DNA of 64,000 nucleotides, taken from positions 606,391-670,390 of the forward strand of contig NZ_QRZF01000001.1 of the NCBI RefSeq assembly GCF_003464595.1, read 5' to 3'. Below the pieces are notes generated by a model. It made no database searches. It saw nothing but the letters and a program-made list of their open reading frames with translations, and had not been told where the DNA came from. Shown one piece after another: positions 1 to 64,000 of this stretch. The translations under genes and the position numbers were made by a program. Positions within the stretch are counted from its first letter, which is position 1, and the number at the start of each line of letters is the position of its first letter. Source of the DNA: Bacteroides intestinalis. Its GTDB lineage: Bacteria > Bacteroidota > Bacteroidia > Bacteroidales > Bacteroidaceae.

Positions 1-110
1 TCCTGCACAATGTCTTCTGCCTCTGCTCTGTCGAAAGTAATCCGGAGAGCCAACCGAAAGAGTTTGTCTTTCAGAGGGAGAATGTCATTCCGAAAACTGA
101 TTTCTTGCAT
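1..110 (-). CDS. ECF-type RNA polymerase sigma factor, N-terminal fragment
   Basis: The start codon is the CAT at 108-110 on the plus strand, and the gene runs off the left edge after 36 codons. The visible protein begins MQEISFRNDILPLKDKLF and reaches LALRITFDRAEAEDIVQ. That is sigma-70 region 2.1/2.2, with the A-EDIVQ signature of extracytoplasmic-function sigma factors. It lies 62 nt downstream of argB on the same strand and could be cotranscribed with it. The regulon cannot be inferred because region 4 is outside the window. Confidence 0.8.
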   Translation of the reverse strand, partial: MQEISFRNDILPLKDKLFRLALRITFDRAEAEDIVQ

Positions 111-171
111 CTCTATTAATAATGACGGTTAAGTATATGGAAAGTTACAGTTGATCACTACTTTTTTTGAA

Positions 172-945
172 TTATTTTTTGATGCGGGTTCCGCTATTCT
201 CGTTAATCGCTGACGCTAAGGTAATTACCACTTCAGTTACTCCCGCATTCAAAGCTTCAAAAGAATTCTCCAGCTTGGGTATCATACCTCCTTGAATAAC
301 ACCGTCCGCTACGTATTGTTTGAATTCGGCAGGAGTGATCTGAGGTATCACGCTATCGTCATCGTTCTCGTCACGAAGCACACCCTTCTTCTCAAAACAG
401 AATACCAATGTCACATCGAACAAAGCAGCAAGGGCTTTTGCAGTCTCTCCTGCAATAGTATCGGCATTTGTATTCAGCAGATTGCCCGCACCGTCGTGCG
501 TCAGCGGAGCCATTACGGGAACTACTCCTTTATAGATCAAATCACCCAAAAACTCTGCATTCACTTGCTTTACATCACCCACAAAGCCATAGTCAACGTC
601 TTTCACCGGGCGTTTTACGGAACGGATTACATCCATATCCGCACCAGTCAATCCCAATGCATTGGCACCACGCGCCTGAAGTCCGGCTACAATATTCTTG
701 TTTACCAGTCCGCCATACACCATCGTCACTACTTTCAGTGTTTCGGCATCCGTGATACGACGCCCGTTTACCATCTGGCTTTCAATGCCCAGTTGGGCAG
801 CCAATTTTGTGGCCGAACGGCCACCTCCGTGTACCAAGACTTTGTAGCCCTCGATAGCTGCAAAGTCATCCAACAACTTATGGAGGGTAGCTTCTTCCTC
901 CACGATTTTGCCACCCACCTTTATTACTGTTAGTTTTTCTCTCAT
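172..945 (-). CDS. argB: Acetylglutamate kinase
   Basis: Phosphorylates N-acetylglutamate (in Bacteroidetes possibly N-succinylglutamate) in the second step of arginine biosynthesis; cytoplasmic amino-acid kinase fold. The 257-residue length is normal. The N-terminal nucleotide-binding strand reads VIKVGGKIVEE, the glycine-rich substrate loop VHGGGRSATKL is near residue 40, and TNADTIAGETAKAL near residue 160 is the typical acidic/ATP-site motif. The start codon is only 4 nt beyond the stop of speA upstream, so the two are almost certainly one transcript joining arginine synthesis and arginine use. Substrate preference (acetyl or succinyl) cannot be read from the sequence alone. Confidence 0.95.
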   Translation of the reverse strand: MREKLTVIKVGGKIVEEEATLHKLLDDFAAIEGYKVLVHGGGRSATKLAAQLGIESQMVNGRRITDAETLKVVTMVYGGLVNKNIVAGLQARGANALGLTGADMDVIRSVKRPVKDVDYGFVGDVKQVNAEFLGDLIYKGVVPVMAPLTHDGAGNLLNTNADTIAGETAKALAALFDVTLVFCFEKKGVLRDENDDDSVIPQITPAEFKQYVADGVIQGGMIPKLENSFEALNAGVTEVVITLASAINENSGTRIKK

Positions 946-949
946 ATTC

Positions 950-2842
950 TTATTCCAAATAGGTATATCCGTACAGACCGGAACGATAATTGGAAAGGAA
1001 CTCTTTACCTTCTTCCAATGAAATACGTCCTTCTTTTACTGATTGAGTCACCCAAGTCTCCAGTGTACGCACCAGCTTCTTAGGGCTATATTGAACATAG
1101 TCAAGCACTTCCGCCACAGTTTCACCATCAATCACTTGTTCGATGGTATATCCTTTCTCATTAACAGATACATGCACAGCATTCGTATCACCGAAAAGAT
1201 TGTGCATATCACCCAGAATTTCCTGATAAGCACCTACCAGGAACACACCCATATAATAAGGTTCCTTACTCTTTAAAGAATGAGTGGGCAGATAGTGTGC
1301 CACATTCTTAGTCGAGATAAAGTTAGCTATCTTTCCATCCGAGTCACAAGTGATGTCCTGTAAGGTTGCCGCACGGTCGGGACGTTCGTCCAGACGCTGA
1401 ATGGGCATAATCGGGAATATTTGGTCGATGGCCCAGGAATCTGGCAGGGACTGGAACAGTGAGAAGTTACAGAAATATTTATCCGCCAACAGCTTCGGTA
1501 GCCCGCGGAGTTCATCGGGAGCATGCTTCAACCCGCCTGCAATCTGGTTCACTTCACGCATAACAGACCAGTAAAGACGCTCAATCTGTGCACGTGTTTT
1601 CAAATCCACGATTCCATGGCTGAACAGGTCGAGCGCTTCTTCACGGATTTGTTGCGCATCGTGCCAGGCTTCCAGCATCCTATTTTGATTCAACGTATCC
1701 CAAATGCCATAAAGTTCCTGCACCAATTCATGGTCTTCCTCAGTTACTTCTTCATCATCATCCCATTCGGGCAAAGTGGTGGTTTCCAGCACTTCAAAAA
1801 TAAGTACGGAATGATGGGCAGTTAGTGCACGTCCGCTTTCCGTAATAATATTGGGATGGGGAATATCATTTTTATCACTGGCATCTACTAAAGTGGAAAT
1901 AGAGTCATTCACATATTCCTGAATGGAATAATTGACGCTACTTTCGCTGCTGGACGAGCGTGTTCCATCGTAATCTACGCCCAAACCTCCACCGATATCC
2001 ACGAATTCAACTTTGAAACCCATAGAGTGAAGTTGCACATAAAATTGAGATGCTTCGCGCAAGGCTGTCTTAATGCGACGGATCTTTGTCACCTGGCTAC
2101 CAATATGGAAATGTATCAATTTCAGACAATCTTTCAGCCCTTTTGATTCCAAAAAGTCAAGTGCTTCAAGCAATTCACTGGAACTAAGTCCGAACTTGCT
2201 TGCATCGCCTCCTGAATCTTCCCATTTGCCACTTCCTGAAGAAGCCAGCTTGATACGAATACCAATATTAGGCATAACATTCAACTGCTTCGCCATCTTG
2301 GCTATCAACTTTAGCTCGTTCATTTTTTCTACTACAAGAAAAATGCGTTTACCCATCTTCTGGGCAAGCAAAGCCAACTCTATATAGCTCTCATCTTTGT
2401 AACCGTTGCAGATAATCAACGAGTCAGAATCTGAGTTAATCGCAATCACAGCATGAAGTTCAGGCTTCGACCCGGCTTCCAACCCGAGATTGAATTTCTT
2501 TCCATGGCTGATAATCTCCTCTACCACAGGGCGCATCTGATTAACCTTGATAGGATAGATGATAAAGTTCTGCGCTTTATAGCCGTATTCCTCAGCGGCC
2601 TGTCTAAAACACGAAGAAGTCTTCTCAATCCGATTGTCCAGAATATCGGGAAAACGTATCAGCATAGGAGCCGCCACGTCTCGCAATTGCAATTCATCCA
2701 CCAATTCTTTCAAATCGACGCCGACACCGTTTTTACGAGGTGTTACCACTACATGACCTTTGTCATTGATACCAAAGTACGAAGTGCCCCAACCTGTAAT
2801 GTTGTAAAGCTCTTCTGAATCTTCAATACGCCATTTTCTCAT
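950..2842 (-). CDS. speA: Biosynthetic arginine decarboxylase
   Basis: PLP-dependent decarboxylation of arginine to agmatine, the first step of this route to polyamines; cytoplasmic. The 630-residue length is normal for the SpeA type. The PLP lysine lies in IYPIKVNQ near residue 100, and GLEAGSKPEL, HFHIGSQ and VDIGGGLGVDYDG follow in the order expected for the TIM-barrel domain of the alanine-racemase-like fold. The C-terminal third is the SpeA-specific extension. It is first in an operon with argB, under a TATTTTTG -7 element about 40 nt upstream. Confidence 0.95.
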   Translation of the reverse strand: MRKWRIEDSEELYNITGWGTSYFGINDKGHVVVTPRKNGVGVDLKELVDELQLRDVAAPMLIRFPDILDNRIEKTSSCFRQAAEEYGYKAQNFIIYPIKVNQMRPVVEEIISHGKKFNLGLEAGSKPELHAVIAINSDSDSLIICNGYKDESYIELALLAQKMGKRIFLVVEKMNELKLIAKMAKQLNVMPNIGIRIKLASSGSGKWEDSGGDASKFGLSSSELLEALDFLESKGLKDCLKLIHFHIGSQVTKIRRIKTALREASQFYVQLHSMGFKVEFVDIGGGLGVDYDGTRSSSSESSVNYSIQEYVNDSISTLVDASDKNDIPHPNIITESGRALTAHHSVLIFEVLETTTLPEWDDDEEVTEEDHELVQELYGIWDTLNQNRMLEAWHDAQQIREEALDLFSHGIVDLKTRAQIERLYWSVMREVNQIAGGLKHAPDELRGLPKLLADKYFCNFSLFQSLPDSWAIDQIFPIMPIQRLDERPDRAATLQDITCDSDGKIANFISTKNVAHYLPTHSLKSKEPYYMGVFLVGAYQEILGDMHNLFGDTNAVHVSVNEKGYTIEQVIDGETVAEVLDYVQYSPKKLVRTLETWVTQSVKEGRISLEEGKEFLSNYRSGLYGYTYLE

Positions 2843-2885
2843 TTTTTGTAACTCAGATGTTTGTTGTTTGATTTTAATAGGGCGA

Positions 2886-2893
2886 CAAAAATA
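2886..2893 (-). promoter_or_regulatory. Bacteroides -7 element for speA-argB
   Basis: The minus strand reads TATTTTTG, matching TAnnTTTG, 44 nt upstream of the speA start. No clear -33 TTG is present at the expected spacing, so the call rests on the -7 motif and its position. Confidence 0.5.
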
Positions 2894-2949
2894 CGATAAT
2901 TCTCGATATTTATTGCGTTTTCCACCTAAAATTACACATTTACAAGCGG

Positions 2950-3477
2950 TTAAATGCTCAGTAAGTTACGTAACTGCTGCACAGAATCCGCTATTTGCCG
3001 GCGGCTTTCCAATTGTCCGGCATCGAAACGATACCTTGCCTTACCATAGTGCGGCGCACGTTTTTCCAAGGCTTCTATAATGAAGGTCCGCAATTCTTCG
3101 TCCGTTTTTCCTTGCAGAATGGGACGTTGCTGCGTAGCCACTCGCAATCGGCGGAACAAAACGTCAGGATGAACATCCAAAAAGACAGTTTGCCCGTGTT
3201 CGTTCATATACCCCATATTATCGAAGAAGCAAGGAGTGCCGCCCCCGGTCGAAATAATGACGTTTTCAAACTCTGCCACTTCATGCAGCATAGTTCGCTC
3301 AAGTTCACGAAAAGAGGCCTCTCCCCGCTCGATGAACAATTCACGTATGGATTTGTGAAAACGTTCTTCTATATACCAGTCCAGATCGATGAACGGTATA
3401 TTCAATTCGCGGGCAAAAGCCTTTCCCAAAGTTGTTTTACCAGCTCCCATGTAGCCGGTTAAAAAAATACGTATCAT
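2950..3477 (-). CDS. aroK: Shikimate kinase
   Basis: ATP-dependent 3-phosphorylation of shikimate in the chorismate pathway; cytoplasmic. The protein has 175 residues, the usual size. The P-loop GYMGAGKTTLGKAF is at residues 7-20, the shikimate-binding FIDLDWYIEERF follows near residue 30, the Walker-B/lid glycines are in IISTGGGTPCF near 75, and the adenine-side R-P-L segment is represented by QQRPILQG. An in-frame GTG lies at 3483, but the ATG at 3477 gives the standard MIRIFLTGYMG start and sits 13-20 nt inside the predicted transcript, so the ATG is preferred. Confidence 0.93.
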   Translation of the reverse strand: MIRIFLTGYMGAGKTTLGKAFARELNIPFIDLDWYIEERFHKSIRELFIERGEASFRELERTMLHEVAEFENVIISTGGGTPCFFDNMGYMNEHGQTVFLDVHPDVLFRRLRVATQQRPILQGKTDEELRTFIIEALEKRAPHYGKARYRFDAGQLESRRQIADSVQQLRNLLSI

Positions 3478-3482
3478 AAGCA

Positions 3483-3506
3483 CTTACCTTTGCGCACAAA
3501 GGTAAG
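3483..3506. promoter_or_regulatory. Palindromic promoter region of aroK
   Basis: CTTACCTTTG, CGCA, CAAAGGTAAG form a perfect 10-bp inverted repeat with a 4-nt spacer. Each arm contains TACCTTTG, a match to the TAnnTTTG -7 element, so one -7 motif faces each way. The minus-strand copy (3497-3504) is placed to drive aroK with a very short leader. The plus-strand copy faces into the tail of the opposing nitroreductase gene. Confidence 0.5.
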
Positions 3507-3531
3507 CAATTCTATTCTGAGAGGTTTACTA

Positions 3532-4140
3532 TCAGATGAAAATTTTAATGCGTTCACTCAAATCATCAAATTCTTTCCCGCCCGGTTCGCCAACAGGAGT
3601 ACCGAAAGGCATCTGTGCAATCAGTTGCCAGGTTTCGGGAAGATGCCATGTACTGCGTACGTCTTCGTCAATCAACGGGTTATAGTGTTGCAGGGAAGCG
3701 CCCAGACCTTTATCTTCGAGCATGGTCCAGATGGCCAGCTGATGCATAGCAGAGGTATGTTGCGACCATGTCGGGAAATTCTCATGATAAGTAGGAAATT
3801 GTTTTTGCAATCCCTCTACGATGGAGCGGTCTTCAAAGAAAAGTATCGTACCATATCCGCAAGAGAAAGAAGTATCGATCTTCTTTTCCGACTGGCGATA
3901 TTGCTCTTCGGACAGGCGTTCTTCCAACTGATCCTTCACAATTCTCCATAGTTTCTGGTGTTCATCACCCAGTAACAGCACAACTCGTGTGGTCTGCGAA
4001 TTAAATGCCGAAGGCACATACTTTACTGCTGTACGGATGATGTGTACAATTTCCTCGTCCTGAACCGGAGAGTCGTTACTGATAGAATAATAACTGCGCC
4101 GATGCTCCAATGCTTCGGCAAATGTCCGTTCTCTGATCAT
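3532..4140 (-). CDS. Nitroreductase family protein
   Basis: FMN-dependent NAD(P)H oxidoreductase fold; the physiological substrate is unknown. The 202-residue protein starts with the FMN-binding segment RRSYYSISNDSPV, where R and S contact the flavin in this family. VKYVPSAFNSQTTRVVLL near residue 40 matches the usual P-S-x-x-N-x-Q motif, and LGASLQHYNPLID near 150 matches the second flavin motif. It resembles the short oxygen-insensitive HBN1-like nitroreductases. It is in line with aroK but has its own start region; no confident promoter is seen. Confidence 0.85.
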   Translation of the reverse strand: MIRERTFAEALEHRRSYYSISNDSPVQDEEIVHIIRTAVKYVPSAFNSQTTRVVLLLGDEHQKLWRIVKDQLEERLSEEQYRQSEKKIDTSFSCGYGTILFFEDRSIVEGLQKQFPTYHENFPTWSQHTSAMHQLAIWTMLEDKGLGASLQHYNPLIDEDVRSTWHLPETWQLIAQMPFGTPVGEPGGKEFDDLSERIKIFI

Positions 4141-4232
4141 ATTTAATCCTTTCTTTTCGTAATTATCACTTTTGTCTTATATAAGGAAACAAGTGAAAGA
4201 GTGAAGTTGTTCGAAGTTGTAGAATATATTTG

Positions 4233-4240
4233 TACCTTTG
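4233..4240 (+). promoter_or_regulatory. Bacteroides -7 element, near-leaderless transcript for RNase H
   Basis: TACCTTTG lies 9 nt before the ATG at 4250. With initiation about 5-8 nt downstream of the motif, the messenger would start within a few nucleotides of the start codon. A second TAnnTTTG match (TATATTTG) overlaps just upstream. Confidence 0.55.
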
Positions 4241-4249
4241 CACCCAATT

Positions 4250-4885
4250 ATGAGCAAAGAGAAGTTTTACGTTGTATGGTCAGGCGTCAATCCGGGTATT
4301 TATACTTCCTGGACGGACTGTCAGTTACAAATCAAAGGCTACGAAGGAGCGAAATACAAGTCGTTCGAGACACGCGAAGAAGCAGAAAAAGCCTTTGAAT
4401 CTTCTCCATATGAATATATCAAGCGTTCCTCTCCGGCTGCTCCCGGTCAGAAGAGAGATGCCAACGCTCCCCTTCCTTCATCTGTTGTAGAGAATAGTCT
4501 TGCTGTAGATGCTGCCTGTAGCGGTAATCCCGGAGCTATGGAATATCGTGGCGTACACGTGGCTAGCCGACAAGAAATATTTCATTTCGGTCCGGTATAT
4601 GGTACAAATAATATCGGTGAGTTTCTTGCTATCGTCCACGGACTTGCCCTACTAAAACAGAAAGGCTTCGATATGCCCATTTACAGTGACAGCGTGAATG
4701 CTATCAATTGGGTCAAGCAGAAGAAATGCAAAACGAAACTACCACGTGAACCTAAGACAGAAGAACTTTTCAAACTAATAGAACGTGCTGAGAAGTGGTT
4801 ACGCGAAAATACGTATACTACCAAAATTCTAAAATGGGAAACCAAGCAGTGGGGAGAAATACCTGCTGATTTCGGAAGAAAATAA
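4250..4885 (+). CDS. Ribonuclease H (viroplasmin domain plus RNase HI domain)
   Basis: Cleaves the RNA strand of RNA-DNA hybrids. The protein has 211 residues. The N-terminal hybrid-binding/viroplasmin domain (residues 3-45) contains KFYVVWSGVNPGIYTSW and ends in YKSFETREEAEKAF. The catalytic RNase H domain (about 80-210) has SLAVDAACSGNPG for the first aspartate, NNIGEFLAIVHGL for the glutamate, PIYSDSVNAINWV for the second aspartate, and IPADFGRK at the end for the last acidic residue. An upstream in-frame TTG at 4238 lies inside the -7 element, so the ATG at 4250 is the real start. Confidence 0.92.
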   Translation: MSKEKFYVVWSGVNPGIYTSWTDCQLQIKGYEGAKYKSFETREEAEKAFESSPYEYIKRSSPAAPGQKRDANAPLPSSVVENSLAVDAACSGNPGAMEYRGVHVASRQEIFHFGPVYGTNNIGEFLAIVHGLALLKQKGFDMPIYSDSVNAINWVKQKKCKTKLPREPKTEELFKLIERAEKWLRENTYTTKILKWETKQWGEIPADFGRK

Positions 4886-4992
4886 GCCTTCCATTCTCTT
4901 TTCCTCTGTTTATTAAAGTCTACAAAACAAGCACTGATACCCGTTTCCGGCAGTGGGAACGAGCATAGTCTCTTAAGTTCAGAGTTTCCTAT

Positions 4993-6834
4993 TTAAGACA
5001 GAGACTGCATATCATTCAACCGTTTATAATATCCGTCTTTCTCCAACAGCTCCTCATGCTTACCTCTTTCCACGATTTCTCCTTCATAAAGCACACAAAT
5101 TTCATCTGCATTCTTAATTGTAGAAAGACGGTGAGCAATAGCAATTGTGGTACGCGTTTTCATCAGACGTTCCAAAGCCTCCTGCACCAGACGTTCAGAT
5201 TCTGTATCAAGAGCAGAAGTAGCCTCATCGAGAATAAGGATAGGCGGATTCTTCAGAATGGCACGAGCTATGCTGACACGTTGGCGTTGCCCTCCGGAAA
5301 GTTTGCCACCACGGTCACCGATACTTGTATCGTACCCGTGTTCTGTTTCCATAATGAAGTCGTGAGCATTTGCAATCTTCGCCGCCTCAATAACCTGCTC
5401 CATTGTAGCATTCTCTACGCCAAAAGCGATATTATTGAAGAATGTATCATTAAAAAGGATAGCCTCCTGATTTACATTCCCTATCAAACCACGCAAATCA
5501 TGAATTCGGAAATCCTTAATGTTAACGCCATCAATCCTGATTTCACCGAAGTGTATATCGTGATAACGTGGCAATAAATCAACTAAGGTAGACTTGCCTG
5601 AACCAGACTGACCTACCAATGCAATAGTCTGTCCCTTAGGCACAACCAAATTAATATGTTTCAGAACCTCCCTCTTTCCATCATAGCTGAAAGAAACATC
5701 TTTAAACTCAATTTCATGATTCATTCCATGCAAAGGTTTCGGGTTTACAGGTTCTTTAATAGGATTCTCTGCTTTCAGAATCTTGTCCACACGCTCCATA
5801 GAAGCCAAACCTTTCGGGATGTTATATCCTGCTTTCGCAAATTCTTTCAACGGATTGATGATACTATAAAGGATAACCATGTAGAAGATGAATGTAGGAG
5901 CTTCCAGCGAAGAGTGATCATTACCCAAAATTAATATACCACCAAACCACAGTACCAATACGATAAGAAGTGTTCCCAAGAACTCACTCATCGGGTGGGC
6001 CAAAGCCTGACGGATAGCGACCTTATTAGTCGCATCACGCAACTCATTACTGCACTTAGTAAAACGATCCACCATCTTATCCTCAGCAATGAAGGCTTTA
6101 ATGATTCGTAAACCGCCCAGAGTCTCTTCCAGCTGCGACATCGTATCACTCCATTTGCCCTGAGCTTCCAAAGACTGACGTTTCAGTTTTTTGCCGACTT
6201 TACCCATCAACCAACCCATTCCGGGGAGTACCACTATCGTAAACAAAGTTAGTTGCCAACTGGTGATAATAAGTGTCGAGAAATAAAGTAAGATCAAGAT
6301 AGGATTCTTTAGCAACAGATCCAGCGAACTGGTAATCGAGTTTTCGATCTCACCCACGTCACCACTCATGCGGGCAATGATATCTCCTTTCCGCTCCTGC
6401 GAGAAAAAGCCAAGCGGCAAATGCATTACTTTGGAATAAACCATGATACGGATATCGCGAACAACTCCTGTACGCAAAGGAATCATGATGGCGGAAGAGC
6501 CGAAGTAGCAAGAAGTTTTCAACATAGTCATAAAGGCTAGGAAAAGCCCCATAAACAGAAGCGTCATCGTTGGTCCGTGCGTTTCAATCAATCGGGTGAC
6601 AAAGTAATAGAAGTTATTAATCGCCACATCTTTCAAGCTGTCACTTCCCCACTCCATATAGTGGTAAACCTGTGAGCCATCACCTGTCTTAAACAGAATA
6701 TTCAGAATTGGAATCAATAGAGTAAACGAAAAGACATTGAAAACAGCCGATAAAATGTTGAGCAAAACCGCCCATCCTATATACTTCTTATAAGGCGACA
6801 CAAAACGTCGCATCAGTTGCAGAAATTCCCTCAT
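4993..6834 (-). CDS. ABC exporter, MsbA-like half transporter
   Basis: The 613-residue protein carries a six-helix membrane domain (about 15-330) fused to a nucleotide-binding domain (about 360-600); half transporters of this type work as homodimers in the inner membrane. Visible motifs: Walker A GQSGSGKST, Q-loop GNVNQEAILFNDT, signature LSGGQRQRVSIARAI, Walker B ILILDEATSALD, and the H-switch IAIAHRLSTI. The family exports lipids or hydrophobic compounds. MsbA-type lipid A flipping is possible but not proven by sequence. It converges on the RNase H gene. Confidence 0.9.
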   Translation of the reverse strand: MREFLQLMRRFVSPYKKYIGWAVLLNILSAVFNVFSFTLLIPILNILFKTGDGSQVYHYMEWGSDSLKDVAINNFYYFVTRLIETHGPTMTLLFMGLFLAFMTMLKTSCYFGSSAIMIPLRTGVVRDIRIMVYSKVMHLPLGFFSQERKGDIIARMSGDVGEIENSITSSLDLLLKNPILILLYFSTLIITSWQLTLFTIVVLPGMGWLMGKVGKKLKRQSLEAQGKWSDTMSQLEETLGGLRIIKAFIAEDKMVDRFTKCSNELRDATNKVAIRQALAHPMSEFLGTLLIVLVLWFGGILILGNDHSSLEAPTFIFYMVILYSIINPLKEFAKAGYNIPKGLASMERVDKILKAENPIKEPVNPKPLHGMNHEIEFKDVSFSYDGKREVLKHINLVVPKGQTIALVGQSGSGKSTLVDLLPRYHDIHFGEIRIDGVNIKDFRIHDLRGLIGNVNQEAILFNDTFFNNIAFGVENATMEQVIEAAKIANAHDFIMETEHGYDTSIGDRGGKLSGGQRQRVSIARAILKNPPILILDEATSALDTESERLVQEALERLMKTRTTIAIAHRLSTIKNADEICVLYEGEIVERGKHEELLEKDGYYKRLNDMQSLS

Positions 6835-6860
6835 TGCTTGGTATTAATGAATTAGGGGCA

Positions 6861-6868
6861 CAAAGATA
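6861..6868 (-). promoter_or_regulatory. Bacteroides -7 element for the ABC exporter
   Basis: The minus strand reads TATCTTTG (TAnnTTTG), 27 nt upstream of the exporter ATG at 6834. Confidence 0.5.
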
Positions 6869-6994
6869 CAAGAAATATCTTTAAGAAGAAGAAGATAAAT
6901 TTAATATTAACGAGATTTATCTATGCACCCCTCAATAAACAGACATTATGAGTCATTTATGTGAATTACAGAATGATTTCGAAAAAATATATTG

Positions 6995-7002
6995 TACCTT
7001 TG
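6995..7002 (+). promoter_or_regulatory. Bacteroides -7 element for the sulfatase-like gene
   Basis: TACCTTTG lies 28 nt before the ATG at 7030. It falls inside the longer in-frame extension that begins with GTG at 6961. This shows the extension is upstream non-coding DNA and fixes the start at 7030. Confidence 0.5.
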
Positions 7003-7029
7003 CGCCCAGATATCAATATACGCTTTATT

Positions 7030-8811
7030 ATGACAAAGATTGATAAGTCCATACTGACATTTGGAGTTACTATTTTTCTTAAATTCATATTATTCGACAT
7101 TCTGTGGTGTATTCCCACAACGTTTGCCTCTCTTTCTACAGTTGAATGTTATACAACAAAACTGATAGCCACGTTTATATTGCTTATCCCTTATGCCTTT
7201 TTCCGAATGTGGAAAACGGAAACGTTTATCATGCTTTTGCTGGACTTGCTGTTGATAGCTAACCTTATGTATTTCAGGACCTATTACACAGCTATACCGT
7301 TGAATAGTTATGGACTATCAGGAAACTTAGCCGATTTCACTGGTAGCGTGGTTGACTCTCTCCGGTGGTATGATTTACTTTTCCCATTATCCACCCTTAT
7401 AGCAGTTATAATTCACCTACGCACCAAAGCATCACACCTGAAACGCCCAGTTCGAGTTCTTCCTTATTTAGGAATACTTGCAGTAATTATCTGCATTTTT
7501 GGAACAGTAACCCTTATGAAAGGCGGATTCTCAAAGGCTTATGGGAAGTATCGTGATAAAGCCTATTTATGCTCAAGCGGTCCTTCTATTTATACAATTT
7601 TCGGTAGTTTATGTTATGACTTGATAGGCCCACAACAACAGTTGACTCCCGAATTGGAAGCCAAAATACAAGAATGGTTAAGTGCAAAGCCGAAACATGA
7701 AGCCGCATTAATTAGCAATAGTACCAATCGTCGCACCAATTGCATCATTATCTTGGCAGAATCATTGGAAAGCTGGGTATTAGAAAAAGAGGTGGAGGGA
7801 CAGGAGATTACCCCCTATATGAATAAACTATTGAAAGACTCTACCACCCTCTATGCTCCACACGTACTGACTCAGGTAAAAGGCGGGCGTTCTATTGATG
7901 CACAGCTCATGCTTTGTACTGGATTATTACCCATCAATAGCGGCACCTATAGCAGCCAATACCCCAATCATATTTATCCGTCATTACAGAAAGCCATGCG
8001 CGAAAAGAATCATTCACGCAATTATCTGTTAACCATTGATAAATTGTCTACCTGGAATCAAGGTCCCATAGCCCAAAGCTTCGGCGTAGATACCATTATC
8101 GCTTATCATGACTTCAAGTTGACTGAAGCTTTCGGCACACACAAACGCACTGGAGACGGTTCATTCTTTGCACAATGCCAAGAGAAAATTAAAAAAGGAG
8201 AGATTTGGGGAAAAGGAGAAAACGCATGTATGCAACTTGTTACTTATTCCGGCCATGCTCCATTCATATTACCGGAACACTTAAAAGAAGTTTCATTCTC
8301 TTCCGACATTCCTGAAAAAATGGGTGATTATATGACGACTGCCCGTTATACAGATAAAGCAATCGGCAAATTCGTAGAATATCTGAAAACTCTTCCGCAA
8401 TATAAAGAAACCTTAATCGTAATAACAGGTGACCACGAAGGTCTGGCATATTATCGGACAGAGTTATGCGAAAGCCCGGGTGGCAAAGATATTGTATCCG
8501 ACAAACCATTCACTCCTTTCATCGTCGTAAACTCTCCTATAGGCATACGCTATGATGAAGTTATGGGGCAAATAGACATGTATCCCACCTTGCTGAACCT
8601 GCTCCAACTTGACAATTACTACTGGACCGGACTTGGAGAGAGCATTCTCAATCCCAATAAGAAAGGATTTGCCATAGGTTCACAGATGAATGTGGAGGGC
8701 GAAGGCTATACGCCCGAGGAGGTGGATTTAGCAAAAGAAGCTTATGATATATCAGATGAAATAATACGATTCAACTATTTCGAAAAAAACAAAAATTACT
8801 CGTTTCCTTAA
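7030..8811 (+). CDS. LTA-synthase-family membrane sulfatase / phosphoglycerol-type transferase
   Basis: The 593-residue protein has about five N-terminal membrane helices (to about residue 175) and a C-terminal alkaline-phosphatase-superfamily catalytic domain, the arrangement of LtaS and phosphoethanolamine/phosphoglycerol transferases. The domain opens with CIIILAESLESWVL, GGRSIDAQLMLCTGLLPI follows, and ITGDHEGLAYY supplies the late metal ligands. In LtaS the nucleophile after E-S-x-x is a threonine; here a serine occupies that place. It probably modifies a surface glycan or lipid, which fits the glycan genes that follow, but donor and acceptor are unknown. Confidence 0.8.
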   Translation: MTKIDKSILTFGVTIFLKFILFDILWCIPTTFASLSTVECYTTKLIATFILLIPYAFFRMWKTETFIMLLLDLLLIANLMYFRTYYTAIPLNSYGLSGNLADFTGSVVDSLRWYDLLFPLSTLIAVIIHLRTKASHLKRPVRVLPYLGILAVIICIFGTVTLMKGGFSKAYGKYRDKAYLCSSGPSIYTIFGSLCYDLIGPQQQLTPELEAKIQEWLSAKPKHEAALISNSTNRRTNCIIILAESLESWVLEKEVEGQEITPYMNKLLKDSTTLYAPHVLTQVKGGRSIDAQLMLCTGLLPINSGTYSSQYPNHIYPSLQKAMREKNHSRNYLLTIDKLSTWNQGPIAQSFGVDTIIAYHDFKLTEAFGTHKRTGDGSFFAQCQEKIKKGEIWGKGENACMQLVTYSGHAPFILPEHLKEVSFSSDIPEKMGDYMTTARYTDKAIGKFVEYLKTLPQYKETLIVITGDHEGLAYYRTELCESPGGKDIVSDKPFTPFIVVNSPIGIRYDEVMGQIDMYPTLLNLLQLDNYYWTGLGESILNPNKKGFAIGSQMNVEGEGYTPEEVDLAKEAYDISDEIIRFNYFEKNKNYSFP

Positions 8812-8906
8812 AAAACTCTTTTATCTTTTTAACACAGAAAGAAAGTGTTATCTTTCATAAAATCCTTATCATTGCATTAAGTCATAATATAATACTTCTC
8901 AGTTCT
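8812..8906 (+). other. Short spacer between sulfatase and glycan cluster
   Basis: AT-rich spacer. AACAC and GTGTT form a 5-bp inverted repeat around an A-rich loop near 8830-8850, possibly a weak terminator. Nothing else is recognisable. Confidence 0.25.
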
Positions 8907-9878
8907 ATGCAGAAAATATTTATAAAACTACTGAAAAAGTTACGTCAATGTTACATCCGAAAGCATGGGACACCACCGCATTGCACCCCACACAAAGAAA
9001 CAGATCCCAATATCATATCAAGCCAGATCAGAAAAAAAATATTATCACCAAAGCCTTGTATGCTTTCAAGATTTGGTTCTGTAGAAATAGGATGTGTAAC
9101 CAACTATTTAGGTATTTTTCATCAGAAAAGAAAAATCGTAAAATATATAAAAGGAGAAGCATTTCCTTGGTGGTGGGAAAAAGAAACTATATATACAATG
9201 AGAAACAATGCTGGTTTTTTTTCTGCAACTCCTGATCAATTAAAACGTTTTTCAGAAATGATGATTGAAGACATGTCTTTAATTGATATTCTTGCTTCTT
9301 GGAGATACGAAGAACAATATTTTTCCAATGAATTACAGAATGCATACAAAATAGATTTTGAACCTTACAACCCTTTCTGGAGTGATATACCGTGGACGAC
9401 TGCTTTAGAGAATCGGAAAGTTTTAGTAGTACACCCTTTTGCAGAAACAATACAAAAACAGTATTTTCGAAAAGAGCTCATCCACAAAGATTTGAGAATT
9501 TTACCCACCTTCGATTTACAGACTATTAAGGCTGTTCAAACTATTGGAAATCACACCGACAGTAGATTCAAGACATGGTTTGATGCTCTCGAATTCATGA
9601 AAAATGAAATAGATAAAAGAGACTATGACATCTGCCTCTTAGGTTGTGGAGCATACGGACTTCCATTAGCCGCACATATCAAACGTACCGGAAAGAAAGC
9701 TATACACATGGGAGGTAGCCTACAGTTGATATTCGGAATAAAAGGTGCCAGATGGGAAGATAGTACTTATAATGCAACTTATAATTACTCACAACTGATG
9801 AACGAATATTGGGTTAAACCTTCTGAAAGCGAAACACCCGAGAAAGCCCGACAAATCGAAGCAGGATGTTATTGGTAG
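8907..9878 (+). CDS. Putative GT-D-fold glycosyltransferase
   Basis: 323 residues, soluble, no signal peptide. CMLSRFGSVEIGCV near residue 55 resembles the R-x-G-x-x-E site of GT-D (DUF1792) glycosyltransferases. The C-terminal segment CLLGCGAYGLPLAAHIKR followed by GKKAIHMGGSLQLIFG resembles their nucleotide-sugar binding strand-turn region. The match is by pattern only, and the central aspartate of the GT-D motif is replaced by serine here. Its place directly ahead of a GT4 gene in the glycan cluster supports a role in sugar transfer. It could instead be an unassigned glycan-cluster protein. Confidence 0.5.
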   Translation: MQKIFIKLLKKLRQCYIRKHGTPPHCTPHKETDPNIISSQIRKKILSPKPCMLSRFGSVEIGCVTNYLGIFHQKRKIVKYIKGEAFPWWWEKETIYTMRNNAGFFSATPDQLKRFSEMMIEDMSLIDILASWRYEEQYFSNELQNAYKIDFEPYNPFWSDIPWTTALENRKVLVVHPFAETIQKQYFRKELIHKDLRILPTFDLQTIKAVQTIGNHTDSRFKTWFDALEFMKNEIDKRDYDICLLGCGAYGLPLAAHIKRTGKKAIHMGGSLQLIFGIKGARWEDSTYNATYNYSQLMNEYWVKPSESETPEKARQIEAGCYW

Positions 9879-9907
9879 CATACTATAAATCAAACAGATA
9901 ATAGCAG

Positions 9908-11041
9908 ATGAAGATACAACCATACATTATATATGATTCACAAATATTCGATCAGCAGAAATTTGGAGGAATCTCGCGATATTTTTGTGAAATCATATCC
10001 AAGTTGCAATTCAAATATGATATTGCTGTACGATATACAGAGAACCACTACTTATCACAAACAAAGATTGCAAAGCACCGTTTATATATCCCATATTTCT
10101 TATCTAAACAGTATACTCAAAAATTATATCGTAAGAATCAGAGACTGACAAAAAAGATGCTGCAATCTCCTATTCCATATCTTTACCATCCGACCTATTA
10201 CGATCCATCTTTTCTTAAATACACTGGTAATTCTCCTTTAGTAGTCACTGTTCATGACATGATTTATGAGAGGTTTTCCAATCTTATTGAAGGATCAGAA
10301 GAAATCATCCGTCAAAAGAGAGAAATCATTACTAAAGCCAATCGGATTATCGCAATCAGCGAATATACCAAAAAGGATATTATTGATATACTAAATATAG
10401 CTCCTGAGAAAATAGATGTTATTTACCATGGAACAAGTCTCCGCCCATCCCAAGAGCATAACTTACCTTTACCGGAGCAATATATCTTGTTTGTAGGAGA
10501 CAGAACTTTCTATAAAAATTTCCAGGCTCTATTAGAAGCATTCAGTATAGTTCACCAAACAAATAAAAAAATACATTTGGTCTGTACGGGAAAACCTTTT
10601 TCTGATAGTGAACTACAACAAATATCAAATTACAATATAGCCTCTAATATAATACAAATTGCTACCAAAGATAAAGACTTAAACGAACTATATAGCCGTG
10701 CATTACTCTTTGTATATCCTTCCTATTATGAGGGATTTGGAATTCCTATTTTAGAAGCATATGCCTGCAATTGTCCCGTAGCTCTAAGTAACACAACATG
10801 TTTTCCTGAAATAGCAGGTGATGCAGGTGCTTTCTTTAATCCTTATTCTATCAACTCCATTGCAGATACTATTATTAATGTCATTAGTGACAAGAGCAAA
10901 CGTACAAAATTAATAAAAGCCGGACAGGAAAGACTAAAGCTCTATTCATGGGAAAAAGCAGCCCGAGAAACAGAGAATGTCTATCTCAAAACATTAGAAG
11001 AATATATTAAACTATCTTCTGCGGGAAAAACACTTATTTAG
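9908..11041 (+). CDS. Family 4 glycosyltransferase
   Basis: 377 residues, GT-B fold. The N-terminal half holds the glycine-rich GGISRYFCEI loop near residue 18. The C-terminal donor domain has YILFVGDRTFYKNFQALLE near 195 and the diagnostic VYPSYYEGFGIPILEAYAC near 275, whose E-x7-E glutamates bind the nucleotide sugar. It transfers a sugar with retention of configuration, probably onto a surface-glycan intermediate at the cytoplasmic face of the membrane. Its 3' end overlaps the convergent GT2 gene by 30 nt, so no terminator separates the two operons. Confidence 0.88.
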   Translation: MKIQPYIIYDSQIFDQQKFGGISRYFCEIISKLQFKYDIAVRYTENHYLSQTKIAKHRLYIPYFLSKQYTQKLYRKNQRLTKKMLQSPIPYLYHPTYYDPSFLKYTGNSPLVVTVHDMIYERFSNLIEGSEEIIRQKREIITKANRIIAISEYTKKDIIDILNIAPEKIDVIYHGTSLRPSQEHNLPLPEQYILFVGDRTFYKNFQALLEAFSIVHQTNKKIHLVCTGKPFSDSELQQISNYNIASNIIQIATKDKDLNELYSRALLFVYPSYYEGFGIPILEAYACNCPVALSNTTCFPEIAGDAGAFFNPYSINSIADTIINVISDKSKRTKLIKAGQERLKLYSWEKAARETENVYLKTLEEYIKLSSAGKTLI

Positions 11042-11827
11042 CCCGACAAGAAAGGCAATGACAGGTTTTATTCTGTATTGAAAACGACGCGTATTACTCA
11101 GCTCCCAGAAAAGTTCATACAAAGGTTGTTTCTTCATATGTGCAGCCGCTTTCAAAGCATCACGCAACATACTTGGAAAGAACTTACGCAAAACCATCTC
11201 CCGCTCTTCATTACATGCATCTATCTGAGAGCTAATTCCCCCCATACCAAAGGCTGTTATCGTTCTACTAATATGCCTATAAGAGACTTCTTCTAATACT
11301 ATTTTCTTCAAAAAGAATTCCCAGTCTGAAACAATCTTTAAATCTTCAGAATAAAGAGAATCTTGAAACAAACTTCTTTTAATAAAAGTAGCGGGATGCC
11401 CCAATGAGTGCTCAAAAAAGTAATCTAAATTCAAGGTTGTAGGATATACACAAACCTCTCTTTCCACACCATTCTCGACATAAAGCAAATCTCCATATAT
11501 AATATCTTCACCAGACAGAGTTGAAGTAACATCTTCTAATACAGTAGAATCATACAAATAGTCACCCGAATTCAAGAATAACAGGTACTCCCCTGTAGCC
11601 CTCATAATTCCTTTATTCATAGCATTATAAACGCCTGTATCCTTCTCTGAACACCAGCTAGAAACATACCTCAGGCTCTCCAAAATAACCTCTTTACTAC
11701 CGTCATCACTACCTCCATCTATCACAATATACTCATATTCTTGATAGCTCTGTTCAATAAGACTTTCAATCGTTTTTTTCAGTCCGATAGCATTATTATA
11801 ATTGATCGTTATTATAGACAGTTTCAT
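11012..11827 (-). CDS. Family 2 glycosyltransferase
   Basis: 271 residues with a GT-A fold from the first residue: LSIITINYNNAIGLKKTIES, then YIVIDGGSDDGSKEVI, with LLFLNSGDYLY as the DXD-like metal site. SDWEFFLKKIV is the acceptor-side D-x-E motif. This WcaA-like form is common in O-antigen and capsule loci. It is the last gene of the leftward glycan operon. Confidence 0.87.
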   Translation of the reverse strand: MKLSIITINYNNAIGLKKTIESLIEQSYQEYEYIVIDGGSDDGSKEVILESLRYVSSWCSEKDTGVYNAMNKGIMRATGEYLLFLNSGDYLYDSTVLEDVTSTLSGEDIIYGDLLYVENGVEREVCVYPTTLNLDYFFEHSLGHPATFIKRSLFQDSLYSEDLKIVSDWEFFLKKIVLEEVSYRHISRTITAFGMGGISSQIDACNEEREMVLRKFFPSMLRDALKAAAHMKKQPLYELFWELSNTRRFQYRIKPVIAFLVGLNKCFSRRR

Positions 11828-11856
11828 TCCGAAATATTTAAAATTACTTTTAGTAA

Positions 11857-12996
11857 TTAAAGATTCAACAACTTAGCAAAGTTCGAAGCAAAGTAATCAC
11901 TACTATACTTTTCTTCTAACATAACTAAATTTATATTCTTAGAAAATGTATTTCTAACAGTCGTATCCCTAAGCAGCTCTATCTTTTCTACTAAGTCCAT
12001 GATATCACCTTTTTGATAAAGCAAACCGTTTATACCATTTTCTATACGTTCCAAATTGGCTCCTACATCAGAAAGGATTACTGGTAATCCACATTTTTGA
12101 GCCTCAACAGCAACCCTGCCGAAAGTTTCAAAGGCTGAACAAACCAGCAGTACATCTGCCAAATAGTAATATGGATATATTTGTTTGACAAAAGGAACTA
12201 TTCTCACACTAGAGCTTAATCCATTCTTCTTAATATAATCTTCACATATGGATATAAAACCATAATCAGGTCCAACCAGATAGCAAAAAATATCTTTTTC
12301 TTTATCCACAATACTCTTTACCGCCTGTAGCAATTCCATTTGCCCCTTATTCGAATCAAAAGCCCCTACTAACAACAGCGTGTAGCGATCATGTAAACTT
12401 CGGTCTTTGTTCACTCCCAAAACAGTTTGCAACTCAACAGCCTGCGTAATAACATGAACCTTACCACCTGTCATTATATTCTGATAATAGCATTTTGCAT
12501 ATTCAGAAGTAACCAAAACTTTAGCAGACAATTTATCGACCAACTTAAAAACAGACTGAGACTTGAATATAAAGCCATTATCTTGCCAAGTAGCATCAGG
12601 TATTTCATGAATAAACCAACAATGTCTAATCTTCAAAAACTTACAAGCACATGCCAGATGAGGGAGCACAATTGTATTTGTTATTCCATAATCCGGCTTT
12701 ATCTGTTTCAGATAACGAGCTAATTTTATAGAATACTTAAATAACTTACGAGCATATACGAGTTTATCACCTATACCAATATGACCATTCCCACCAACCA
12801 GCCACCACCTCATTCGAAGTATCTTATAACCACTGATATAAGCAGAACAAGCATCAACCAAATCACCCTGACCAGGAAACACCACATAAATTTGCCACTC
12901 CGGATGATTTTGTTTGAGCCCCTTCAACAAATCCAACAAACATCTTTGAGCCCCTCCTGTACAATCACTGGAGTGTGAAAGAAATACCAATCTCAT
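11857..12996 (-). CDS. Family 4 glycosyltransferase
   Basis: 379 residues from the ATG at 12996, which gives MRLVFLSHSSDCTGGAQR, the normal GT4 opening with a GGAQ loop. A longer in-frame start at 13062 would run 55 nt into the neighbouring gene and is rejected. The C-terminal donor domain shows YTLLLVGAFDSNKGQMELL and LLVCSAFETFGRVAVEAQKC, carrying the E-x7-E motif. Expected to add one sugar to the surface glycan in the cytoplasm. Confidence 0.87.
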   Translation of the reverse strand: MRLVFLSHSSDCTGGAQRCLLDLLKGLKQNHPEWQIYVVFPGQGDLVDACSAYISGYKILRMRWWLVGGNGHIGIGDKLVYARKLFKYSIKLARYLKQIKPDYGITNTIVLPHLACACKFLKIRHCWFIHEIPDATWQDNGFIFKSQSVFKLVDKLSAKVLVTSEYAKCYYQNIMTGGKVHVITQAVELQTVLGVNKDRSLHDRYTLLLVGAFDSNKGQMELLQAVKSIVDKEKDIFCYLVGPDYGFISICEDYIKKNGLSSSVRIVPFVKQIYPYYYLADVLLVCSAFETFGRVAVEAQKCGLPVILSDVGANLERIENGINGLLYQKGDIMDLVEKIELLRDTTVRNTFSKNINLVMLEEKYSSDYFASNFAKLLNL

Positions 12997-13007
12997 AATA
13001 TAACAGA

Positions 13008-13883
13008 TTACGATTTTAAATACCGATATACATTCGAAACACAATGCCTCAAATGCTTCCAAGAGAAAGGATAAGCAAGAAAATCCTTCAATGCTGTTTT
13101 CTTCTCTGGATAATCAGCCTTTATCAAATCGCGTACAAAGTAATCAAAATAACGTTCTTCAAACTTTCGCTCTTTTTTCTTGCTGAGTTCCAATCCATCC
13201 ACTTTCAAAGGAAGAAGTTTATTCCATTTCAACTTGTGCAGACGAATAGTATCCTGACACCAACTCCGGTTATATTTTCCCAACGAAAAATGCTCCACCA
13301 GTACCTTCGGTGAGCAACAAACATAGTTCTTATACTGCCTACTTGCAGCTATCTGCATTGAAAAATCCAGATCATAACAATGAAATCCCGTCAATAGTTC
13401 TTCGTCGAAAGGATACAAACTCCATACGTCCTTACATACAAACATTCCGAAACCATCTAAAATTACAACTTCCTCAAAAGGATGTTCCAAAGTAACACAT
13501 GCAACCTGAAGCTCAGTTCTTGCCCCCCCGCCCTGATAGAAAAAAGAACAAGCCCAATCTTTATTTTGCATCCAACCAGAATAACAATTGAGTTTAACTT
13601 TGCTACCGGCAAAACCAATAACCCCGCAATCCGGTTCATTCAATTTATCTTCAATAATACTTCCCCAATCTTGCGAATGAAACTTCACATCCTCATGTAC
13701 AAAGAAGAGAAAAGGATAACGAGCCTGACACGCACCTTCATTATAAGCTCGCGCTATCGGCCATTTTTTCTTTTTATTATCTATAGCGATAATCTCATAT
13801 TCCACCCCTATAGTATCATGTATATTCTGGCTTATTTGTAGCAAACGTTCAGGTGACACTGAACAAATAACGATTGACAGCAT
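13008..13883 (-). CDS. Family 2-like glycosyltransferase
   Basis: 291 residues. The start MLSIVICSVSPERL is followed by EIIAIDNKKKKWPIARAYN and FLFFVHEDVKFHSQDW, where H-E-D-V replaces the usual D-x-D. LDGFGMFVCKDVW and FHCYDLDFSMQI resemble the acceptor motifs of GT2 enzymes of the rhamnosyl/galactofuranosyl type. It is packed 2-11 nt from both neighbours in the same operon. The sugar is unknown. Confidence 0.75.
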   Translation of the reverse strand: MLSIVICSVSPERLLQISQNIHDTIGVEYEIIAIDNKKKKWPIARAYNEGACQARYPFLFFVHEDVKFHSQDWGSIIEDKLNEPDCGVIGFAGSKVKLNCYSGWMQNKDWACSFFYQGGGARTELQVACVTLEHPFEEVVILDGFGMFVCKDVWSLYPFDEELLTGFHCYDLDFSMQIAASRQYKNYVCCSPKVLVEHFSLGKYNRSWCQDTIRLHKLKWNKLLPLKVDGLELSKKKERKFEERYFDYFVRDLIKADYPEKKTALKDFLAYPFSWKHLRHCVSNVYRYLKS

Positions 13884-13885
13884 AA

Positions 13886-15178
13886 CTAATCTATTAAATT
13901 CAACTCTACATTCAGAACCTTACTATAAATATTCAATCGCCGTTCCAACATTTCTTGTGGATTATATAATCCGTGCAATCGACCTATTGCATGATTTGCC
14001 AATTTTATCTGCAAGTTTTCATCATTAGCCAACCTGATAATAGCAGATGCAAAATCAGATGCAGTATCTGCTTTCAAGCACTCTTCTTCATGTCGAAAAT
14101 CAATACCTTCAACGCCTTTAGTAGTAGTAACAAAAGGAGCTTTTGAAGAAACAGCATCCAGTATCTTCATCCTCATTCCACTGCCGATACGAATCGGGAC
14201 AAGCACAATGCTTCCATTTAAAAAACTATGCAAATCTTCCACATAACCCACCAACTCCATTTCAGGACAAGAAGCTTGTAACTCTTTCATATACGAACTT
14301 CTCCATGGCCCTGTTACCTGAAAAGTGAAATGGAAACCCTGACTACGTAAACAAGGGGCTATCTCCTGACAGAACCAGACGACTGCATCCAGGTTCGGGT
14401 AATGTCCCTCATTTCCAACAAAAGTCAATCTGGCAGCAGTAGGAACAACCTGTTTATCACAGGCATCAGCTATTTTCACAACAGCAGGAGATACATATAT
14501 TTTTTCTCCGCCACCAACAAAATCAATCAATATTTGGCGATCCACCTCAGTCAAGACAATCACATGCTTATAGGTTTGCAATGCAGAATGTTCAAAGTCC
14601 TTTCCAATACGATACAACATACGTTCTTCATCCGTCACTTTATCAAGAAAAGTCATTTCATTCTCATTGCGAACATATCTCAATTCATGATGTACAAAAA
14701 TAGTTTGTACATCCCTCGGTAAAAGATAGCCCAATGATATCAGAGGATAAAACTCAACCTGAATAATATCAAAGCCAGATCGGGAAACAGTTGATATATA
14801 TTCTGCATATTTTGAAGGAAGTGGCTCAAAAATAGAAGAAGTAAAAGTCATATCCTTACGTACTACATCTTTGTCATGAATAAGCAACTGGCGCCGCATC
14901 TTACGAGTAGCAGATAGAGCAATCTTCTTCAACCATTTATAATAAGAAGGATGTCGGGTTTCAGGCTCTGCCATTTGTTCTGTGAAGATAAAAAATTCCA
15001 CGTTATCCCATATTTTTCTCAATTTCTCCACATCTTCCTTCTCTTTTCCTTTAGGGTAGAGTAATATTGAAACAGACATCTTGTGACGAAGATAATCTAC
15101 CATATGGAAAAAGGCCTGATTCCCACCCGAAGTCAGTGGGTAAGGGATACAAGGAATAATAAAAAGTATTTTTTTCAT
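13886..15178 (-). CDS. Family 4 glycosyltransferase
   Basis: 430 residues. The N-terminal ILFIIPCIPYPLTSGGNQAF contains the glycine-rich loop. The C-terminal Rossmann domain starts at ARLTFVGNEGHYPNLDAVVW, and VLVPIRIGSGMRMKILDAVS provides the family's late donor-site motif. This resembles the sugar-transferase (TuaH/Stp1 type) branch of GT4 rather than the E-F-G-x-P-x-x-E branch. It is 2 nt from the upstream gene, so it is translationally linked. Confidence 0.82.
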   Translation of the reverse strand: MKKILFIIPCIPYPLTSGGNQAFFHMVDYLRHKMSVSILLYPKGKEKEDVEKLRKIWDNVEFFIFTEQMAEPETRHPSYYKWLKKIALSATRKMRRQLLIHDKDVVRKDMTFTSSIFEPLPSKYAEYISTVSRSGFDIIQVEFYPLISLGYLLPRDVQTIFVHHELRYVRNENEMTFLDKVTDEERMLYRIGKDFEHSALQTYKHVIVLTEVDRQILIDFVGGGEKIYVSPAVVKIADACDKQVVPTAARLTFVGNEGHYPNLDAVVWFCQEIAPCLRSQGFHFTFQVTGPWRSSYMKELQASCPEMELVGYVEDLHSFLNGSIVLVPIRIGSGMRMKILDAVSSKAPFVTTTKGVEGIDFRHEEECLKADTASDFASAIIRLANDENLQIKLANHAIGRLHGLYNPQEMLERRLNIYSKVLNVELNLID

Positions 15179-15180
15179 CT

Positions 15181-16113
15181 TTATCTCTTTATATTCAGCT
15201 TTACTTTACACATACGAAATGCTACGCTCAATGCTATAGACGGGCGAATCGTCCACAAAATACGACATATCTTCCAAAGTTCGCATAGTCCAAAGTTATT
15301 GTTTACAGAATAATGTAATATCGTATACACATAAGTCTTTAAAGCGTGGTGCAGTTTTTTTTCATTAAGTTTAGCTGGATAATAATTAATTATCCATTTT
15401 AAGAACAATCTGGTGGCTTCAATTTTTCGACTATCGTAACAATCAGAATTACTAATATTTTCACCTTCGACATTTCTCCAGCAAACGGGCTTTCCTGGTA
15501 AAGCAATAATTCCTTTTGCACAATCTGCAAACTTCGTCCACGTTGCATCATCCGAGCACCAAGCCAAAGGAAACTTGACAAAGCCAGTTCCCTTCTGATA
15601 AACATCACGGCTAAACACATATTCACAAGCTGCAGAACGAATTCTACCTTCCAATTTATCCAGTAGAAAGTTATATCCGGAAATCTTTTCACCTGTAAAT
15701 GATGGATTCGCATACATCTCATTATTCTCATCATCTACAACAACAAGAGGAAAACGGAACATTATGTTCTTCTCACCACATTCCTGCAAGGCCTTCAATA
15801 CTCGTTCAATCCCATCACATGGCATTAAATCATCATCCGAAAAGAACCAAATGACAGGTTCTTTAGACATCTCAATGCATCGTTCCCAATGTCCGGGCAA
15901 ATCCTTCTTACCCAAGTTTATCTCAAAACGATGATAAACGATATCCAGTTTACCCTGATAAAGAGATACTATATTTTTCAAATCATGAGGACTGGCATCA
16001 TCTCCTATATATACAGTAAAATCCTGATTCGTTTGCACTACCATAGAGTCCAAAGTCTGCTGCAAGAAACGACTTTTATAGGCTGGTATGATGACTGCTA
16101 CTTTTTTTTCCAT
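15181..16113 (-). CDS. Family 2 glycosyltransferase
   Basis: 310 residues, with a GT-A core at residues 1-210: VAVIIPAYKSRFLQQTLDSM, FTVYIGDDASPHDL, and VIWFFSDDDLMPCDGIERV with the D-D-D metal site. CSDDATWTKFADCAKG is the acceptor-side region. The last 90 residues are basic and may be helical. It is part of the tightly packed leftward operon; the acceptor is unknown. Confidence 0.85.
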   Translation of the reverse strand: MEKKVAVIIPAYKSRFLQQTLDSMVVQTNQDFTVYIGDDASPHDLKNIVSLYQGKLDIVYHRFEINLGKKDLPGHWERCIEMSKEPVIWFFSDDDLMPCDGIERVLKALQECGEKNIMFRFPLVVVDDENNEMYANPSFTGEKISGYNFLLDKLEGRIRSAACEYVFSRDVYQKGTGFVKFPLAWCSDDATWTKFADCAKGIIALPGKPVCWRNVEGENISNSDCYDSRKIEATRLFLKWIINYYPAKLNEKKLHHALKTYVYTILHYSVNNNFGLCELWKICRILWTIRPSIALSVAFRMCKVKLNIKR

Positions 16114-16138
16114 ATGAAAAAAATATTATCGGTTCCGT

Positions 16139-17230
16139 TTACCCTTCTTCAACATACTTCCGAATCACTTCCAAAAATTTCTTTCCATAGCGCAGATCTG
16201 GCTCCAGATAATTTCCCTCTGCCCACTCATTCCATGACTTTACAAAAACAAGACGGTGTTCCAAAGGTTTCCCTTCAAGATGCATCATTACATCTTTCAT
16301 ATGCCGTTCAAAATATTCCGGCTCCGAATGATGCAGAACCAAGCCCTGTTTTCCCGAACGCGGTGAATGATCCCAGTTAGGAATAATAGTAGGAATGATA
16401 TTTTTATCACTATCTTCGTCTGCTACAAAAAAACGGCTGGCCTTTTCATAATTTACAATCCATGGAAGTCCAAACCAATTATGCCAACGTCGGGCTTTCC
16501 TGTAAAGACTTCTCTGTTTCCGTTCATACTCAAACATACGCACTACATTTATAGCATCAAAGTCCATAGCTTCCAGCCCCGCTCTTTCATCATCCAAATG
16601 ATAGGTCTGGCCTACAAAAAAGATTCCTTTCAATCCATTCTGCATTGCCAATTCGCGCCATAGTTTCATGAAAACATTTACTTCTCTCTGATTATCAAAA
16701 GGATGATAAATCATAAATAGAGGTTTGTCATCTACAGTTATATAACGACGATCTTTAAATGCAGGAAGCACCGCATTAAAATGGGCAATATAATCTTCCT
16801 TACCCGGATAGAGCTGGTCTATCAATGTTTCTTTAGCCTTTATGCCATGAAAAAAACCTCTCCATGATTCATTAGCCCATGCTAAGCAAAAAGGGAAATC
16901 CGGTTCACCTGAAGCCAATACTTCATTGAATGGGCGTTCTAATAAACGCTTCCCATTGCCAAACCAATAATGCCAATAGCAAAAACCTTCTACTCCATAC
17001 TCCCGTGCCATATCGGCTTGTGCCTTACGAGTTTCAGGAACCCGTAAATCATAATACCCTAAATCTGCCGGAACTTTAGGCTGATAATGTCCGGGAAACA
17101 AAGAACGTGCTTTTCCTACATTGGTCCATTCCGTAAATCCTCTTCCCCACCACTTATCATTCTCTGGTACAGGATGAAATTGAGGCAGATAAAAAGCGAT
17201 TACTCTGGCTGAACTCTTATTTTTATTCAT
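16139..17230 (-). CDS. WbsX-like glycosyltransferase/glycoside hydrolase 99-like protein
   Basis: 363 residues from the ATG at 17230, overlapping the upstream gene by 8 nt. The protein opens RVIAFYLPQFHPVPENDKWW, followed by GRGFTEWTNVGKARSLFPGH and YGVEGFCYWHYWFGNGKRLL, the hallmark of the WbsX family (PF14307). FVKSWNEWAEGNYLEPD near the C-terminus is equally typical. Family members occur in O-antigen and capsule loci. The fold is related to GH99 and the exact activity, transfer or hydrolysis, is unsettled. Confidence 0.85.
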   Translation of the reverse strand: MNKNKSSARVIAFYLPQFHPVPENDKWWGRGFTEWTNVGKARSLFPGHYQPKVPADLGYYDLRVPETRKAQADMAREYGVEGFCYWHYWFGNGKRLLERPFNEVLASGEPDFPFCLAWANESWRGFFHGIKAKETLIDQLYPGKEDYIAHFNAVLPAFKDRRYITVDDKPLFMIYHPFDNQREVNVFMKLWRELAMQNGLKGIFFVGQTYHLDDERAGLEAMDFDAINVVRMFEYERKQRSLYRKARRWHNWFGLPWIVNYEKASRFFVADEDSDKNIIPTIIPNWDHSPRSGKQGLVLHHSEPEYFERHMKDVMMHLEGKPLEHRLVFVKSWNEWAEGNYLEPDLRYGKKFLEVIRKYVEEG

Positions 17231-18233
17231 AACACATTTTCTTATTTCTTTTCTTAAACACAAATAACTGGCTCAAACGCAACGAAAATATGTACCATGG
17301 AAGAAAATGTTGCAATTTCCACAATCTGATATATCTTTTTAAGCCTAATTCTTTATAATCTACAGGTAAGTATTGCTGCAATTCTTGCCTGATTTTTTTT
17401 ATATAATACAAATCCTTTTCCCAGTCTTTTGCACGTCTGGCAATACCTTTGGTCTCTTGAATTCCGGTCATCACCACTTTAGCAGCAAATTCTTTCGACC
17501 TTTCCAATAGAAGATGATGCTTTTGAAGATAATTATATCTTTCTTGTTCCGCAACAAAGAAATGATATTTTTTCCGAGGATCTGCATCATGATCCGTACT
17601 GCCTTTACGTTGACGGTAATGATATTCCGGCCTTTGGCAAAAAGCTATTTTATTGGCATTAATAAACCATTTAAACAGAGTAGCATAATCTTCGTAATAA
17701 TAAGATTTAGGTAGCAAGTCTGTTATCACTTTCCGATGAAATAACTTATCCCAAAGAAAGCTCTTAATGACTTTATCCTCCAATATAAGTTTCAAAGCTT
17801 CATCCCGATTGTATACTACAACCTCTCCAATAGCACATGAAGCTTCCGAAATATCTTTATAATCCTGAAAATATCCACAAATTGCAATATCGGCTTGATT
17901 TTCAATCAGCGTATGATACAATACACTATACATATCGGACTCTATCCAGTCATCACTGTCCACAAACCCAATCAAATCCGCTTTTGCCAGCTGCAATGCC
18001 ACGTTCCTGCTATCAGCCTGCCCGGAATTCTCCTTGTGCAACACACGAATACGTTCTTCTTTCAATGCATACTCATCACAAATCACTCCGGACTTATCAG
18101 TAGACCCGTCGTCAACCAATATCAACTCCCAATCCTGAAAGTCCTGCATAATAACTGACTCAATACACTGTCGCAAATATTGTTCAACATTATATACCGG
18201 AGTAATAATGCTTATCAAAGGAGAACTTTCCAT
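17223..18233 (-). CDS. Family 2 glycosyltransferase
   Basis: 336 residues; first gene of the leftward operon. GT-A motifs: LISIITPVYNVEQYLRQCIE, WELILVDDGSTDKSG, then ADLIGFVDSDDWIESDMYSV with the D-S-D-D metal site. The C-terminal third (HYRQRKGSTDHD and after) matches the EpsJ/CpsI-type extension. Transcription should begin about 35 nt upstream at a TTTG-N21-TATCTTTG promoter. Confidence 0.9.
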   Translation of the reverse strand: MESSPLISIITPVYNVEQYLRQCIESVIMQDFQDWELILVDDGSTDKSGVICDEYALKEERIRVLHKENSGQADSRNVALQLAKADLIGFVDSDDWIESDMYSVLYHTLIENQADIAICGYFQDYKDISEASCAIGEVVVYNRDEALKLILEDKVIKSFLWDKLFHRKVITDLLPKSYYYEDYATLFKWFINANKIAFCQRPEYHYRQRKGSTDHDADPRKKYHFFVAEQERYNYLQKHHLLLERSKEFAAKVVMTGIQETKGIARRAKDWEKDLYYIKKIRQELQQYLPVDYKELGLKRYIRLWKLQHFLPWYIFSLRLSQLFVFKKRNKKMCYE

Positions 18234-18273
18234 ACATTATTATTTTCAAAAAAAGGATTCTTTCATTTCTCTG

Positions 18274-18306
18274 CAAAGATAGACTAAAAAGGTACAAACA
18301 CAAAGT
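18274..18306 (-). promoter_or_regulatory. Promoter of the leftward glycan operon
   Basis: The minus strand carries TTTG (18303-18306), a 21-nt spacer and TATCTTTG (18274-18281), a complete -33/-7 Bacteroides promoter. The -7 motif ends 41 nt before the first ATG (18233). Confidence 0.65.
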
Positions 18307-18386
18307 AGTCTTTGAAATATAAAGCAAACCTGCTTATCCAGCATTCATTTATCGGCTTAAATTAGGTCGCATATAAAAAAATAATA

Positions 18387-18394
18387 TATCTTTG
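18387..18394 (+). promoter_or_regulatory. Bacteroides -7 element for the rightward glycan genes
   Basis: TATCTTTG lies 35 nt before the ATG at 18429. No good -33 TTG is seen. It is divergent from the promoter at 18274-18306. Confidence 0.5.
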
Positions 18395-18428
18395 TAAATT
18401 CGTAACCTAAACAATGATTTAATAGTAA

Positions 18429-19346
18429 ATGCTAATGCCTCTTCTTAACAAAATAGCCCATGTACTCAAAGAAGCCCCGCAGGCTTTTAAGAAGACATCC
18501 AATCCGATACTCATTATGACATTATTAGTCAAAAATGAAGAAGATATATTGGAAGAGAGCCTTCGTTTCCATAAAGCAATGGGAATAGACAGCTTTCTCA
18601 TAACAGACAACAACTCCACAGATGGCACGATTGAGATTATCCGGAAATACCAAGAAAAAGGCTGGATAAAAGAAGTTATCTTTGAAAAAGCAACCAACTA
18701 CAACCAGAAAGTATGGGTAGACCGCATGATTAAACTTGCTAAAAAAAAGTATCATGCAGACTGGGTCATCAATGCCGATGCTGATGAACTATGGTATTCC
18801 CCTACCGGAGACCTTAAAACAGAACTAAAAACGACCAAAGCCAATGTTTTGAAATGTTCTATGAAGTGCATATACCCGGAAGCAGGTAAACCATTCTGGG
18901 AATGGAATCAAACTATCCGTCCAATAATAAACCCATTAAAATACAAGGCATACAATTTATCCCGCTATTCTCTTTATCTTCCACAAAGAGGAAAGGTTCT
19001 TCATCGTACCACCTCATATATACAAATCTCCACTGGGAATCACAAAGTATTAATGCTTCCACAAAATGAAAAGAAAAGCAACATATGTATATACCATTAT
19101 TCTGTCCGGGATAAAAAACGTTTTCTGGAAAAAATGATTAATGGTGGAAAGCAATTGGAACAAAATCCTCATAAACATATAGGAATGCATTGGCGCCACT
19201 TTTACGAACTCTACAAAAAAGGAGAACTGGAAATGGAATATGATAGAATCACAGGAGCTAATTCCTATGAACAATTGAAACGTGATGGATTGATCCAAAC
19301 CGACAACACCATTTCCGATTTCTTTAAACTACATTTCAATAAGTAA
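18429..19346 (+). CDS. Glycosyltransferase, GT2-type (PF13704-like)
   Basis: 305 residues. A GT-A core starts near residue 27: ILIMTLLVKNEEDILEESLR, then IDSFLITDNNSTDGTIEIIR and ADWVINADADELWY, whose D-A-D-E site holds the metal. This is the Glyco_tranf_2_4 branch, which lacks membrane helices. It starts a three-gene rightward set of transferases; the next ATG is 5 nt past its stop. Confidence 0.85.
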   Translation: MLMPLLNKIAHVLKEAPQAFKKTSNPILIMTLLVKNEEDILEESLRFHKAMGIDSFLITDNNSTDGTIEIIRKYQEKGWIKEVIFEKATNYNQKVWVDRMIKLAKKKYHADWVINADADELWYSPTGDLKTELKTTKANVLKCSMKCIYPEAGKPFWEWNQTIRPIINPLKYKAYNLSRYSLYLPQRGKVLHRTTSYIQISTGNHKVLMLPQNEKKSNICIYHYSVRDKKRFLEKMINGGKQLEQNPHKHIGMHWRHFYELYKKGELEMEYDRITGANSYEQLKRDGLIQTDNTISDFFKLHFNK

Positions 19347-19351
19347 TTGTA

Positions 19352-20227
19352 ATGAAGCATGCATACCTGATTATTGCTCACAATGAATATCCGGTATTAA
19401 GAGCTCTATTATTGATGCTCGATGATGAGCGGAATGATATCTTTCTACATATAGACCACCGATCAATGGAACTGTATGAGAAGATACATTCTGTACAAAT
19501 GCAGCGAGCTAATTTGCACATTTTATCTACACGAAATAAAGTATACTGGGGAGATCTCAGTCAAGTAGAAACCGAATACCTGCTACTGGAAACAGCCTCA
19601 GCAAAAGAGGCTTATTCTTACTATCATCTTTTATCAGGAACAGATCTACCCATACAGACACAAGACTACATCCATTCTTTCTTTCAAATAAATGCGGGCA
19701 AGGAATTCGTAGAATATTGGTCTGGCAATAGACATCAGAAAGACCTGAAACGGAAAATATCCCGCTATTATTTCTTTACGAAACACCTAAAGCGCAACAA
19801 TAGCAAGTGGCATGTCATTACAGCCCCCTGCCACAATCTCGCACTAATAGTACAAAAAATGGTTCACTTCAATAGAAAGCAAGAAGTTGAATTTCGGAAA
19901 GGTTCCCAGTGGTTCAGCATCACTCACAATTTTTGTCTATATCTGTTGGAGAAAAAGCCTTTTGTTCTCCGGCGCTTCCGATACACACTCTGTCCCGATG
20001 AGATTTTTGTTCAAACTCTATTATGGAACTCTTCATTCAAAAAGAATATCTATAATATAGAAGACAACAACATCGGCAGCATGCGACTGATTGACTGGAA
20101 TAGAGGAGATCCTTATACATGGAAGATACAAGATTACACCGAACTAGTCAACTCCGACAAACTGTTTGCCCGCAAATTCAGTTCCCAGGAAGAAGAATTA
20201 ATCAAGCTGATTAAATCTACCTATTGA
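19352..20227 (+). CDS. Core-2/I-branching-type glycosyltransferase (GT14)
   Basis: 291 residues. The start MKHAYLIIAHNEYPVLRALL and FLHIDHRSMELYEKI, then TRNKVYWGDLSQVETE and YYHLLSGTDLPIQTQDYI, are the characteristic blocks of the GT14 Branch family, inverting beta-1,6-GlcNAc-type transferases that need no metal. FRKGSQWFSITHNFCLYL and CPDEIFVQTLLWNS match later family motifs. It probably adds a branch sugar to the surface glycan. Confidence 0.88.
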   Translation: MKHAYLIIAHNEYPVLRALLLMLDDERNDIFLHIDHRSMELYEKIHSVQMQRANLHILSTRNKVYWGDLSQVETEYLLLETASAKEAYSYYHLLSGTDLPIQTQDYIHSFFQINAGKEFVEYWSGNRHQKDLKRKISRYYFFTKHLKRNNSKWHVITAPCHNLALIVQKMVHFNRKQEVEFRKGSQWFSITHNFCLYLLEKKPFVLRRFRYTLCPDEIFVQTLLWNSSFKKNIYNIEDNNIGSMRLIDWNRGDPYTWKIQDYTELVNSDKLFARKFSSQEEELIKLIKSTY

Positions 20228-20250
20228 CAAGTAACATAAAGCAGAAAGAT

Positions 20251-21171
20251 ATGAATACCATGAATCCAGATATCAACCCCGTCAAATCCTTTTTCAAATC
20301 AATCGAGAAGAAGCTTTTGCATCACAGCAAACACTTATACTTCAAAACAGTAATCTCACAGAAGTCCGGTGCAAAAGATATTATAAAGAAATACAAAGGA
20401 GCAAGTACCGGAAGAAGTCCGATTGGCAAGACATGCCCCATCTGGATATGCTGGTGGCAAGGAGAAGAGAACATGCCTGATATCGTTAAAGCCTGCTACG
20501 CCTCTGCAAAACATCATGCAGACCAACATCCTGTCATATTAATCACAGAGCAAAACTATCAGGAATATGCTACAATGCCGGATTACATCTTGCAAAAAGT
20601 GAAAAACCACGAAATAAGTCTCACCCATTTCAGTGACATGCTAAGGATAAACCTGCTTAAGCAACATGGAGGAATATGGGCTGACAGCACCCTACTTTTT
20701 ACCAGAGATGTAGACTCAATAATGAATCCCGATGCCGATTTCTATACTTGTCATCATACAGCAAAAAACACGAATGTGGCAAACGGCAAGTGGACAGTCT
20801 TCTTTATGGCCTGTGGTAAAGACAATATTCTACCCGCTTTCCTACTGGACACGTTCTATAGTTATTGGAAGAATCATCAACGAATCGTCACTTACTTATT
20901 CTTCGATTATCTCGTTAGCATAGCCTATGAAAATATTCCGGCTATTACAAAAATGATCGACAATGTCCCTCTGCAAAGAATCAGTAACCTATCCAAGTGC
21001 CTCAACATGCCATTTGATGAAAAGTCTATGGAGGAATTTAGCGCAAACTATGGTTTCCACAAACTAACCTATAAGAAGCAATTCAATATGCTCACCCCCG
21101 AAGGGAAAGAAACGATCTATGCCCACCTACTGCATTATTCTACCCATGGGATAGATGCAGGCCAAGCATAG
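20251..21171 (+). CDS. Capsular polysaccharide synthesis protein, GT32-like
   Basis: 306 residues from the ATG at 20251; an in-frame TTG at 20224 overlaps the previous stop codon and is less likely. IWICWWQGEENMPDIVKACY, ISLTHFSDMLRINLLKQHGG and GIWADSTLLFT are the three signature blocks of PF05704 (Caps_synth). Together they form the GT-A-like donor site related to family 32. It closes the rightward run; the next gene is convergent 24 nt away. Confidence 0.87.
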   Translation: MNTMNPDINPVKSFFKSIEKKLLHHSKHLYFKTVISQKSGAKDIIKKYKGASTGRSPIGKTCPIWICWWQGEENMPDIVKACYASAKHHADQHPVILITEQNYQEYATMPDYILQKVKNHEISLTHFSDMLRINLLKQHGGIWADSTLLFTRDVDSIMNPDADFYTCHHTAKNTNVANGKWTVFFMACGKDNILPAFLLDTFYSYWKNHQRIVTYLFFDYLVSIAYENIPAITKMIDNVPLQRISNLSKCLNMPFDEKSMEEFSANYGFHKLTYKKQFNMLTPEGKETIYAHLLHYSTHGIDAGQA

Positions 21172-21194
21172 AAACCACCTTCAAAAGTCAGACA

Positions 21195-22676
21195 TCAAGA
21201 AACCTTAGACGAAAAAGACGAAGAAGATTTATGAGCTTTCTCTATCAACTGCAAACACTTTTCCTTGTTAAAGCCACGAGATTTGGCATATTCATCCGCC
21301 AGCACAGTAAACATCTCATCAGTACCGGGTAGTCTTTCAAAATTCTTGCATCCTTCTTCCAAAGATACCTTACCAAAGCGCATCCGGTTCAAATCAATGA
21401 TTTCTACGGAGATACCCTCCGGCTTTTCTGCAAATAAAATATTCCCTGCCGAATAGTCCTTATGCAAAATTCCATGTTCGTGCAAAGCGGCAGTGGTACG
21501 AGCTATGGCACGAAGTATTTCCTCCTGTTCCTCAGAAGGACGTTGTGGAAGATCCCGGTAAGTATAAGGGCATTCTGATCTCAATGAAACAAAATAGCTC
21601 TTTCCGAACAAGAACCAACTGGAAACCGAACAGAAACCAATGGGTGCGGGCGAACCTATATTAAACTGGCGCAACATGGCCGCATAGCGAAATGAACGCC
21701 GTGCCTTAGATTCCCGGAAAAAATTATAAATAATCCGATTCAGCAAGTGAGGTATCTGGAAAGATTTAACTACCACTTTCTGTCCTGCTATATCAAACTC
21801 CCTCAGTTCATTTCTTCCTTTATAAATAACAGTACCCTGATCTTCAAAAATAACCGGAAGCACTTTCACAAAGTCACTCATATTTTCATAACCAGGAGCT
21901 ACAGCCATACACCGTGGACGAAAAAAGCGCTCAATACGATTGACCCATCTGGACCAGGAACGCACAGAACGCAACTTTCCACCTAACTCCCGCTCAAAGA
22001 ATTCAGCATGACGCTTATTAAGTACCTTCGTAACATGTGGCTTCAACGAACGGTCTATAATTCTTTTGGATCCGGCACGTACACGATAATACAATTCTAT
22101 CTGAGGCAAACGAACCACTTTACCACCATCTTTCAGTACAGATATCCAGAATTCCCAATCCTCACGTGCAATGATCTCTTCGCAGTATCCACCTACTCTT
22201 TCCCATTCTGTTTTTCTGTAAAGCGCACAAGTATCAATCATATTTTTACGTGCCAGCAATTTCAGAGAGAAAGGCGGTAACTTCCATTCACCACTACGGT
22301 CGCCTATAAATTCAGCTCGCGGACAGACCACTTTGACATCCGGGTCTCGTTCCAGTTCTATTACAGCATGGCTTATGAATGTTGGGCTGATCCGGTTATC
22401 CGCATCTACCGGCAAAATGTATTCGCCATGAGACAATGATATAGCATGATTGCGAGCAACACATGGACCGCTATTCGGCTGAGTATATGTGCATACCCGT
22501 GAATCTTTCTCTGCATATTCCTTGGCAATGTCCAAAGAATTATCTGTCGAGCCATCATCCATCAGTATCACTTCAAAATTAGGATAATCCGAAGCAAGCA
22601 CCGAATCCAAAGTCTCGCACAGAAACTTTGCCATATTATAAATAGGTATAATAACAGAAACTAATCGATACTCCAT
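21195..22676 (-). CDS. GT2 glycosyltransferase fused to a lipopolysaccharide-kinase-like domain
   Basis: The 493-residue protein has two domains. Residues 1-260 are a GT-A transferase: LVSVIIPIYNMAKFLCETLD, VILMDDGSTDNSLDIAKEY, and GEYILPVDADNRISP with the D-A-D site. Residues 265-485 look like the Kdo/heptose kinase (WaaP/InaA) branch of protein-kinase-like folds. They carry VVVKSF for the ATP lysine, LHEHGILHKDYSAGNILF as catalytic loop (H-x-D with downstream N) and IIDLNRMRF as metal-binding D. The enzyme could couple sugar addition with core phosphorylation of lipooligosaccharide at the inner membrane. The fusion is uninterrupted by any stop. Confidence 0.85.
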   Translation of the reverse strand: MEYRLVSVIIPIYNMAKFLCETLDSVLASDYPNFEVILMDDGSTDNSLDIAKEYAEKDSRVCTYTQPNSGPCVARNHAISLSHGEYILPVDADNRISPTFISHAVIELERDPDVKVVCPRAEFIGDRSGEWKLPPFSLKLLARKNMIDTCALYRKTEWERVGGYCEEIIAREDWEFWISVLKDGGKVVRLPQIELYYRVRAGSKRIIDRSLKPHVTKVLNKRHAEFFERELGGKLRSVRSWSRWVNRIERFFRPRCMAVAPGYENMSDFVKVLPVIFEDQGTVIYKGRNELREFDIAGQKVVVKSFQIPHLLNRIIYNFFRESKARRSFRYAAMLRQFNIGSPAPIGFCSVSSWFLFGKSYFVSLRSECPYTYRDLPQRPSEEQEEILRAIARTTAALHEHGILHKDYSAGNILFAEKPEGISVEIIDLNRMRFGKVSLEEGCKNFERLPGTDEMFTVLADEYAKSRGFNKEKCLQLIEKAHKSSSSFSSKVS

Positions 22677-22683
22677 AGTATTT

Positions 22684-23400
22684 TCAAATTTTATCCAGTC
22701 CCTTCGTATACTTCAACCAGTAATACTTCAACGGGTTCTTATACTTTAATTGTTTCCACGGACGACTACCATGCGGACGATGCCACACCGGAAGTGTAGT
22801 AAACAGATAGTTTTTGAATCCCTCTTTCAATGATTGATGGGAAATTGTCACATCGTGCCAGTTCTTTTCAAGACTCAACTGATGAAAATCAAACGAACGG
22901 AGGAAGTTCAACGTCAGTAACGAGCAACAGAAACTACAATGTTTCTTTTCGGGAAACACCTGATTCTCTCGCCCTTTTGCAAATAAATAAGGATAGTTTA
23001 TATCACCCTTTTCATCAACGGTGACAGCAGCAGCAATTCCACAATCTTTTCTTTCCAAAGCGCCGTCGAACAAAGATTGCAAAGTATCTTTCTTCACCAC
23101 CACATCAGATTCCACTATGATCAGTCCGGCTTCTTCCGCAATGGCACGTTCTTGCGACATTTGCAGAATCAGCAGATAATTAGGCGAAGGGTTGCTTGTG
23201 ACATCCGCAAGGTTTACCAATTCGAAACCCAGTCTCACGGATGCTTCCCGCAACCTGACCGTATTCTCCTCTGTACTGAAATCATTGTAAACGGTATATG
23301 TAAAAGGAGTCTTAACGTCAGATGCCATAATAGCATCTACCGTCTGTAAAGTCAACTCAATGGAATCCTTTACAGGCGTAATGATATGGATACACTTCAT
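22684..23400 (-). CDS. Glycosyltransferase, GT2-like
   Basis: 238 residues. IHIITPVKDSIELTLQTVD and YTVYNDFSTEENTVRLREA mark the nucleotide-binding half, and EAGLIIVESDVVVKKDTL supplies the E-S-D metal site. The C-terminus HDVTISHQSLKEGFKNYLF followed by PVWHRPHGSRPWK resembles the acceptor half of GT-A enzymes acting on lipopolysaccharide core. It is 7 nt upstream of the GT2-kinase fusion, so the two are one transcript. A TAACTTTG -7 match on the minus strand is at 23455-23462. Confidence 0.78.
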   Translation of the reverse strand: MKCIHIITPVKDSIELTLQTVDAIMASDVKTPFTYTVYNDFSTEENTVRLREASVRLGFELVNLADVTSNPSPNYLLILQMSQERAIAEEAGLIIVESDVVVKKDTLQSLFDGALERKDCGIAAAVTVDEKGDINYPYLFAKGRENQVFPEKKHCSFCCSLLTLNFLRSFDFHQLSLEKNWHDVTISHQSLKEGFKNYLFTTLPVWHRPHGSRPWKQLKYKNPLKYYWLKYTKGLDKI

Positions 23401-23915
23401 TCCTTATAACTGTTTTATCTTTATTCTACAAATCCTAATATTTGTACAAGTTGACAAAGTTATGTATTATTTAGCACACAGCCAAACAGTTTACCGCTTT
23501 TATGACTAACTTTGCCTGCAACAAATATAGAAAGAACTCGCAAAAAAACGGCAAAATTTGGATAAATAAAGTAAGTGTTTGGTATTGAGGAGAGTTAAGC
23601 CAAATTCTTCTATACCTTTCCAAATCGCTAAAATGCAGGATAATGAAAGGTTAAGAGAAAGATTTGCTACTTATCCGTTGCCTTTTTTAGCCCCGGATAA
23701 TCCAGCAAAATAACGCTTGACCACCTGCGGTTTTACCGTTCACCATGCAAAGAACCCTATATTTTGCCCGTAAAGATAACCGTTTTTTTCCGTTTTTCAT
23801 GGAAATACAGGTTATGTTACCGGCATCCGGGGTTTTATTCTTTGTTCCGCTATAATTTTCATAACTGTAAATAACTCTATATCAAGTAATTTTGCAACAT
23901 AAAAAAAATAGAGTT
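23401..23915. other. Boundary between chromosome and conjugative element (candidate attL region)
   Basis: 515 nt without a convincing gene. Left part: promoter of the leftward glycosyltransferase. CTAACTTTGC (23506-23515) matches the CTnDOT-type integration core GTAnnTTTGC at 9 of 10 defined or free positions. GTAATTTTGC (23886-23895) matches it fully but doubles as the integrase promoter. Base composition shifts from AT-rich to GC-rich across this interval. The other attachment site is outside the window, so the exact end of the element cannot be fixed. Confidence 0.4.
23887..23894 (+). promoter_or_regulatory. Bacteroides -7 element for the integrase
   Basis: TAATTTTG lies 21 nt before the ATG at 23916. 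Confidence 0.5.
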
Positions 23916-25139
23916 ATGAAACAGACGGATGTAACGGTTACGTTCTACCTCAAAAAGAGCGAAATGAATGACGAGGGACATTGCCCGGTCATGGCGAAAC
24001 TTGTTGTCGGCAAATTTTCAGAAGCGGCTTTTAGTGCGAAAATGTCCGTACCCGCTGCACTGTGGGCATCCGGACGTGCCACGGGTAAAAGTAACGCCGC
24101 GCGGGAAATCAACCGGCAACTGGACGATTTGCGAGCTTCAGCCATTTCCATTTATGACGAACTGTCAGCCACCCGTGAGAATGTAACGGCTGAAGAAATA
24201 AGGAATCTGTTGTTGGGGACGGCTTTCGGGCAGGAAACCCTGTTGGGCTATTTCCGGACGTTCATCGAACATTTCGAAAAACGTGTCGGCGTGAACCGGG
24301 AAAAGGGAACAGCGCAATCTTACCGCTATGCTTGTAACTGTGTGGCTGCTTTCATCCAGGAGAAATACAAGTTGTCGGATGTTCCTTTCACGGCCCTGAA
24401 CCGTTCATTCATCGACAACTATGACCTCTACCTACGCACGGAGCGCCGCTTTGCCCTGGGAACTATCGTGTTGCTTGTCACACGGTTGAACACGATTGTC
24501 GGGGAAGCCATCGCGGAAGGGATTATCACTGCCGACCCGTTCGCGGGTTATGAAGCCGAACATCCCGAGCGGGAACAGAAATACCTTACCGCAGCGGAGT
24601 TACAACGGCTGATGACCACACCCCTGCACGACCCGAAACTCTACCATATCCGCGACCTGTTCCTCTTCTCCTGCTACACGGGTATCCCTTACGGGGACAT
24701 GTGCCGCCTGACGACGGAGGATCTGGAAGTGGCCGAGGACGGTGAGGTATGGATCAAGACCGCCCGCAAGAAGACGAAAATCGACTATGAAGTGCCGTTG
24801 CTCGACATACCGTTGCTCATCCTCGACAAGTACCGGGATATGGCCCCGGAAGGAAAACTGCTGCCGATGTACAGCAACAACGAACTCAACCGGACACTGA
24901 AACGTATTGCCGCCATTTGCGGAATTGAACGGAAGCTCGTCTTTCACTGCGGACGCCATACCTACGCCACCGAGATCACGCTTTCGCATGGTGTCCCGCT
25001 TGAAACCGTCAGTAAAATGCTGGGGCATAGCCGCATTTCCACGACGCAGATTTACGCCAAAGTGACCGATGACAAGATCGACATGGATACCCGGTCTTTA
25101 GAGGAAAAGATTGCCGGCCGCTTCTCCGTAGCTATTTAA
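23916..25139 (+). CDS. Tyrosine recombinase, ICE integrase (IntDOT-like)
   Basis: 407 residues from the ATG at 23916; a TTG start 24 nt earlier lies inside the -7 element. Arm-binding domain at residues 1-95 (VTVTFYLKKSEMNDEGH), SAM-like core-binding domain at about 105-200, catalytic domain from 215. The catalytic box is FHCGRHTYATEITL (H-x-x-R), LGHSRISTTQIYAKVTD (H and nucleophile Tyr). At the Arg-I position the usual T-G-L-R reads YTGIPYGDM, so the arginine is missing, as known for IntDOT. It should integrate and excise the element. The second recombinase starts 31 nt downstream. Confidence 0.92.
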   Translation: MKQTDVTVTFYLKKSEMNDEGHCPVMAKLVVGKFSEAAFSAKMSVPAALWASGRATGKSNAAREINRQLDDLRASAISIYDELSATRENVTAEEIRNLLLGTAFGQETLLGYFRTFIEHFEKRVGVNREKGTAQSYRYACNCVAAFIQEKYKLSDVPFTALNRSFIDNYDLYLRTERRFALGTIVLLVTRLNTIVGEAIAEGIITADPFAGYEAEHPEREQKYLTAAELQRLMTTPLHDPKLYHIRDLFLFSCYTGIPYGDMCRLTTEDLEVAEDGEVWIKTARKKTKIDYEVPLLDIPLLILDKYRDMAPEGKLLPMYSNNELNRTLKRIAAICGIERKLVFHCGRHTYATEITLSHGVPLETVSKMLGHSRISTTQIYAKVTDDKIDMDTRSLEEKIAGRFSVAI

Positions 25140-25170
25140 TCTATCATTGACAATCAAATTCACAACGATT

Positions 25171-26460
25171 ATGGAAACGAATAATAAAGAGATAAAACGC
25201 CGCAGCACGTTCTCCCTGCTGTTCTACATCAACCGCACGAAAGTCCGCAAGGACGGAACATGTAAATTGTTATGCAAGGTAAGCATCGACGCCAAGTCGG
25301 CCCCGATCAATATCAACGCGTTTGTCGATCCATCGCTTTGGAATCCGGAAACCAAAAGGGCGAACGGACGAAGCGAGAACGCCCGAACGGTAAACCTGGC
25401 AATAGAGAAACTGACCGAAAAAATCACCGGACATTACCGTCATATTCGTAAAAGCCTCGGTTTCGTGACGGCCGAGCTGGTCAAAAACGCCGTGGAAGGA
25501 ATCGGGCAGAAACCGTTCACCCTCCTTGCCTTGTTCCGCGAGCATAACGAGGAGTTCCGCAAGCGTGTCGGCGTGGATCGCAAGGAAGAAACTTATGAAA
25601 GTTACGAGAACTCCTATAATATTTTAGCCTCCTTCGTGAAAAAAAGGAAGGAAAAGGAGGATGTAGCGTTGCGGAGCCTTGACCGGGAGTTCTACGATGA
25701 TTTTGAAATATTCCTGCGTACAGATCGTGAAATGAAACCCAAGACAGTACACGAGCATCTTTACCGGTTGAAAAAAATGACCAAGCGGGCTGTCAGTCAG
25801 GGTACACTCCGGCGCGACCCTTACGGGAAGCTGCACCCGGAACTGCCCCGGCGCAAGAGCCGCCATTTGAAACTCGAAGACCTCAAAAAGCTGATGGAAA
25901 CTCCCGTCGATAAACCCAACCTCCAGCGGGTGCGGGACTGGTTTCTCTTCGCTACCTTCACGGGGTTGTCCTACGCCGACCTGAAACGCTTGTCCGAAAA
26001 AGACATCACGCAGTCGGACGACGGAACGTACTGGATACACATCCGGCGCCAGAAGACCGAAACGCCCTCGGCCATCCGCCTGCTGAACGTGCCGTTGCAG
26101 ATCATCGAGAAATACCGCCACGAGCGTAAAAGCGACAGGATTTTCAACCTCTATTGCCGGGGGTATCTCATCAAGCTCACCAGAGAACTGGGACGGACAT
26201 ACGGCTTCGACATGACCTTTCACAAGGCGAGGCACAATTTCGGGACACATATCACGCTCTCGTTGGGTGTGCCTATCGAAACTGTCAGCCGCATGATGGG
26301 ACACAAGAGCATTTCCACCACGCAGATTTACGCCAAAGTGACCGACCGCAAGGTGGACGAGGACATGAAACGTCTGAAAGAACAGACCAAAGGCCGGAAA
26401 ATAAATCTCTACGAGGAGGACGAACCGGAAACGGCAGATATTATAACGGTAAACGGTTGA
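25171..26460 (+). CDS. Second tyrosine recombinase, tandem to the integrase
   Basis: 429 residues from the ATG at 25171. Same domain order as its neighbour: arm-binding start STFSLLFYINRTKVRKDGTC, core-binding about 110-210, catalytic domain to residue 405. FHKARHNFGTHITL gives H-x-x-R, MGHKSISTTQIYAKVTD gives His and the tyrosine. Arg-I is again replaced (FTGLSYADL). The two proteins are clear paralogues, most alike around the tyrosine, and diverged at the N-terminus, so they may bind different arm sites. A short acidic tail (EEDEPETADI) follows the catalytic domain. Confidence 0.9.
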   Translation: METNNKEIKRRSTFSLLFYINRTKVRKDGTCKLLCKVSIDAKSAPININAFVDPSLWNPETKRANGRSENARTVNLAIEKLTEKITGHYRHIRKSLGFVTAELVKNAVEGIGQKPFTLLALFREHNEEFRKRVGVDRKEETYESYENSYNILASFVKKRKEKEDVALRSLDREFYDDFEIFLRTDREMKPKTVHEHLYRLKKMTKRAVSQGTLRRDPYGKLHPELPRRKSRHLKLEDLKKLMETPVDKPNLQRVRDWFLFATFTGLSYADLKRLSEKDITQSDDGTYWIHIRRQKTETPSAIRLLNVPLQIIEKYRHERKSDRIFNLYCRGYLIKLTRELGRTYGFDMTFHKARHNFGTHITLSLGVPIETVSRMMGHKSISTTQIYAKVTDRKVDEDMKRLKEQTKGRKINLYEEDEPETADIITVNG

Positions 26461-26487
26461 ACAGTATAACAAAAATTGATAAATTTG
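26456..26487 (+). promoter_or_regulatory. Promoter of the RhuM-like gene
   Basis: TTG (26456-26458), a 21-nt spacer and TAAATTTG (26480-26487) form a -33/-7 pair directly before the ATGs at 26489 and 26495, so the transcript would be leaderless or nearly so. Confidence 0.5.
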
Positions 26488-26488
26488 T

Positions 26489-26854
26489 ATGACTATGACG
26501 ACAAGAGAACCTATCAGCATTGAAAACGGGCGGGTGGAAATCCACACGCCGGAGAACCGTGTATGGCTCACGCGCCACCAGATTGCCGACCTGTTCGGAG
26601 TCTTCGTTCCTGCCGTGGGGAGCAACATCCGCTCCATACTCAAAAGCGGCATACTCCGTGAGGAGCGGGTTTACCGCCGGGAGCGCAACCGTGACGGCGG
26701 TATTGTCGAGCTGTATTCGCTCGAAATGATCGCCGCGCTGGCTTTCCGCTTAAAATCCGGGAATGCCGAAGCCTTCCGACGGTGGCTTGTCCGAAGGGCC
26801 ACGACGACCGCCGTCGTCTGGCAGCTCCCCGGCATGAACACGATATTGAACTGA
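26489..26854 (+). CDS. Small RhuM-like DNA-binding protein
   Basis: 121 residues. NRVWLTRHQIADLFGVFVPA near residue 25 is the helix-turn-helix opening of the RhuM family, and GIVELYSLEMIAALAFRLKS near 70 corresponds to its conserved Y-x-L-D-M-I-x-A-x-x-Y-R block. Full RhuM proteins are about three times longer, so this is the N-terminal module alone. It follows the recombinases but has its own promoter. An ATG at 26495 is an equally good start. It may regulate excision or transfer; that is inference from position. Confidence 0.65.
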   Translation: MTMTTREPISIENGRVEIHTPENRVWLTRHQIADLFGVFVPAVGSNIRSILKSGILREERVYRRERNRDGGIVELYSLEMIAALAFRLKSGNAEAFRRWLVRRATTTAVVWQLPGMNTILN

Positions 26855-26889
26855 AAAAGAAGAACGGCCGTGATGGCCGTTCTTCTTTT
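26855..26889. terminator. Bidirectional intrinsic terminator
   Basis: A perfect 15-bp inverted repeat (AAAAGAAGAACGGCC / GGCCGTTCTTCTTTT) with loop GTGAT. It ends in T-runs on both strands and sits exactly between the convergent genes ending at 26854 and 26888. Confidence 0.9.
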
Positions 26890-27199
26890 ATACCCATTCC
26901 TGTCCCCCGATACATTTCTTCCGGGAATCTTCCAGAAATTTCTGTATCTCGGATTCCATGTATAGTACCTTGCCCTGAATCAAATAATAGGGAATGATCC
27001 GCGCCGTGCGGTATTCCTGCAATGTACGCCTGCTGATTTTCAGCAGCCGGGACAATTCCTCGTCGGTGACGAACCGCTCTCCCTTGAGTGTCCGGCCTCC
27101 GGAGGATTCCAGTTTATCCAGTGCCTTGCCGGCCTTTTCCAAACGCCGGAAGAGATCCGCCACACGCGGATCGTGCTTGTCGATGAAATAATGGCTCAT
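26888..27199 (-). CDS. Helix-turn-helix protein, excisionase-like
   Basis: 103 residues. The centre reads RFVTDEELSRLLKISRRTLQ, EYRTARIIPYYLIQGKVLYM, a winged helix of the MerR/excisionase (HTH_17) type. The N-terminal 40 residues are charged and probably helical. Its ATG overlaps the upstream TGA (ATGA), so it is translationally coupled to the preceding HTH gene. The pair matches the position and type of the Xis2c/Xis2d proteins that direct CTnDOT excision; function here is inferred. Confidence 0.75.
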   Translation of the reverse strand: MSHYFIDKHDPRVADLFRRLEKAGKALDKLESSGGRTLKGERFVTDEELSRLLKISRRTLQEYRTARIIPYYLIQGKVLYMESEIQKFLEDSRKKCIGGQEWV

Positions 27200-27501
27200 A
27201 ACGCGGCGGTATTAGGATAGTGCGACGATTGCAGCAGTTTCCCGACATCTTCCGGTTTGTAGAAGATTTTGTGACGGATGCGGCTGAAAGGCAGCAACCC
27301 TTTCTCCCGGTAGGTTTGCAGGGTACGTTTCGATATCCCCAGCACGTCACAGACATCCTGGTTGTCCAGCCATTTTTTCAAACTCACGTCCTCCTGCCTG
27401 CGGCATAACGCCTCGGCTTTTCTTTCAATGGCTTCCACGTGCCCTGCCAGCGCGTCGAAAGCCTTCACGTCCATACTTATTATTTCCATGTTCTGTTTCA
27501 T
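27196..27501 (-). CDS. Helix-turn-helix protein, excisionase-like
   Basis: 101 residues from the ATG at 27501; an open frame extends further upstream but lacks family similarity and crosses the promoter. EDVSLKKWLDNQDVCDVLGI, SKRTLQTYREKGLLPFSRI and KIFYKPEDVGKLLQ form a winged-helix DNA-binding domain like that of its downstream partner. A coiled segment of about 35 residues precedes it. A minus-strand TACTTTTG -7 element is at 27521-27528. Likely a recombination directionality factor or regulator of the element. Confidence 0.75.
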   Translation of the reverse strand: MKQNMEIISMDVKAFDALAGHVEAIERKAEALCRRQEDVSLKKWLDNQDVCDVLGISKRTLQTYREKGLLPFSRIRHKIFYKPEDVGKLLQSSHYPNTAAL

Positions 27502-28031
27502 TTTTTGTTTCCCGGATGCCCAAAAGTACACAAATGAACAGTATCTTGTTATCAGCCAGTGGTATATGGACGTATCCGTCTTAAAAGTGGCAGCGAGTGG
27601 CGCCACGTCCGGCGGAAACGATCCTCCGCCGATACGGGATCGGCACGCTCCGATACGCCAATCGCCCGTGAAAGGAAATGTTCGCGGGCGATTTATCATT
27701 CCATGCAGGGTGAGCCGTGAACCGACTTTCGCGAGCGTTCACGGCATATCGTTTTCTCCCCGTTTCTCTCCCATAACCTTTTCCTCTCTTTTTTTCATGC
27801 CGCGGAGCGCGGTATGGAAATCTGTTGTCAGTAGCAAAGGTAGTTACGGGGCTCACGCTGCTGCAAGATCGGGCCGCGGGGCGGTTTGCCGCAAAATCTT
27901 CCTCTTTCCCTGCGGGCGAGCGTATTTTCCGACAAAATCTTGCAGCAGCTATCCCCGACACCTTTTGATGCTACCGAAACAGATTCCATCCATACCGGCT
28001 CCGCTACGGCATAAAAAAAAAGTCAAAGGTT
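27502..28031. other. Structured intergenic region between divergent HTH and pcf operons
   Basis: 530 nt with no convincing gene; open frames on both strands lack family features. It holds several inverted repeats: GTGGCGCCAC near 27600, CGGCGGA/TCCGCCG just after it, AATCGCCCG/CGGGCGATT around 27659-27693, and a long-range 13-bp pair GCTGCTGCAAGAT (27857-27869) with ATCTTGCAGCAGC (27937-27949). Between those arms AAAATCTT recurs as a direct repeat. This could be a control region or structured leader for the operon starting at 28032, or a replication or transfer origin. Confidence 0.45.
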
Positions 28032-28283
28032 ATGAGAAACGAAGAGAAAAATAAATGGAAACAGAAATCCTCCAACCTTCCACTTGGCATAAAGGCAAAG
28101 GTCGGGTTGGCGGTAAAGGTCGGGGCGGTGGCTTTGGGCTTCCACGTGTGGGGTATCGACTTTATTTGGGTCGTTTTGGGCTTCACGTTCTGTTATGACA
28201 TCCTGCGGGGCATTTTCTCCTGCCTTGTTTCTCTCGTGGCTCTAACCGGCTTTTTCTATTTCCTATTCACTCACATCTTCTAA
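28032..28283 (+). CDS. Small membrane protein, first gene of the pcf operon
   Basis: 83 residues. A basic N-terminus (MRNEEKNKWKQKSSN) is followed by two hydrophobic stretches, about residues 25-55 and 58-80, giving two to three membrane passes. No family recognised. The stop is 12 nt before the next start, and orientation and composition match the downstream genes. Confidence 0.55.
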   Translation: MRNEEKNKWKQKSSNLPLGIKAKVGLAVKVGAVALGFHVWGIDFIWVVLGFTFCYDILRGIFSCLVSLVALTGFFYFLFTHIF

Positions 28284-28295
28284 ATTATTACAGGT

Positions 28296-29288
28296 ATGAC
28301 AAAGTACATTTCATTATTCGGAGCGACTACCACGGACACACGGGTGCAGGTAGTCAAGGAAAACCAGGTAATCATCGGTATCGGTGCGGGTGCGAGCAGA
28401 AAGCGTTACGTCGTTTACAAGGTGGAACACACCGCCCGTGGCTACGTGTACCACATGGTCGATACCGAAACAAAGGAAATCAGCCAAACGGACATTCTGC
28501 GACCCCTCTCGCAAACATTCGGTATCGGCAGGTACTACGACGACGTGAACCCCGAGTTCATGGACGCTTTCGAGGTGGCTTTGCTCGTGGGGCAGGCGGA
28601 AGAGCAAGCCACGGCGCAGGCCATCGCCGCCGCCAAAGAGAAAGCCGAGCATGACCGCATAGCGGAAATAGGGGCGCAGAGGTTACGCCGCATCATGCCC
28701 GAAGGGGTGCAGGGCGTAATCATCGCCGAACTCAACGAAACGGAATACACTGACCCCTCTTACGAGTGTTCGACCACCCGAAGCGTGCGTACCGTCATTC
28801 TCGGCTTTTCGGCCACCTCCCGCAACGGCTTCGGGGAGTTGAGAAAGGCGGCGGCCAATTTCCCGCAAACGGCGCACCTCTCCGAATACGACCCCAAGAA
28901 CGAACACCGCTATCCCGTTTTCACGCTCGGCAAAAGTCCGAAATACGGGTGGAGTGTCTGCAAACTGACCCACTACACACGTGAAGGGTACATCGACAGG
29001 CTGGCATATATCGCAGGAAACGAGGAGAATATATGTCTGCCCGAGCCGAAAGACGAAAAACGGGCGGAACGCACTGAAACGAGCGTGCAAGGCGGGTTTA
29101 TCATCGTGGACTATTCCGAGAAGGCGATAGCCGTATTCGGGGACACCAAGCCCGTCAAGGACGCCCTTCACGCACTCGGGGGACGCTTCAACGCACGGCT
29201 GACGCATGACGGGCAGAAGAGAGCGGGATGGATTTTCCAAAAGACCAAAGAGGACGAGGTGCGGCGGCTTCTCGGAAAGGACGAATAA
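28296..29288 (+). CDS. Conserved ICE protein of unknown function
   Basis: 330 residues, soluble. The N-terminal 90 residues form a small beta-rich segment (YVVYKVEHTARGYVYHMVDT), then an Ala/Glu-rich helical linker around 100-130. The C-terminal 50 residues contain ALGGRFNARLTHDGQKRAGW and IFQKTKEDEVRRLL, a motif that recurs in large multidomain proteins of mobile elements. No enzyme motif is visible. It precedes pcfK and pcfJ, so a role in DNA processing or establishment is plausible but unproven. Confidence 0.6.
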   Translation: MTKYISLFGATTTDTRVQVVKENQVIIGIGAGASRKRYVVYKVEHTARGYVYHMVDTETKEISQTDILRPLSQTFGIGRYYDDVNPEFMDAFEVALLVGQAEEQATAQAIAAAKEKAEHDRIAEIGAQRLRRIMPEGVQGVIIAELNETEYTDPSYECSTTRSVRTVILGFSATSRNGFGELRKAAANFPQTAHLSEYDPKNEHRYPVFTLGKSPKYGWSVCKLTHYTREGYIDRLAYIAGNEENICLPEPKDEKRAERTETSVQGGFIIVDYSEKAIAVFGDTKPVKDALHALGGRFNARLTHDGQKRAGWIFQKTKEDEVRRLLGKDE

Positions 29289-29299
29289 ATATTGAACAC

Positions 29300-29317
29300 G
29301 GGGCGGCTCGCCGCCCC
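29300..29317 (+). repeat. Intergenic GC hairpin, copy 1
   Basis: GGGGCGG, CTCG, CCGCCCC: a 7-bp stem with a CTCG loop between a stop codon and the pcfK start. First of four similar hairpins in this operon. It is followed by A-rich rather than T-rich sequence, so it is not a terminator. Confidence 0.7.
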
Positions 29318-29333
29318 ACAATACCAAAAAATC

Positions 29334-29744
29334 ATGGCACAAGGAACAGATTATTTCAAACTGACGATACAGAACTATCTCGACGCACGGGCACGGGAGG
29401 ACGAACTTTTCGCACCCCGATACGCCAACCCGAAAAAGAACATTGACGATTGCTGCACTTTCATCATCAACCAAGTACGGCAGAGCGGTTGCAACGGGTT
29501 TGCCGACGAGGAAATATACTCTATGGCACTCCACTATTACGACGAGGAGGACATCGACATCGGCAAACCCGTCAGTTGCAAGGTAGTGGTCAATCACACC
29601 GTTGAACTGACCGAGGAGGAAAAAGCCGAGGCACGGCGGAACGCCATACGGAAGGCCGAGAGCGAAGCCTACGCCAAGTTGGCGAAAGCCAAGTCCAAAC
29701 CCAAGAAAATCGAAGATAACAAACTAATGCCCAGTCTATTTTAG
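29334..29744 (+). CDS. PcfK-like protein
   Basis: 136 residues from the ATG at 29334; an earlier TTG frame runs through the hairpin and is rejected. TDYFKLTIQNYLDARAREDE near the start, NIDDCCTFIINQVRQSG and FADEEIYSMALHYYDEEDID are the conserved PcfK blocks (PF14058). The C-terminus is a long charged helix (EEEKAEARRNAIRKAESEAY). PcfK is named from Enterococcus plasmid pCF10, and its biochemical role is unknown. Its stop is 2 nt before pcfJ, as usual for this pair. Confidence 0.85.
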   Translation: MAQGTDYFKLTIQNYLDARAREDELFAPRYANPKKNIDDCCTFIINQVRQSGCNGFADEEIYSMALHYYDEEDIDIGKPVSCKVVVNHTVELTEEEKAEARRNAIRKAESEAYAKLAKAKSKPKKIEDNKLMPSLF

Positions 29745-29746
29745 TT

Positions 29747-31030
29747 ATGAAACCGAGAACAAAATTCCAACAGAGCGTTGTGGCGGCAAGCAAACACCTG
29801 CCGCCGCTTACCCCCGCACAAATCGAATGGGGGTACAAGAACTGCATCGAGCATATCGGACGCCGCACGCCGAAAGGACTTATCACCTGCACCGAGTGCG
29901 GCCACACGTGGCAGAGCGAAAACGGAGAACTCACGGACAATCTGTTAGGGTGCGAGTGTCCGCACTGCCACACCCCGCTGAAAGTGGAAACCACCCTGCG
30001 CCGCAAGTTCAACGATTACGAGTATTTGTGCATCGTAACCCGCTGCAAGGGTTTTCAAGTCCTGCGCTTCGTCTATATCGAGTGTTGGGCGAAAGTGGGA
30101 CAGACGCCCGTTTACACCCATATCGAAGCCGTACAGCGGTGGATTGCCCCCGACGGACGCTCCGCAACCTTCGCACGGCTGCGCCCGATGGGCTTCTTCG
30201 TTCACGGGTGGAGTTGGTCGAGCGCATTGGAACTGCGGGCGGAGAACGACGGGAAATACAACATCACGCCCACACGCATCTATCCCCGGCAACGGCTTAT
30301 CCCCGAACTGCGCCGAAGCGGCTACGGCAAACAACTCCCCGATGTAACCCCTTTCGACCTTATCCACCTGCTGCTCTCGGAGAACAAGGCCGAAACGCTG
30401 CTTAAAGCGGGACAAACGGCACTCGTGCGATTTTTCGCCCGTTCCTCCCGCAATATCGCAGACTATTGGCCGGCCATCCGTATCGCCATCCGTAACGGGT
30501 ACGCTATCGGGAAACCGACGGAATGGTGCGACTACATCGACCTGCTGCGATTTTTCGGGAAAGACCTGCATAACGCCCATTTCGTGTGTCCCGCAGACCT
30601 GCCCGCAGCGCATGACCTCTACATGGCAAAAAAACGGCGGCACATGCAAATGGAACGGCGGCAGGAGGAACGGCGCAAGGCGTTGGAACAGGAAGCCTCG
30701 TTTGTCGAAGCCAAAGGGCGGTTTTTCGGAGTGGAGTTTTCCGACGGGGAAATCTGCATCAAGGTATTGGACAGCGTTGAAGCCATACGGCAGGAGGGCG
30801 AGGCCATGCACCATTGCGTGTTTACCAACGAATACTATCTGAAAGCCGACTCGCTCATACTCTCGGCCACAATCGACGGCAAACGTATCGAAACGATAGA
30901 GGTGTCCCTAAAACGCATGGAGGTCGTGCAGAGCCGTGGCGTGTGTAACAAGAATACCCCATACCACGGGCAAATACTGAAACTGATGAAGGGGAACATG
31001 TCCCTTATACGGAAACGAATGACAGCATAA
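29747..31030 (+). CDS. PcfJ-like protein
   Basis: 427 residues (PF14284 type). The N-terminal zinc ribbon is visible as LITCTECGHTWQ and CECPHCHTPLKV (four cysteines near residues 50-90). The C-terminal half contains the family signature EGEAMHHCVFTNEYYLKAD followed by SLILSATIDGKRIETIEV. The domain order and the coupling with pcfK match the pair found on many conjugative elements. It may act in DNA processing during transfer or establishment; no catalytic assignment is possible from sequence. Confidence 0.87.
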   Translation: MKPRTKFQQSVVAASKHLPPLTPAQIEWGYKNCIEHIGRRTPKGLITCTECGHTWQSENGELTDNLLGCECPHCHTPLKVETTLRRKFNDYEYLCIVTRCKGFQVLRFVYIECWAKVGQTPVYTHIEAVQRWIAPDGRSATFARLRPMGFFVHGWSWSSALELRAENDGKYNITPTRIYPRQRLIPELRRSGYGKQLPDVTPFDLIHLLLSENKAETLLKAGQTALVRFFARSSRNIADYWPAIRIAIRNGYAIGKPTEWCDYIDLLRFFGKDLHNAHFVCPADLPAAHDLYMAKKRRHMQMERRQEERRKALEQEASFVEAKGRFFGVEFSDGEICIKVLDSVEAIRQEGEAMHHCVFTNEYYLKADSLILSATIDGKRIETIEVSLKRMEVVQSRGVCNKNTPYHGQILKLMKGNMSLIRKRMTA

Positions 31031-31035
31031 AAATC

Positions 31036-31054
31036 GGGGCGGCGAAAGCCGCCC
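31036..31054 (+). repeat. Intergenic GC hairpin, copy 2 (GAAA loop)
   Basis: GGGCGGC, GAAA, GCCGCCC: a 7-bp stem closed by a GNRA-type tetraloop, 5 nt after the pcfJ stop and 17 nt before the next ATG. Confidence 0.75.
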
Positions 31055-31070
31055 GCAAAAACAAAATAGA

Positions 31071-31397
31071 ATGAACCAAATAGCATATAAATTCGTGTCG
31101 TGGGACGTTCCCGCACTCGAAAGCCTTGCAGGCTCAAAAGCGTACATATTACGCAAACGGCTCAATGACGGGGGAACGCTCACCCGTGAGGAGAAAGACT
31201 GGATTACCCGTGAGGTAAACCATAACACCTATTTCAAGGACTCCATTCCGCTTTTAGGGTATCGTTTCAACTTTGTCGATGTACTGAAAACATTCGTGGT
31301 AAAGCAGTACGGGCATTACACGGAATACAAGGGCGTGGACAAGACGAGCATACGCTCCATGTTGTACGGCAGAGTGGAAAGGATTGTCGAATTATAA
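31071..31397 (+). CDS. Conserved small ICE protein
   Basis: 108 residues, soluble, mixed charge. Visible segments: LRKRLNDGGTLTREEKDWI and LLGYRFNFVDVLKTFVVKQY. No family recognised. It lies between two of the GAAA hairpins, in the pcf operon, and shares the composition of its neighbours, so it is a real gene rather than chance. Confidence 0.6.
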   Translation: MNQIAYKFVSWDVPALESLAGSKAYILRKRLNDGGTLTREEKDWITREVNHNTYFKDSIPLLGYRFNFVDVLKTFVVKQYGHYTEYKGVDKTSIRSMLYGRVERIVEL

Positions 31398-31402
31398 AAT
31401 CG

Positions 31403-31420
31403 GGGCGGCGAAAGCCGCCC
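31403..31420 (+). repeat. Intergenic GC hairpin, copy 3 (GAAA loop)
   Basis: GGGCGGC, GAAA, GCCGCCC, identical in stem and loop to copy 2, 5 nt after a stop codon and 19 nt before the next ATG. Confidence 0.75.
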
Positions 31421-31439
31421 TACAAAAAAAAATATAACA

Positions 31440-31757
31440 ATGAAAATCATCTATAAAAGCTACATGGCACGCCCGCTCAAACCCTTCGGGGAGTGGGATT
31501 GGGAAGTTCGGGAAGCAGTCAAGACGGCCCTTGCGCTCGTCGAGGGGAAAAACGGGTTCAAAACCCATTCCGAGATATGGCGAAGGTGCAACCTCGTCAT
31601 TACCGTGGGACACAACATCTACACCACGAGTATCGAGATACGACCACCCGAGCAGGACGTGATACGCCGCAGGAGCAACTGGCATAACGGCTACGCCTAC
31701 TACTGCAACGGCGTGTTCTGGGCGAACATGAGCAGGGTTAGAGTGGAACTTGTCTGA
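31440..31757 (+). CDS. Conserved small ICE protein
   Basis: 105 residues. KSYMARPLKPFGEWDWEVRE and YYCNGVFWANMSRVRVELV are the most distinctive parts; the protein is rich in aromatic residues and has no membrane segment. No family recognised. Bracketed by hairpin copies 3 and 4. Confidence 0.6.
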   Translation: MKIIYKSYMARPLKPFGEWDWEVREAVKTALALVEGKNGFKTHSEIWRRCNLVITVGHNIYTTSIEIRPPEQDVIRRRSNWHNGYAYYCNGVFWANMSRVRVELV

Positions 31758-31770
31758 TTAAAAAATTTCG

Positions 31771-31788
31771 GGGCGGCAAAAGCCGCCC
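31771..31788 (+). repeat. Intergenic GC hairpin, copy 4 (AAAA loop)
   Basis: GGGCGGC, AAAA, GCCGCCC: same stem as copies 2 and 3 with loop AAAA. It is 13 nt after a stop codon and 15 nt before the next ATG. Confidence 0.72.
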
Positions 31789-31803
31789 GTAAAAAGCGAG
31801 AAT

Positions 31804-32070
31804 ATGAAAACGAATGAAGTAAACAAGGAAATCTCCTATGAAACGCTGCTCGTAACCTTCGGCGAGGGTATCGGGCGGCTCAACACCATGTTCGACGACC
31901 CGCAGGTGTGGGGCGTTGCCACGCTGAAGCAGTGGATCGACGGGTATGAAACTACGCGCTTCACCGAAATCGACGACCGAACGGCGGTTATCACATCCGA
32001 ATACAACATGGACAGCGTGAAGGAATGGCTGCAAAAGAACACACCGATTATCAACCTGGAAAAACGATAA
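31804..32070 (+). CDS. Conserved small ICE protein
   Basis: 88 residues, acidic. LLVTFGEGIGRLNTMFDDPQ and VWGVATLKQWIDGYETTRF are the clearest segments. Soluble, no recognised domain. It follows hairpin copy 4 and ends 4 nt before the next small gene. Confidence 0.55.
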   Translation: MKTNEVNKEISYETLLVTFGEGIGRLNTMFDDPQVWGVATLKQWIDGYETTRFTEIDDRTAVITSEYNMDSVKEWLQKNTPIINLEKR

Positions 32071-32074
32071 AATC

Positions 32075-32254
32075 ATGCGCAAGTACAAATTATTCATCGG
32101 CTACCGGCTGCTGGGAGAGTTTTCCGGTATATGGGAAGCCAAAAATTTCGCCGCTGAAAGCGGCATGAGCGGAATTTTCTCGCTCGTGGGAGAAAATTAC
32201 CGGGACAGTTGGTACGAACCAAAAAAACAGGACAAGAATGGAAACAAAGATTAA
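32075..32254 (+). CDS. Very small ICE protein (59 residues)
   Basis: Begins MRKYKLFIGYRLLGEFSGIW and ends YRDSWYEPKKQDKNGNKD. It starts 4 nt after the previous stop and its last 17 nt overlap the next gene's start. Composition and tight packing match the operon, which supports translation. No family recognised. An aromatic-rich beta-type segment at residues 4-20 is the only visible trait. Confidence 0.5.
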   Translation: MRKYKLFIGYRLLGEFSGIWEAKNFAAESGMSGIFSLVGENYRDSWYEPKKQDKNGNKD

Positions 32255-32441
32255 AGACATCACGGGAGCGGAAATAACCGTTACCGACTTAAAAGAGGCG
32301 GTACGCCAATGCCGGGAGTGCCTCGCAAGTCCCTACCTGATGCCCTCGGGGCATACCGTGGGGGAAAACCATGCCTACATGTTGCGGCAACTGCTCGCCC
32401 TGCAAAGGCGGAAACGGGAACACGGCAGGCAACGGCCGTGA
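32238..32441 (+). CDS. Small ICE protein, end of the pcf operon
   Basis: 67 residues, basic C-terminus (LLALQRRKREHGRQRP). ITGAEITVTDLKEAVRQCRE looks helical, and HTVGENHAYMLRQLLALQRR resembles small DUF3873-like ICE proteins only loosely. It overlaps the preceding gene by 17 nt. The interrupted terminator begins 12 nt after its stop. Confidence 0.5.
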   Translation: METKIKDITGAEITVTDLKEAVRQCRECLASPYLMPSGHTVGENHAYMLRQLLALQRRKREHGRQRP

Positions 32442-32510
32442 AAATACGACGCGAAAAAAATCGGACGATAACTGAAGTGCACCCCAAATATTGGACGGAT
32501 TAGTATTTGT

Positions 32511-33305
32511 TTAGATGGCATGAGTTCGGTATTGTACCGGGCTCATGTTGTTTAAGTATTTCTTTATCCGCTTGTTATTGTAGTAGTCGATATATTCTTC
32601 CAATTCTTTTCGGAAATGGTCTATGGATGAGAATTTTTGCAAATATAATAATTCGGACTTCAATAATCCAAAGAAACTTTCCATAGCAGCGTTATCCAGA
32701 CAGTTACCCTTGCGCGACATGCTCTGTGTAATACCTTTCTGTCTTAAACGGAGCTGATACTGCTTCATCTGATACTGCCAGCCCTGGTCGGAATGCAAGA
32801 CAATACCCGGAGAATCCGGTATTCTGGCAAACGCATCGTCCAGCATCTTCATGATCTGCATAAAGTTAGGGCGTTCAGCTATTTTATAGCTAATAATCTC
32901 CCGGTTATATAAGTCCATAATCGGCGATAGATATAACTTTACGCCGCAAACCGAAAATTCCGTAAGGTCAGTAACCCACTTCTGATTCGGTTTTTCGGCT
33001 GCAAAGTCGCGTTGCAGAAGATTGGGCGCTATCCGTCCGATCTGTCCTTTGTATGAACAGTATTTACGGAGCCTGACCTGACTTTTTATCCCGCAAATAT
33101 TCATCAGCTTAAGTACGGTTTTGTGATTTATCGCATATCCGATCTTATTCATTTCAACGGTAATGCGCCGATAACCATAACGCCCCTTATGTTCGTGATA
33201 TAACCTTATAATACTCTCTTTTTCGCGAGCATATTTATCGGGTTGTTTTGATTTTCTGAAGTGATAATAAAATGTGCTTCGCGCCATCCCTGCGGCTTTG
33301 AGCAA
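32511..33305 (-). CDS. IS3-family transposase OrfB (DDE integrase domain)
   Basis: 264 residues counted from a TTG at 33305. The frame is open further upstream, so the natural product is probably an OrfAB fusion made by -1 frameshifting. HTH_21 segment HEHKGRYGYRRITVEMNKIG near residue 40. The rve catalytic core carries WVTDLTEFSVCG (first D), SPGIVLHSDQGWQYQ (second D) and CLDNAAMESFFGLLKSEL (E). The end, YIDYYNNKRIKKYLNNMSP, is typical of the IS150 group. Confidence 0.92.
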   Translation of the reverse strand: MLKAAGMARSTFYYHFRKSKQPDKYAREKESIIRLYHEHKGRYGYRRITVEMNKIGYAINHKTVLKLMNICGIKSQVRLRKYCSYKGQIGRIAPNLLQRDFAAEKPNQKWVTDLTEFSVCGVKLYLSPIMDLYNREIISYKIAERPNFMQIMKMLDDAFARIPDSPGIVLHSDQGWQYQMKQYQLRLRQKGITQSMSRKGNCLDNAAMESFFGLLKSELLYLQKFSSIDHFRKELEEYIDYYNNKRIKKYLNNMSPVQYRTHAI

Positions 33306-33328
33306 TACTGAAAGCCGGCACTGCGGCC

Positions 33329-33853
33329 TTAGTCCTTCGATGGCTTGGGCTCTTTCCCGCTCTCGCGGACAATGCGCTCCTCGACTAAGGCCTGCAATTT
33401 TTTTAAGTAAGCATTCTCGGCACGAAGATACTCCAGTTCCTTAAGCAACTCTTCGTGCGGAGTCGTTTTGAGTTTGACTTTTTTAGTCTTCGATTTACTC
33501 ATGGCCGGCCTCCTTCTTTGCGGTTTACGCCGCAGGCCTTCAGCACCTTGGTTTTGATAGAGCCGCTCCCATTGACGAATAACAAAAGGGCCCGGAATGC
33601 CGAAATGCACTGCTGTCTCCAGCAAAGATAGATGATTTTGGTGCATATGCTTCAAAACTGACAACTTAAATTCTGCACTGTAGCTACCGTGGCGCAGCTT
33701 AAGGCCGGCAAGGCCATGGCGCTCGAATAATGTTACCCACAAGTGAACTTGCGAGCGGCCACAGCCCAAGTGACATCCGGCTTCCCTAACCGAAAGTCCG
33801 CCTTCGAGTACCAGTTTTACGGCCTTTAAACGAATCTCATAATTATATTTCAT
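33329..33853 (-). CDS. IS3-family OrfA (DNA-binding subunit)
   Basis: 174 residues from the ATG at 33853. Two helix-turn-helix segments: RLKAVKLVLEGGLSVREAGC near residue 10 and KLSVLKHMHQNHLSLLETAV near 65. A C-terminal leucine zipper (ELLKELEYLRAENAYLKKLQ) is the usual dimerisation region. The heptamer A-AAA-AAA at 33398-33404 lies in the zipper codons, and the -1 frame is open from there into orfB, as in IS150-type frameshifting. A longer upstream reading frame crosses the IS end and is rejected. Confidence 0.9.
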   Translation of the reverse strand: MKYNYEIRLKAVKLVLEGGLSVREAGCHLGCGRSQVHLWVTLFERHGLAGLKLRHGSYSAEFKLSVLKHMHQNHLSLLETAVHFGIPGPFVIRQWERLYQNQGAEGLRRKPQRRRPAMSKSKTKKVKLKTTPHEELLKELEYLRAENAYLKKLQALVEERIVRESGKEPKPSKD

Positions 33854-33923
33854 AAAAAACACCCCAAAAGTGTCCAACTTTTGGGGTGCAGTACAAACAA
33901 CCGTCCGATTTTTTTGTTTCCCG

Positions 33924-34310
33924 TCAATCGACCGCCGTATGGTCGCCCAGCTTCCCGTGCAGTTCACGCCCGATATGTCCGGCAATGCCACGGGGAGAAA
34001 TTTCAGAGATTGAACCCCACCCGCCATGCGTGTATATGCACGTCTTGAGCGGTTCGGTACGGGAAAGGTAGAACAGATAGCCGTTGCGGAGCAGGATGCC
34101 CACAAACACCGAGCCGACCTCGATGTCGGCGATCTCGTCAAAACGTATCTTCCCGTCATTGTATAATACTGCCGTGCCATCCGCATCGGGAATGACGAAC
34201 AGATCGTCTTCCATGACAATCCCGTGCAACTCGATTAGCGACCCCAGGCATTCACTCGCCGATACCCGGTCGTAATCACCCTTTACCTCATTTGTCGATT
34301 TCGTTTCCAT
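33924..34310 (-). CDS. Conserved small ICE protein, distal to the tra operon
   Basis: 128 residues, acidic, soluble. SECLGSLIELHGIVMEDDLF and FVIPDADGTAVLYNDGKIRF suggest a beta-rich fold; YIYTHGGWGSISEISPRGI near 95 is distinctive. No family recognised. It is the last leftward gene beyond the DUF4116 gene and ends just before the split terminator. Confidence 0.55.
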   Translation of the reverse strand: METKSTNEVKGDYDRVSASECLGSLIELHGIVMEDDLFVIPDADGTAVLYNDGKIRFDEIADIEVGSVFVGILLRNGYLFYLSRTEPLKTCIYTHGGWGSISEISPRGIAGHIGRELHGKLGDHTAVD

Positions 34311-34671
34311 ATCGCTTTTCTTTAGGTTCAGACAAATACCATACGAAAAAGGCGTGAGAATACGTTAAATACCGGCATTGAGGTACAGCCAAGCACCCAT
34401 CCACTCGATAGATAATTTCTCCCCACGCCGCTATCGCATACGCTTGACGCATATAGACACGACGATGAAGAAGAGAACTACCCATTATTTTGCGAGCGGA
34501 TTAAAATTTGGCTGTTTTCAATGCCCCACCATAATGTGTTCCTTCCGTATGTAAATCGCCCGGCGGCACGCCGCCGGAGGATTCGATTGCAAATATAACG
34601 ATTTCATCCGGGTATCGGCGACAACACGTGCGATTTTTAACAACCTTCCTGCCAAAGAACTACCCGCCGTC
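34311..34671 (-). other. Spacer between the DUF4116-repeat gene and the distal small gene
   Basis: 361 nt. CCGGCGGC and GCCGCCGG form a strong hairpin around 34560-34578, which could stabilise the 3' end of the tra message or end it inefficiently. No supported gene; a 65-codon frame near 34288-34485 has no coding features. No TAnnTTTG element is seen before 34310. Confidence 0.35.
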
Positions 34672-36624
34672 CTACAATTTCGGCCCCCGGGCGGGTTTGC
34701 GGGGCGCGACCTTCGGCTGCGCCTTCTTCTCCCTGGGCGGTTCGACGATCCGCAGTTTGAGTTTCTCCGTCTTACGGTCGTAACGCACCTCGCAGCAGTC
34801 AATCTCACCCGCAACCGACGTCCACACGTTGTTCACACGCACCGCGCCGCCCGAGTAGAGGGTCTTGTATTGTTCGTATTCGAGCGGCTGCCGCAATTTC
34901 GCGTCCACCTGACGGTGGAACGAGTAGATATTACGTCCCTTTGCTATTTCGTCGGGAACGTAAACCCGCAACTCGGGATGGGCGGCCTCGGCATAGAGGC
35001 ACAGATCCGCCGTGCGAAGCTCCCTCGGAACCCACTGGATCATCCTCGGGTCGCCCCGCACGGCCGTATCGGCCACGAGCGGCGTGATGGCCCTCTGGGG
35101 AATGTCGTACAGCACCCCCGCATCCTTGCGAACGGCCTCCAACGCCACCTCCTCCGTTACAAGCCGGCGGTTCAGGTGCAGGACACTCATCAACCGGTGT
35201 ATCTGCTGCGGGTCGTCCTGCTCGCGGAACACCTGCAAGACCAGGGCGGGGTCGCTCAACGCGCTGATAACCGAGAAATCGGTTTTGTCCTTCCCGTAGG
35301 TACGCTCGAAAGCCTCCCGGCTCATCTCCGGCGTCCGGGCTTCGCGGGGGACGCCTTTCAGGTTTTGCGGGTTCTCCCGCACCAGGCTCATGTATAGATC
35401 CGGGCTTTTCATGCTCTCGGGCAGGTGGGCGATGGCATAGGGACTGCGCCGTATGGCCTCCATGCACAACTCCGGCGTTTTCCACTTCTCGGGGACATAT
35501 TGCAGGTAGCTCCCGTCGTGCCCGACGGCCCGGCGGCACATCTCCTCGTTCTTGGCGTGGTCGGGAAGGTTGTAGAACAGCTCCGGCTCCAGGGCGAAAA
35601 TTTCCCGGGCCACCCTCGGCGTGACGTGTGCCGGGTTCATGTGCTGCAAAAAATCGAAGGTCTTATCGTAATTCGTGCAATAGAACCCCAACACTTTCAG
35701 GTGTATCTCCTCGAAGGGGATATAGCGGAGGACACGCAGGTCGTCGGTACGGGCCAACGCCCGGTTGCAGACCTCCGGCGTGAGCTGTTCGGGGTTGAAA
35801 AAGCGGATGGCCAGGGGATCGCGCTCCAGCGCCATCCCGCACAGACGGTCGGTTTTCAGATGTTTCGGAACGTACTCCAGTGCCAGGTAGTTCGAGGACA
35901 CGGCGGCCTCGCAGACCCGTTCCGTGCGTAATTCCTCCGGCACTTCATGGAGCAGGATGCCGTCCCCGCTGACGGCACGCAGGCAGACTGCCTCCGTGCG
36001 CAGTTCCACCGGCACGAGCGAAAGGCAGGACGCGTCCATCCCCACGCCGTGAAGGGCCAGTTCCCCGGTCATGACCTCCGGGGCAATGGAGGCGAAAATC
36101 TCGAACTTGTCCACGAACGACATCCCGAATTTTTTCAGCCCTTCCAGGCATATATCGGGATACGGAATGTAAGGGAGTATCTTGTAATCGGCACTGTCCA
36201 CCGCTTTCAACGCCGCACGGCATATTTGCGGCGTCCTCAATTCCCCGGGGACGGCCTCCAGCACCAGACCGTTGCGCTTCACGGCCGCCATGCACAGTTC
36301 GGGGGTCTTCAGCCCCTCCGGAACGTAATACAGCGCGTAGCTGTTGCTATCGACGGCGGCACGGCACATTTTCGGTGTCTTCAGACGGTCAGGGACGAAT
36401 TTCAGTGTTTCGCCCCGGTGGCCGGCCGCGGCAAGACAAAGTTCCGGCGTTTTCATCGCTTCGGGAACGAACTCGATGTTGAAAGCCGATTTCTTGATGG
36501 CGAAACGGCAGACTTCCGCCGTTTTCCGATCCTCGGGCAGCGTCTCGAAAAGGTTCTCGCGCCACGGGTTCTCGTACACCCCCGTATCGAGATAGGCTAT
36601 ATCTATTCTCTCTTGCTCTGTCAT
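34672..36624 (-). CDS. Large repeat protein with DUF4116-type repeats
   Basis: 650 residues, no signal peptide or membrane segment. From residue 25 to about 560 it is built of roughly twenty 20-25-residue units of the form L-K-T-P-E-L-C-x-A-A-V-x-x-x-x-x-A-L-x-Y-V-P-E; examples are EAMKTPELCLAAAGHRGETL and EGLKTPELCMAAVKRNGLVL. This is the DUF4116 pattern, a helical solenoid. The tail is basic and Pro/Lys-rich (REKKAQPKVAPRKPARG). It lies 63 nt after traQ in the same direction and is probably the last large gene of the transfer transcript. Function unknown; a protein-binding scaffold is the natural guess. Confidence 0.8.
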   Translation of the reverse strand: MTEQERIDIAYLDTGVYENPWRENLFETLPEDRKTAEVCRFAIKKSAFNIEFVPEAMKTPELCLAAAGHRGETLKFVPDRLKTPKMCRAAVDSNSYALYYVPEGLKTPELCMAAVKRNGLVLEAVPGELRTPQICRAALKAVDSADYKILPYIPYPDICLEGLKKFGMSFVDKFEIFASIAPEVMTGELALHGVGMDASCLSLVPVELRTEAVCLRAVSGDGILLHEVPEELRTERVCEAAVSSNYLALEYVPKHLKTDRLCGMALERDPLAIRFFNPEQLTPEVCNRALARTDDLRVLRYIPFEEIHLKVLGFYCTNYDKTFDFLQHMNPAHVTPRVAREIFALEPELFYNLPDHAKNEEMCRRAVGHDGSYLQYVPEKWKTPELCMEAIRRSPYAIAHLPESMKSPDLYMSLVRENPQNLKGVPREARTPEMSREAFERTYGKDKTDFSVISALSDPALVLQVFREQDDPQQIHRLMSVLHLNRRLVTEEVALEAVRKDAGVLYDIPQRAITPLVADTAVRGDPRMIQWVPRELRTADLCLYAEAAHPELRVYVPDEIAKGRNIYSFHRQVDAKLRQPLEYEQYKTLYSGGAVRVNNVWTSVAGEIDCCEVRYDRKTEKLKLRIVEPPREKKAQPKVAPRKPARGPKL

Positions 36625-36687
36625 GGTTTTCAGTATTTATGGAAAGCGCCCGGGTGACGGGCGCTTCTCTTGGTTAGACATATTCCG

Positions 36688-37131
36688 TTATCGTTCCGTT
36701 TCCTCCGTCCCGTTCTCGCTCTGGAACGTGAAGGAGGTCTTCACGACCTGACCCGTGTTGTCCTCGACATAGACGTCGATGGTCTGCTGGTCATCGCTGC
36801 GCGATGTGTAATAGAGGCGGAACACCTCACGGTCGAGCGGATAGCGGTCGTTGGGCAGGAACACCGTACCGTCGTCCATCCTCAACTCACCGCGCCCGTC
36901 GGGCTGGAAATAGCGGATCGTGTAACGCGCGCCGTCATATCTCCCCTCCCGCACGAGCGTGCAGCGGATTTCAGCGGTTTCACCAACGGAGATTCGCTTC
37001 TGAACGGGCATCGTTTCCAGAGAGAACGTGTACGCCTGCTGTATATCCAGCCCGTTGTCGCAGGATGCGCATAAAAGACCCAGGGCGGCGATCCAGACCG
37101 CCAGGGCCAATATCTTTTTCATCTTTTTCAT
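36688..37131 (-). CDS. traQ: Conjugative transposon protein TraQ (DUF3872)
   Basis: 147 residues. A lipoprotein signal, ILALAVWIAALGLLCASCDN, gives a lipobox cysteine near residue 24, so the protein should be anchored in a membrane facing the periplasm. A single beta-sandwich domain follows (AYTFSLETMPVQKRISVGET). Length, signal and position after traO match TraQ of CTnDOT-like elements. Its exact role in the pore is unknown. The traP primase gene that usually sits before it is absent. Confidence 0.85.
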   Translation of the reverse strand: MKKMKKILALAVWIAALGLLCASCDNGLDIQQAYTFSLETMPVQKRISVGETAEIRCTLVREGRYDGARYTIRYFQPDGRGELRMDDGTVFLPNDRYPLDREVFRLYYTSRSDDQQTIDVYVEDNTGQVVKTSFTFQSENGTEETER

Positions 37132-37144
37132 GTCGCTTGCAAGT

Positions 37145-37729
37145 TTAATGGATTATGAATTTCACGCCCAGGCCGAACTGCGCGTGGAAATGTCCCGTTG
37201 TAGTGCCCCATAGGATACGCTCACGCCCCGTCAGCGAGAGGATAATCCTGTCGGTCAGGTACGCATCGACCTCCAGCGTGACGGCCCCGCCATAGAGGAA
37301 ACGGTCGCGGTGGCGGAGCGTAGAGCCGTCATAGAGCCGCCTTTCGCCCCGGTTCACAATCTCGTAACCGGCCAGCGCCGAGCCGCCGAGGTAGAAGAAA
37401 AAAGTCCTGGACGGGTCGGCGAGGAACTTGTAATAGTAACCGCCCTCGGCAGTGAACTGCGCCACAGGGATACGTTCCGACTTGTAGGGGTAATAACGGT
37501 TCAGGAACTCCGCGCCGAACACCCACTTGTCGGCATTCTTCGCGTAGCGGCTCATGGCCAGCCCGAACCAGTAGCCCGTTTCGCTGCGGCTGTCCCGGGT
37601 ATAGAAGCCGTCGGTCATGCCTCCCCGTATTTCCAGCCCGCGCATGGCGGGCAGGGCACGCTGGGCGTGCACCCCGTCCGAAAGGAGGAGGCATAACCCC
37701 AGCGTGAGAATGAATATCGCCCGTTTCAT
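37145..37729 (-). CDS. traO: Conjugative transposon protein TraO
   Basis: 194 residues. A cleavable signal peptide (AIFILTLGLCLLLSDGVHAQ) is followed by an outer-membrane-type beta-barrel pattern with alternating aromatic residues and a final aromatic/hydrophobic strand (FHAQFGLGVKFIIH). MRGLEIRGGMTDGFY near residue 30 is the conserved TraO opening. A predicted outer-membrane part of the mating channel. The start is 1 nt from the traN stop. Confidence 0.88.
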   Translation of the reverse strand: MKRAIFILTLGLCLLLSDGVHAQRALPAMRGLEIRGGMTDGFYTRDSRSETGYWFGLAMSRYAKNADKWVFGAEFLNRYYPYKSERIPVAQFTAEGGYYYKFLADPSRTFFFYLGGSALAGYEIVNRGERRLYDGSTLRHRDRFLYGGAVTLEVDAYLTDRIILSLTGRERILWGTTTGHFHAQFGLGVKFIIH

Positions 37730-37730
37730 A

Positions 37731-38651
37731 TCACTTTACCTTTAACTCGTTGATAACACGTGCGCGCACCAGGTCGGCATTCTCCACCGTGAAAGTCTGG
37801 TGTCGCCCGCCCTGCTGCTCGTGCAGTTCCACGACCAGCTGCTTGTCGTCGGCCAGCGTGAACTTCGGGAGCGTGAAGACCATGCGCTCGGTACGCTTGC
37901 CGCCGATGACCTGCACGTTGTTGTACGCACGCACGGGCCATACGACCTGCTCCTGGATGGCCGTGCGTTTGGCCACCTTCTTGTCCGTAATCTTGAACGT
38001 CAGGTAGTCCACGTTGAAAGGCACGTTGGAGGAGTTTTTCAGTTGGAGGTGGAAATAAAGCAGGTCGTTATGCACGTAGATACCTTTGAGGAGGTATTGT
38101 ACCCCGAAACGCTTGCAACCGATATGCTTGATCTCGCGGCGGTCATTCTTGTAAATGGACTGCATGATCAGTTTGACCAGCAGCGGAGATTCGCATCCCA
38201 ACTCCTGCAAATAGATGTCCAGCGCGTTATTGGGGCGGTTTACCGCCTCCCCGTCATGCAGGAAGTCCGCCATCTCGACCGACAGTTTCACCGGCTCGTC
38301 GGCATACTTGACATTGAAGCTGTAATAGGCCCCGTCCTCGGTAATGACCGAAAGGTTGCTCTCGCGCGAGAAATCACGCAGGGCCGCCTTTACACGCAGC
38401 ACGTTTTCCGTGCCGTCGGCTTTCGCCGCCAGAAGATCCGAAGACCCCAGATCGACGTAACGGATGGCCGAGGGGAAAATCACATGCACGGTCTTGCTGA
38501 ACGTCACCTCCAGCGCGTAGGGCGGGATAACCCGGTTGAAAGTCAGCGGACGGGTAAGACCGTCGTACAAATCGCCCGTGGAGGGCTTTTCCTGCGCGTG
38601 GGCAGCGAACATGCACCCGATAAAAGCGAGTGCCAGAAGAATCTTTTTCAT
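37731..38651 (-). CDS. traN: Conjugative transposon protein TraN (VirB9-like)
   Basis: 306 residues with signal peptide MKKILLALAFIGCMFAAHAQ. The N-terminal half (VTFSKTVHVIFPSAIRYVDL) and the C-terminal half (RTERMVFTLPKFTLADDKQL) are beta-rich, as in TraN/VirB9 outer-membrane-complex proteins. It is expected to form the periplasmic and outer-membrane core with TraM. Confidence 0.9.
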   Translation of the reverse strand: MKKILLALAFIGCMFAAHAQEKPSTGDLYDGLTRPLTFNRVIPPYALEVTFSKTVHVIFPSAIRYVDLGSSDLLAAKADGTENVLRVKAALRDFSRESNLSVITEDGAYYSFNVKYADEPVKLSVEMADFLHDGEAVNRPNNALDIYLQELGCESPLLVKLIMQSIYKNDRREIKHIGCKRFGVQYLLKGIYVHNDLLYFHLQLKNSSNVPFNVDYLTFKITDKKVAKRTAIQEQVVWPVRAYNNVQVIGGKRTERMVFTLPKFTLADDKQLVVELHEQQGGRHQTFTVENADLVRARVINELKVK

Positions 38652-38723
38652 ACTCGATAAATTTTTGATTGTTGATAAAAATGGATTTTTTCAGTGGTGT
38701 ACGGAAGTACGTCGTTTGTACCC

Positions 38724-40004
38724 TTATTGAAGGGGCGGGAGCAGCAGGACGCTGTAACCGGCCTTGAGCGTGACCTTGACCGAGCGCATCTTCTTGCTCA
38801 CGTATTGCGACACGCCCTGGATGGCGCTGCGCCCCAGGTCGGAGAGCAGTTGCGAACCGGCATCGTCCGTGATCGTGATACTGCTGCCCATGCCCGCACC
38901 CATATTGGCGGCGATCTCCTTCACGGCATTGAGTTCTTCCGACCCCGGCACGGGAATACCCTCGTTGCCGTTCGTGTCATAGACCGACAGATCGACCGGA
39001 ACGACCGCCCCGCCGTGCTGGACAGCGCTGACCTTGACCGTCAGCCGTTCGCCGTTGATCCTCGCCGCCCCCGTTACGGGCGTACCCGAGGGGATGAGCA
39101 GATCTCCCGCCATCATCGGTTCCAACAGACGGAAAGTAACCTCCCCGCCATCGGTGAGCGTCACGGTTTGCTGCACGGCGGCACGGATACTGTTGCGCTC
39201 GGGCTCGCGAAGGTCGCTCCCCACCGTGTTGAAACCCCAGTTCCGGGGCTTGACGAACTCACGGGCGAAGACCGAATCGGGCAGCGGGGCGGCGAGCAGC
39301 GACACGATGTTACGGCGCACCTGGCGCACGGGCTGCACGGAAGCCTTGCCGGAAACGGAGGTCTTCTGACGCGGGGCTTCAGGGGCCTGACCGCCATTCA
39401 TATAGCGGGCGGCGATCTCGTAGGACTTCTCCAGCAGCGCCACCTGCTCCTCCTGGGCCGTTTTCTGCGCCTGCTGTTCTTCCAGGCGGCGTTCCAGTTC
39501 CTCGATGCGGGCCTGCATCTCGCGCTCTTCCCCCGTTTCACCGGCGGTCTCCTCGTAGAAACTGCCTAACTGGCGGTTGATGTCGGCATAGGCGGCACGG
39601 GAAGTCCGGAAAGCTCCCGACGAACCGCCGGCAGAGCCGGAAGACTTATCCGGCACGGCAGCGGGCATGACGGGCTCTTCCTCCTCGTTCTCCATCCCGA
39701 ACGCGAAATCCTGCAAGGAGCGCATCTTTTCCCGCTCCCTGCGCCGCATCTCCTCCTGCACGTAGGCATCACGCTTGTCCGAGAGGATACCCTCCGATTC
39801 CGGGGTCGGCAGCTCCGTGTTGAAACCCGCCGAAGGCTCCTCCCGTTCTTTTTCGCCGGGGGAGAAGATCAGCCACATGCACCCGGCAAAGGCCAGGAAA
39901 AAGAGCGGGAAGACCACCAGCTTCTTCCGCATCTGTATCTGCCGGGGCGTGAGTTCCTTTTTCCCCGCCTCCGGCTGTTTATTCTGTTTTTCGTTCGTCG
40001 TCAT
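38724..40004 (-). CDS. traM: Conjugative transposon protein TraM (VirB10-like)
   Basis: 426 residues. One membrane helix near residues 28-47 (KLVVFPLFFLAFAGCMWLIF) after a short cytoplasmic tail, then a long charged linker (coiled coil near 165-195, ELERRLEEQQAQKTAQEEQV). The C-terminal beta-barrel domain from about 250 includes LLIPSGTPVTGAARINGERL. The envelope-spanning order is that of VirB10. The 5' end overlaps traL by 26 nt. Confidence 0.9.
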   Translation of the reverse strand: MTTNEKQNKQPEAGKKELTPRQIQMRKKLVVFPLFFLAFAGCMWLIFSPGEKEREEPSAGFNTELPTPESEGILSDKRDAYVQEEMRRREREKMRSLQDFAFGMENEEEEPVMPAAVPDKSSGSAGGSSGAFRTSRAAYADINRQLGSFYEETAGETGEEREMQARIEELERRLEEQQAQKTAQEEQVALLEKSYEIAARYMNGGQAPEAPRQKTSVSGKASVQPVRQVRRNIVSLLAAPLPDSVFAREFVKPRNWGFNTVGSDLREPERNSIRAAVQQTVTLTDGGEVTFRLLEPMMAGDLLIPSGTPVTGAARINGERLTVKVSAVQHGGAVVPVDLSVYDTNGNEGIPVPGSEELNAVKEIAANMGAGMGSSITITDDAGSQLLSDLGRSAIQGVSQYVSKKMRSVKVTLKAGYSVLLLPPLQ

Positions 40005-40278
40005 AATTGAAATCTTTTAGATGTTTTACACTGTCGGCCTCCTGCCGTTGTCTTAATTCCAGTTCCAGCCGCTCGATATGCCGTATCTGCATCCGTTCCC
40101 CGGCTCCCTTGCCGAAGCGGTAGATGGAAGACACGGTAAAGTAGAGCGACAAGACGGAAAAGAACAAGAGCAGCGTGAGGATCACGATAATCCGCTTATC
40201 GGGCGAGAGCGCCCCGCAAGCGCGGCGCAGGTGGTCTTCGACCCACTCCCCGAAAGCCTTTATTCTCTTCTTTGCCAT
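39979..40278 (-). CDS. traL: Conjugative transposon protein TraL
   Basis: 99 residues. FGEWVEDHLRRACGALSPDK is the conserved cytoplasmic start, followed by one helix (RIIVILTLLLFFSVLSLYF) and a charged periplasmic stretch (RHIERLELELRQRQEADS). This is the short DUF3989-type TraL. It overlaps the start of traM, so translation is probably coupled. Confidence 0.87.
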   Translation of the reverse strand: MAKKRIKAFGEWVEDHLRRACGALSPDKRIIVILTLLLFFSVLSLYFTVSSIYRFGKGAGERMQIRHIERLELELRQRQEADSVKHLKDFNYDDERKTE

Positions 40279-40282
40279 AGCC

Positions 40283-40906
40283 TTATCTTTTTAATGTACG
40301 TAAATCGCGGTTCTCCAGAATCTCGAATTTCTCCATGATGAAACCCTGCGGGTTATTGTCCGAACGCCCCGAGTTGATCAGCTCGCAGCGCGTGACCAGC
40401 GAACGCTCGGTGATGTTGCTCTCGCGGACAATCATTTGCCGGGCATAGGTCATGGCCCGGTAGGGATAGGCGTTGAAGTCGCACACCACGGAGTCCACCT
40501 CGATACGCTGGCTGATGTTCCCCGACACCACACGGTTGTAGTAACCTTTCTCCTGCATGTCCTGGTAATAGGCGAAGGCGCTCTTATCGACCAGGAACAG
40601 CGCGCGGTTGATGTTGCTCTCGATGGCCGCACGGTCGGGCGAGAGGGTAAAGAACAACTCGTGAAAACGCCGGATATGTTCGCGCGCCTCCACGGGGCGG
40701 TTCTGGCTCAAATCCTGCGAGAGCGCCAGCATCAGCGACTTGCCCCCGTCCAGGACATAGATCTTCTCGCGCTGCTTTTCGGCGAAACGGAAGCTCGCGA
40801 CCACGCTGAACACGGATACCAGCGCGCACAGGCAGAGGAACACGATACCGAAAAGCCGAATCTGCCTGAAACTTGTTTCGATGTTTTTTAATGACTTGAA
40901 TTCCAT
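40283..40906 (-). CDS. traK: Conjugative transposon protein TraK (VirB8-like)
   Basis: 207 residues. MEFKSLKNIETSFRQIRLFG then a membrane helix (IVFLCLCALVSVFSVVASF) and a periplasmic domain with SRDLSQ-like helix LMLALSQDLSQNRPVEAREH. YNRVVSGNISQRIEVDSVVC and YPYRAMTYARQMIVRESNIT are typical TraK blocks. By analogy with VirB8 it nucleates assembly of the inner-membrane complex. Confidence 0.92.
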   Translation of the reverse strand: MEFKSLKNIETSFRQIRLFGIVFLCLCALVSVFSVVASFRFAEKQREKIYVLDGGKSLMLALSQDLSQNRPVEAREHIRRFHELFFTLSPDRAAIESNINRALFLVDKSAFAYYQDMQEKGYYNRVVSGNISQRIEVDSVVCDFNAYPYRAMTYARQMIVRESNITERSLVTRCELINSGRSDNNPQGFIMEKFEILENRDLRTLKR

Positions 40907-40917
40907 TGTCCAAATTG

Positions 40918-41997
40918 TTATGAATGATTATTGTTACCTTGTGTTGCCAGGTTGCGCCCGTTAGGGGCACTGCCCGAAGCCGGGCCACCGCCGCCGTTAC
41001 CGGAGGAGGAACCGCCACCGCCGCGACGCCCGAACGTGCGGCCGATCATGTTGCCGGCGATACCGCCCGCGACACCCGTGGCGAATGCCCCGGCCTTGTT
41101 GATACCGCCCATAGCCCCGCCGGCTCCGCCCGACTGGATCACCCACTCGGCAACGGTGGGGATCGTGAAATAGCCTATGATACCTATAATCAAAAAGATA
41201 ATATAGACACCGCTGCCGCTGTCGGGAATGTAGTTGGGGTCTTGCAGGGCCAGGACGTCCGCCTGGAGCATCAACGTCTGGATCTTGGCCAGCACCGCAG
41301 AGAACAGGTCGGCGATGGGAAGCCAAAGGTACACGCTGATATAGCGGGAAATCCAGCTCGCGAGCGTCGAGTGGAAGCCGTCGTAAATGGAGAGGGCGAA
41401 CGACAAGGGCCCCAGAATCGACAGCACGACTAAAAAGAATGTCCGCAGCGTGTCGATGGTAAGCCCCGCGGCGTTGAACAACAACTCGAAAAAGTCCCGG
41501 ACAAGCTGCCGGAAACCGGCCTTGATGTCGTACCACGTGCGTTCGGCCCACATGCTGATAATCTCGCCCAAGTCCGTGATACCCATATCCGCAAGCCGCT
41601 GTTCATACACCTCGTCGTCCACTAACCAAGCCTTGCCCTCGCGCCTGCGGGCCTCGGCTTCCAAATCGTCCTTCTGTTGCTGGTATGCCTGCAAATCCAA
41701 CGTCTGCCCCTCCAGTATGGCGTGCGTGCCCTGCACCACGGGCGACATCACGGCGTTGATCGTCCCCAGAACCACGGTGGGAAAGAACATCACGCACAAG
41801 CCGATGGCGAAAGGCCGCAGGAGCGGGAACACGTCGATAGGCTCCGCATTGGCCAGTGCCTTCCATACCCGGTAAGCCACGTAAAAGAGCGCACCCAGGC
41901 CGGCGATACCTTTCGCCACCCCGATCATGTCGCCGCATAGCGGCATCATCTCCTGATACAGGTTCCGGAGAACCTGGTGTAAATTGTCGAAATCCAT
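40918..41997 (-). CDS. traJ: Conjugative transposon protein TraJ (VirB6-like)
   Basis: 359 residues with five or more membrane segments (IAGLGALFYVAYRVWKALA, FAIGLCVMFFPTVVLGTINA, FFLVVLSILGPLSFALSIY, VYIIFLIIGIIGYFTIPTV). The tail of about 70 residues is very rich in glycine, serine and asparagine (RRGGGGSSSGNGGGGPASGS). The length and tail fit TraJ of CTnDOT-like systems, a polytopic inner-membrane channel part. Confidence 0.92.
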   Translation of the reverse strand: MDFDNLHQVLRNLYQEMMPLCGDMIGVAKGIAGLGALFYVAYRVWKALANAEPIDVFPLLRPFAIGLCVMFFPTVVLGTINAVMSPVVQGTHAILEGQTLDLQAYQQQKDDLEAEARRREGKAWLVDDEVYEQRLADMGITDLGEIISMWAERTWYDIKAGFRQLVRDFFELLFNAAGLTIDTLRTFFLVVLSILGPLSFALSIYDGFHSTLASWISRYISVYLWLPIADLFSAVLAKIQTLMLQADVLALQDPNYIPDSGSGVYIIFLIIGIIGYFTIPTVAEWVIQSGGAGGAMGGINKAGAFATGVAGGIAGNMIGRTFGRRGGGGSSSGNGGGGPASGSAPNGRNLATQGNNNHS

Positions 41998-42016
41998 GAC
42001 TGCCTCCGTTTTCAGG

Positions 42017-42646
42017 TTACCAATATCTGTCGTTCGGGTTCCCGTAAAGTGCCAGCACCCGGTGCGCGTCGCCCTTTTCGCGGCTGCGGATGAAGGACAC
42101 AGAGATGGTCTTGCGCGTGTAATAGCGCGTGAGGTTGCGGTACTCCAGCATCTTCGTGTAAACCTGATCCACCACGTCCATCCGCTCCTTGTCCGAGAGC
42201 GAGAGGCCGTTGCCGCCGGTTATGACCGTCTTGAGTTCCGCCACCAGCGCACCGCCCTCCTCCAGCAGCCGGGCGTAACCCGCCGAGATCGCCGCCAGCT
42301 CGTCCACCGTGAAGTTCGGGTCTGAAACCATACGGTTGAATCCCGAGGTGTAGATTTCCGTGATCTCGCTGACCATTTCGAGCGTCAGCTTCACCTTCCG
42401 GGCATCCTTGATGATGTTATGCACCGATTTGAGGGCGTCGTAGTAAGCCTTGCTCTGGTTATAAATCTTGATACTCTCTTGCAGCGACTTGACCATGTTG
42501 GTCGCCGTGGTCGAGCTTTGAACCGCGCTCTTGATGTTCTGAACGAGGTTCGACGGGTCGATGACCGTCCACTGCGCTTTTGCCTGGTACGTGAAGCAAA
42601 GAAGCCCCACGAACAGCGTTAAAATCAATCGTTTCATCCTTTTCAT
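42017..42646 (-). CDS. traI: Conjugative transposon protein TraI (DUF4141)
   Basis: 209 residues with signal peptide LILTLFVGLLCFTYQAKAQW. WTVIDPSNLVQNIKSAVQSS is the diagnostic DUF4141/VirB5-like motif. The rest is helical, with MVKSLQESIKIYNQSKAYYD and FIRSREKGDAHRVLALYGNP near the ends. Secreted to the periplasm; probably a minor pilus or channel component. Confidence 0.9.
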   Translation of the reverse strand: MKRMKRLILTLFVGLLCFTYQAKAQWTVIDPSNLVQNIKSAVQSSTTATNMVKSLQESIKIYNQSKAYYDALKSVHNIIKDARKVKLTLEMVSEITEIYTSGFNRMVSDPNFTVDELAAISAGYARLLEEGGALVAELKTVITGGNGLSLSDKERMDVVDQVYTKMLEYRNLTRYYTRKTISVSFIRSREKGDAHRVLALYGNPNDRYW

Positions 42647-42672
42647 TATTTAATTCGTGAATACTTGGGCGG

Positions 42673-42987
42673 TCATTCCGACGCCCGGTAATAATCCCCG
42701 TAGGCGGAGAGCTGGAGCACCTCGCGCCCCGCATCGTAGGCCAGGGCGACATACCCGTAGAGGTCGAAGTAACGGATGCCTCTCCAATACTTCCTCACGG
42801 GACGGGAGAAGCGTGTCCCGTCCTTGTAGGACACCTCCACGTAAAAACCGCCGCCCCGGCGTCCCGGGTTGCGGTAGATGCGAACCCGGGGAGAACCCGA
42901 GCGGCTTTCCCACTCGCCCGCCACCTCGTACAGCGCGAAGTCCAAACGCGCCGCCGTGGGGTCTGATCCGATACACTTGCGATACAT
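42673..42987 (-). CDS. DUF3876-type protein at the traH position
   Basis: 104 residues. DFALYEVAGEWESRSGSPRV, YRNPGRRGGGFYVEVSYKDG and YVALAYDAGREVLQLSAYGD give a small beta-rich fold without signal peptide. Sits between traG and traI, where small DUF3876 proteins are found in related elements. Function unknown. Confidence 0.7.
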   Translation of the reverse strand: MYRKCIGSDPTAARLDFALYEVAGEWESRSGSPRVRIYRNPGRRGGGFYVEVSYKDGTRFSRPVRKYWRGIRYFDLYGYVALAYDAGREVLQLSAYGDYYRASE

Positions 42988-43001
42988 GGCCTGCCCTCCC
43001 T

Positions 43002-44585
43002 TTAACGTTTGCCCTCGGCGAGCTGCCTGATCGCCAGTTCCATATCACCGCCCAGCTCCCCGGCAAGCCGCTGTACCTCCACTTTCTCCGTTTCCTCGGT
43101 CGTGTAGGCCAGGTACTCCGGAACGCTGACCTCCGTGGCATAGACCGCCGACTGAACGCCGCCCAGACCGATCCAGACCTCCTTGTATTTACGGGAAGGG
43201 TCGTTGGACTGGTTGATCGAGAGAATCTGCGCCTTCTCCTTGTCGGTCAGCCCCAACAAGGACTGAATCGCGTCGAAACGGTTCATGAATTTGCGCTGGT
43301 CGAGCAGGATCTTGCAGTCCGAGTTGTTGATGATCGCCTCCTTGACCACCGGGCTGGAAATGATGTCCTCGACCTCCTGCGTCACAACGATGGCCTCACC
43401 GTAGTATTTGCGGACGGTTTTATACATATAACGCAGATATTCAGCCATATTGGCCGTAGAGAGCGCCTTCCAGGCCTCCTCGACGATGAGCTGTTTGCGT
43501 ACCCCCTTGAGCCGTCTCATCTTGTTTATGAAAGCCTCCATGATGATAATGGTGACCACGGGAAAAAGCTCCTTGTTTTCCTTGATGGAATCCACCTCGA
43601 AGACCACGAAGCGCTTCGAGAGCAGGTCGATGTTGGCCCGGGAGTTCAGAAGGAAGTCGTAGCGTCCGCCCTTATAATACTGCCGCAGGGTGATGAGCAT
43701 GTTGTCGATGTTGAAATCCTCGCGGCTGACCCGGATCTCCCGCTCCTCCAGCTCACGGCGGTAGTCGTCTCGCAGGTACTCGTAGAAACTGTCAAAACAC
43801 GGCACGATATTCCGGTCGGCGCGGATACGCTCGATATAGGCGTTCACGGCACTGCCCAGCTCGCCGCTCTCGGTCTTCGTGATCTTGTCGTCCTCGGTTT
43901 TCCAGAGTGTCAGCAGCAGCGTCTTGATGCTGTCCTTCTTCTCCACGTCGAAATAGTAGTCGTCGGTGTAGAACGGGTTGAAACTGATGGGATGTTCCTC
44001 GGTATAGGTAAAATACACGCCGTCCTCACCTTTGGTCTTACGCCGGATCAGCTCGCAAAGACCCTGGTAGCTGTTACCGGTATCCACCAGCACGACATGC
44101 GTGCCCTGCTCCCAGTATTGGCGGACTAAATGATTCATAAAGAATGACTTGCCTGACCCAGAGCCGCCTAACACGAATTTATTCCTATTCGTAATGATCC
44201 CTTTTTTCATCGGTTCGTCCGAGATGTCCAGGTGCAGGGGCCTGCCGCTTACGCGGTCGCACAGCTTGATGCCGAAAGGGCTGGACGAGGATTTATAGTT
44301 GGTTTCCTCCGTGAAGAAACAGACTGCGGGCTCGATGAACGTGTAGAACGATTCCTCGGCGGGGAAATCCCCCGCGTTGCCCGGCATACCCGCCCAGTAG
44401 AGCGTGGCGGCGTCCACGGTGTTGTGGCGCGGGCGGCACTCCATCAGAGCGAGCTGGCTGCCCACATCATTGCGGATATGCCGGAGCTCCTGCACGTCGT
44501 CCGACCAGGCCAGCACGTTGAAATGGGCCCGGACGGATTGAAGACCGAACGAGTGCGCCTCGTTGAGATACTGGTCGATGTCGAG
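43002..44585 (-). CDS. traG: TraG conjugation ATPase, C-terminal exon
   Basis: Second exon of traG: 527 codons plus stop, continuing in frame from the exon at 46959-47876. Together they encode 833 residues, the normal length of this VirB4-like ATPase. The exon begins LDIDQYLNEAHSFGLQSVRA. Walker A is FVLGGSGSGKSFFMNHLV, Walker B is RKQLIVEEAWKALSTANM, and the later VVTQEVEDIISSPVVKEAII is also conserved. It should energise assembly and substrate passage at the cytoplasmic face of the channel. An internal ATG near 44708 would start inside intron sequence and does not mark a separate gene. Confidence 0.9.
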   Translation of the reverse strand, partial: LDIDQYLNEAHSFGLQSVRAHFNVLAWSDDVQELRHIRNDVGSQLALMECRPRHNTVDAATLYWAGMPGNAGDFPAEESFYTFIEPAVCFFTEETNYKSSSSPFGIKLCDRVSGRPLHLDISDEPMKKGIITNRNKFVLGGSGSGKSFFMNHLVRQYWEQGTHVVLVDTGNSYQGLCELIRRKTKGEDGVYFTYTEEHPISFNPFYTDDYYFDVEKKDSIKTLLLTLWKTEDDKITKTESGELGSAVNAYIERIRADRNIVPCFDSFYEYLRDDYRRELEEREIRVSREDFNIDNMLITLRQYYKGGRYDFLLNSRANIDLLSKRFVVFEVDSIKENKELFPVVTIIIMEAFINKMRRLKGVRKQLIVEEAWKALSTANMAEYLRYMYKTVRKYYGEAIVVTQEVEDIISSPVVKEAIINNSDCKILLDQRKFMNRFDAIQSLLGLTDKEKAQILSINQSNDPSRKYKEVWIGLGGVQSAVYATEVSVPEYLAYTTEETEKVEVQRLAGELGGDMELAIRQLAEGKR

Positions 44586-46958
44586 TAGGTCAGCCCCCTT
44601 ACGGGAGCTTTCCCCTCTAAGAACCGTACGTGAGAGTTTCCCCTCATACGGCTCAAGCAATTCAAAACTTTTATTTGTAACTAAAAGCCGGCTCATAGTA
44701 ACTTCCATTTATTTCTGTTAGTAATTCGGCTGCAATGATCATGTATTAGGACTTTCGCCTTTCTACTGCTCCCTGTCATTTCAGTAATTTTCCAGGGAGT
44801 TTCCCGTGTGATGTGCTTGCCACACACAGGGCAACATTGCATTTGCTGATTCCACAGGCGATAGATATATTGCTTGCCGTCTAAGTGTGCAAGCATTCTT
44901 CGGGTCTTGTATTGATCGAAGAAATCTTTCCAATCGGCATCATATGGGTTGGCCTCACTGCGGATTTTGATATGTCGCTTTATTTTCGTATCCGACAATC
45001 TCACAAGAGTGTGGTATTTATCCACTTTCCTGTTTTCAAGCGGTACGGCAAAAGTCCAGCTTCTACCTCTTACAGTGTGATAATACTTGTTGGCAATCCA
45101 TCGTTTACCTTTTTTGGGATGTCTTCTGCGAGACCATCGCCATAGTTTGTTGAAAATTTGTGCATCTGTTTTACGGAAAGTTTCCGATGCAGAACACCCC
45201 TTGTAGTAGTTCGCCCATCCTCTAATGACTGGGTTTAGCAATCGTATCAAAGATTGTTGCTTAGAAGACTTGTTCTTGTCCACTATTTCACGAACCTTAT
45301 CTAAAAATCTCTTTCGACTCTTCTTGGATGGTTTTGTGATAAACTTGCCTTTATATTTTCTGATATTGAACCCAAGAAAATCAAACCCTTCTTCTATATG
45401 AGTTATCTTAGTCTTTTCTTCTGATAAGGTAAGCCCTCTTGCTTGAAGAAACTCAATGACTAATGGTTTAACATGGTTCTCCAACAACTCCTTACTCTCT
45501 CCTGTGATAATAAAATCATCCGCGTAGCGAACAAGATTTATCATAGGAGTATAGTAATTTTTCTTCGAGCGGTTTATCGGAAAGCTATCGGCAAGCAGTT
45601 TTTCCAGTCCGTCCAAAGTCATATTTGCAAGAGTTGGGGAGATGATGCCGCCTTGAGGAGTTCCCTCCTCTGTCGGAAAAAGTTGCTTGTTGAAAATAAA
45701 TCCACTTTTCAACCATTTACGGAGCAAAACTTTATCCATAGGGATATTGTCAAGCAACCATTCATGACTGATATGGTCGAAACAACCTTTGATATCACCT
45801 TCTAAGATCCATTGTGGGGATGTCGTCCTTGCCAGGTCATTGAAGCATTGTTGAACGGCATCTGCCGTGCTCCTTTCTTTTCTGAAACCATAAGAATTGG
45901 CATCAGCCGTTGTTTCAGCTACGGGAGCCAGTGCCATCAGATACAATGCCTGCATAGCCCGGTCTTTCATAGTTGGTATACCCAATGGTCTTAATTTCCC
46001 GTTACTCTTTCTGATATGTACTCGTCTCAGAGGTTGGGGTGTATAACCTCTCCTTTTCAGTTCGGTTATTGCACACACTTTAGCATCTGGCGTTTTCCAT
46101 GTTACCATATCGACGCCAGCCGTTTTACTCCCATTATTGGAAGTTACACGTCTTACCGCTAATGCTTTAGCGTAAAACGAGTGGGTCAGTGTCCACTGCA
46201 AGGCTTTGACCTTGTTGTGGCGACCCTCTTTTTGAGCCTTTACAATACGCGCTTGTAGCTTTTGAACCGCAGCTTCGCATTTGAGCCAATTTATACTGTC
46301 CCATTTGCTCTGCGTTTGGTCAGTCGATGCACACGATTTTTTAATTTCGTTCATTTGCTTTTCTCCTTTTAAAAGTTCTAAAAGTTTCTTGTAAAGAATC
46401 ACCTACCGCAGAAGTCAGCCTGCTTTCGCAGCGGGATGATGTTTCAATCCCTATTCACCCCATTACAGGGTGGCATTCGCTTTTTCTGCAATCCTATACC
46501 CGCACTCCATTCGGCATTCCTTACGGTCTGCTTACCTGTCATTGGCAGGAGAAATACGGGCTTACTACGTTCCGTGCAAGTAACTTATAAGTGGGTTAGG
46601 TTCTGTCTATTACACCGGCAGTACTCTGTTCGTGTATTCCCAGAATGGAGAGGAATAACCGACTGCTTCCCTTTTGGGCTGAAGCCTATCAGTATCTTTG
46701 GCTTCTTCAACCTTACGACGTTTAGACGACAGTTCGCTTACGCTAACCATACCACCCAAGCCAAGCTCCCTGACTGTATGATACTAACAGCCATTGTCTT
46801 TCCCTCACGGTTCTGACTGCTCCTTTCGGAAGGGCTACCTTGTCTGGACAGCTTTGATACAGTATATTACTATTGGTGCATCTGTCCATAGGCTACCGTT
46901 GACGAAACAACGGGTTAAATCTAAGTTTAACAATTACTTACACAGCGACGTATCGCAC
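44586..46958 (-). mobile_element. Group II intron inside traG
   Basis: About 2.37 kb, sense orientation relative to traG. The 5' end GTGCGATACG directly follows exon codons for K-E-W. Domain V is visible at 44621-44654, starting GAGCCGTATGAGG and ending CACGTACGGTTC with a GAAA loop. The 3' end reads CTGACCTA or CTGACCTAC; only the former keeps traG in frame. It carries an RT-maturase-HNH gene. The 0.6 kb between the gene start and the 5' end is ribozyme domains I-III; open frames there are chance. Confidence 0.88.
44693..46354 (-). CDS. ltrA: Group II intron maturase (RT, X and HNH domains)
   Basis: 553 residues from the ATG at 46354, which has a strong AAGGAG site 8-10 nt upstream. RT blocks: RRVHIRKSNGKLRPLGIPTM, WILEGDIKGCFDHISHEWLL, EEGTPQGGIISPTLANM and the catalytic NLVRYADDFIITG. 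Maturase domain X follows (RWSRRRHPKKGKRWIANKYY). The C-terminus holds a zinc-finger HNH endonuclease (QCCPVCGKHIT, LIHDHCSRITNRNKWKLL). All key residues are present, so the intron should be able to splice and move. Confidence 0.92.
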   Translation of the reverse strand: MNEIKKSCASTDQTQSKWDSINWLKCEAAVQKLQARIVKAQKEGRHNKVKALQWTLTHSFYAKALAVRRVTSNNGSKTAGVDMVTWKTPDAKVCAITELKRRGYTPQPLRRVHIRKSNGKLRPLGIPTMKDRAMQALYLMALAPVAETTADANSYGFRKERSTADAVQQCFNDLARTTSPQWILEGDIKGCFDHISHEWLLDNIPMDKVLLRKWLKSGFIFNKQLFPTEEGTPQGGIISPTLANMTLDGLEKLLADSFPINRSKKNYYTPMINLVRYADDFIITGESKELLENHVKPLVIEFLQARGLTLSEEKTKITHIEEGFDFLGFNIRKYKGKFITKPSKKSRKRFLDKVREIVDKNKSSKQQSLIRLLNPVIRGWANYYKGCSASETFRKTDAQIFNKLWRWSRRRHPKKGKRWIANKYYHTVRGRSWTFAVPLENRKVDKYHTLVRLSDTKIKRHIKIRSEANPYDADWKDFFDQYKTRRMLAHLDGKQYIYRLWNQQMQCCPVCGKHITRETPWKITEMTGSSRKAKVLIHDHCSRITNRNKWKLL

Positions 46959-47876
46959 CCACTCCTTGTTTATCTGGTTCCCGCGGGAGTAGCGGGAAAG
47001 GGACTGCATGTTACGCGCACGTTTCTCGAACATACGCAGGTTTTCGTCGCTGTCTTCCAGGAACACGTACTGGTTGTAAAGGTGGTCGCAGGAAAGCAGA
47101 AGCCCCACGGGGGCCGCGAACGAGAGCAGGCAGTCCGAACGGTCGGTGGAAAGACGCTCGTAACGGGTGTCCGTACCCACGCGCCCCGGCAGGTCTTCCG
47201 TGTCCGAGAGCGTGTGCAGGCACACCCGTTTGTTACCCACGCGCAGAACCTCGGCCCCCAGCTCGATGTCCTGAAGAGAAGTCGTATCCGAGAGCGAGAG
47301 GGAAAAGTACCGTTCCAGCAGGCCCGGACAATCCGCCGTACCCGTGATCTCGTCCCCCGTGAGGCGGACAAGGGTCAGGAAACCCGAATCGTTCAGAATA
47401 CGCTCGAACTGTTCCGCCGCCTCCAGGAATTTTGTCGCCGATTCCCGGTTTACCTCTTTGGGAATGATGTTGCCCCGGCAGAGGGTCGAGAAGTCTGAAC
47501 GCATGTGCATACGCTCCCTCGTCGTTTTCGTCAGGTAGAGGAAGCAGGCGTGGGTCAGGAACGGACGCTCGTTGAAATGCCGCTCGTAACTGCGGGAGAG
47601 GAAACTCATGTCCCCCTCGCCCGTGGCCGGGCGGTAACGCTCGCGGATGAACCAGTCCTGCTTGTGTACCACGCTGTATTCGGGCAAGACCTTCAGGGCC
47701 TTGCACCAGGCGGCGTGGATCGCCTCGTACTCGGCGGACGTGACGGTGAACAGCTCCGGGAGTTCGACCCGATAGACGACCGTTATGTCCGCGTCCTTGC
47801 TGATGATACAACCGCCTTCCACGGCCAGGAGCGGGAACTTGCTTTCCAGCGTGGTGGCTTTCAAGAGGTTTCTCAT
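46959..47876 (-). CDS. traG: TraG conjugation ATPase, N-terminal exon
   Basis: 306 codons from the ATG at 47876, which overlaps the traF stop (ATGA). It begins MRNLLKATTLESKFPLLAVE and includes CIISKDADITVVYRVELPEL, the usual TraG start. It ends SRYSRGNQINKEW at the intron boundary. Without splicing translation would continue five codons into the intron (VRYVAV) and stop. A longer frame to 48056 reads antisense-like composition across traF and is rejected. Confidence 0.9.
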
Positions 47877-48147
47877 ACGCGGCCCCCCTTTCTTTTCAGC
47901 AACCGGCGCAGGGACTTGCGGTTGAGCAGGTAGCGGGGATGCCGGCGCGCGGCGAGCAGCTTCATCAGCCCGTGTTCCCCGTAACGGGTGTTCAGGCGGA
48001 AGGTAAGCCAGACCAGCACCGAAGCCGCCGCAACGCCGAAAGCGATACATACCCACTGATCGACCCCTGCCATGTAGAGGATGACGAACACCACGAAGAC
48101 GGCCAGCAGGCCGCCCGCGAAGATGAAGAGGTACTGCGCCTTCAGGC
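47873..48147 (-). CDS. traF: TraF, second exon
   Basis: Continues from the short first exon at 50636-50684 with LKAQYLFIFAGGLLAVFVVF; joined, the gene is 324 nt and encodes 107 residues, exactly the size of DUF4133 TraF proteins (VirB3-like). Two hydrophobic segments (about residues 22-45 and 48-65) make it an inner-membrane protein. The end is basic (RHPRYLLNRKSLRRLLKRKG). The longer open frame reaching 48346 is intron-derived at its N-terminus. Confidence 0.88.
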
Positions 48148-50635
48148 GTAGGCTAAGAACCCGGTGCCTTGCCGTATTTCTACGGTAGGTTTCCAAGAAC
48201 TCGCCTCCGAACCGTGCTTGCACCTCTCGGCGCACACGGCTCTCCACTAACATATTCAGTCTATTATCCCGTGATGTATCTTGTTGTGACAGGGAATACA
48301 TACAGCTAACGTCTTTCTCTGACGTCCAATCATTTGTATTTTCCATGGCTCTTTGCCTTTTAAGTCTTTGAGTCTTTTGACGTGGTGTATTTCAATGTTT
48401 TCCGTTGCGCCACACAATTCACACTTACCCGCTTTTAACCTTTGTATAAGGCTTGATACAGTGCTATTGAAAATCGTGTTGGCTACATAATCACAACTCG
48501 CGTCCATCGCGGTTGTTTTACGCTTAAAGCTCCCGTTGAAGAATACCCGCATCTTCTTTCCTCCTTTCTTGTCCTCATAGAAAACCGCAAAATCTTTGTG
48601 ATGTCGATACTTTGCGATAATCTTTCGGGCTGTCGTACTGTACTTTCGTGCAAAAGTCTTATACAGACTGTATTGCATGATGTACTTGAAAGAATTCAGG
48701 TGTGAACTGTTATTTGCGATAGAAAAATAGTTTGCAAAACCTCGGATTTCTCTGTTATAGGCATCCAGTATTTCGAGGTCGTCCAGATGTAGCAACTTTG
48801 TCCGGCTTGTGGGTTTCCATTTCGCTTTACCCTCGAATTGATGAATTTCCATCGCCTCGTAGTAGAGAAGTTTATCCCGCATTGTGGACATTGGCACTTC
48901 CAACACTACCTTTTTGCCGTAAGCCTTAATAAGTACTCCCGATTTCTCGCCTCTTAACGTCTTATCCGTGAATGGTCGGACATAGATTTCATAGCCGAGG
49001 AATTTTGCCTTTCTATTGCCGTGCGTGATTAAGGTCTTTTCTTCGGAGAGCGTCAATTTCAGTTTCTCGCCGAGGAAATTCTTAATATCCTCTTTGATGG
49101 CCTCACAGTCCGATTTACTGCCAATCACTCCGATAATAAAATCATCGGCATACCTCACATACTTAATCCGTCTATATCCCTCGTCCATTTCATCGACAGA
49201 GGGTAAGTGCATCCTGTTTTTCTGATGTTGCTTAATCGCGTCAATCAGTTCCTTCCGAGTATCTTTATCCTCGGTTTGCTTCAGTTTTGTGCCGAGCCAC
49301 CAAATTTTCCTGGAATACCGTTTGTACTCAAGGTTCATTGCCCGTCTGTCGCCTCTATCGAATTGACAGGCATACTCTTTCATGTACTTATCCAGCTTGT
49401 CGAGATAGATATTAGCCAGTATCGGGCTAATGATGCCACCTTGCGGTGTTCCGCTGTATGTTCTATGAAATGTCCAATCTTCGATGTAGCCAGCTTTCAA
49501 AAATTTCCACATTAGCCGGATAAAGCGGTCGTCTGCGATACGTTCTTTCAAGATTCCGATAAGTACATCATGGTTGATGTTATCGAAGAATCCTTCAATG
49601 TCGCCCTCGATAAACCACTTGGCCGCAGTAAAATTCTTCTGCACCTGTATCAGTGCGGTGTGGCAGCTGCGTTTGGGTCGGAAGCCGTGCGAGGTGTTCT
49701 CAAAACTACCTTCATAAATTGCTTCCAACAGCATTCGCAATACCTCCTGCACTAATTTGTCGTCGATAGACGGTATGCCGAGAGGTCGCATGTTCCCGTT
49801 TTTCTTCGGGATGTACGTCCTTCTTGCCGGTTTTGGTTGGTACGACTCATCTTTGAGCGCATCAATCAAATTTTCAATCCGTTTCAGGCTCATTCCGTCG
49901 ATAGTTTTACCGTCGGAACCTTCCGTCATATTTCCCTGCCTACCTTGTATATTATGGTAGGCGAGGAGAAACATCTCCGAATTGAATAGAACCCTGTAGA
50001 GCCGTTCAAACTTGTAGCTCGAAACTTTGCTGTGCTCTGACAGACTGTTTAATACTCTCTCTGGATTTCTCATAATGTCTCACACATTATCCGTTAATTT
50101 GTATTAAAAATGTTAGCTGCCACCCTTCGCCATGTACGAGGCTTTCCCTCGCTCGGACTACTACGGTGGCTCCGTTGCCATACCGGATTTTCATAGGTCT
50201 GAAACCTAATAGCCTTTCGGCATTCCGGGTTAGGCAATCCACGTTTAATTCTTCGGCAACATAGCTTTGATAGATTGTCGGATACGACTTTCGCCCGTTT
50301 CTGCTTATCGCAGTTGTGCTGTAACCTGTTCTGCACCCAACCCTCCAAGGTCGAATCGAGTGTGTTACAGTATGGCGTCTGTAGTTACCTTCCGCCACAG
50401 TTTCGAGTTGTGCCACTTGGACTATCGTTCAATCAATCCAGACTTTATCCTCGTATCTATCTTTCATCTCCTGATTCAGTCGCATACTTGGTAACTGTAT
50501 GACTTATCAGTTTATCGGCAGGCTATACTCCCCGTCCGGTTTCCCTTTCGGATAAGCCGATCGATGATAGGCTATCGAACACTTGCCTAACGTCTTGCTA
50601 TCGACGCATTTGCCAAAGAACCATTACGTGCGCGC
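48148..50635 (-). mobile_element. Group II intron inside traF
   Basis: 2488 nt, sense orientation. The 5' end reads GCGCGCACGTAATGG, an off-consensus start (usual GTGYG), chosen because it and the 3' end CTTAGCCTAC give an in-frame 107-codon traF. Domain V is at 48209-48242, starting GAGCCGTGTGCG and ending GCACGGTTC. Domain VI follows. It encodes its own RT-HNH protein, which differs in length and sequence from the traG intron's, so the two are independent insertions. Confidence 0.87.
48256..50073 (-). CDS. ltrA: Group II intron reverse transcriptase/maturase with HNH domain
   Basis: 605 residues. RT blocks: RRTYIPKKNGNMRPLGIPSI, WFIEGDIEGFFDNINHDVLI, SGTPQGGIISPILANIYLDK and the catalytic IKYVRYADDFIIGVIG. 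An insertion of about 80 residues (KYMKEYACQFDRGDRRAMNL onward) separates blocks before YADD, typical of this intron class. The C-terminal endonuclease has CELCGATENIEIHHV and VCIPCHNKIHHG. All catalytic residues are intact. Confidence 0.92.
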   Translation of the reverse strand: MRNPERVLNSLSEHSKVSSYKFERLYRVLFNSEMFLLAYHNIQGRQGNMTEGSDGKTIDGMSLKRIENLIDALKDESYQPKPARRTYIPKKNGNMRPLGIPSIDDKLVQEVLRMLLEAIYEGSFENTSHGFRPKRSCHTALIQVQKNFTAAKWFIEGDIEGFFDNINHDVLIGILKERIADDRFIRLMWKFLKAGYIEDWTFHRTYSGTPQGGIISPILANIYLDKLDKYMKEYACQFDRGDRRAMNLEYKRYSRKIWWLGTKLKQTEDKDTRKELIDAIKQHQKNRMHLPSVDEMDEGYRRIKYVRYADDFIIGVIGSKSDCEAIKEDIKNFLGEKLKLTLSEEKTLITHGNRKAKFLGYEIYVRPFTDKTLRGEKSGVLIKAYGKKVVLEVPMSTMRDKLLYYEAMEIHQFEGKAKWKPTSRTKLLHLDDLEILDAYNREIRGFANYFSIANNSSHLNSFKYIMQYSLYKTFARKYSTTARKIIAKYRHHKDFAVFYEDKKGGKKMRVFFNGSFKRKTTAMDASCDYVANTIFNSTVSSLIQRLKAGKCELCGATENIEIHHVKRLKDLKGKEPWKIQMIGRQRKTLAVCIPCHNKIHHGIID

Positions 50636-50684
50636 CCCGGAACTCCACGCTCTTGCCGATTCCCTTGTTGATTCCATATTCCAT
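50636..50684 (-). CDS. traF: TraF, first exon
   Basis: Sixteen codons plus one base: MEYGINKGIGKSVEFR and the first G of a glycine codon. I-N-K-G-I-G-x-x-V-E-F-x-G-L-K-A-Q-Y is the conserved N-terminus of DUF4133 TraF, completed by the exon at 47873-48147. It starts 23 nt after the traE stop. The exon is too short to be found by length alone; the splice is what identifies it. Confidence 0.85.
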
Positions 50685-50707
50685 AATTATTTGCATGACA
50701 GGTTGGA

Positions 50708-51010
50708 CTACAAGAAGAAAGAGCGTAGGATCGTCGCGGCGACAATCAGGAAAATACACGCGCCGAACCAGCTCGCGGCGGTCTTCGACGTGTCGGGGTC
50801 GCCGCTCGAAAACTTGTTATAGACCTTGATGCCCCCGATAAGGCCGACCACAGCCCCCACAGCGTACACGAGTTTCGTGCCGGGGTCGAAGTAACTGGTT
50901 ACCATGTTGGTAGCCTCCGTAATGCCGGCGATGCCGTTGCCCTGCGCGAAAGCGGAGGAGATGGCGGCAAAGAGAAATGCCGCCGGAAGAAGAATCTTGT
51001 TCTTTCTCAT
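50708..51010 (-). CDS. traE: Conjugative transposon protein TraE (DUF4134)
   Basis: 100 residues from the ATG at 51010. Signal sequence (ILLPAAFLFAAISSAFAQGN) then two helices (LVYAVGAVVGLIGGIKVYNK and FGACIFLIVAATILRSFFL), the VirB2-pilin-like arrangement. KVYNKFSSGDPDTSKTAASW between them is the DUF4134 signature. Likely the pilin or channel-lining subunit. Confidence 0.9.
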   Translation of the reverse strand: MRKNKILLPAAFLFAAISSAFAQGNGIAGITEATNMVTSYFDPGTKLVYAVGAVVGLIGGIKVYNKFSSGDPDTSKTAASWFGACIFLIVAATILRSFFL

Positions 51011-51155
51011 AACTCGATAATGTTTGAATTGTGGCGCGGGGATGGATAGGCCCCGCACCGGGTTAAACTTCTTGATTCGTTTTTTTTCAGTGGTTCGAGG
51101 ATAGCCTCACGCGCTACCCGTAGTCTTTTTCTTTCATCGTGATGTCATTATGGGG
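51011..51155 (-). other. Spacer between traD and traE
   Basis: 145 nt with no supported gene. GGCCCCGCACCGGG-type GC-rich sequence near 51040-51060 may form a weak hairpin. Confidence 0.3.
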
Positions 51156-51896
51156 TTAAACAAACTCACGGACGTCGAAACCCGTGGGAACCGAACCCTG
51201 CGGAGATGGGCTTTCCGCAGACCTCTCGGACATACGCCGGTGAAAAGCCGAGAGGTAGGTGTCGATCAGGGATTTTACCCTGTCATTCCCGTCGGGGCGG
51301 CCCGAAACGATGACCTCGAACATGTCGGTCTGTTTCAGGCCCAGGAGGACACGTCCCGTTTCCTCCCTTTGCTCGTCTGTTGAAGGTGGATCGTGTACCA
51401 CGTGGCGGTAGGCTTCGCCCATCTGTTCAAAACTAACCCCCTGGGCAAGCGAGCGGCCCAAAAGGGGCAGCTCTTCGGTGTCGTCTTCATCCTCGTCATA
51501 ATCCGGCTCCTCCGCGTCCGCATCCGGGAAAGATTCATCGTACAGCGGAAAGTCGATTTCCAGAGGTTCGTTAGGCTCCCCCTCGGGAGCGACACCGAAC
51601 ACTTCATCCAGGTCTTCCGGCGGAATCTGCCGGGGGTGTTCGGGTACATTCGTGGGCACAAATATATCGGCTTTTTCCGTAACTTTTTCAGTTTCAGATT
51701 CTACGGCAGCTTGTGGCCGGGAGTGGCGCAAGTCGAGGACAAAGCGGCTCCTGCCGATGATCTCCTGCCGGCAGGGCGTGTCTTCGGAAACGATCCCGTC
51801 TGCCGGTTCGTTACGTTCCATCCGCCGCAGGCGGAAAAACGCCCACAAGGCATACCCCACGGCAAAGAGGGGCAGCAGCCACAACGCCCCGTTCAT
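51156..51896 (-). CDS. traD: Conjugative transposon protein TraD (DUF4122-like)
   Basis: 246 residues. One N-terminal membrane helix (ALWLLPLFAVGYALWAFFRL), then a long acidic stretch (DADAEEPDYDEDEDDTEELP near 125-145) and a conserved C-terminal block GVSFEQMGEAYRHVVHDPPS with MFEVIVSGRPDGNDRVKSLI. Position between the DUF3408 genes and traE fits TraD of CTnDOT-like elements. Its ATG overlaps the upstream stop. Function unknown. Confidence 0.78.
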   Translation of the reverse strand: MNGALWLLPLFAVGYALWAFFRLRRMERNEPADGIVSEDTPCRQEIIGRSRFVLDLRHSRPQAAVESETEKVTEKADIFVPTNVPEHPRQIPPEDLDEVFGVAPEGEPNEPLEIDFPLYDESFPDADAEEPDYDEDEDDTEELPLLGRSLAQGVSFEQMGEAYRHVVHDPPSTDEQREETGRVLLGLKQTDMFEVIVSGRPDGNDRVKSLIDTYLSAFHRRMSERSAESPSPQGSVPTGFDVREFV

Positions 51897-52312
51897 CGCT
51901 CCTCCGCTTTGGGTTGCCGGGAGGCCACGGCCTCACGCTCCTCGAAAAGCCGCTCGATGGTTTCCCGGTTATCGTCCAGGTGCGCCTTGAGAACCTTGTC
52001 CACGTAGGCCGTGATCGTCACGTCGCCACGACCGATGACACGGGTGATCTCGCGGATACGCTCGTGATACGACGGACGTATCTTCACGTGCTTGTTACCG
52101 GCGAAAGGCAGCCGCAGCAGGCAGATGTAACGGGCCAGGTACTCGGCCTCGGGGGTGGGGACAGTCCCCACGGCGACCTCCCCCGAAGGGCCGTCGGGGA
52201 CGATAAGGGTTTTCATCCTGCGCCGGTAGCGGCACACGCGGAAGATGAAGGGCACAGCGACGCAAAGGACGGCCGCCAGGATAACAGATAAAATAATTGC
52301 TTTGTCTGACAT
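51893..52312 (-). CDS. DUF3408-type protein at the traC position
   Basis: 139 residues. A membrane helix (IILSVILAAVLCVAVPFIF) is followed by the DUF3408 block: VKIRPSYHERIREITRVIGR, then GDVTITAYVDKVLKAHLDDN. The same block occurs in the next upstream gene without the helix. Probably regulates or assists relaxosome/partition functions with TraA. Confidence 0.75.
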   Translation of the reverse strand: MSDKAIILSVILAAVLCVAVPFIFRVCRYRRRMKTLIVPDGPSGEVAVGTVPTPEAEYLARYICLLRLPFAGNKHVKIRPSYHERIREITRVIGRGDVTITAYVDKVLKAHLDDNRETIERLFEEREAVASRQPKAEER

Positions 52313-52353
52313 GATGGATTGTTTTTAATAGGTTGTAAATATTGGGTTCATAA

Positions 52354-52776
52354 CTAAAAAATATCGGAGTTCCGTTTCTTGTAGAGTTCCGAAATTTCCT
52401 CCTGATAGGTAGCGAAATGCTGCTCCAGCACATTGTCCAGGTAGCTATACAGCGAGAGTTCGTTCTTACCGATAACCTGCACTATCCGGGTTATACGCTC
52501 GTGAAACTCCTTGCGGATATACACCGTTTTGCCGCTTCGGGTATTGGAGGGGGCGTTCCGGATAAAAAGACGCTCGTAATCCTGGCCTTTCCCTCTTCGG
52601 CGGCGTCCCTCCTCTTTCGTAGCCGGCGAGGAGGCGGCCTCGCCGGACGGTTCCGATAGAGCCGATGCCTCCTCCTCTTTTTCCGGCGTGTAAGGATGCA
52701 ATGGCCGGTTTCGGCTTTTGGCCTGGCTGATGATGAAGGAAGCGTCCAAACCGTCGTCATGTTCTTTTCCGCTCAT
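52354..52776 (-). CDS. traB: DUF3408-type protein TraB
   Basis: 140 residues, soluble. The first 75 are charged and low-complexity (KEEEASALSEPSGEAASSPA). The C-terminal DUF3408 domain reads SGKTVYIRKEFHERITRIVQ, VIGKNELSLYSYLDNVLEQH, a ribbon-helix-helix-like pattern expected to bind DNA. Six nucleotides after the traA stop. Confidence 0.8.
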   Translation of the reverse strand: MSGKEHDDGLDASFIISQAKSRNRPLHPYTPEKEEEASALSEPSGEAASSPATKEEGRRRRGKGQDYERLFIRNAPSNTRSGKTVYIRKEFHERITRIVQVIGKNELSLYSYLDNVLEQHFATYQEEISELYKKRNSDIF

Positions 52777-52782
52777 AAGATC

Positions 52783-53535
52783 CTACTTTAACAGTTCGAT
52801 CAATTCATCCACGAGTTTATCCAGGTTGCTGCCCCGGATCAAAGAACGGTCTGCCGGGAAGAGCGTGGAGCGGAAGACAGAGCGACGGCTGGCGTTCTGC
52901 TCACGACGAAAACGCTTGGTGTCAGGCAAGAAGGTCTTCAGGACAGGAAGAGCCAACTCTTTCATTACCGCCTCGTAAACCTGATATAACTCTGTCTTTT
53001 CACGTCCGTCCACCATGTTCCATAGCATATACAGCCCTTTCATCCGGGACTTCTCGCGGCCCATGATATGCTCCTTTACCACAACCGCGTAATTCAGGGT
53101 GCTTTCCATGACAACCCGGTCGGCACTGATCGGGGCGACGAGATAATCCATTCCGGCCAGGGAATGAATCAGATCCTCGTTATTGATCGTACCGGGAAGG
53201 TCGAAGAACACATAATCGAAATCACCTTGCGGCAGGAGGTAGTCGGCATCGGCCAACGCCTCTTTCGTGTTGCTTTCCACGACAGGATAGGCTTTCTTTT
53301 GAAGCCGGGTGAATTGTTCGTAAGCTAACCTCTTGTAATGTTCGTCTTCGAGGGCAAGCTTCAGGTCACGTTCCCGCATCTCCACGATGGAGTGTTGGGG
53401 ATAATCGCAGTCGATGACCGCGACATTGAAACCCTTTACATAGTGCAGGTAAGAAGCTGCCAGCACCGTGAGGGTGGTTTTACCCGCTCCGCCTTTCTGG
53501 GTGGAGAAGGCCACGAATTTCGTTTTCTCTTTCAT
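52783..53535 (-). CDS. traA: ParA-family ATPase TraA
   Basis: 250 residues. Deviant Walker A KGGAGKTTLTVLAASYL near residue 16, NVAVIDCDYPQHSIVEM as Walker A', and FDYVFFDLPGTINNEDLIHS as Walker B. First gene of the leftward transfer operon. ParA-type proteins position DNA or protein complexes; here it may organise the relaxosome. No TAnnTTTG element is seen within 80 nt upstream. Confidence 0.9.
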   Translation of the reverse strand: MKEKTKFVAFSTQKGGAGKTTLTVLAASYLHYVKGFNVAVIDCDYPQHSIVEMRERDLKLALEDEHYKRLAYEQFTRLQKKAYPVVESNTKEALADADYLLPQGDFDYVFFDLPGTINNEDLIHSLAGMDYLVAPISADRVVMESTLNYAVVVKEHIMGREKSRMKGLYMLWNMVDGREKTELYQVYEAVMKELALPVLKTFLPDTKRFRREQNASRRSVFRSTLFPADRSLIRGSNLDKLVDELIELLK

Positions 53536-53949
53536 TGTTCCATGCGTTTTTAGTTATACAATCGGGTAATCGTTCATCTCTTCACGTATCCGGGCAAGTG
53601 ACGGCATGAGATTTTATGCAGGTATGCCGGCACGCATATATGCTGGTGCGCTGGCAGGCTGTTACGCCGGTATGCCGGTGCATGGGCGCGTGTCCGATTT
53701 TATACTCATGCGCAACCGCATTTGCTTATCCGGACAAAGACCCGCTTTTTCCTCTGCACACGGTGTTTTCTGCATCCGTCCGCACGTGTGCGGACAGGAG
53801 GATGTGTCATTGCCCGTATCCGTTCTCACGTGCAAAGTAAACCCTTAAAAACACGGGTTGTATGCTCTTTTTCCGCTATGGCCGCGTGTGGCATCAAAGT
53901 GGACGCAAGTGGCGTAATCACTTGTAGTACAAGCGATTGAATAGGTCGG

Positions 53950-53957
53950 TATCTTTG
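53950..53957 (+). promoter_or_regulatory. Bacteroides -7 element for the mob operon
   Basis: TATCTTTG, 281 nt upstream of mobA, so the predicted leader contains both hairpins that follow. The -33 region is unclear. Confidence 0.45.
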
Positions 53958-54065
53958 CCTCGTGAACGATCCCGACGCTAATGAAGCCGTCCTTGCCCCG
54001 TTTTACGGCGGCTCTTTCAATGTTCTGTCCGCGAGCGGGCAGAAGGTATTTGCAAAGGGCAAATA

Positions 54066-54119
54066 GCAAGCTGTGTTTTCTGCTGCACGATTCTCGTTTT
54101 GCAGCAGAAAACAGCTTGC
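54066..54119 (+). repeat. Large imperfect inverted repeat in the mob leader
   Basis: GCAAGCTG, a 2-nt bulge, then TTTTCTGCTGCA pairs with TGCAGCAGAAAACAGCTTGC around a 12-nt loop: 20 base pairs in all. It could be part of oriT or a structured leader. Confidence 0.7.
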
Positions 54120-54132
54120 CCGCAAGGGGGAG

Positions 54133-54157
54133 AAAGCACCTCCGGAGTCGGTGCTTT
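54133..54157 (+). terminator. Attenuator-like hairpin before mobA
   Basis: AAAGCACC and GGTGCTTT form an 8-bp stem with a 9-nt loop followed by TTTT, 81 nt upstream of mobA and downstream of the predicted mob promoter. Confidence 0.5.
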
Positions 54158-54238
54158 TCAGAAAGGCGGCAAGCCGCGAAGGGATCGGAATTTTCAGGAA
54201 CCGGTGGGGCCCTGGCCTCTCCTTAAAATTTCGATGCG

Positions 54239-54661
54239 ATGGAAAAGAACAGAAAGCCCCGAGGGGGCAAAGGGGGACGACCCGCGAAAAACGACCCGGC
54301 CGTTTACCGCTTTTCGGTAAACTTTTCAGCCGTGGAACATGCCCGTTTCCTCGACCTTTACGAGCAGTCCGGGCTATTGTCCAAAGCCGCTTTTATCAAA
54401 GCGAGAGTGTTCAACGAGGCGTTCCGGGTGGTAAAGACCGACCGGGGAACGCTCGAATACGTGGCGAAGCTGACCGCTTTCCACGCCCAATTCCGTGCCG
54501 TGGGAACGAATTACAACCAGGTGGTGAAGGAGCTGCACGCGCATTTTTCCGAGAAGAAAACACTCGCGCTGCTCTATAAACTGGAGAGAGCGACACGTGA
54601 ACTGGCGGCCGTCGGGCAGCAGGTCGTGTCGCTCTCCGAAGAGTTCAAACAACGATGGTAG
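54239..54661 (+). CDS. mobA: Mobilisation protein MobA (relaxosome accessory)
   Basis: 140 residues, basic. YRFSVNFSAVEHARFLDLYE followed by SGLLSKAAFIKARVF resembles the ribbon-helix-helix/MobC-like accessory proteins. A helical C-terminus (FHAQFRAVGTNYNQVVKELH, LYKLERATRELAAVGQQVVS) is the conserved bacterial mobilisation motif. It should bind oriT and help MobB. Its stop overlaps the mobB start by 7 nt. Confidence 0.85.
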   Translation: MEKNRKPRGGKGGRPAKNDPAVYRFSVNFSAVEHARFLDLYEQSGLLSKAAFIKARVFNEAFRVVKTDRGTLEYVAKLTAFHAQFRAVGTNYNQVVKELHAHFSEKKTLALLYKLERATRELAAVGQQVVSLSEEFKQRW

Positions 54662-55800
54662 CCAATATCACCACCGGAAAAGACGTGTACGGCGCGCTGG
54701 CGTACAACCAGGAGAAAGTCGATCGGGGCGACGGGAAGGTACTGCTGACCCACATCGTGAGGGAGCCGGCGGATGGGCGCTTCAACGTGGCCGCGACGGC
54801 AGAAGACCTCCTGCGCTGGATGCCCTCGCACTACCGGACGGAAAAACCCGTCGTGCACGTATCGCTCAACCCGGCTCCCGAAGACCGCCTCGACGACGGG
54901 CAACTCGCGGAGATAGCCGGGGCCTACATGGAGCGCATGGGTTGGGGAGGACAACCTTATATCGTATTCAAGCATACCGACATCGGACGGGAGCATATCC
55001 ATATCGTGTCGGTGCAGGTGGCCCAGGACGGGCGCAAGATAAACGACAGCAGGCGCAACGAACGCAGCGTGGCCGTTACCGAGGAACTGGAACGGGAGTA
55101 CGGACTGCATCCCGCCAAAGGGAGAAAGCGGGAGAAAGGGCAAGGGATCGTCCCCGCCGATTACACGCGGGGCGACCTGAAACGCCAGGTGGCAGCGGTA
55201 ATAAAACCGGCCGTGGCGACATACCGCTTCCAGACCCTCGGCGAGTTCCGGGCATTGCTGTCCCTATATAATATAGGTATAGAGGAAGTCCGGGGAGAGC
55301 GGAACGGAACCCCCTACCGGGGATTGCTCTACACGCTGCTGGACGAGAACGGGGACAAGGCAGTGGCCGCGCCGCTCAAATCCTCACTGTTCGGTAAAGA
55401 GGTCGGGTATGACGGGCTGGAACGGCACATGGAGCGCAGCGCCGAACGGTTCGGGAAGGACGACACGAGGAGGCAAATCCGTGGCCGGGTCGATAAAGCG
55501 CTTCGGGGAGAACCCACGGAGGAAGAACTGCGCGAACGCCTGCGGGGAGCCCGGGTGGATCTCTACATACGACGCAACGAAAACGGCCGCATCGTGGGTG
55601 TGACCTTCATTGACCACGAAACACGGACGGTCGTGAACGGATCACGGCTGGGAAAGGCATACTCGGCCAACGCCTTCGAGCTGCGCTTCGGCGGAAAACG
55701 GAATCCCGGGGAAAACACGAGGGGCTTGTCCCCGAAACAAGCGCCTGCCGGACGGGACGGGCAACGGAAGCGGAATACCTCACGACGGAGGAAAGTATAA
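54655..55800 (+). CDS. mobB: Relaxase MobB
   Basis: 381 residues, MOB-P type. VVHVSLNPAPEDRL near residue 62 and YIVFKHTDIGREHIHIVSVQ near 102 give the relaxase histidine motif (H-x-D-x-x-x-x-H-x-H). The N-terminal nucleophile tyrosine is probably in YGALAYNQEK (residues 12-21). The C-terminal 150 residues are basic (GDGQRKR-type tail). It nicks oriT and leads the strand through the channel. Confidence 0.9.
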   Translation: MVANITTGKDVYGALAYNQEKVDRGDGKVLLTHIVREPADGRFNVAATAEDLLRWMPSHYRTEKPVVHVSLNPAPEDRLDDGQLAEIAGAYMERMGWGGQPYIVFKHTDIGREHIHIVSVQVAQDGRKINDSRRNERSVAVTEELEREYGLHPAKGRKREKGQGIVPADYTRGDLKRQVAAVIKPAVATYRFQTLGEFRALLSLYNIGIEEVRGERNGTPYRGLLYTLLDENGDKAVAAPLKSSLFGKEVGYDGLERHMERSAERFGKDDTRRQIRGRVDKALRGEPTEEELRERLRGARVDLYIRRNENGRIVGVTFIDHETRTVVNGSRLGKAYSANAFELRFGGKRNPGENTRGLSPKQAPAGRDGQRKRNTSRRRKV

Positions 55801-55837
55801 CATCTCAATTATCATTCATTTATTAAATCTTACGGTT

Positions 55838-57847
55838 ATGCAACAGGAAGACGACCTTCGGGGTCTTGCAAAAACAATGGATTTCATGCGGGCATTGAGT
55901 ATCTTGTTCGTGGTTATCAACATCTACTGGTTCTGCTACGGGCAGATACGGGAATGGGGAATCAATATCGGCGTGGTCGATAGGATTCTGCTGAACTTCG
56001 ACCGCACCGCGGGGCTGTTCCGGAATATACTATGGACGAAACTTTTCGCCGTCGTGTTCCTCGCCCTTTCATGCCTCGGGACAAAAGGAGTAAAAGAGGA
56101 GAAAATTACCTGGCGGAAAATCACGGCATCGCTGGCCACGGGAGGCGTGCTGTTCTTCTTCAACTGGTGGCTGCTGGACTTGCCGCTGACGGCAACGGCG
56201 AACGCGGCTTTCTACATACTGACCCTATCGGCCGGGTATATCTGCCTCTTGATGGGCGGCGTGTGGATGTCCCGCCTGCTGAAGAACAATCTCATGGATG
56301 ACCCTTTCAACAACGAGAACGAATCATTCCAGCAGGAAACACGCCTGATCGAGAACGAGTACTCCATAAATCTGCCGACGAAATTTTACTATAACAAACA
56401 GTGGAACAACGGGTTCGCCAACGTCGTAAACCCGCAAAGGGCTTGCATCTGCATGGGAAGCCCGGGCAGCGGGAAGAGTTATTGTGTTGTAAACCAGTTT
56501 ATTAAACAGCAAATCGAAAAGGGCTATACCCAATACATCTATGACTACAAGTTTCCCGATCTTTCGGAAATCGCCTACAACCACCTGCTGAATCACCAGA
56601 AAGGTTACAAGAAAATCCCGACTTTCTACGTCATAAATTTCGACGACCCGCGCCGCTCGCACCGCTGTAACCCCATTCACCCGGACTTCATGACCGATAT
56701 TTCGGACGCCTACGAGAGCGCCTATACCATCATGCTCAACCTGAACCGAAGTTGGGTGCAGAAGCAGGGCGATTTTTTTGTGGAAAGCCCCATTATCCTT
56801 TTCGCGGCCGTGATCTGGTTCCTGCGCATCTACGACAACGGGCGGTATTGTACCTTCCCGCACGCCATCGAGTTCCTGAACAAGCGGTACGAGGATATTT
56901 TCCCGATTCTGACATCCTACCCGGAACTCGAAAACTACCTCAGCCCCTTTATGGATGCCTGGCTCGGAGGCGCTCAAGACCAGCTCCAGGGCCAGATAGC
57001 ATCGGCCAAAATTCCGCTTTCCCGCATGATTTCGCCCCAGCTATATTGGGTCATGTCGGGCGATGACTTCACGCTCGACATCAATAACCCGGACGATCCC
57101 AAGATACTCTGCGTGGGGAACAATCCCGACAGGCAAAACATTTACGGAGCGGCTTTGGGATTGTATAATTCCCGGATTGTCAAGCTCATAAATAAGAAAG
57201 GCCAGCTCAAATCGGGCATCATCATCGACGAGCTGCCGACAATCTACTTCAAGGGACTCGACAACCTGATCGCCACGGCCAGAAGCAACAAGGTCGCCGT
57301 GCTGCTGTGCTTCCAGGATTTTTCACAGTTGAAGAGGGACTACGGGGACAAGGAGGCCGCCGTCGTGATGAACACGGTGGGCAACATCTTCTCCGGGCAG
57401 GTCGTAGGTGAAACGGCCAAAACACTCTCGGAACGGTTCGGTAAGGTATTGCAGAAGCGGCAGAGCATGACGTTGAGCCGCAGCGACAAATCGACATCCA
57501 TATCCACGCAGCTGGACAGCCTGATCCCGGCCTCGAAGATCTCGACGCTCACGCAGGGAATGTTCGTCGGGGCCGTGGCGGACAATTTCGACGAACGTAT
57601 CGAGCAGAAGATTTTCCACTGCGAGATTGTCGTGGACAACGAAAAAGTGAAAGCGGAAACGGCCCGGTACAAGAAGATACCACAAATTACCGACTTCACG
57701 GATGAGAATGGGACGGATCACATGAAACAGGTCGTGCAGGAAAACTACGAACGTATCAAGGCAGAGGCCGGCCGCATCGTCGCCGAGGAGCTGGAACGTA
57801 TCAAGAACGACCCGGTGCTTTGCAAGCTCCTGCCGGAACAGAACTAA
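55838..57847 (+). CDS. mobC: Type IV coupling protein MobC (VirD4-like)
   Basis: 669 residues. About four N-terminal membrane helices to residue 150 (FAVVFLALSCLGTKG, VLFFFNWWLLDLPL), then the motor domain. Walker A is CICMGSPGSGKSYCVV near residue 205, Walker B is KSGIIIDELPTIYFKGL near 455. VAVLLCFQDFSQLKRDYGDK and MNTVGNIFSGQVVGETA are typical TraG/VirD4 blocks. It delivers the relaxase-DNA complex to the channel. Confidence 0.92.
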   Translation: MQQEDDLRGLAKTMDFMRALSILFVVINIYWFCYGQIREWGINIGVVDRILLNFDRTAGLFRNILWTKLFAVVFLALSCLGTKGVKEEKITWRKITASLATGGVLFFFNWWLLDLPLTATANAAFYILTLSAGYICLLMGGVWMSRLLKNNLMDDPFNNENESFQQETRLIENEYSINLPTKFYYNKQWNNGFANVVNPQRACICMGSPGSGKSYCVVNQFIKQQIEKGYTQYIYDYKFPDLSEIAYNHLLNHQKGYKKIPTFYVINFDDPRRSHRCNPIHPDFMTDISDAYESAYTIMLNLNRSWVQKQGDFFVESPIILFAAVIWFLRIYDNGRYCTFPHAIEFLNKRYEDIFPILTSYPELENYLSPFMDAWLGGAQDQLQGQIASAKIPLSRMISPQLYWVMSGDDFTLDINNPDDPKILCVGNNPDRQNIYGAALGLYNSRIVKLINKKGQLKSGIIIDELPTIYFKGLDNLIATARSNKVAVLLCFQDFSQLKRDYGDKEAAVVMNTVGNIFSGQVVGETAKTLSERFGKVLQKRQSMTLSRSDKSTSISTQLDSLIPASKISTLTQGMFVGAVADNFDERIEQKIFHCEIVVDNEKVKAETARYKKIPQITDFTDENGTDHMKQVVQENYERIKAEAGRIVAEELERIKNDPVLCKLLPEQN

Positions 57848-58000
57848 ATGAACACAAACACCCCGCAAACACCCTCCGTTACCTTAACGGGGGCTGTTTC
57901 CTGGTTTTATAACCGCACAGCTGGTGTTTTGGAGCATAAAGTAGTGATTATGTGAACGGAAAACATTATTTTTGTGTTCGGAATCCTTTTAATTATAAGT
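57848..58000 (+). other. Spacer after mobC with hairpin and promoter
   Basis: CCGTT and AACGG, extended by CCC/GGG and AACA/TGTT, form a hairpin at about 57862-57895, a plausible mob terminator. A 35-codon frame starts directly at the mobC stop but has no coding features. The -7 element at 57967-57974 starts the next transcript. Confidence 0.4.
57967..57974 (+). promoter_or_regulatory. Bacteroides -7 element for the membrane-protein cluster
   Basis: TATTTTTG, 26 nt before the ATG at 58001. It overlaps a GTG that would otherwise extend the first gene, which argues for the ATG. Confidence 0.5.
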
Positions 58001-58282
58001 ATGACAGTTACCGATATATACGAAGCAATGAACAGCAAGGCGGAAGCGTTTTTCGAGTGGTTGCAGGCTCACCCGCAATACGGGTTGCTGTTTGGTGTCG
58101 GGTTGCTTGCCCTATGGCTTGCAGGGTTGCTGTTCCGTTGGAAATGGGCGTGTCATTGGCAGTTTAACAGCAAACTGTGGTTATTTGACGATTGCAAGCC
58201 TGAAACACGCCGCAGGGTTCAGATTGTGTTGGTCAGCGTTCTGATTATACTTATATTGGTTGGTTTCTTTGTATGGAGATAA
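58001..58282 (+). CDS. Small membrane protein of the post-mob cluster
   Basis: 93 residues from the ATG at 58001. Two membrane helices (YGLLFGVGLLALWLAGLLF and VQIVLVSVLIILILVGFFVW) flank a short loop with KWACHWQFNSKLWLFDDCKP. No family recognised. First of four adjacent membrane-protein genes under one promoter. Confidence 0.6.
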   Translation: MTVTDIYEAMNSKAEAFFEWLQAHPQYGLLFGVGLLALWLAGLLFRWKWACHWQFNSKLWLFDDCKPETRRRVQIVLVSVLIILILVGFFVWR

Positions 58283-58286
58283 CGGT

Positions 58287-58682
58287 ATGGAAAAGGACAA
58301 TCGCAAATACCGGATCTGCTTCATCGACTATATGTGGTATGTAGCCGAGATATGGCACGAAAGGGAACGTACCAATCTCAACGGACGTATGCTACTGTTT
58401 TGGTGCTGGCTCTTCGTCCTACTCATACCGCTTGGGTTTCCACCGATATTGCGCCTTTTCGGCTGGATGATTGGTTTGGCCATAGTGATTCCTCTCTGCT
58501 TTCTTCCCGATTTATTCTGCAAGCTACGCTATACAGCCGGACGGCGTGAAGCGCTCCGTGAACATTACGGGAAGATGAAACATCCCGGCAGGAAGCTCGC
58601 CAAAATAGTTCTTATCGCTATCGCCCTGATCGTGGCAAATGTAGCGCTGATGTTCCACCTCGGATTTATACATTGGGCATGA
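58287..58682 (+). CDS. Small membrane protein, paralogue group member 1
   Basis: 131 residues from the ATG at 58287, 4 nt after the preceding stop. Conserved start YRICFIDYMWYVAEIWHERE, then helices WCWLFVLLIPLGFPPILRLF and IGLAIVIPLCFLPDLFC, a basic loop ending in LREHYGKMKHPGRK, and a last helix. The layout (aromatic start, two helices, R-R-E/K-A-x-x-x-H-Y loop, final helix) matches the next two genes. Function unknown. Confidence 0.65.
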   Translation: MEKDNRKYRICFIDYMWYVAEIWHERERTNLNGRMLLFWCWLFVLLIPLGFPPILRLFGWMIGLAIVIPLCFLPDLFCKLRYTAGRREALREHYGKMKHPGRKLAKIVLIAIALIVANVALMFHLGFIHWA

Positions 58683-59071
58683 TGAAACGGCAGGAGAATA
58701 AGCAACGGTTTTATCTCTGGGATTACCTCTGGTGGGTCGGAGAGCGGTTGCACGAATACCACCTTCGCATCACAGGAGAGAGTATGCTGTTTATGTATTT
58801 CAATTTTTTGTTGTTTGTTCCGGTCATGTCGTTGCTTGCGTTTGCGAGGGTTTACCATACGTTTCAGCAATGTATGTGGGGTATCTATTTAGTCCTTGCA
58901 CTGGTGTATGTGATATGGGGTGAAAAGCTTTACGGAGTCCGCAGGCGCAAAGCCGTCATGAGCCACTATGCTGATAGAAGATTCAAGCCTGCAACAGGTT
59001 TTCTCCTTTTCTTCCTGCCAGTAATGTTTTTTGTGGCTATGATTATCACAATCGTTTCATTGATGAAATAA
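58679..59071 (+). CDS. Small membrane protein, paralogue group member 2
   Basis: 130 residues; the ATG overlaps the previous TGA (ATGA), so translation is coupled. QRFYLWDYLWWVGERLHEYH is shared almost exactly with the next gene. Then come two helices, RRRKAVMSHYADRRFKPATG as basic loop, and a final helix (LLFFLPVMFFVAMIITIVS). Not a recognised family. Confidence 0.68.
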   Translation: MMKRQENKQRFYLWDYLWWVGERLHEYHLRITGESMLFMYFNFLLFVPVMSLLAFARVYHTFQQCMWGIYLVLALVYVIWGEKLYGVRRRKAVMSHYADRRFKPATGFLLFFLPVMFFVAMIITIVSLMK

Positions 59072-59079
59072 ATAACGGC

Positions 59080-59460
59080 ATGAAGAATAACGGCAGACAA
59101 CGGTTCTATCTCTGGGACTACCTCTGGTGGATGGGGGAGAAATTGGAACAAGCAAGACGAACAGGCAGGGTCGATGGCGAAATGATGCTCTCGATTTATA
59201 TCTTCGCTCTTTTGATATTCCCTATGATGACTGTTACTATCCGGCTTTTTCCAGGTGTGTCGGCATTGTTGCCATGTGTCGTTTTTAGCATTGTCACATT
59301 TGCCGTTATGTCGCTCGTCAGCAGGATTTACAAATGGCGAGGCAAAGCAGTGATGTCTCACTATGCCAAGTGCAGGTTTAACGAACTCCTTGCGGTTCTG
59401 TTATTTTTCCTTGCGATGGCCATTATCTGCTTTATGATGTATCTTCTTGACAAAAAGTGA
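59080..59460 (+). CDS. Small membrane protein, paralogue group member 3
   Basis: 126 residues. RQRFYLWDYLWWMGEKLEQA start, two helices (IYIFALLIFPMMTVTIRLF, LLPCVVFSIVTFAVMSLVS), loop KWRGKAVMSHYAKCRFNELL, final helix. Clear paralogue of the previous gene (R-F-Y-L-W-D-Y-L-W-W and G/R-K-A-V-M-S-H-Y-A shared). It converges on the lipoprotein gene of the immunity array 28 nt away. Confidence 0.68.
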   Translation: MKNNGRQRFYLWDYLWWMGEKLEQARRTGRVDGEMMLSIYIFALLIFPMMTVTIRLFPGVSALLPCVVFSIVTFAVMSLVSRIYKWRGKAVMSHYAKCRFNELLAVLLFFLAMAIICFMMYLLDKK

Positions 59461-59488
59461 TACATACTTTGATACGGACTCCGGGCCG

Positions 59489-60079
59489 TTATATCGAATG
59501 GTCTAACTCGATGTACCAGTTTCCCTTGATGGGCTTGTAAAGCGTGGTGTCGTTGTACGTCCTGCGGTAGATCTCGTTCAGGTCGCCATGTTCGGTGATA
59601 CGGATATTCCGACGGCTTCTCAATCCGGGATCGTAAACGAAACTCTTGGACGTTCCGGCATCCACGATGCCGTGGGAGTAGTACGGCATAACGAGGCTCA
59701 CATATACCGAATCTGCCGTTCCCCATTCCCTGCGATCAACAAGGATAAAACCGCATCCAATCTCTGATAACAGGGAGTCGAGTAGGATTCGCTCCGGCTT
59801 CAACAGTCCATATACCGGGATGTCTTGTTCATCATTCGTTTCATGGGATGTATCGCTTTGCTCCATTGAATCAAGTATAATAACCTCTTCCGGAGAAAGC
59901 GGCGGGTAGTGAAAACTACCTTCTGAACTCTCTGCCATGATTTCGTACACCTTACGGAACGCCACCTCGTGCGTGGTGAAATGGCGTATCATTTCCTCGT
60001 CCGACGGCGGCATGGGAGGCTCTCCGCAGCTTACGGCAAGCAGGATTACAAATAACAGGATTATGACTGGTGTTCTCAT
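59489..60079 (-). CDS. Putative lipoprotein, last gene of the cassette array
   Basis: 196 residues with a lipoprotein signal (VIILLFVILLAVSCGE; lipobox cysteine near residue 18). EEMIRHFTTHEVAFRKVYEI and NWYIELDHSI at the end are distinctive; the body is acidic. No family recognised. Its ATG lies 12 nt after the CATTA end of the repeat at 60091-60140. No repeat of the same type follows it, so it marks the left end of the array. Confidence 0.65.
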   Translation of the reverse strand: MRTPVIILLFVILLAVSCGEPPMPPSDEEMIRHFTTHEVAFRKVYEIMAESSEGSFHYPPLSPEEVIILDSMEQSDTSHETNDEQDIPVYGLLKPERILLDSLLSEIGCGFILVDRREWGTADSVYVSLVMPYYSHGIVDAGTSKSFVYDPGLRSRRNIRITEHGDLNEIYRRTYNDTTLYKPIKGNWYIELDHSI

Positions 60080-60090
60080 TTTCTAATGTT

Positions 60091-60140
60091 TAATGTTCTG
60101 TGGCTAACCAATCTTGTTTAGGGAGTTGAGCCATTTGTTA
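60091..60140 (-). repeat. attC-like hairpin repeat 1
   Basis: 50 nt. On the minus strand it starts TAACAAATGG and ends GAACATTA. TGGCT-C-AACT pairs with GGTTAGCCA with one bulged C. The end of the upstream gene is encoded within it. Confidence 0.75.
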
Positions 60141-61054
60141 ATAGCATCCAATCTGTTATTCTGTTTAATGGTATCTTCATTTCTACATAATTTGATTTGC
60201 CGAATAACAGAGTTCTGCATAATTGAATCGGATTTGAAAAGCAGTTCTAAAACGGCTTCATAACATTTGGAATATCTGGACAATTCATCCAATATATTTG
60301 CGTCTTTTAGAATATACAGGTTGAAATTGTACACAAATGACTTGTAACTGAAAATCTCCGACTGTAATGCTGCTGCATCAAGACAAGTATAAAACAATTC
60401 CTTATCGTGCTGATATAGCCACATATAATCAGATGGGTTCAGGTTGTAGTGCAATAAAGTTTCCGAACGGACAAATGGAAGCCCCGTATTTGAGCCTACC
60501 AGATAACGGTATGTCTCATTGACTATTGACTCAACTATTTCAATGGATTCTGATTGTTTGTCCGATTCCCGTATTTCTGTAAATGTATCGGCAATAAGAA
60601 CTTCCACATCCTGCGATTTGTAATATATACCGTTTTTTTGCCAGCGGAATCTACGGATATATTCTTCAGAAGTCGGACAACAGAACAGTAAAGTATTTAA
60701 CAATCGGTTCAGATATATTCGCTTATCTGGAATATGACAACGGTGTAACCCTATTATGGAGCCATAAGCGTATAGCTTTCCAAACTCGTTTTCCTCCGAA
60801 TTTGAATTTTTAGGCATGTAATACAACCGCACAATATTGGAAATGAAATAATATATATCAAGATATTTCAATGTATCAGCCGATTCTCCATATTTGTTAA
60901 GTAAATGCCGCTCCAGTTTCTCGCCATACCATAAGTAGCCATCGGGATTTATTTGAAACAACCGATGAAACTTAGGTCTTGATAATGAAAAGTTCTTGTT
61001 TCTACTTTTCATTCGTTCCAGTAAGGCGACAATAATTCTATTCGTTATATCCAT
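60104..61054 (-). CDS. Cassette-borne protein of unknown function
   Basis: 316 residues, soluble, helix-rich, low GC. Distinctive parts: FHRLFQINPDGYLWYGEKLE, IDKRIYLNRLLNT-like helices, and SETLLHYNLNPSDYMWLYQH. No family recognised; immunity function is suggested only by its neighbours. The last dozen residues (INKWLNSLNKIG) are encoded by the attC-like repeat, so an original C-terminus may have been fused to repeat sequence. The start is 6 nt after repeat 2. Confidence 0.6.
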   Translation of the reverse strand: MDITNRIIVALLERMKSRNKNFSLSRPKFHRLFQINPDGYLWYGEKLERHLLNKYGESADTLKYLDIYYFISNIVRLYYMPKNSNSEENEFGKLYAYGSIIGLHRCHIPDKRIYLNRLLNTLLFCCPTSEEYIRRFRWQKNGIYYKSQDVEVLIADTFTEIRESDKQSESIEIVESIVNETYRYLVGSNTGLPFVRSETLLHYNLNPSDYMWLYQHDKELFYTCLDAAALQSEIFSYKSFVYNFNLYILKDANILDELSRYSKCYEAVLELLFKSDSIMQNSVIRQIKLCRNEDTIKQNNRLDAINKWLNSLNKIG

Positions 61055-61059
61055 AGCTG

Positions 61060-61109
61060 TAATGTTTGGTGGCTAACCGACCTTTAAGGGGAGGTTGAGC
61101 CGCTTGTTA
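61060..61109 (-). repeat. attC-like hairpin repeat 2
   Basis: 50 nt, minus strand TAACAAGCGGCTCAACC then GGTTAGCCACCAAACATTA. Eight base pairs with a single bulged C at position 13. Confidence 0.8.
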
Positions 61110-61116
61110 ATCGTCT

Positions 61117-61581
61117 TTATTGGATTGAATGTATTATTAAAGATACTTCGTCTTTTTGATAAAGATAAGTTTTTATTATACAAGATGTTTTTTGTAATGA
61201 TAAAAAAACTTTAACCGACGCTTCACAATAGGGAGACAAAGAATCAAATAGGACTAATTCAGTAGAATCCCATTTTACTTCAACTTCTTCTATCGGTTCT
61301 GCCCCAGTTACTATATCATTCTCCAGAAGTTTTTCCACCGTTAGATAATCGGGAGCATACTTCCAACGAATTATTAAAATTGCTCCATCTTTATTTACTA
61401 TGCGTGTAGCCATCGGTTCATCTCCCATTACCAATAAGACATGATTGTCTATATAGATTTTCCCCAAGTAATCTGTTACGCTACATATAGCATTGTAGTT
61501 TTCTTGACCCTTCCATTGATGGGCATATTGTTGCTCAACAATGACAAATGGGCTTCCTGATGTTTCAATCCAATTATTCAT
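61117..61581 (-). CDS. Imm21-like immunity protein
   Basis: 154 residues from the ATG at 61581. NNWIETSGSPFVIVEQQYAH, then CSVTDYLGKIYIDNHVLLVM and GDEPMATRIVNKDGAILIIR, WKYAPDY: these are the ordered signature blocks of the Imm21 family of polymorphic-toxin immunity proteins. Immunity proteins of this class block a partner toxin in the cytoplasm. No toxin gene is next to it, so it is an orphan. The start follows repeat 3 by 15 nt and the stop precedes repeat 2 by 7 nt. Confidence 0.75.
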   Translation of the reverse strand: MNNWIETSGSPFVIVEQQYAHQWKGQENYNAICSVTDYLGKIYIDNHVLLVMGDEPMATRIVNKDGAILIIRWKYAPDYLTVEKLLENDIVTGAEPIEEVEVKWDSTELVLFDSLSPYCEASVKVFLSLQKTSCIIKTYLYQKDEVSLIIHSIQ

Positions 61582-61596
61582 ATTTTTCTCAGCGAT

Positions 61597-61646
61597 TAAT
61601 GTTTGGTGGCTAACCGACCTTTCAGGGGTAGTTAAGCCGCTTGTTA
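61597..61646 (-). repeat. attC-like hairpin repeat 3
   Basis: 50 nt, minus strand TAACAAGCGGCTTAACT then GGTTAGCCACCAAACATTA, nearly identical to repeat 2. One bulged T at position 13. The TAA is also the stop codon of the upstream gene. Confidence 0.8.
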
Positions 61647-62264
61647 GCAACTTCTTTTCGTTTTATAGATTATTTCAGAATATCCATTTGGAAATGATTT
61701 GGTAATACTTTCTAAAGCCCCATCGTCTTGATATTGGAATATATGAATTAAATCATTACCACTATTACCCTCAATATCATATTGTTTGACTTCAATATGT
61801 GTCAAAGCATTTTCTTTATAGATATAATTCTCTTCACGGCAACCATACCTACCACATAACTGTGACCGTTTCAGCTTTCCGCCCTCAAAAAAGTAATGGC
61901 ATACATTCATCAAATGTTTTCCATTATCGTATAAAATACTTTTCACAAGATTGTCTGTATAATACAGGAAGGTGTGATAAAACTGATTTTCAATAGAACA
62001 ACCAACCTTAACTTCTACGATTTGATTTTGGTTATTAAATCCGTAGATACAAAGATTTTTGGTGCTTTTTATTGTATCAGGACGCTTTACAGGTTTTCCT
62101 TGTTTGCAACCATTACGCTGATAGGAATATGGAGTAAGTTCATAAAACTCACCCTTATACAACTCAGTCCTGCCAACATCGTCTTCTATTTGTTGCCTTA
62201 TGGTTTCAAAGTCATTTTTCAATGCTTCAAATTCAATTCTTATAGTTTCTCCAATCATTTCCAT
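61644..62264 (-). CDS. Cassette-borne protein, probable immunity-type
   Basis: 206 residues. A helical start (RIEFEALKNDFETIRQQIED) leads into repeated beta strands (IYGFNNQNQIVEVKVGCSIE, YFFEGGKLKRSQLCGRYGCR, IHIFQYQDDGALESITKSFP), reminiscent of MORN/RHS-like strand repeats. No family recognised. The stop codon is the TAA of repeat 3; the ATG is 15 nt after repeat 4. A second ATG two codons on is equally possible. Confidence 0.6.
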   Translation of the reverse strand: MEMIGETIRIEFEALKNDFETIRQQIEDDVGRTELYKGEFYELTPYSYQRNGCKQGKPVKRPDTIKSTKNLCIYGFNNQNQIVEVKVGCSIENQFYHTFLYYTDNLVKSILYDNGKHLMNVCHYFFEGGKLKRSQLCGRYGCREENYIYKENALTHIEVKQYDIEGNSGNDLIHIFQYQDDGALESITKSFPNGYSEIIYKTKRSC

Positions 62265-62278
62265 CTTTTTGGGGTTGC

Positions 62279-62325
62279 TAATGGTTTGCAGCGTTCCGCT
62301 TATTCAGTCGGTTTGCTGTTTGTTA
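62279..62325 (-). repeat. attC-like hairpin repeat 4
   Basis: 47 nt, minus strand TAACAAACAGCAAACCG then CGGAACGCTGCAAACCATTA. Outer flanks TGCTAA/TTAGCA pair (6 bp), then CAGC/GCTG and CCG/CGG. Most diverged inside, best paired outside. Confidence 0.7.
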
Positions 62326-62337
62326 GCAGTTTATTTT

Positions 62338-62811
62338 CTAAATAGCCTTTAACTTGTTATTCATTTCTTTCCTATACAGAATTGAACTAAAGGGATAAAT
62401 ATTATTAAGTTCCGGTTTTTCTCCATATAGTTCAATTATCCCATCTATTGATTCTAATTTTTGCAAAATGGGTATTGAAATATTTATGATATTTTCAATT
62501 AACCGTGAACGCAACTGTTCATCAATAGTCGATTCTAAATCTAATATCATTTGTGTGGAATACCCTTCAATTTCCATTATTGGGAAGCGCATTCTAATAT
62601 CACATTGATATTCTTTAGGAAATAATAAATCATCGCCTTTACGTAATAAAGCCGCCAAGTTTATATAAAACATCTTTCCATACAAAGAGTGTTGGAGATT
62701 GAATACAACTATACATTCGGCAGTAGTCTTATACCACGAATTTCCTTTTCTACGAAAGCTATTCGCTTTCATTACTGGATGAACTATTGATTTGAATTGC
62801 TCTTTATCCAT
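62338..62811 (-). CDS. DUF4304-like protein, probable immunity-type
   Basis: 157 residues. FKSIVHPVMKANSFRRKGNS, WYKTTAECIVVFNLQHSLYG and KMFYINLAALLRKGDD match the DUF4304 pattern (helix, then W-Y/F-x-x-x, V-x-N-x-Q, F-x-x-N-x). The family is often found with toxin-immunity loci, but its activity is not known. Stop is 12 nt before repeat 4; the start is 20 nt after repeat 5. Confidence 0.7.
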   Translation of the reverse strand: MDKEQFKSIVHPVMKANSFRRKGNSWYKTTAECIVVFNLQHSLYGKMFYINLAALLRKGDDLLFPKEYQCDIRMRFPIMEIEGYSTQMILDLESTIDEQLRSRLIENIINISIPILQKLESIDGIIELYGEKPELNNIYPFSSILYRKEMNNKLKAI

Positions 62812-62831
62812 AATATTTAATTCTAAACTGC

Positions 62832-62879
62832 TAATGTCTGGCGGATAATCGAGTTTTTAGAAGATTAATCCGCTTGTTA
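62832..62879 (-). repeat. attC-like hairpin repeat 5
   Basis: 48 nt, minus strand TAACAAGCGGATTAATC then GATTATCCGCCAGACATTA. Ten base pairs with one bulged T at position 13. The TAA is also the stop codon of the upstream gene. Confidence 0.8.
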
Positions 62880-63941
62880 TAAACTCAATTCAATCGCTTT
62901 CCATTTCTTAGACTTCAATTTTTCTAAAGAGTGTTCGCTATATCCCTTTTTAGTAGCTTTTACAGGAATAAGCGTATAAAGAGTAACCATATCCTCTTTG
63001 TTATCATATTGATTCGCTGTATCAGAGTAGTTATAATCTACGACATAGAATCCAGCCAATTTCTCCGACCAAGAGATTGCGTTGAACCCTTTCTCTGTTT
63101 TGGATATAAAATCTCCATCAGAGAATGTTCTTCCGTTACGGACTTGGTTCGTCAATTCTTTCATTACCATATAAGGGAACTGTGTCTTCTCCATTTTAGA
63201 GTATGGATTCCAGCCAAACGGAAGCACAATAACAAACTCCACATAAGGCTGGGTATATTGGAAATTTCCTACACTGAACAATAACGAATTGTTACCTCTA
63301 TTAACAACCGCAAGCCTATTGAATACACCATTTTCCGTTTCATTGAATTTGTTAGGAATAACTCTGCCAATATTCCAGTCTATATGTTGGGATATGCCAC
63401 CACCTACTTCAGACCATACATAATCGTGGTTGATATTGGACAACGCACCCTTTTCCTTCAGAAAAAGGCTTATTTCGTTATGTCCACTACTAATAGACCA
63501 ATCAAGAGGAGAAAAAAGTAGAGTTGTAGTAAGCCTATTTATGTCCGCACCTTTCTCTATAAGATAGCGAACAATCTCAAAATGCCCTTTAGCGGCAGCT
63601 TCATTCAAAGCTGCTGTTGTAGAACTTTCATAAGCATTTATATCTGCGCCATTTTCTATCAATAATTTGACTATTTCTAAATGGTTTCCAGACGAAGCAC
63701 CCCATAAAGGAGAAAATAATCTATCTTTAATACAATTTACATCGGCTCCATATTGAATTAAAGTCTTGCAAATTTCATAAAAACCTTTCTTTGCAGCTCG
63801 GCATAAAGGTGGATGAAGCGTATATAAATTCTCATCATTCAAATCCAGATCTGAATGTTGGTCGAGTATATTCGACACTTCCTGCACGTTGTTATCGCCA
63901 ACTGCTTTTTCCAGTTTTATATAAATTTCTTTATTATTCAT
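62877..63941 (-). CDS. Ankyrin-repeat plus suppressor-of-fused-domain protein, probable immunity-type
   Basis: 354 residues. The N-terminal half has four to five ankyrin repeats (HPPLCRAAKKGFYEICKTLI, SPLWGASSGNHLEIVKLLIE, TAALNEAAAKGHFEIVRYLI). The C-terminal half is a SUFU-type domain: FVIVLPFGWNPYSKMEKTQF, VRNGRTFSDGDFISKTEKGF and YTLIPVKATKKGYSEHSLEK. Both families are known as immunity proteins in bacterial toxin systems. The stop is the TAA of repeat 5. The ATG is 12 nt after repeat 6. Confidence 0.78.
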   Translation of the reverse strand: MNNKEIYIKLEKAVGDNNVQEVSNILDQHSDLDLNDENLYTLHPPLCRAAKKGFYEICKTLIQYGADVNCIKDRLFSPLWGASSGNHLEIVKLLIENGADINAYESSTTAALNEAAAKGHFEIVRYLIEKGADINRLTTTLLFSPLDWSISSGHNEISLFLKEKGALSNINHDYVWSEVGGGISQHIDWNIGRVIPNKFNETENGVFNRLAVVNRGNNSLLFSVGNFQYTQPYVEFVIVLPFGWNPYSKMEKTQFPYMVMKELTNQVRNGRTFSDGDFISKTEKGFNAISWSEKLAGFYVVDYNYSDTANQYDNKEDMVTLYTLIPVKATKKGYSEHSLEKLKSKKWKAIELSL

Positions 63942-63953
63942 CTATTGAGTTTA

Positions 63954-64000
63954 TAATGGGTTGTAAATAGCAACTGTTAGGGTTGCTTATTTATTTGTTA
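63954..64000 (-). repeat. attC-like hairpin repeat 6
   Basis: 47 nt at the window edge, minus strand TAACAAATAAATAAGCAAC then GTTGCTATTTACAACCCATTA. AAATA-A-GCAAC pairs with GTTGC-TATTT, one bulged A. It implies another gene further right. Confidence 0.7.

What the first reader, a model, noticed from the sequence alone, without database searches (positions are those of the whole stretch)
60091..64000. Integron-like attC hairpins between immunity genes on a Bacteroidales ICE
Six intergenic repeats of 47-50 nt, read on the coding strand, start TAACAA and end CATTA and fold into imperfect hairpins. In five the 5' arm has exactly one extra base (position 13 or 14), the asymmetry that marks the L'' box of integron attC sites. 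The stems differ in sequence but compensate (GGCTCAACC/GGTTAGCC, GCGGATTAATC/GATTATCCGC, AAATAAGCAAC/GTTGCTATTT), so structure is conserved over sequence. The outer R' side ends in ATTA rather than the GTTR of known attC, so these are not standard IntI sites. This resembles the rAID arrays of gut Bacteroidales and suggests a folded-site cassette-capture system.
Basis: partly seen in the sequence, partly recalled or inferred. Interest (0 to 1): 0.9.

Follow-up and report, generated by a model that had tools for sequence, protein, structure and literature searches.

The report
Integron-like cassette array of immunity genes
On a mobile element of a gut bacterium, genes that may protect against rival bacteria sit in single-gene cassettes, each with a short foldable DNA site; comparison with relatives indicates that the cassettes move one at a time, much as in integrons, although the recombinase seen in those relatives lacks the part thought essential for handling folded sites.

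Summary
In detail: six 47-50 nt sites (60091-64000), each ending a one-gene cassette. Related arrays gave 172 sites and 132 cassettes. Four results point to site-specific cassette exchange. (1) Cassette ends are complementary over 6 bp beyond the site: 94 of 115 have 4 bp or more, against 4 in shuffles, with the same profile as 16 cassettes of true integrons; flanks as they stand in the array, 3 of 171. (2) Near-identical cassettes sit between unrelated neighbours, with breakpoints at CATTA. (3) Two arrays differ by exactly one cassette at one place. (4) In relatives a tyrosine recombinase and an attI-like site stand at the array head. Stems covary and fold better on the non-coding strand, as in attC, which argues against RNA hairpins. 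It is not a canonical integron: the recombinase lacks the stretch that holds the IntI I2 domain (92 residues between motifs, IntI 134-135), the crossover triplet is ATT not GTT, sites are shorter. The arrays match the published description of rAID, so this is its likely mechanism rather than a new locus. Catalysis, strand choice and circles are inferred, not observed; the window ends before any such recombinase.

The parts
60091..60140 (-). site r1 (terminal site of the array), TAACAA...CATTA on the coding strand; next to the conserved element backbone (CATTA|AACATTAGAAA)
   Evidence: same site and at least 60 identical bases of backbone behind it in L001, L013 and L221
60104..61054 (-). 316-aa gene of the terminal cassette (body 60141-61059); its reading frame runs into r1; no Pfam match
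   Evidence: 919-bp cassette body 100% identical in L221, 99.5% in L013, 99.1% in L001
61060..61109 (-). site r2
61110..61596 (-). cassette body with Imm21-family gene (61117-61581); ends complementary over 4 bp
   Evidence: 100% identical 487-bp body in L221 and 97.7% in L014, each with other neighbours
61597..61646 (-). site r3
61647..62278 (-). cassette body with 206-aa gene (61644-62264); ends complementary over 5 bp; no Pfam match
   Evidence: 98.9% identical in L014, 90.4% in Bacteroides fragilis Q1F2 (L079)
62279..62325 (-). site r4 (class with a symmetric internal loop instead of the extra base)
62326..62831 (-). cassette body with DUF4304 gene (62338-62811); ends complementary over 8 bp
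62832..62879 (-). site r5
62880..63953 (-). cassette body with ankyrin-repeat gene (62877-63941); ends complementary over 10 bp
63954..64000 (-). site r6, at the edge of the window; the array and, by analogy, the recombinase continue beyond it
   Evidence: recombinase at the array head in L014, L221, L222, L226 and others
59489..60079 (-). DUF4948 gene of the element backbone, first gene after the array in the window, L001, L013 and L014
54239..57847 (+). mobilisation genes of the carrier element: MobC-like, MobA/VirD2-type relaxase, TraG/TraD-type coupling protein
   Evidence: Pfam

Best explanation
This is the tail of an integron-like cassette array (rAID type) on a conjugative element. Each cassette is one gene, often of an immunity-type family, plus its own 3' site. 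A tyrosine recombinase encoded at the array head is proposed to cut at CA^TTA: it excises single cassettes as circles by site x site exchange and reinserts circles at the attI-like site after its own gene or at other sites. In the circle the cassette ends come together and extend the outer arm from 4 to about 10 bp, giving a hairpin on the non-coding strand, like an attC bottom strand. Conjugation, which delivers single strands, would favour folding. Shown here by sequence comparison: cassette units, breakpoints, end complementarity, covarying stems, strand bias of stability, attI-like conservation in clade A, linkage to the recombinase. Inferred: catalysis, the exact cut, the folded single strand as substrate, circular intermediates, protection against rivals' toxins.
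For: End complementarity in 94 of 115 unique cassettes at 4 bp or more, shuffles mean 4.0 and largest 12 of 2000; 3 of 171 in array form; it stops after position 6, the same profile as in 16 true integron cassettes. Shared cassettes: 23 pairs with body 90% or more and an unrelated upstream neighbour, own-site identity 0.96, upstream-site 0.67. Breakpoints in 25 pairs: right side 0-2 nt past the site in 19, the other 6 being the terminal cassette on common backbone. Single Imm21 cassette indel L014 versus L221: 1284 of 1297 identical once it is left out, junction resolved to AACATTA. Covariation. Bottom strand folds better: 110 lower, 29 higher of 149 sites; 12 and 1 of 14 clusters. attI-like stretch largely conserved in 6 of 6 clade A loci, diverging right after [A/G]TT. 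Sites (E 0.01) and recombinase (E 1e-90) co-occur: 10 both, 4 and 2 alone, 235 neither of 251 genomes, p 2.8e-13. Longest frame on the coding strand in 127 of 132 cassettes.
Against: No reaction, circle or read-level junction was seen. The recombinase lacks the insertion holding I2, which is said to be necessary for cassette capture by IntI. The window itself holds no such recombinase, only a weak match to another integrase. The excess of bottom-strand G.T over A.C (80 to 21) falls to 14 to 8, not significant, when sites are merged at 85% identity. Two of the five covariation measures are less decisive: pairs changed on both sides 10 against 7.8 (25 of 500 shuffles as high), further pair types 23 against 20.3 (42 of 500), and these shuffles do not keep relatedness. 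The terminal cassette of the window shows no end complementarity, and 21 of 115 unique cassettes fall below 4 bp. In clade B the end of the attI-like stretch was not resolved.
Confidence: 0.82

Rival explanations
1. Double-stranded site-specific recombination: the recombinase joins ordinary double-stranded sites (Xer/Cre-like) and the palindromes are just paired binding sites; no folded single strand is involved.
For: The recombinase lacks the IntI insertion, as Xer proteins do. End complementarity could in part reflect inverted arm sequences.
Against: Bottom-strand stability and pairing bias; covarying inner stems that keep pairing but not sequence; the same arm and circle geometry as in integrons, which act on folded bottom strands according to PMC8946536 (passages).
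Confidence: 0.13
2. Canonical integron with an IntI integrase and standard attC sites.
For: Cassette layout, attI-like site, R/L-type arms, end complementarity equal to that of true integrons; the recombinase falls on the IntI side of the tree.
Against: No insertion of IntI size; integron-integrase model 203 bits against a cut-off of 265, a true IntI scoring 460; CATTA not CGTTA in 163 of 172 sites; 44-52 nt against the 57-142 nt given for attC in PMC2727003 (passage); model R1 finds no site in the integron stretches L156-L159.
Confidence: 0.03
3. The hairpins are transcription terminators or RNA elements, and the shuffling is homologous recombination between repeats.
For: Sites follow stop codons closely (median 8 nt from stop to site, cassettes with a frame of 60 aa or more) and sit between co-oriented genes.
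Against: The coding-sense strand is the one that pairs worse (78.9% against 93.0% of cells); breakpoints fall at one edge of the site, not throughout it; repeat recombination gives no reason for complementary cassette ends.
Confidence: 0.02

Closest known systems
rAID (recombinase-associated acquired interbacterial defence) clusters of gut Bacteroidales
   Same: Tyrosine recombinase at the head, array of short co-oriented low-GC genes, conserved intergenic motifs, orphan immunity proteins including dual-SUKH ones, as described in PMC12247911 (passages); dual-SUKH protein in L221 16042-17037.
   Different: The passages that I could read name the intergenic motifs but not folding, strand, crossover point, circular cassettes or attI, and the paper does not use the word integron; Ross 2019 (Nature) was not held. 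The published reference recombinase (BF9343_RS08045) was not compared.
Integrons (IntI/attI/attC)
   Same: One-gene cassettes with a 3' imperfect palindrome, attI-like site next to the recombinase gene, bottom strand folding better, about 6 extra base pairs joined in the circle, common polarity of the cassettes.
   Different: No insertion holding I2, ATT crossover triplet, shorter sites, extra base not conserved in identity (A 16, G 16, T 13, C 12; absent in 17 of 74), recombinase co-directional with the array.
CTX phage / IMEX integration by XerC/XerD
   Same: I2-less tyrosine recombinase of the Xer/IntI branch; folded single-strand substrate known for CTX phage (PMC4792948 and PMC7790495 passages).
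   Different: Here the recombinase is encoded with the array and each cassette carries its own site; the proteins group apart from XerC and XerD.

Membership tests
Integron | IntI integrase with the I2 domain | tested here: not met
   92 residues between the patch-I arginine motif and the HxxRH motif in the 14 recombinases of the two array clades (13 of them with sites downstream in the stretch fetched) and in 114 of 120 near homologues (6 not measurable); Xer 96-99 (one other Xer-like 92); IntI 134-135. That the extra stretch holds I2 is inferred from its place. I2 necessary and found in no other protein according to PMC7790495 (passage).
Integron | Score over the integron-integrase family cut-off (TIGR02249, 265 bits) | tested here: not met
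   203 bits for L014, 191-207 for five more; control IntI (L239) 460 bits.
Integron | Crossover triplet GTT (top) / AAC (bottom) in attC | tested here: not met
   CATTA in 163, CGTTA in 2 of 172 sites.
Integron | attC length 57-142 nt | tested here: not met
   44-52 nt, median 48, in 172 sites; range for attC from PMC2727003 passage. The model was built on sites of this length.
Integron | Imperfect palindrome with R and L arms, central spacer, variable apical part | tested here: met
   14-pair structure, 93.0% of 1018 cells paired, covariation score above all 500 shuffles; spacer and loop lengths.
Integron | Extrahelical bases conserved in attC (G in L'', T further on) | tested here: not met
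   Extra base of any identity, absent in 17 of 74 sites; conservation in attC from PMC2727003 passage.
Integron | Bottom-strand preference | tested here: inconclusive
   Stability bias clear, G.T bias not significant after clustering at 85%; activity not testable here.
Integron | Cassette ends completing the R arm in the circle | tested here: met
   Same 6-position profile as in 16 true integron cassettes.
Integron | attI site beside the integrase gene | tested here: met
   Largely conserved stretch ending in [A/G]TT directly after the recombinase gene in 6 of 6 clade A loci and in L236 without recombinase; end not resolved for clade B. Met by sequence; activity not tested.
Integron | Recombination demonstrated; SOS control | not testable with these tools
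   No reads or experiments; SOS boxes were not looked for.
rAID | Tyrosine recombinase upstream of the array, homologous to BF9343_RS08045 | tested here: inconclusive
   Recombinase upstream in relatives; the reference protein was not at hand, and the window ends before that place.
rAID | Two or more co-directional genes below 41% GC | tested here: met
   Window array 60141-64000 34.6% GC as a whole, mean of 132 cassette bodies 32.7%; five co-oriented genes in the window.
rAID | Predicted orphan immunity genes | tested here: met
   Imm21 in 1 of 5 window cassettes; of 20 further cassette proteins searched (17 of L221, 3 of L226) 9 match SUKH, Imm19, Imm22, Imm44 or Imm51 over the cut-off; protection not tested.
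rAID | Published conserved intergenic motif | not tested
   The motif's letters were not in the passages seen; the original paper was not held.

The most novel reading that the evidence does not exclude
A cassette system with folded, attC-like sites that works without the I2 domain: a second natural solution, or a surviving relative of the ancestor, for recombining folded single-stranded sites. If so, I2 is not required for folded-site cassette capture, and the order of events (foldable sites before I2) becomes testable.
Probability: 0.55. Interest if true: 0.92.

Novelty: new variant of a known kind. Interest (0 to 1): 0.8.

Why it matters
It offers a mechanism for rAID: a 2025 preprint calls the way a cluster gains a second copy of a gene not yet clear and the mechanism of rAID biogenesis an area of active research (PMC12247911 passage). 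It also bears on an open question in integron evolution: PMC4792948 calls the origin of I2 and attC a chicken-egg paradox (passage). An I2-less recombinase beside sites that behave like attC in sequence comparisons is a natural test case. And it would mean that gut bacteria exchange such genes one at a time across genera (near-identical cassettes in Phocaeicola massiliensis L001 and Mediterranea sp. L039), on conjugative elements.

Tried and rejected
Rejected: RNA hairpin or terminator (coding strand pairs worse); homologous recombination between repeats (breakpoints at one edge); canonical IntI integron. Led nowhere: phage records (no match); viral-contig scans for the window's right end (0 matches) and for its ankyrin gene (no relative); a viral-contig scan with the recombinase gave one close locus, the G002 record itself, and four at 31-40% identity. 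Model R1 found no site at 15 loci (L161-L175) of more distant recombinases; a generic detector of foldable sites run on 14 of them (four letter-shuffles each) showed no clear excess in 13; the exception is L172, 3 and 6 on the two strands against 1.75, not followed up. Literature: no paper in the library holds both 'acquired interbacterial' and 'integron', none holds rAID, Bacteroides, immunity and attC as whole words; some searches were seen as listings only. [quoted passage not shown] Ross 2019 is not held; that its abstract speaks of a structure suggestive of active gene acquisition is recalled.

The first site set was picked by a pattern fixing TAACAA and C[AG]TTA, so conservation of these ends is built in; 5 of 79 distinct pattern matches were dropped by eye before the alignment of 74. 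Cassette-end complementarity was used in no selection. For one search the 186 model matches (30 sources of my choice, E up to 0.3) were cut to 172: the 14 matches in L056 were dropped because L056 lies in the same contig as L221; three partial matches (L221, L230, L235) were widened by 1-2 bases at each end. Neighbouring sites 1800 bases or more apart were not counted as one cassette. Several arrays come from one genome and sites are related, so counts are not independent events. The tree is midpoint-rooted and holds only two IntI rows; sisterhood to IntI is provisional.
Full report
What is there. The right end of the window carries five co-oriented genes on the minus strand, each followed by a short imperfect palindrome, with a sixth palindrome at the window edge. 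The carrier is a conjugative element: a MobC-like protein, a relaxase and a TraG/TraD-type coupling protein lie just to the left, and the gene next to the array (59489-60079, DUF4948) is also the first gene after the array in L001, L013 and L014. The cassette genes are Imm21, DUF4304, an ankyrin-repeat protein and two without a Pfam match.

The sites. A covariance model built from 74 distinct sites finds 172 sites in 28 stretches after removal of duplicates. The structure has an outer 4-bp arm (TAAC with ATTA), a short asymmetric spacer, an inner stem of 10 pairs with one extra base in 57 of 74 sites, and an apical loop of 9-16 nt. Pairing is kept while letters change: 143 cells changed on both sides against 44.6 in shuffles, covariation score 0.412 against 0.175, 0 of 500 shuffles reaching either. 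Two other measures are weaker: pairs with a change on both sides 10 against 7.8 (25 of 500), further pair types 23 against 20.3 (42 of 500). Sliding the partner by 1-3 columns lowers pairing from 93.0% to 26-61%.

The strand. Read on the non-coding strand 93.0% of 1018 cells pair, on the coding strand 78.9% of 1035 (two alignments). DNA folding energies are lower on the non-coding strand in 110 and higher in 29 of 149 distinct sites; after clustering, 12 and 1 of 14 clusters, p 0.0024. A count of G.T against A.C pairs gives 80 to 21 raw, 63 to 20 in 57 clusters and 14 to 8, not significant, in 19 clusters. A transcript of these genes would carry the worse-pairing strand, which speaks against an RNA function.

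The cassette is the moving unit. The bases after CATTA of the upstream site are complementary to the bases before TAACAA of the cassette's own site. Of 115 unique end pairs, 94 have 4 or more consecutive pairs; shuffles give 4.0 on average, at most 12 in 2000. The flanks of a site as it stands in the array show this in 3 of 171. Complementarity per position is 0.91, 0.87, 0.90, 0.90, 0.88, 0.68, then chance. In 16 cassettes of true integrons from Shewanella and Vibrio it is 1.0, 0.94, 0.81, 0.94, 0.62, 0.75, then near chance. In the window four of five cassettes show it, with runs of 10, 8, 5 and 4; the terminal cassette does not. The natural reading is a circular form in which the ends meet: modelled as a circle with 8 bases on each side, the non-coding strand averages -11.9 kcal/mol (120 sites), against -7.4 with the array flanks (129 sites).

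Exchange between arrays. Of 132 cassettes in 106 families, several recur in different places. In 23 pairs with bodies at least 90% identical and unrelated upstream neighbours, the own site is 0.96 identical on average and the upstream site 0.67. In 25 pairs at 97% or more, identity ends 0-2 nt past the own site in 19; the other six are the terminal cassette, which keeps the backbone behind it. On the left it ends 5-11 nt inside the upstream site in 23, and at 18 and 24 nt in two. At one place L014 and L221 differ by one Imm21 cassette between the same two neighbours; left out, the rest matches at 1284 of 1297, and the junction is resolved to the shared AACATTA. L221 carries the Imm21 cassette elsewhere in the same array. 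Window cassettes recur in L221, taken as Paraprevotella clara (100%, two of them), L014 (98.9%) and B. fragilis Q1F2 (90.4%).

The recombinase. In L014 the only tyrosine recombinase found in the 132-kb record stands directly before the array. In 251 genomes of the family, 12 have a close relative of it (E 1e-90), 14 have sites (E 0.01), 10 have both, p 2.8e-13. The two recombinase-only genomes do show weaker sites in the fetched loci (L219, L229). Of the four site-only genomes, one (L238) keeps a C-terminal remnant of the gene and three show none in the stretch fetched; L225 and L087 also hold remnants only. First sites lie 299-2617 bases after the recombinase gene, same strand, in 13 of 14 loci; L220 shows none. 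In clade A a stretch after the stop codon is largely conserved in 6 of 6 loci up to [A/G]TT and diverges from there on; L236 has it with a cassette and no recombinase beside it. This is the expected place and form of an attI site. Clade B loci also share a stretch there, but its end was not resolved.

Family. The six recombinases tested score 191-217 bits with the XerA and integron-integrase models, below both cut-offs. In a tree of 46 rows the 14 recombinases of the two array clades form one clade (100/98), in a larger group with 18 homologues of the same order and two IntI (100/96), apart from XerC and XerD. All 14 lack the extra stretch of about 40 residues of IntI; that it holds I2 is inferred from its place. 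I2 is described as necessary for capture and found in no other protein (PMC7790495, passages), and as posing a chicken-egg paradox (PMC4792948, passages). The sites also miss the GTT triplet, the attC length range and the conserved extrahelical bases. So it works like an integron in the respects listed above that sequence comparison can show, but it is not a member of the integron family as defined.

rAID. [quoted passage not shown] it calls the mechanism of rAID biogenesis an area of active research (PMC12247911, passages). These arrays meet the points tested: of 20 cassette proteins of L221 and L226 searched, 9 match immunity-type families over the cut-off, 4 match other domains (DUFs, ankyrin), 1 matches SUKH-3 below the cut-off and 6 match nothing. 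I therefore take the finding as the likely mechanism of rAID, not as a new kind of locus. [quoted passage not shown]

What is not shown. No reaction, no circle, no strand choice was observed; protection by the cassette genes was not tested; and the recombinase of this element, if present, lies outside the window.

Noticed in passing
window 48256-50073 (-): Group II intron reverse transcriptase/maturase with HNH domain, close to the transfer genes of the element.
   Followed up: no
window 25147-26460 (+): 437-aa protein with a weak C-terminal match to the array recombinases (33% over 66 aa); it looks like another tyrosine integrase (label recalled, no family search run).
   Followed up: no
L014 / G002 (IMGVR_UViG_2915845235_000002): A record held as a virus contig carries the array with recombinase next to helicase- and topoisomerase-like genes (labels by eye); it looks like a conjugative element rather than a virus.
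   Followed up: partly
L001 (OY726036.1): A 9568-bp 'circular plasmid' of Phocaeicola massiliensis consists of the end of a coupling-protein gene, backbone genes and a nine-site array; it may be an assembly fragment of such an element.
   Followed up: no
L260/L079 (Bacteroides fragilis Q1F2) and L227: Recombinase gene near the array interrupted by an in-frame stop; L225, L238 and L087 keep only a C-terminal remnant in the stretch fetched, so arrays without a working recombinase may be common.
   Followed up: partly
L137-L155: Homologues of the array recombinase from the same order at 36-50% identity, some 440-565 aa long; 15 loci searched (L161-L175) hold no R1 site; their own target sites are unknown.
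   Followed up: partly
L172 (G136:C250): Nine foldable TAAC...[AG]TTA stretches (3 and 6 by strand) against 1.75 shuffled per strand beside a distant recombinase homologue; could be a diverged relative of this system or a composition effect.
   Followed up: no
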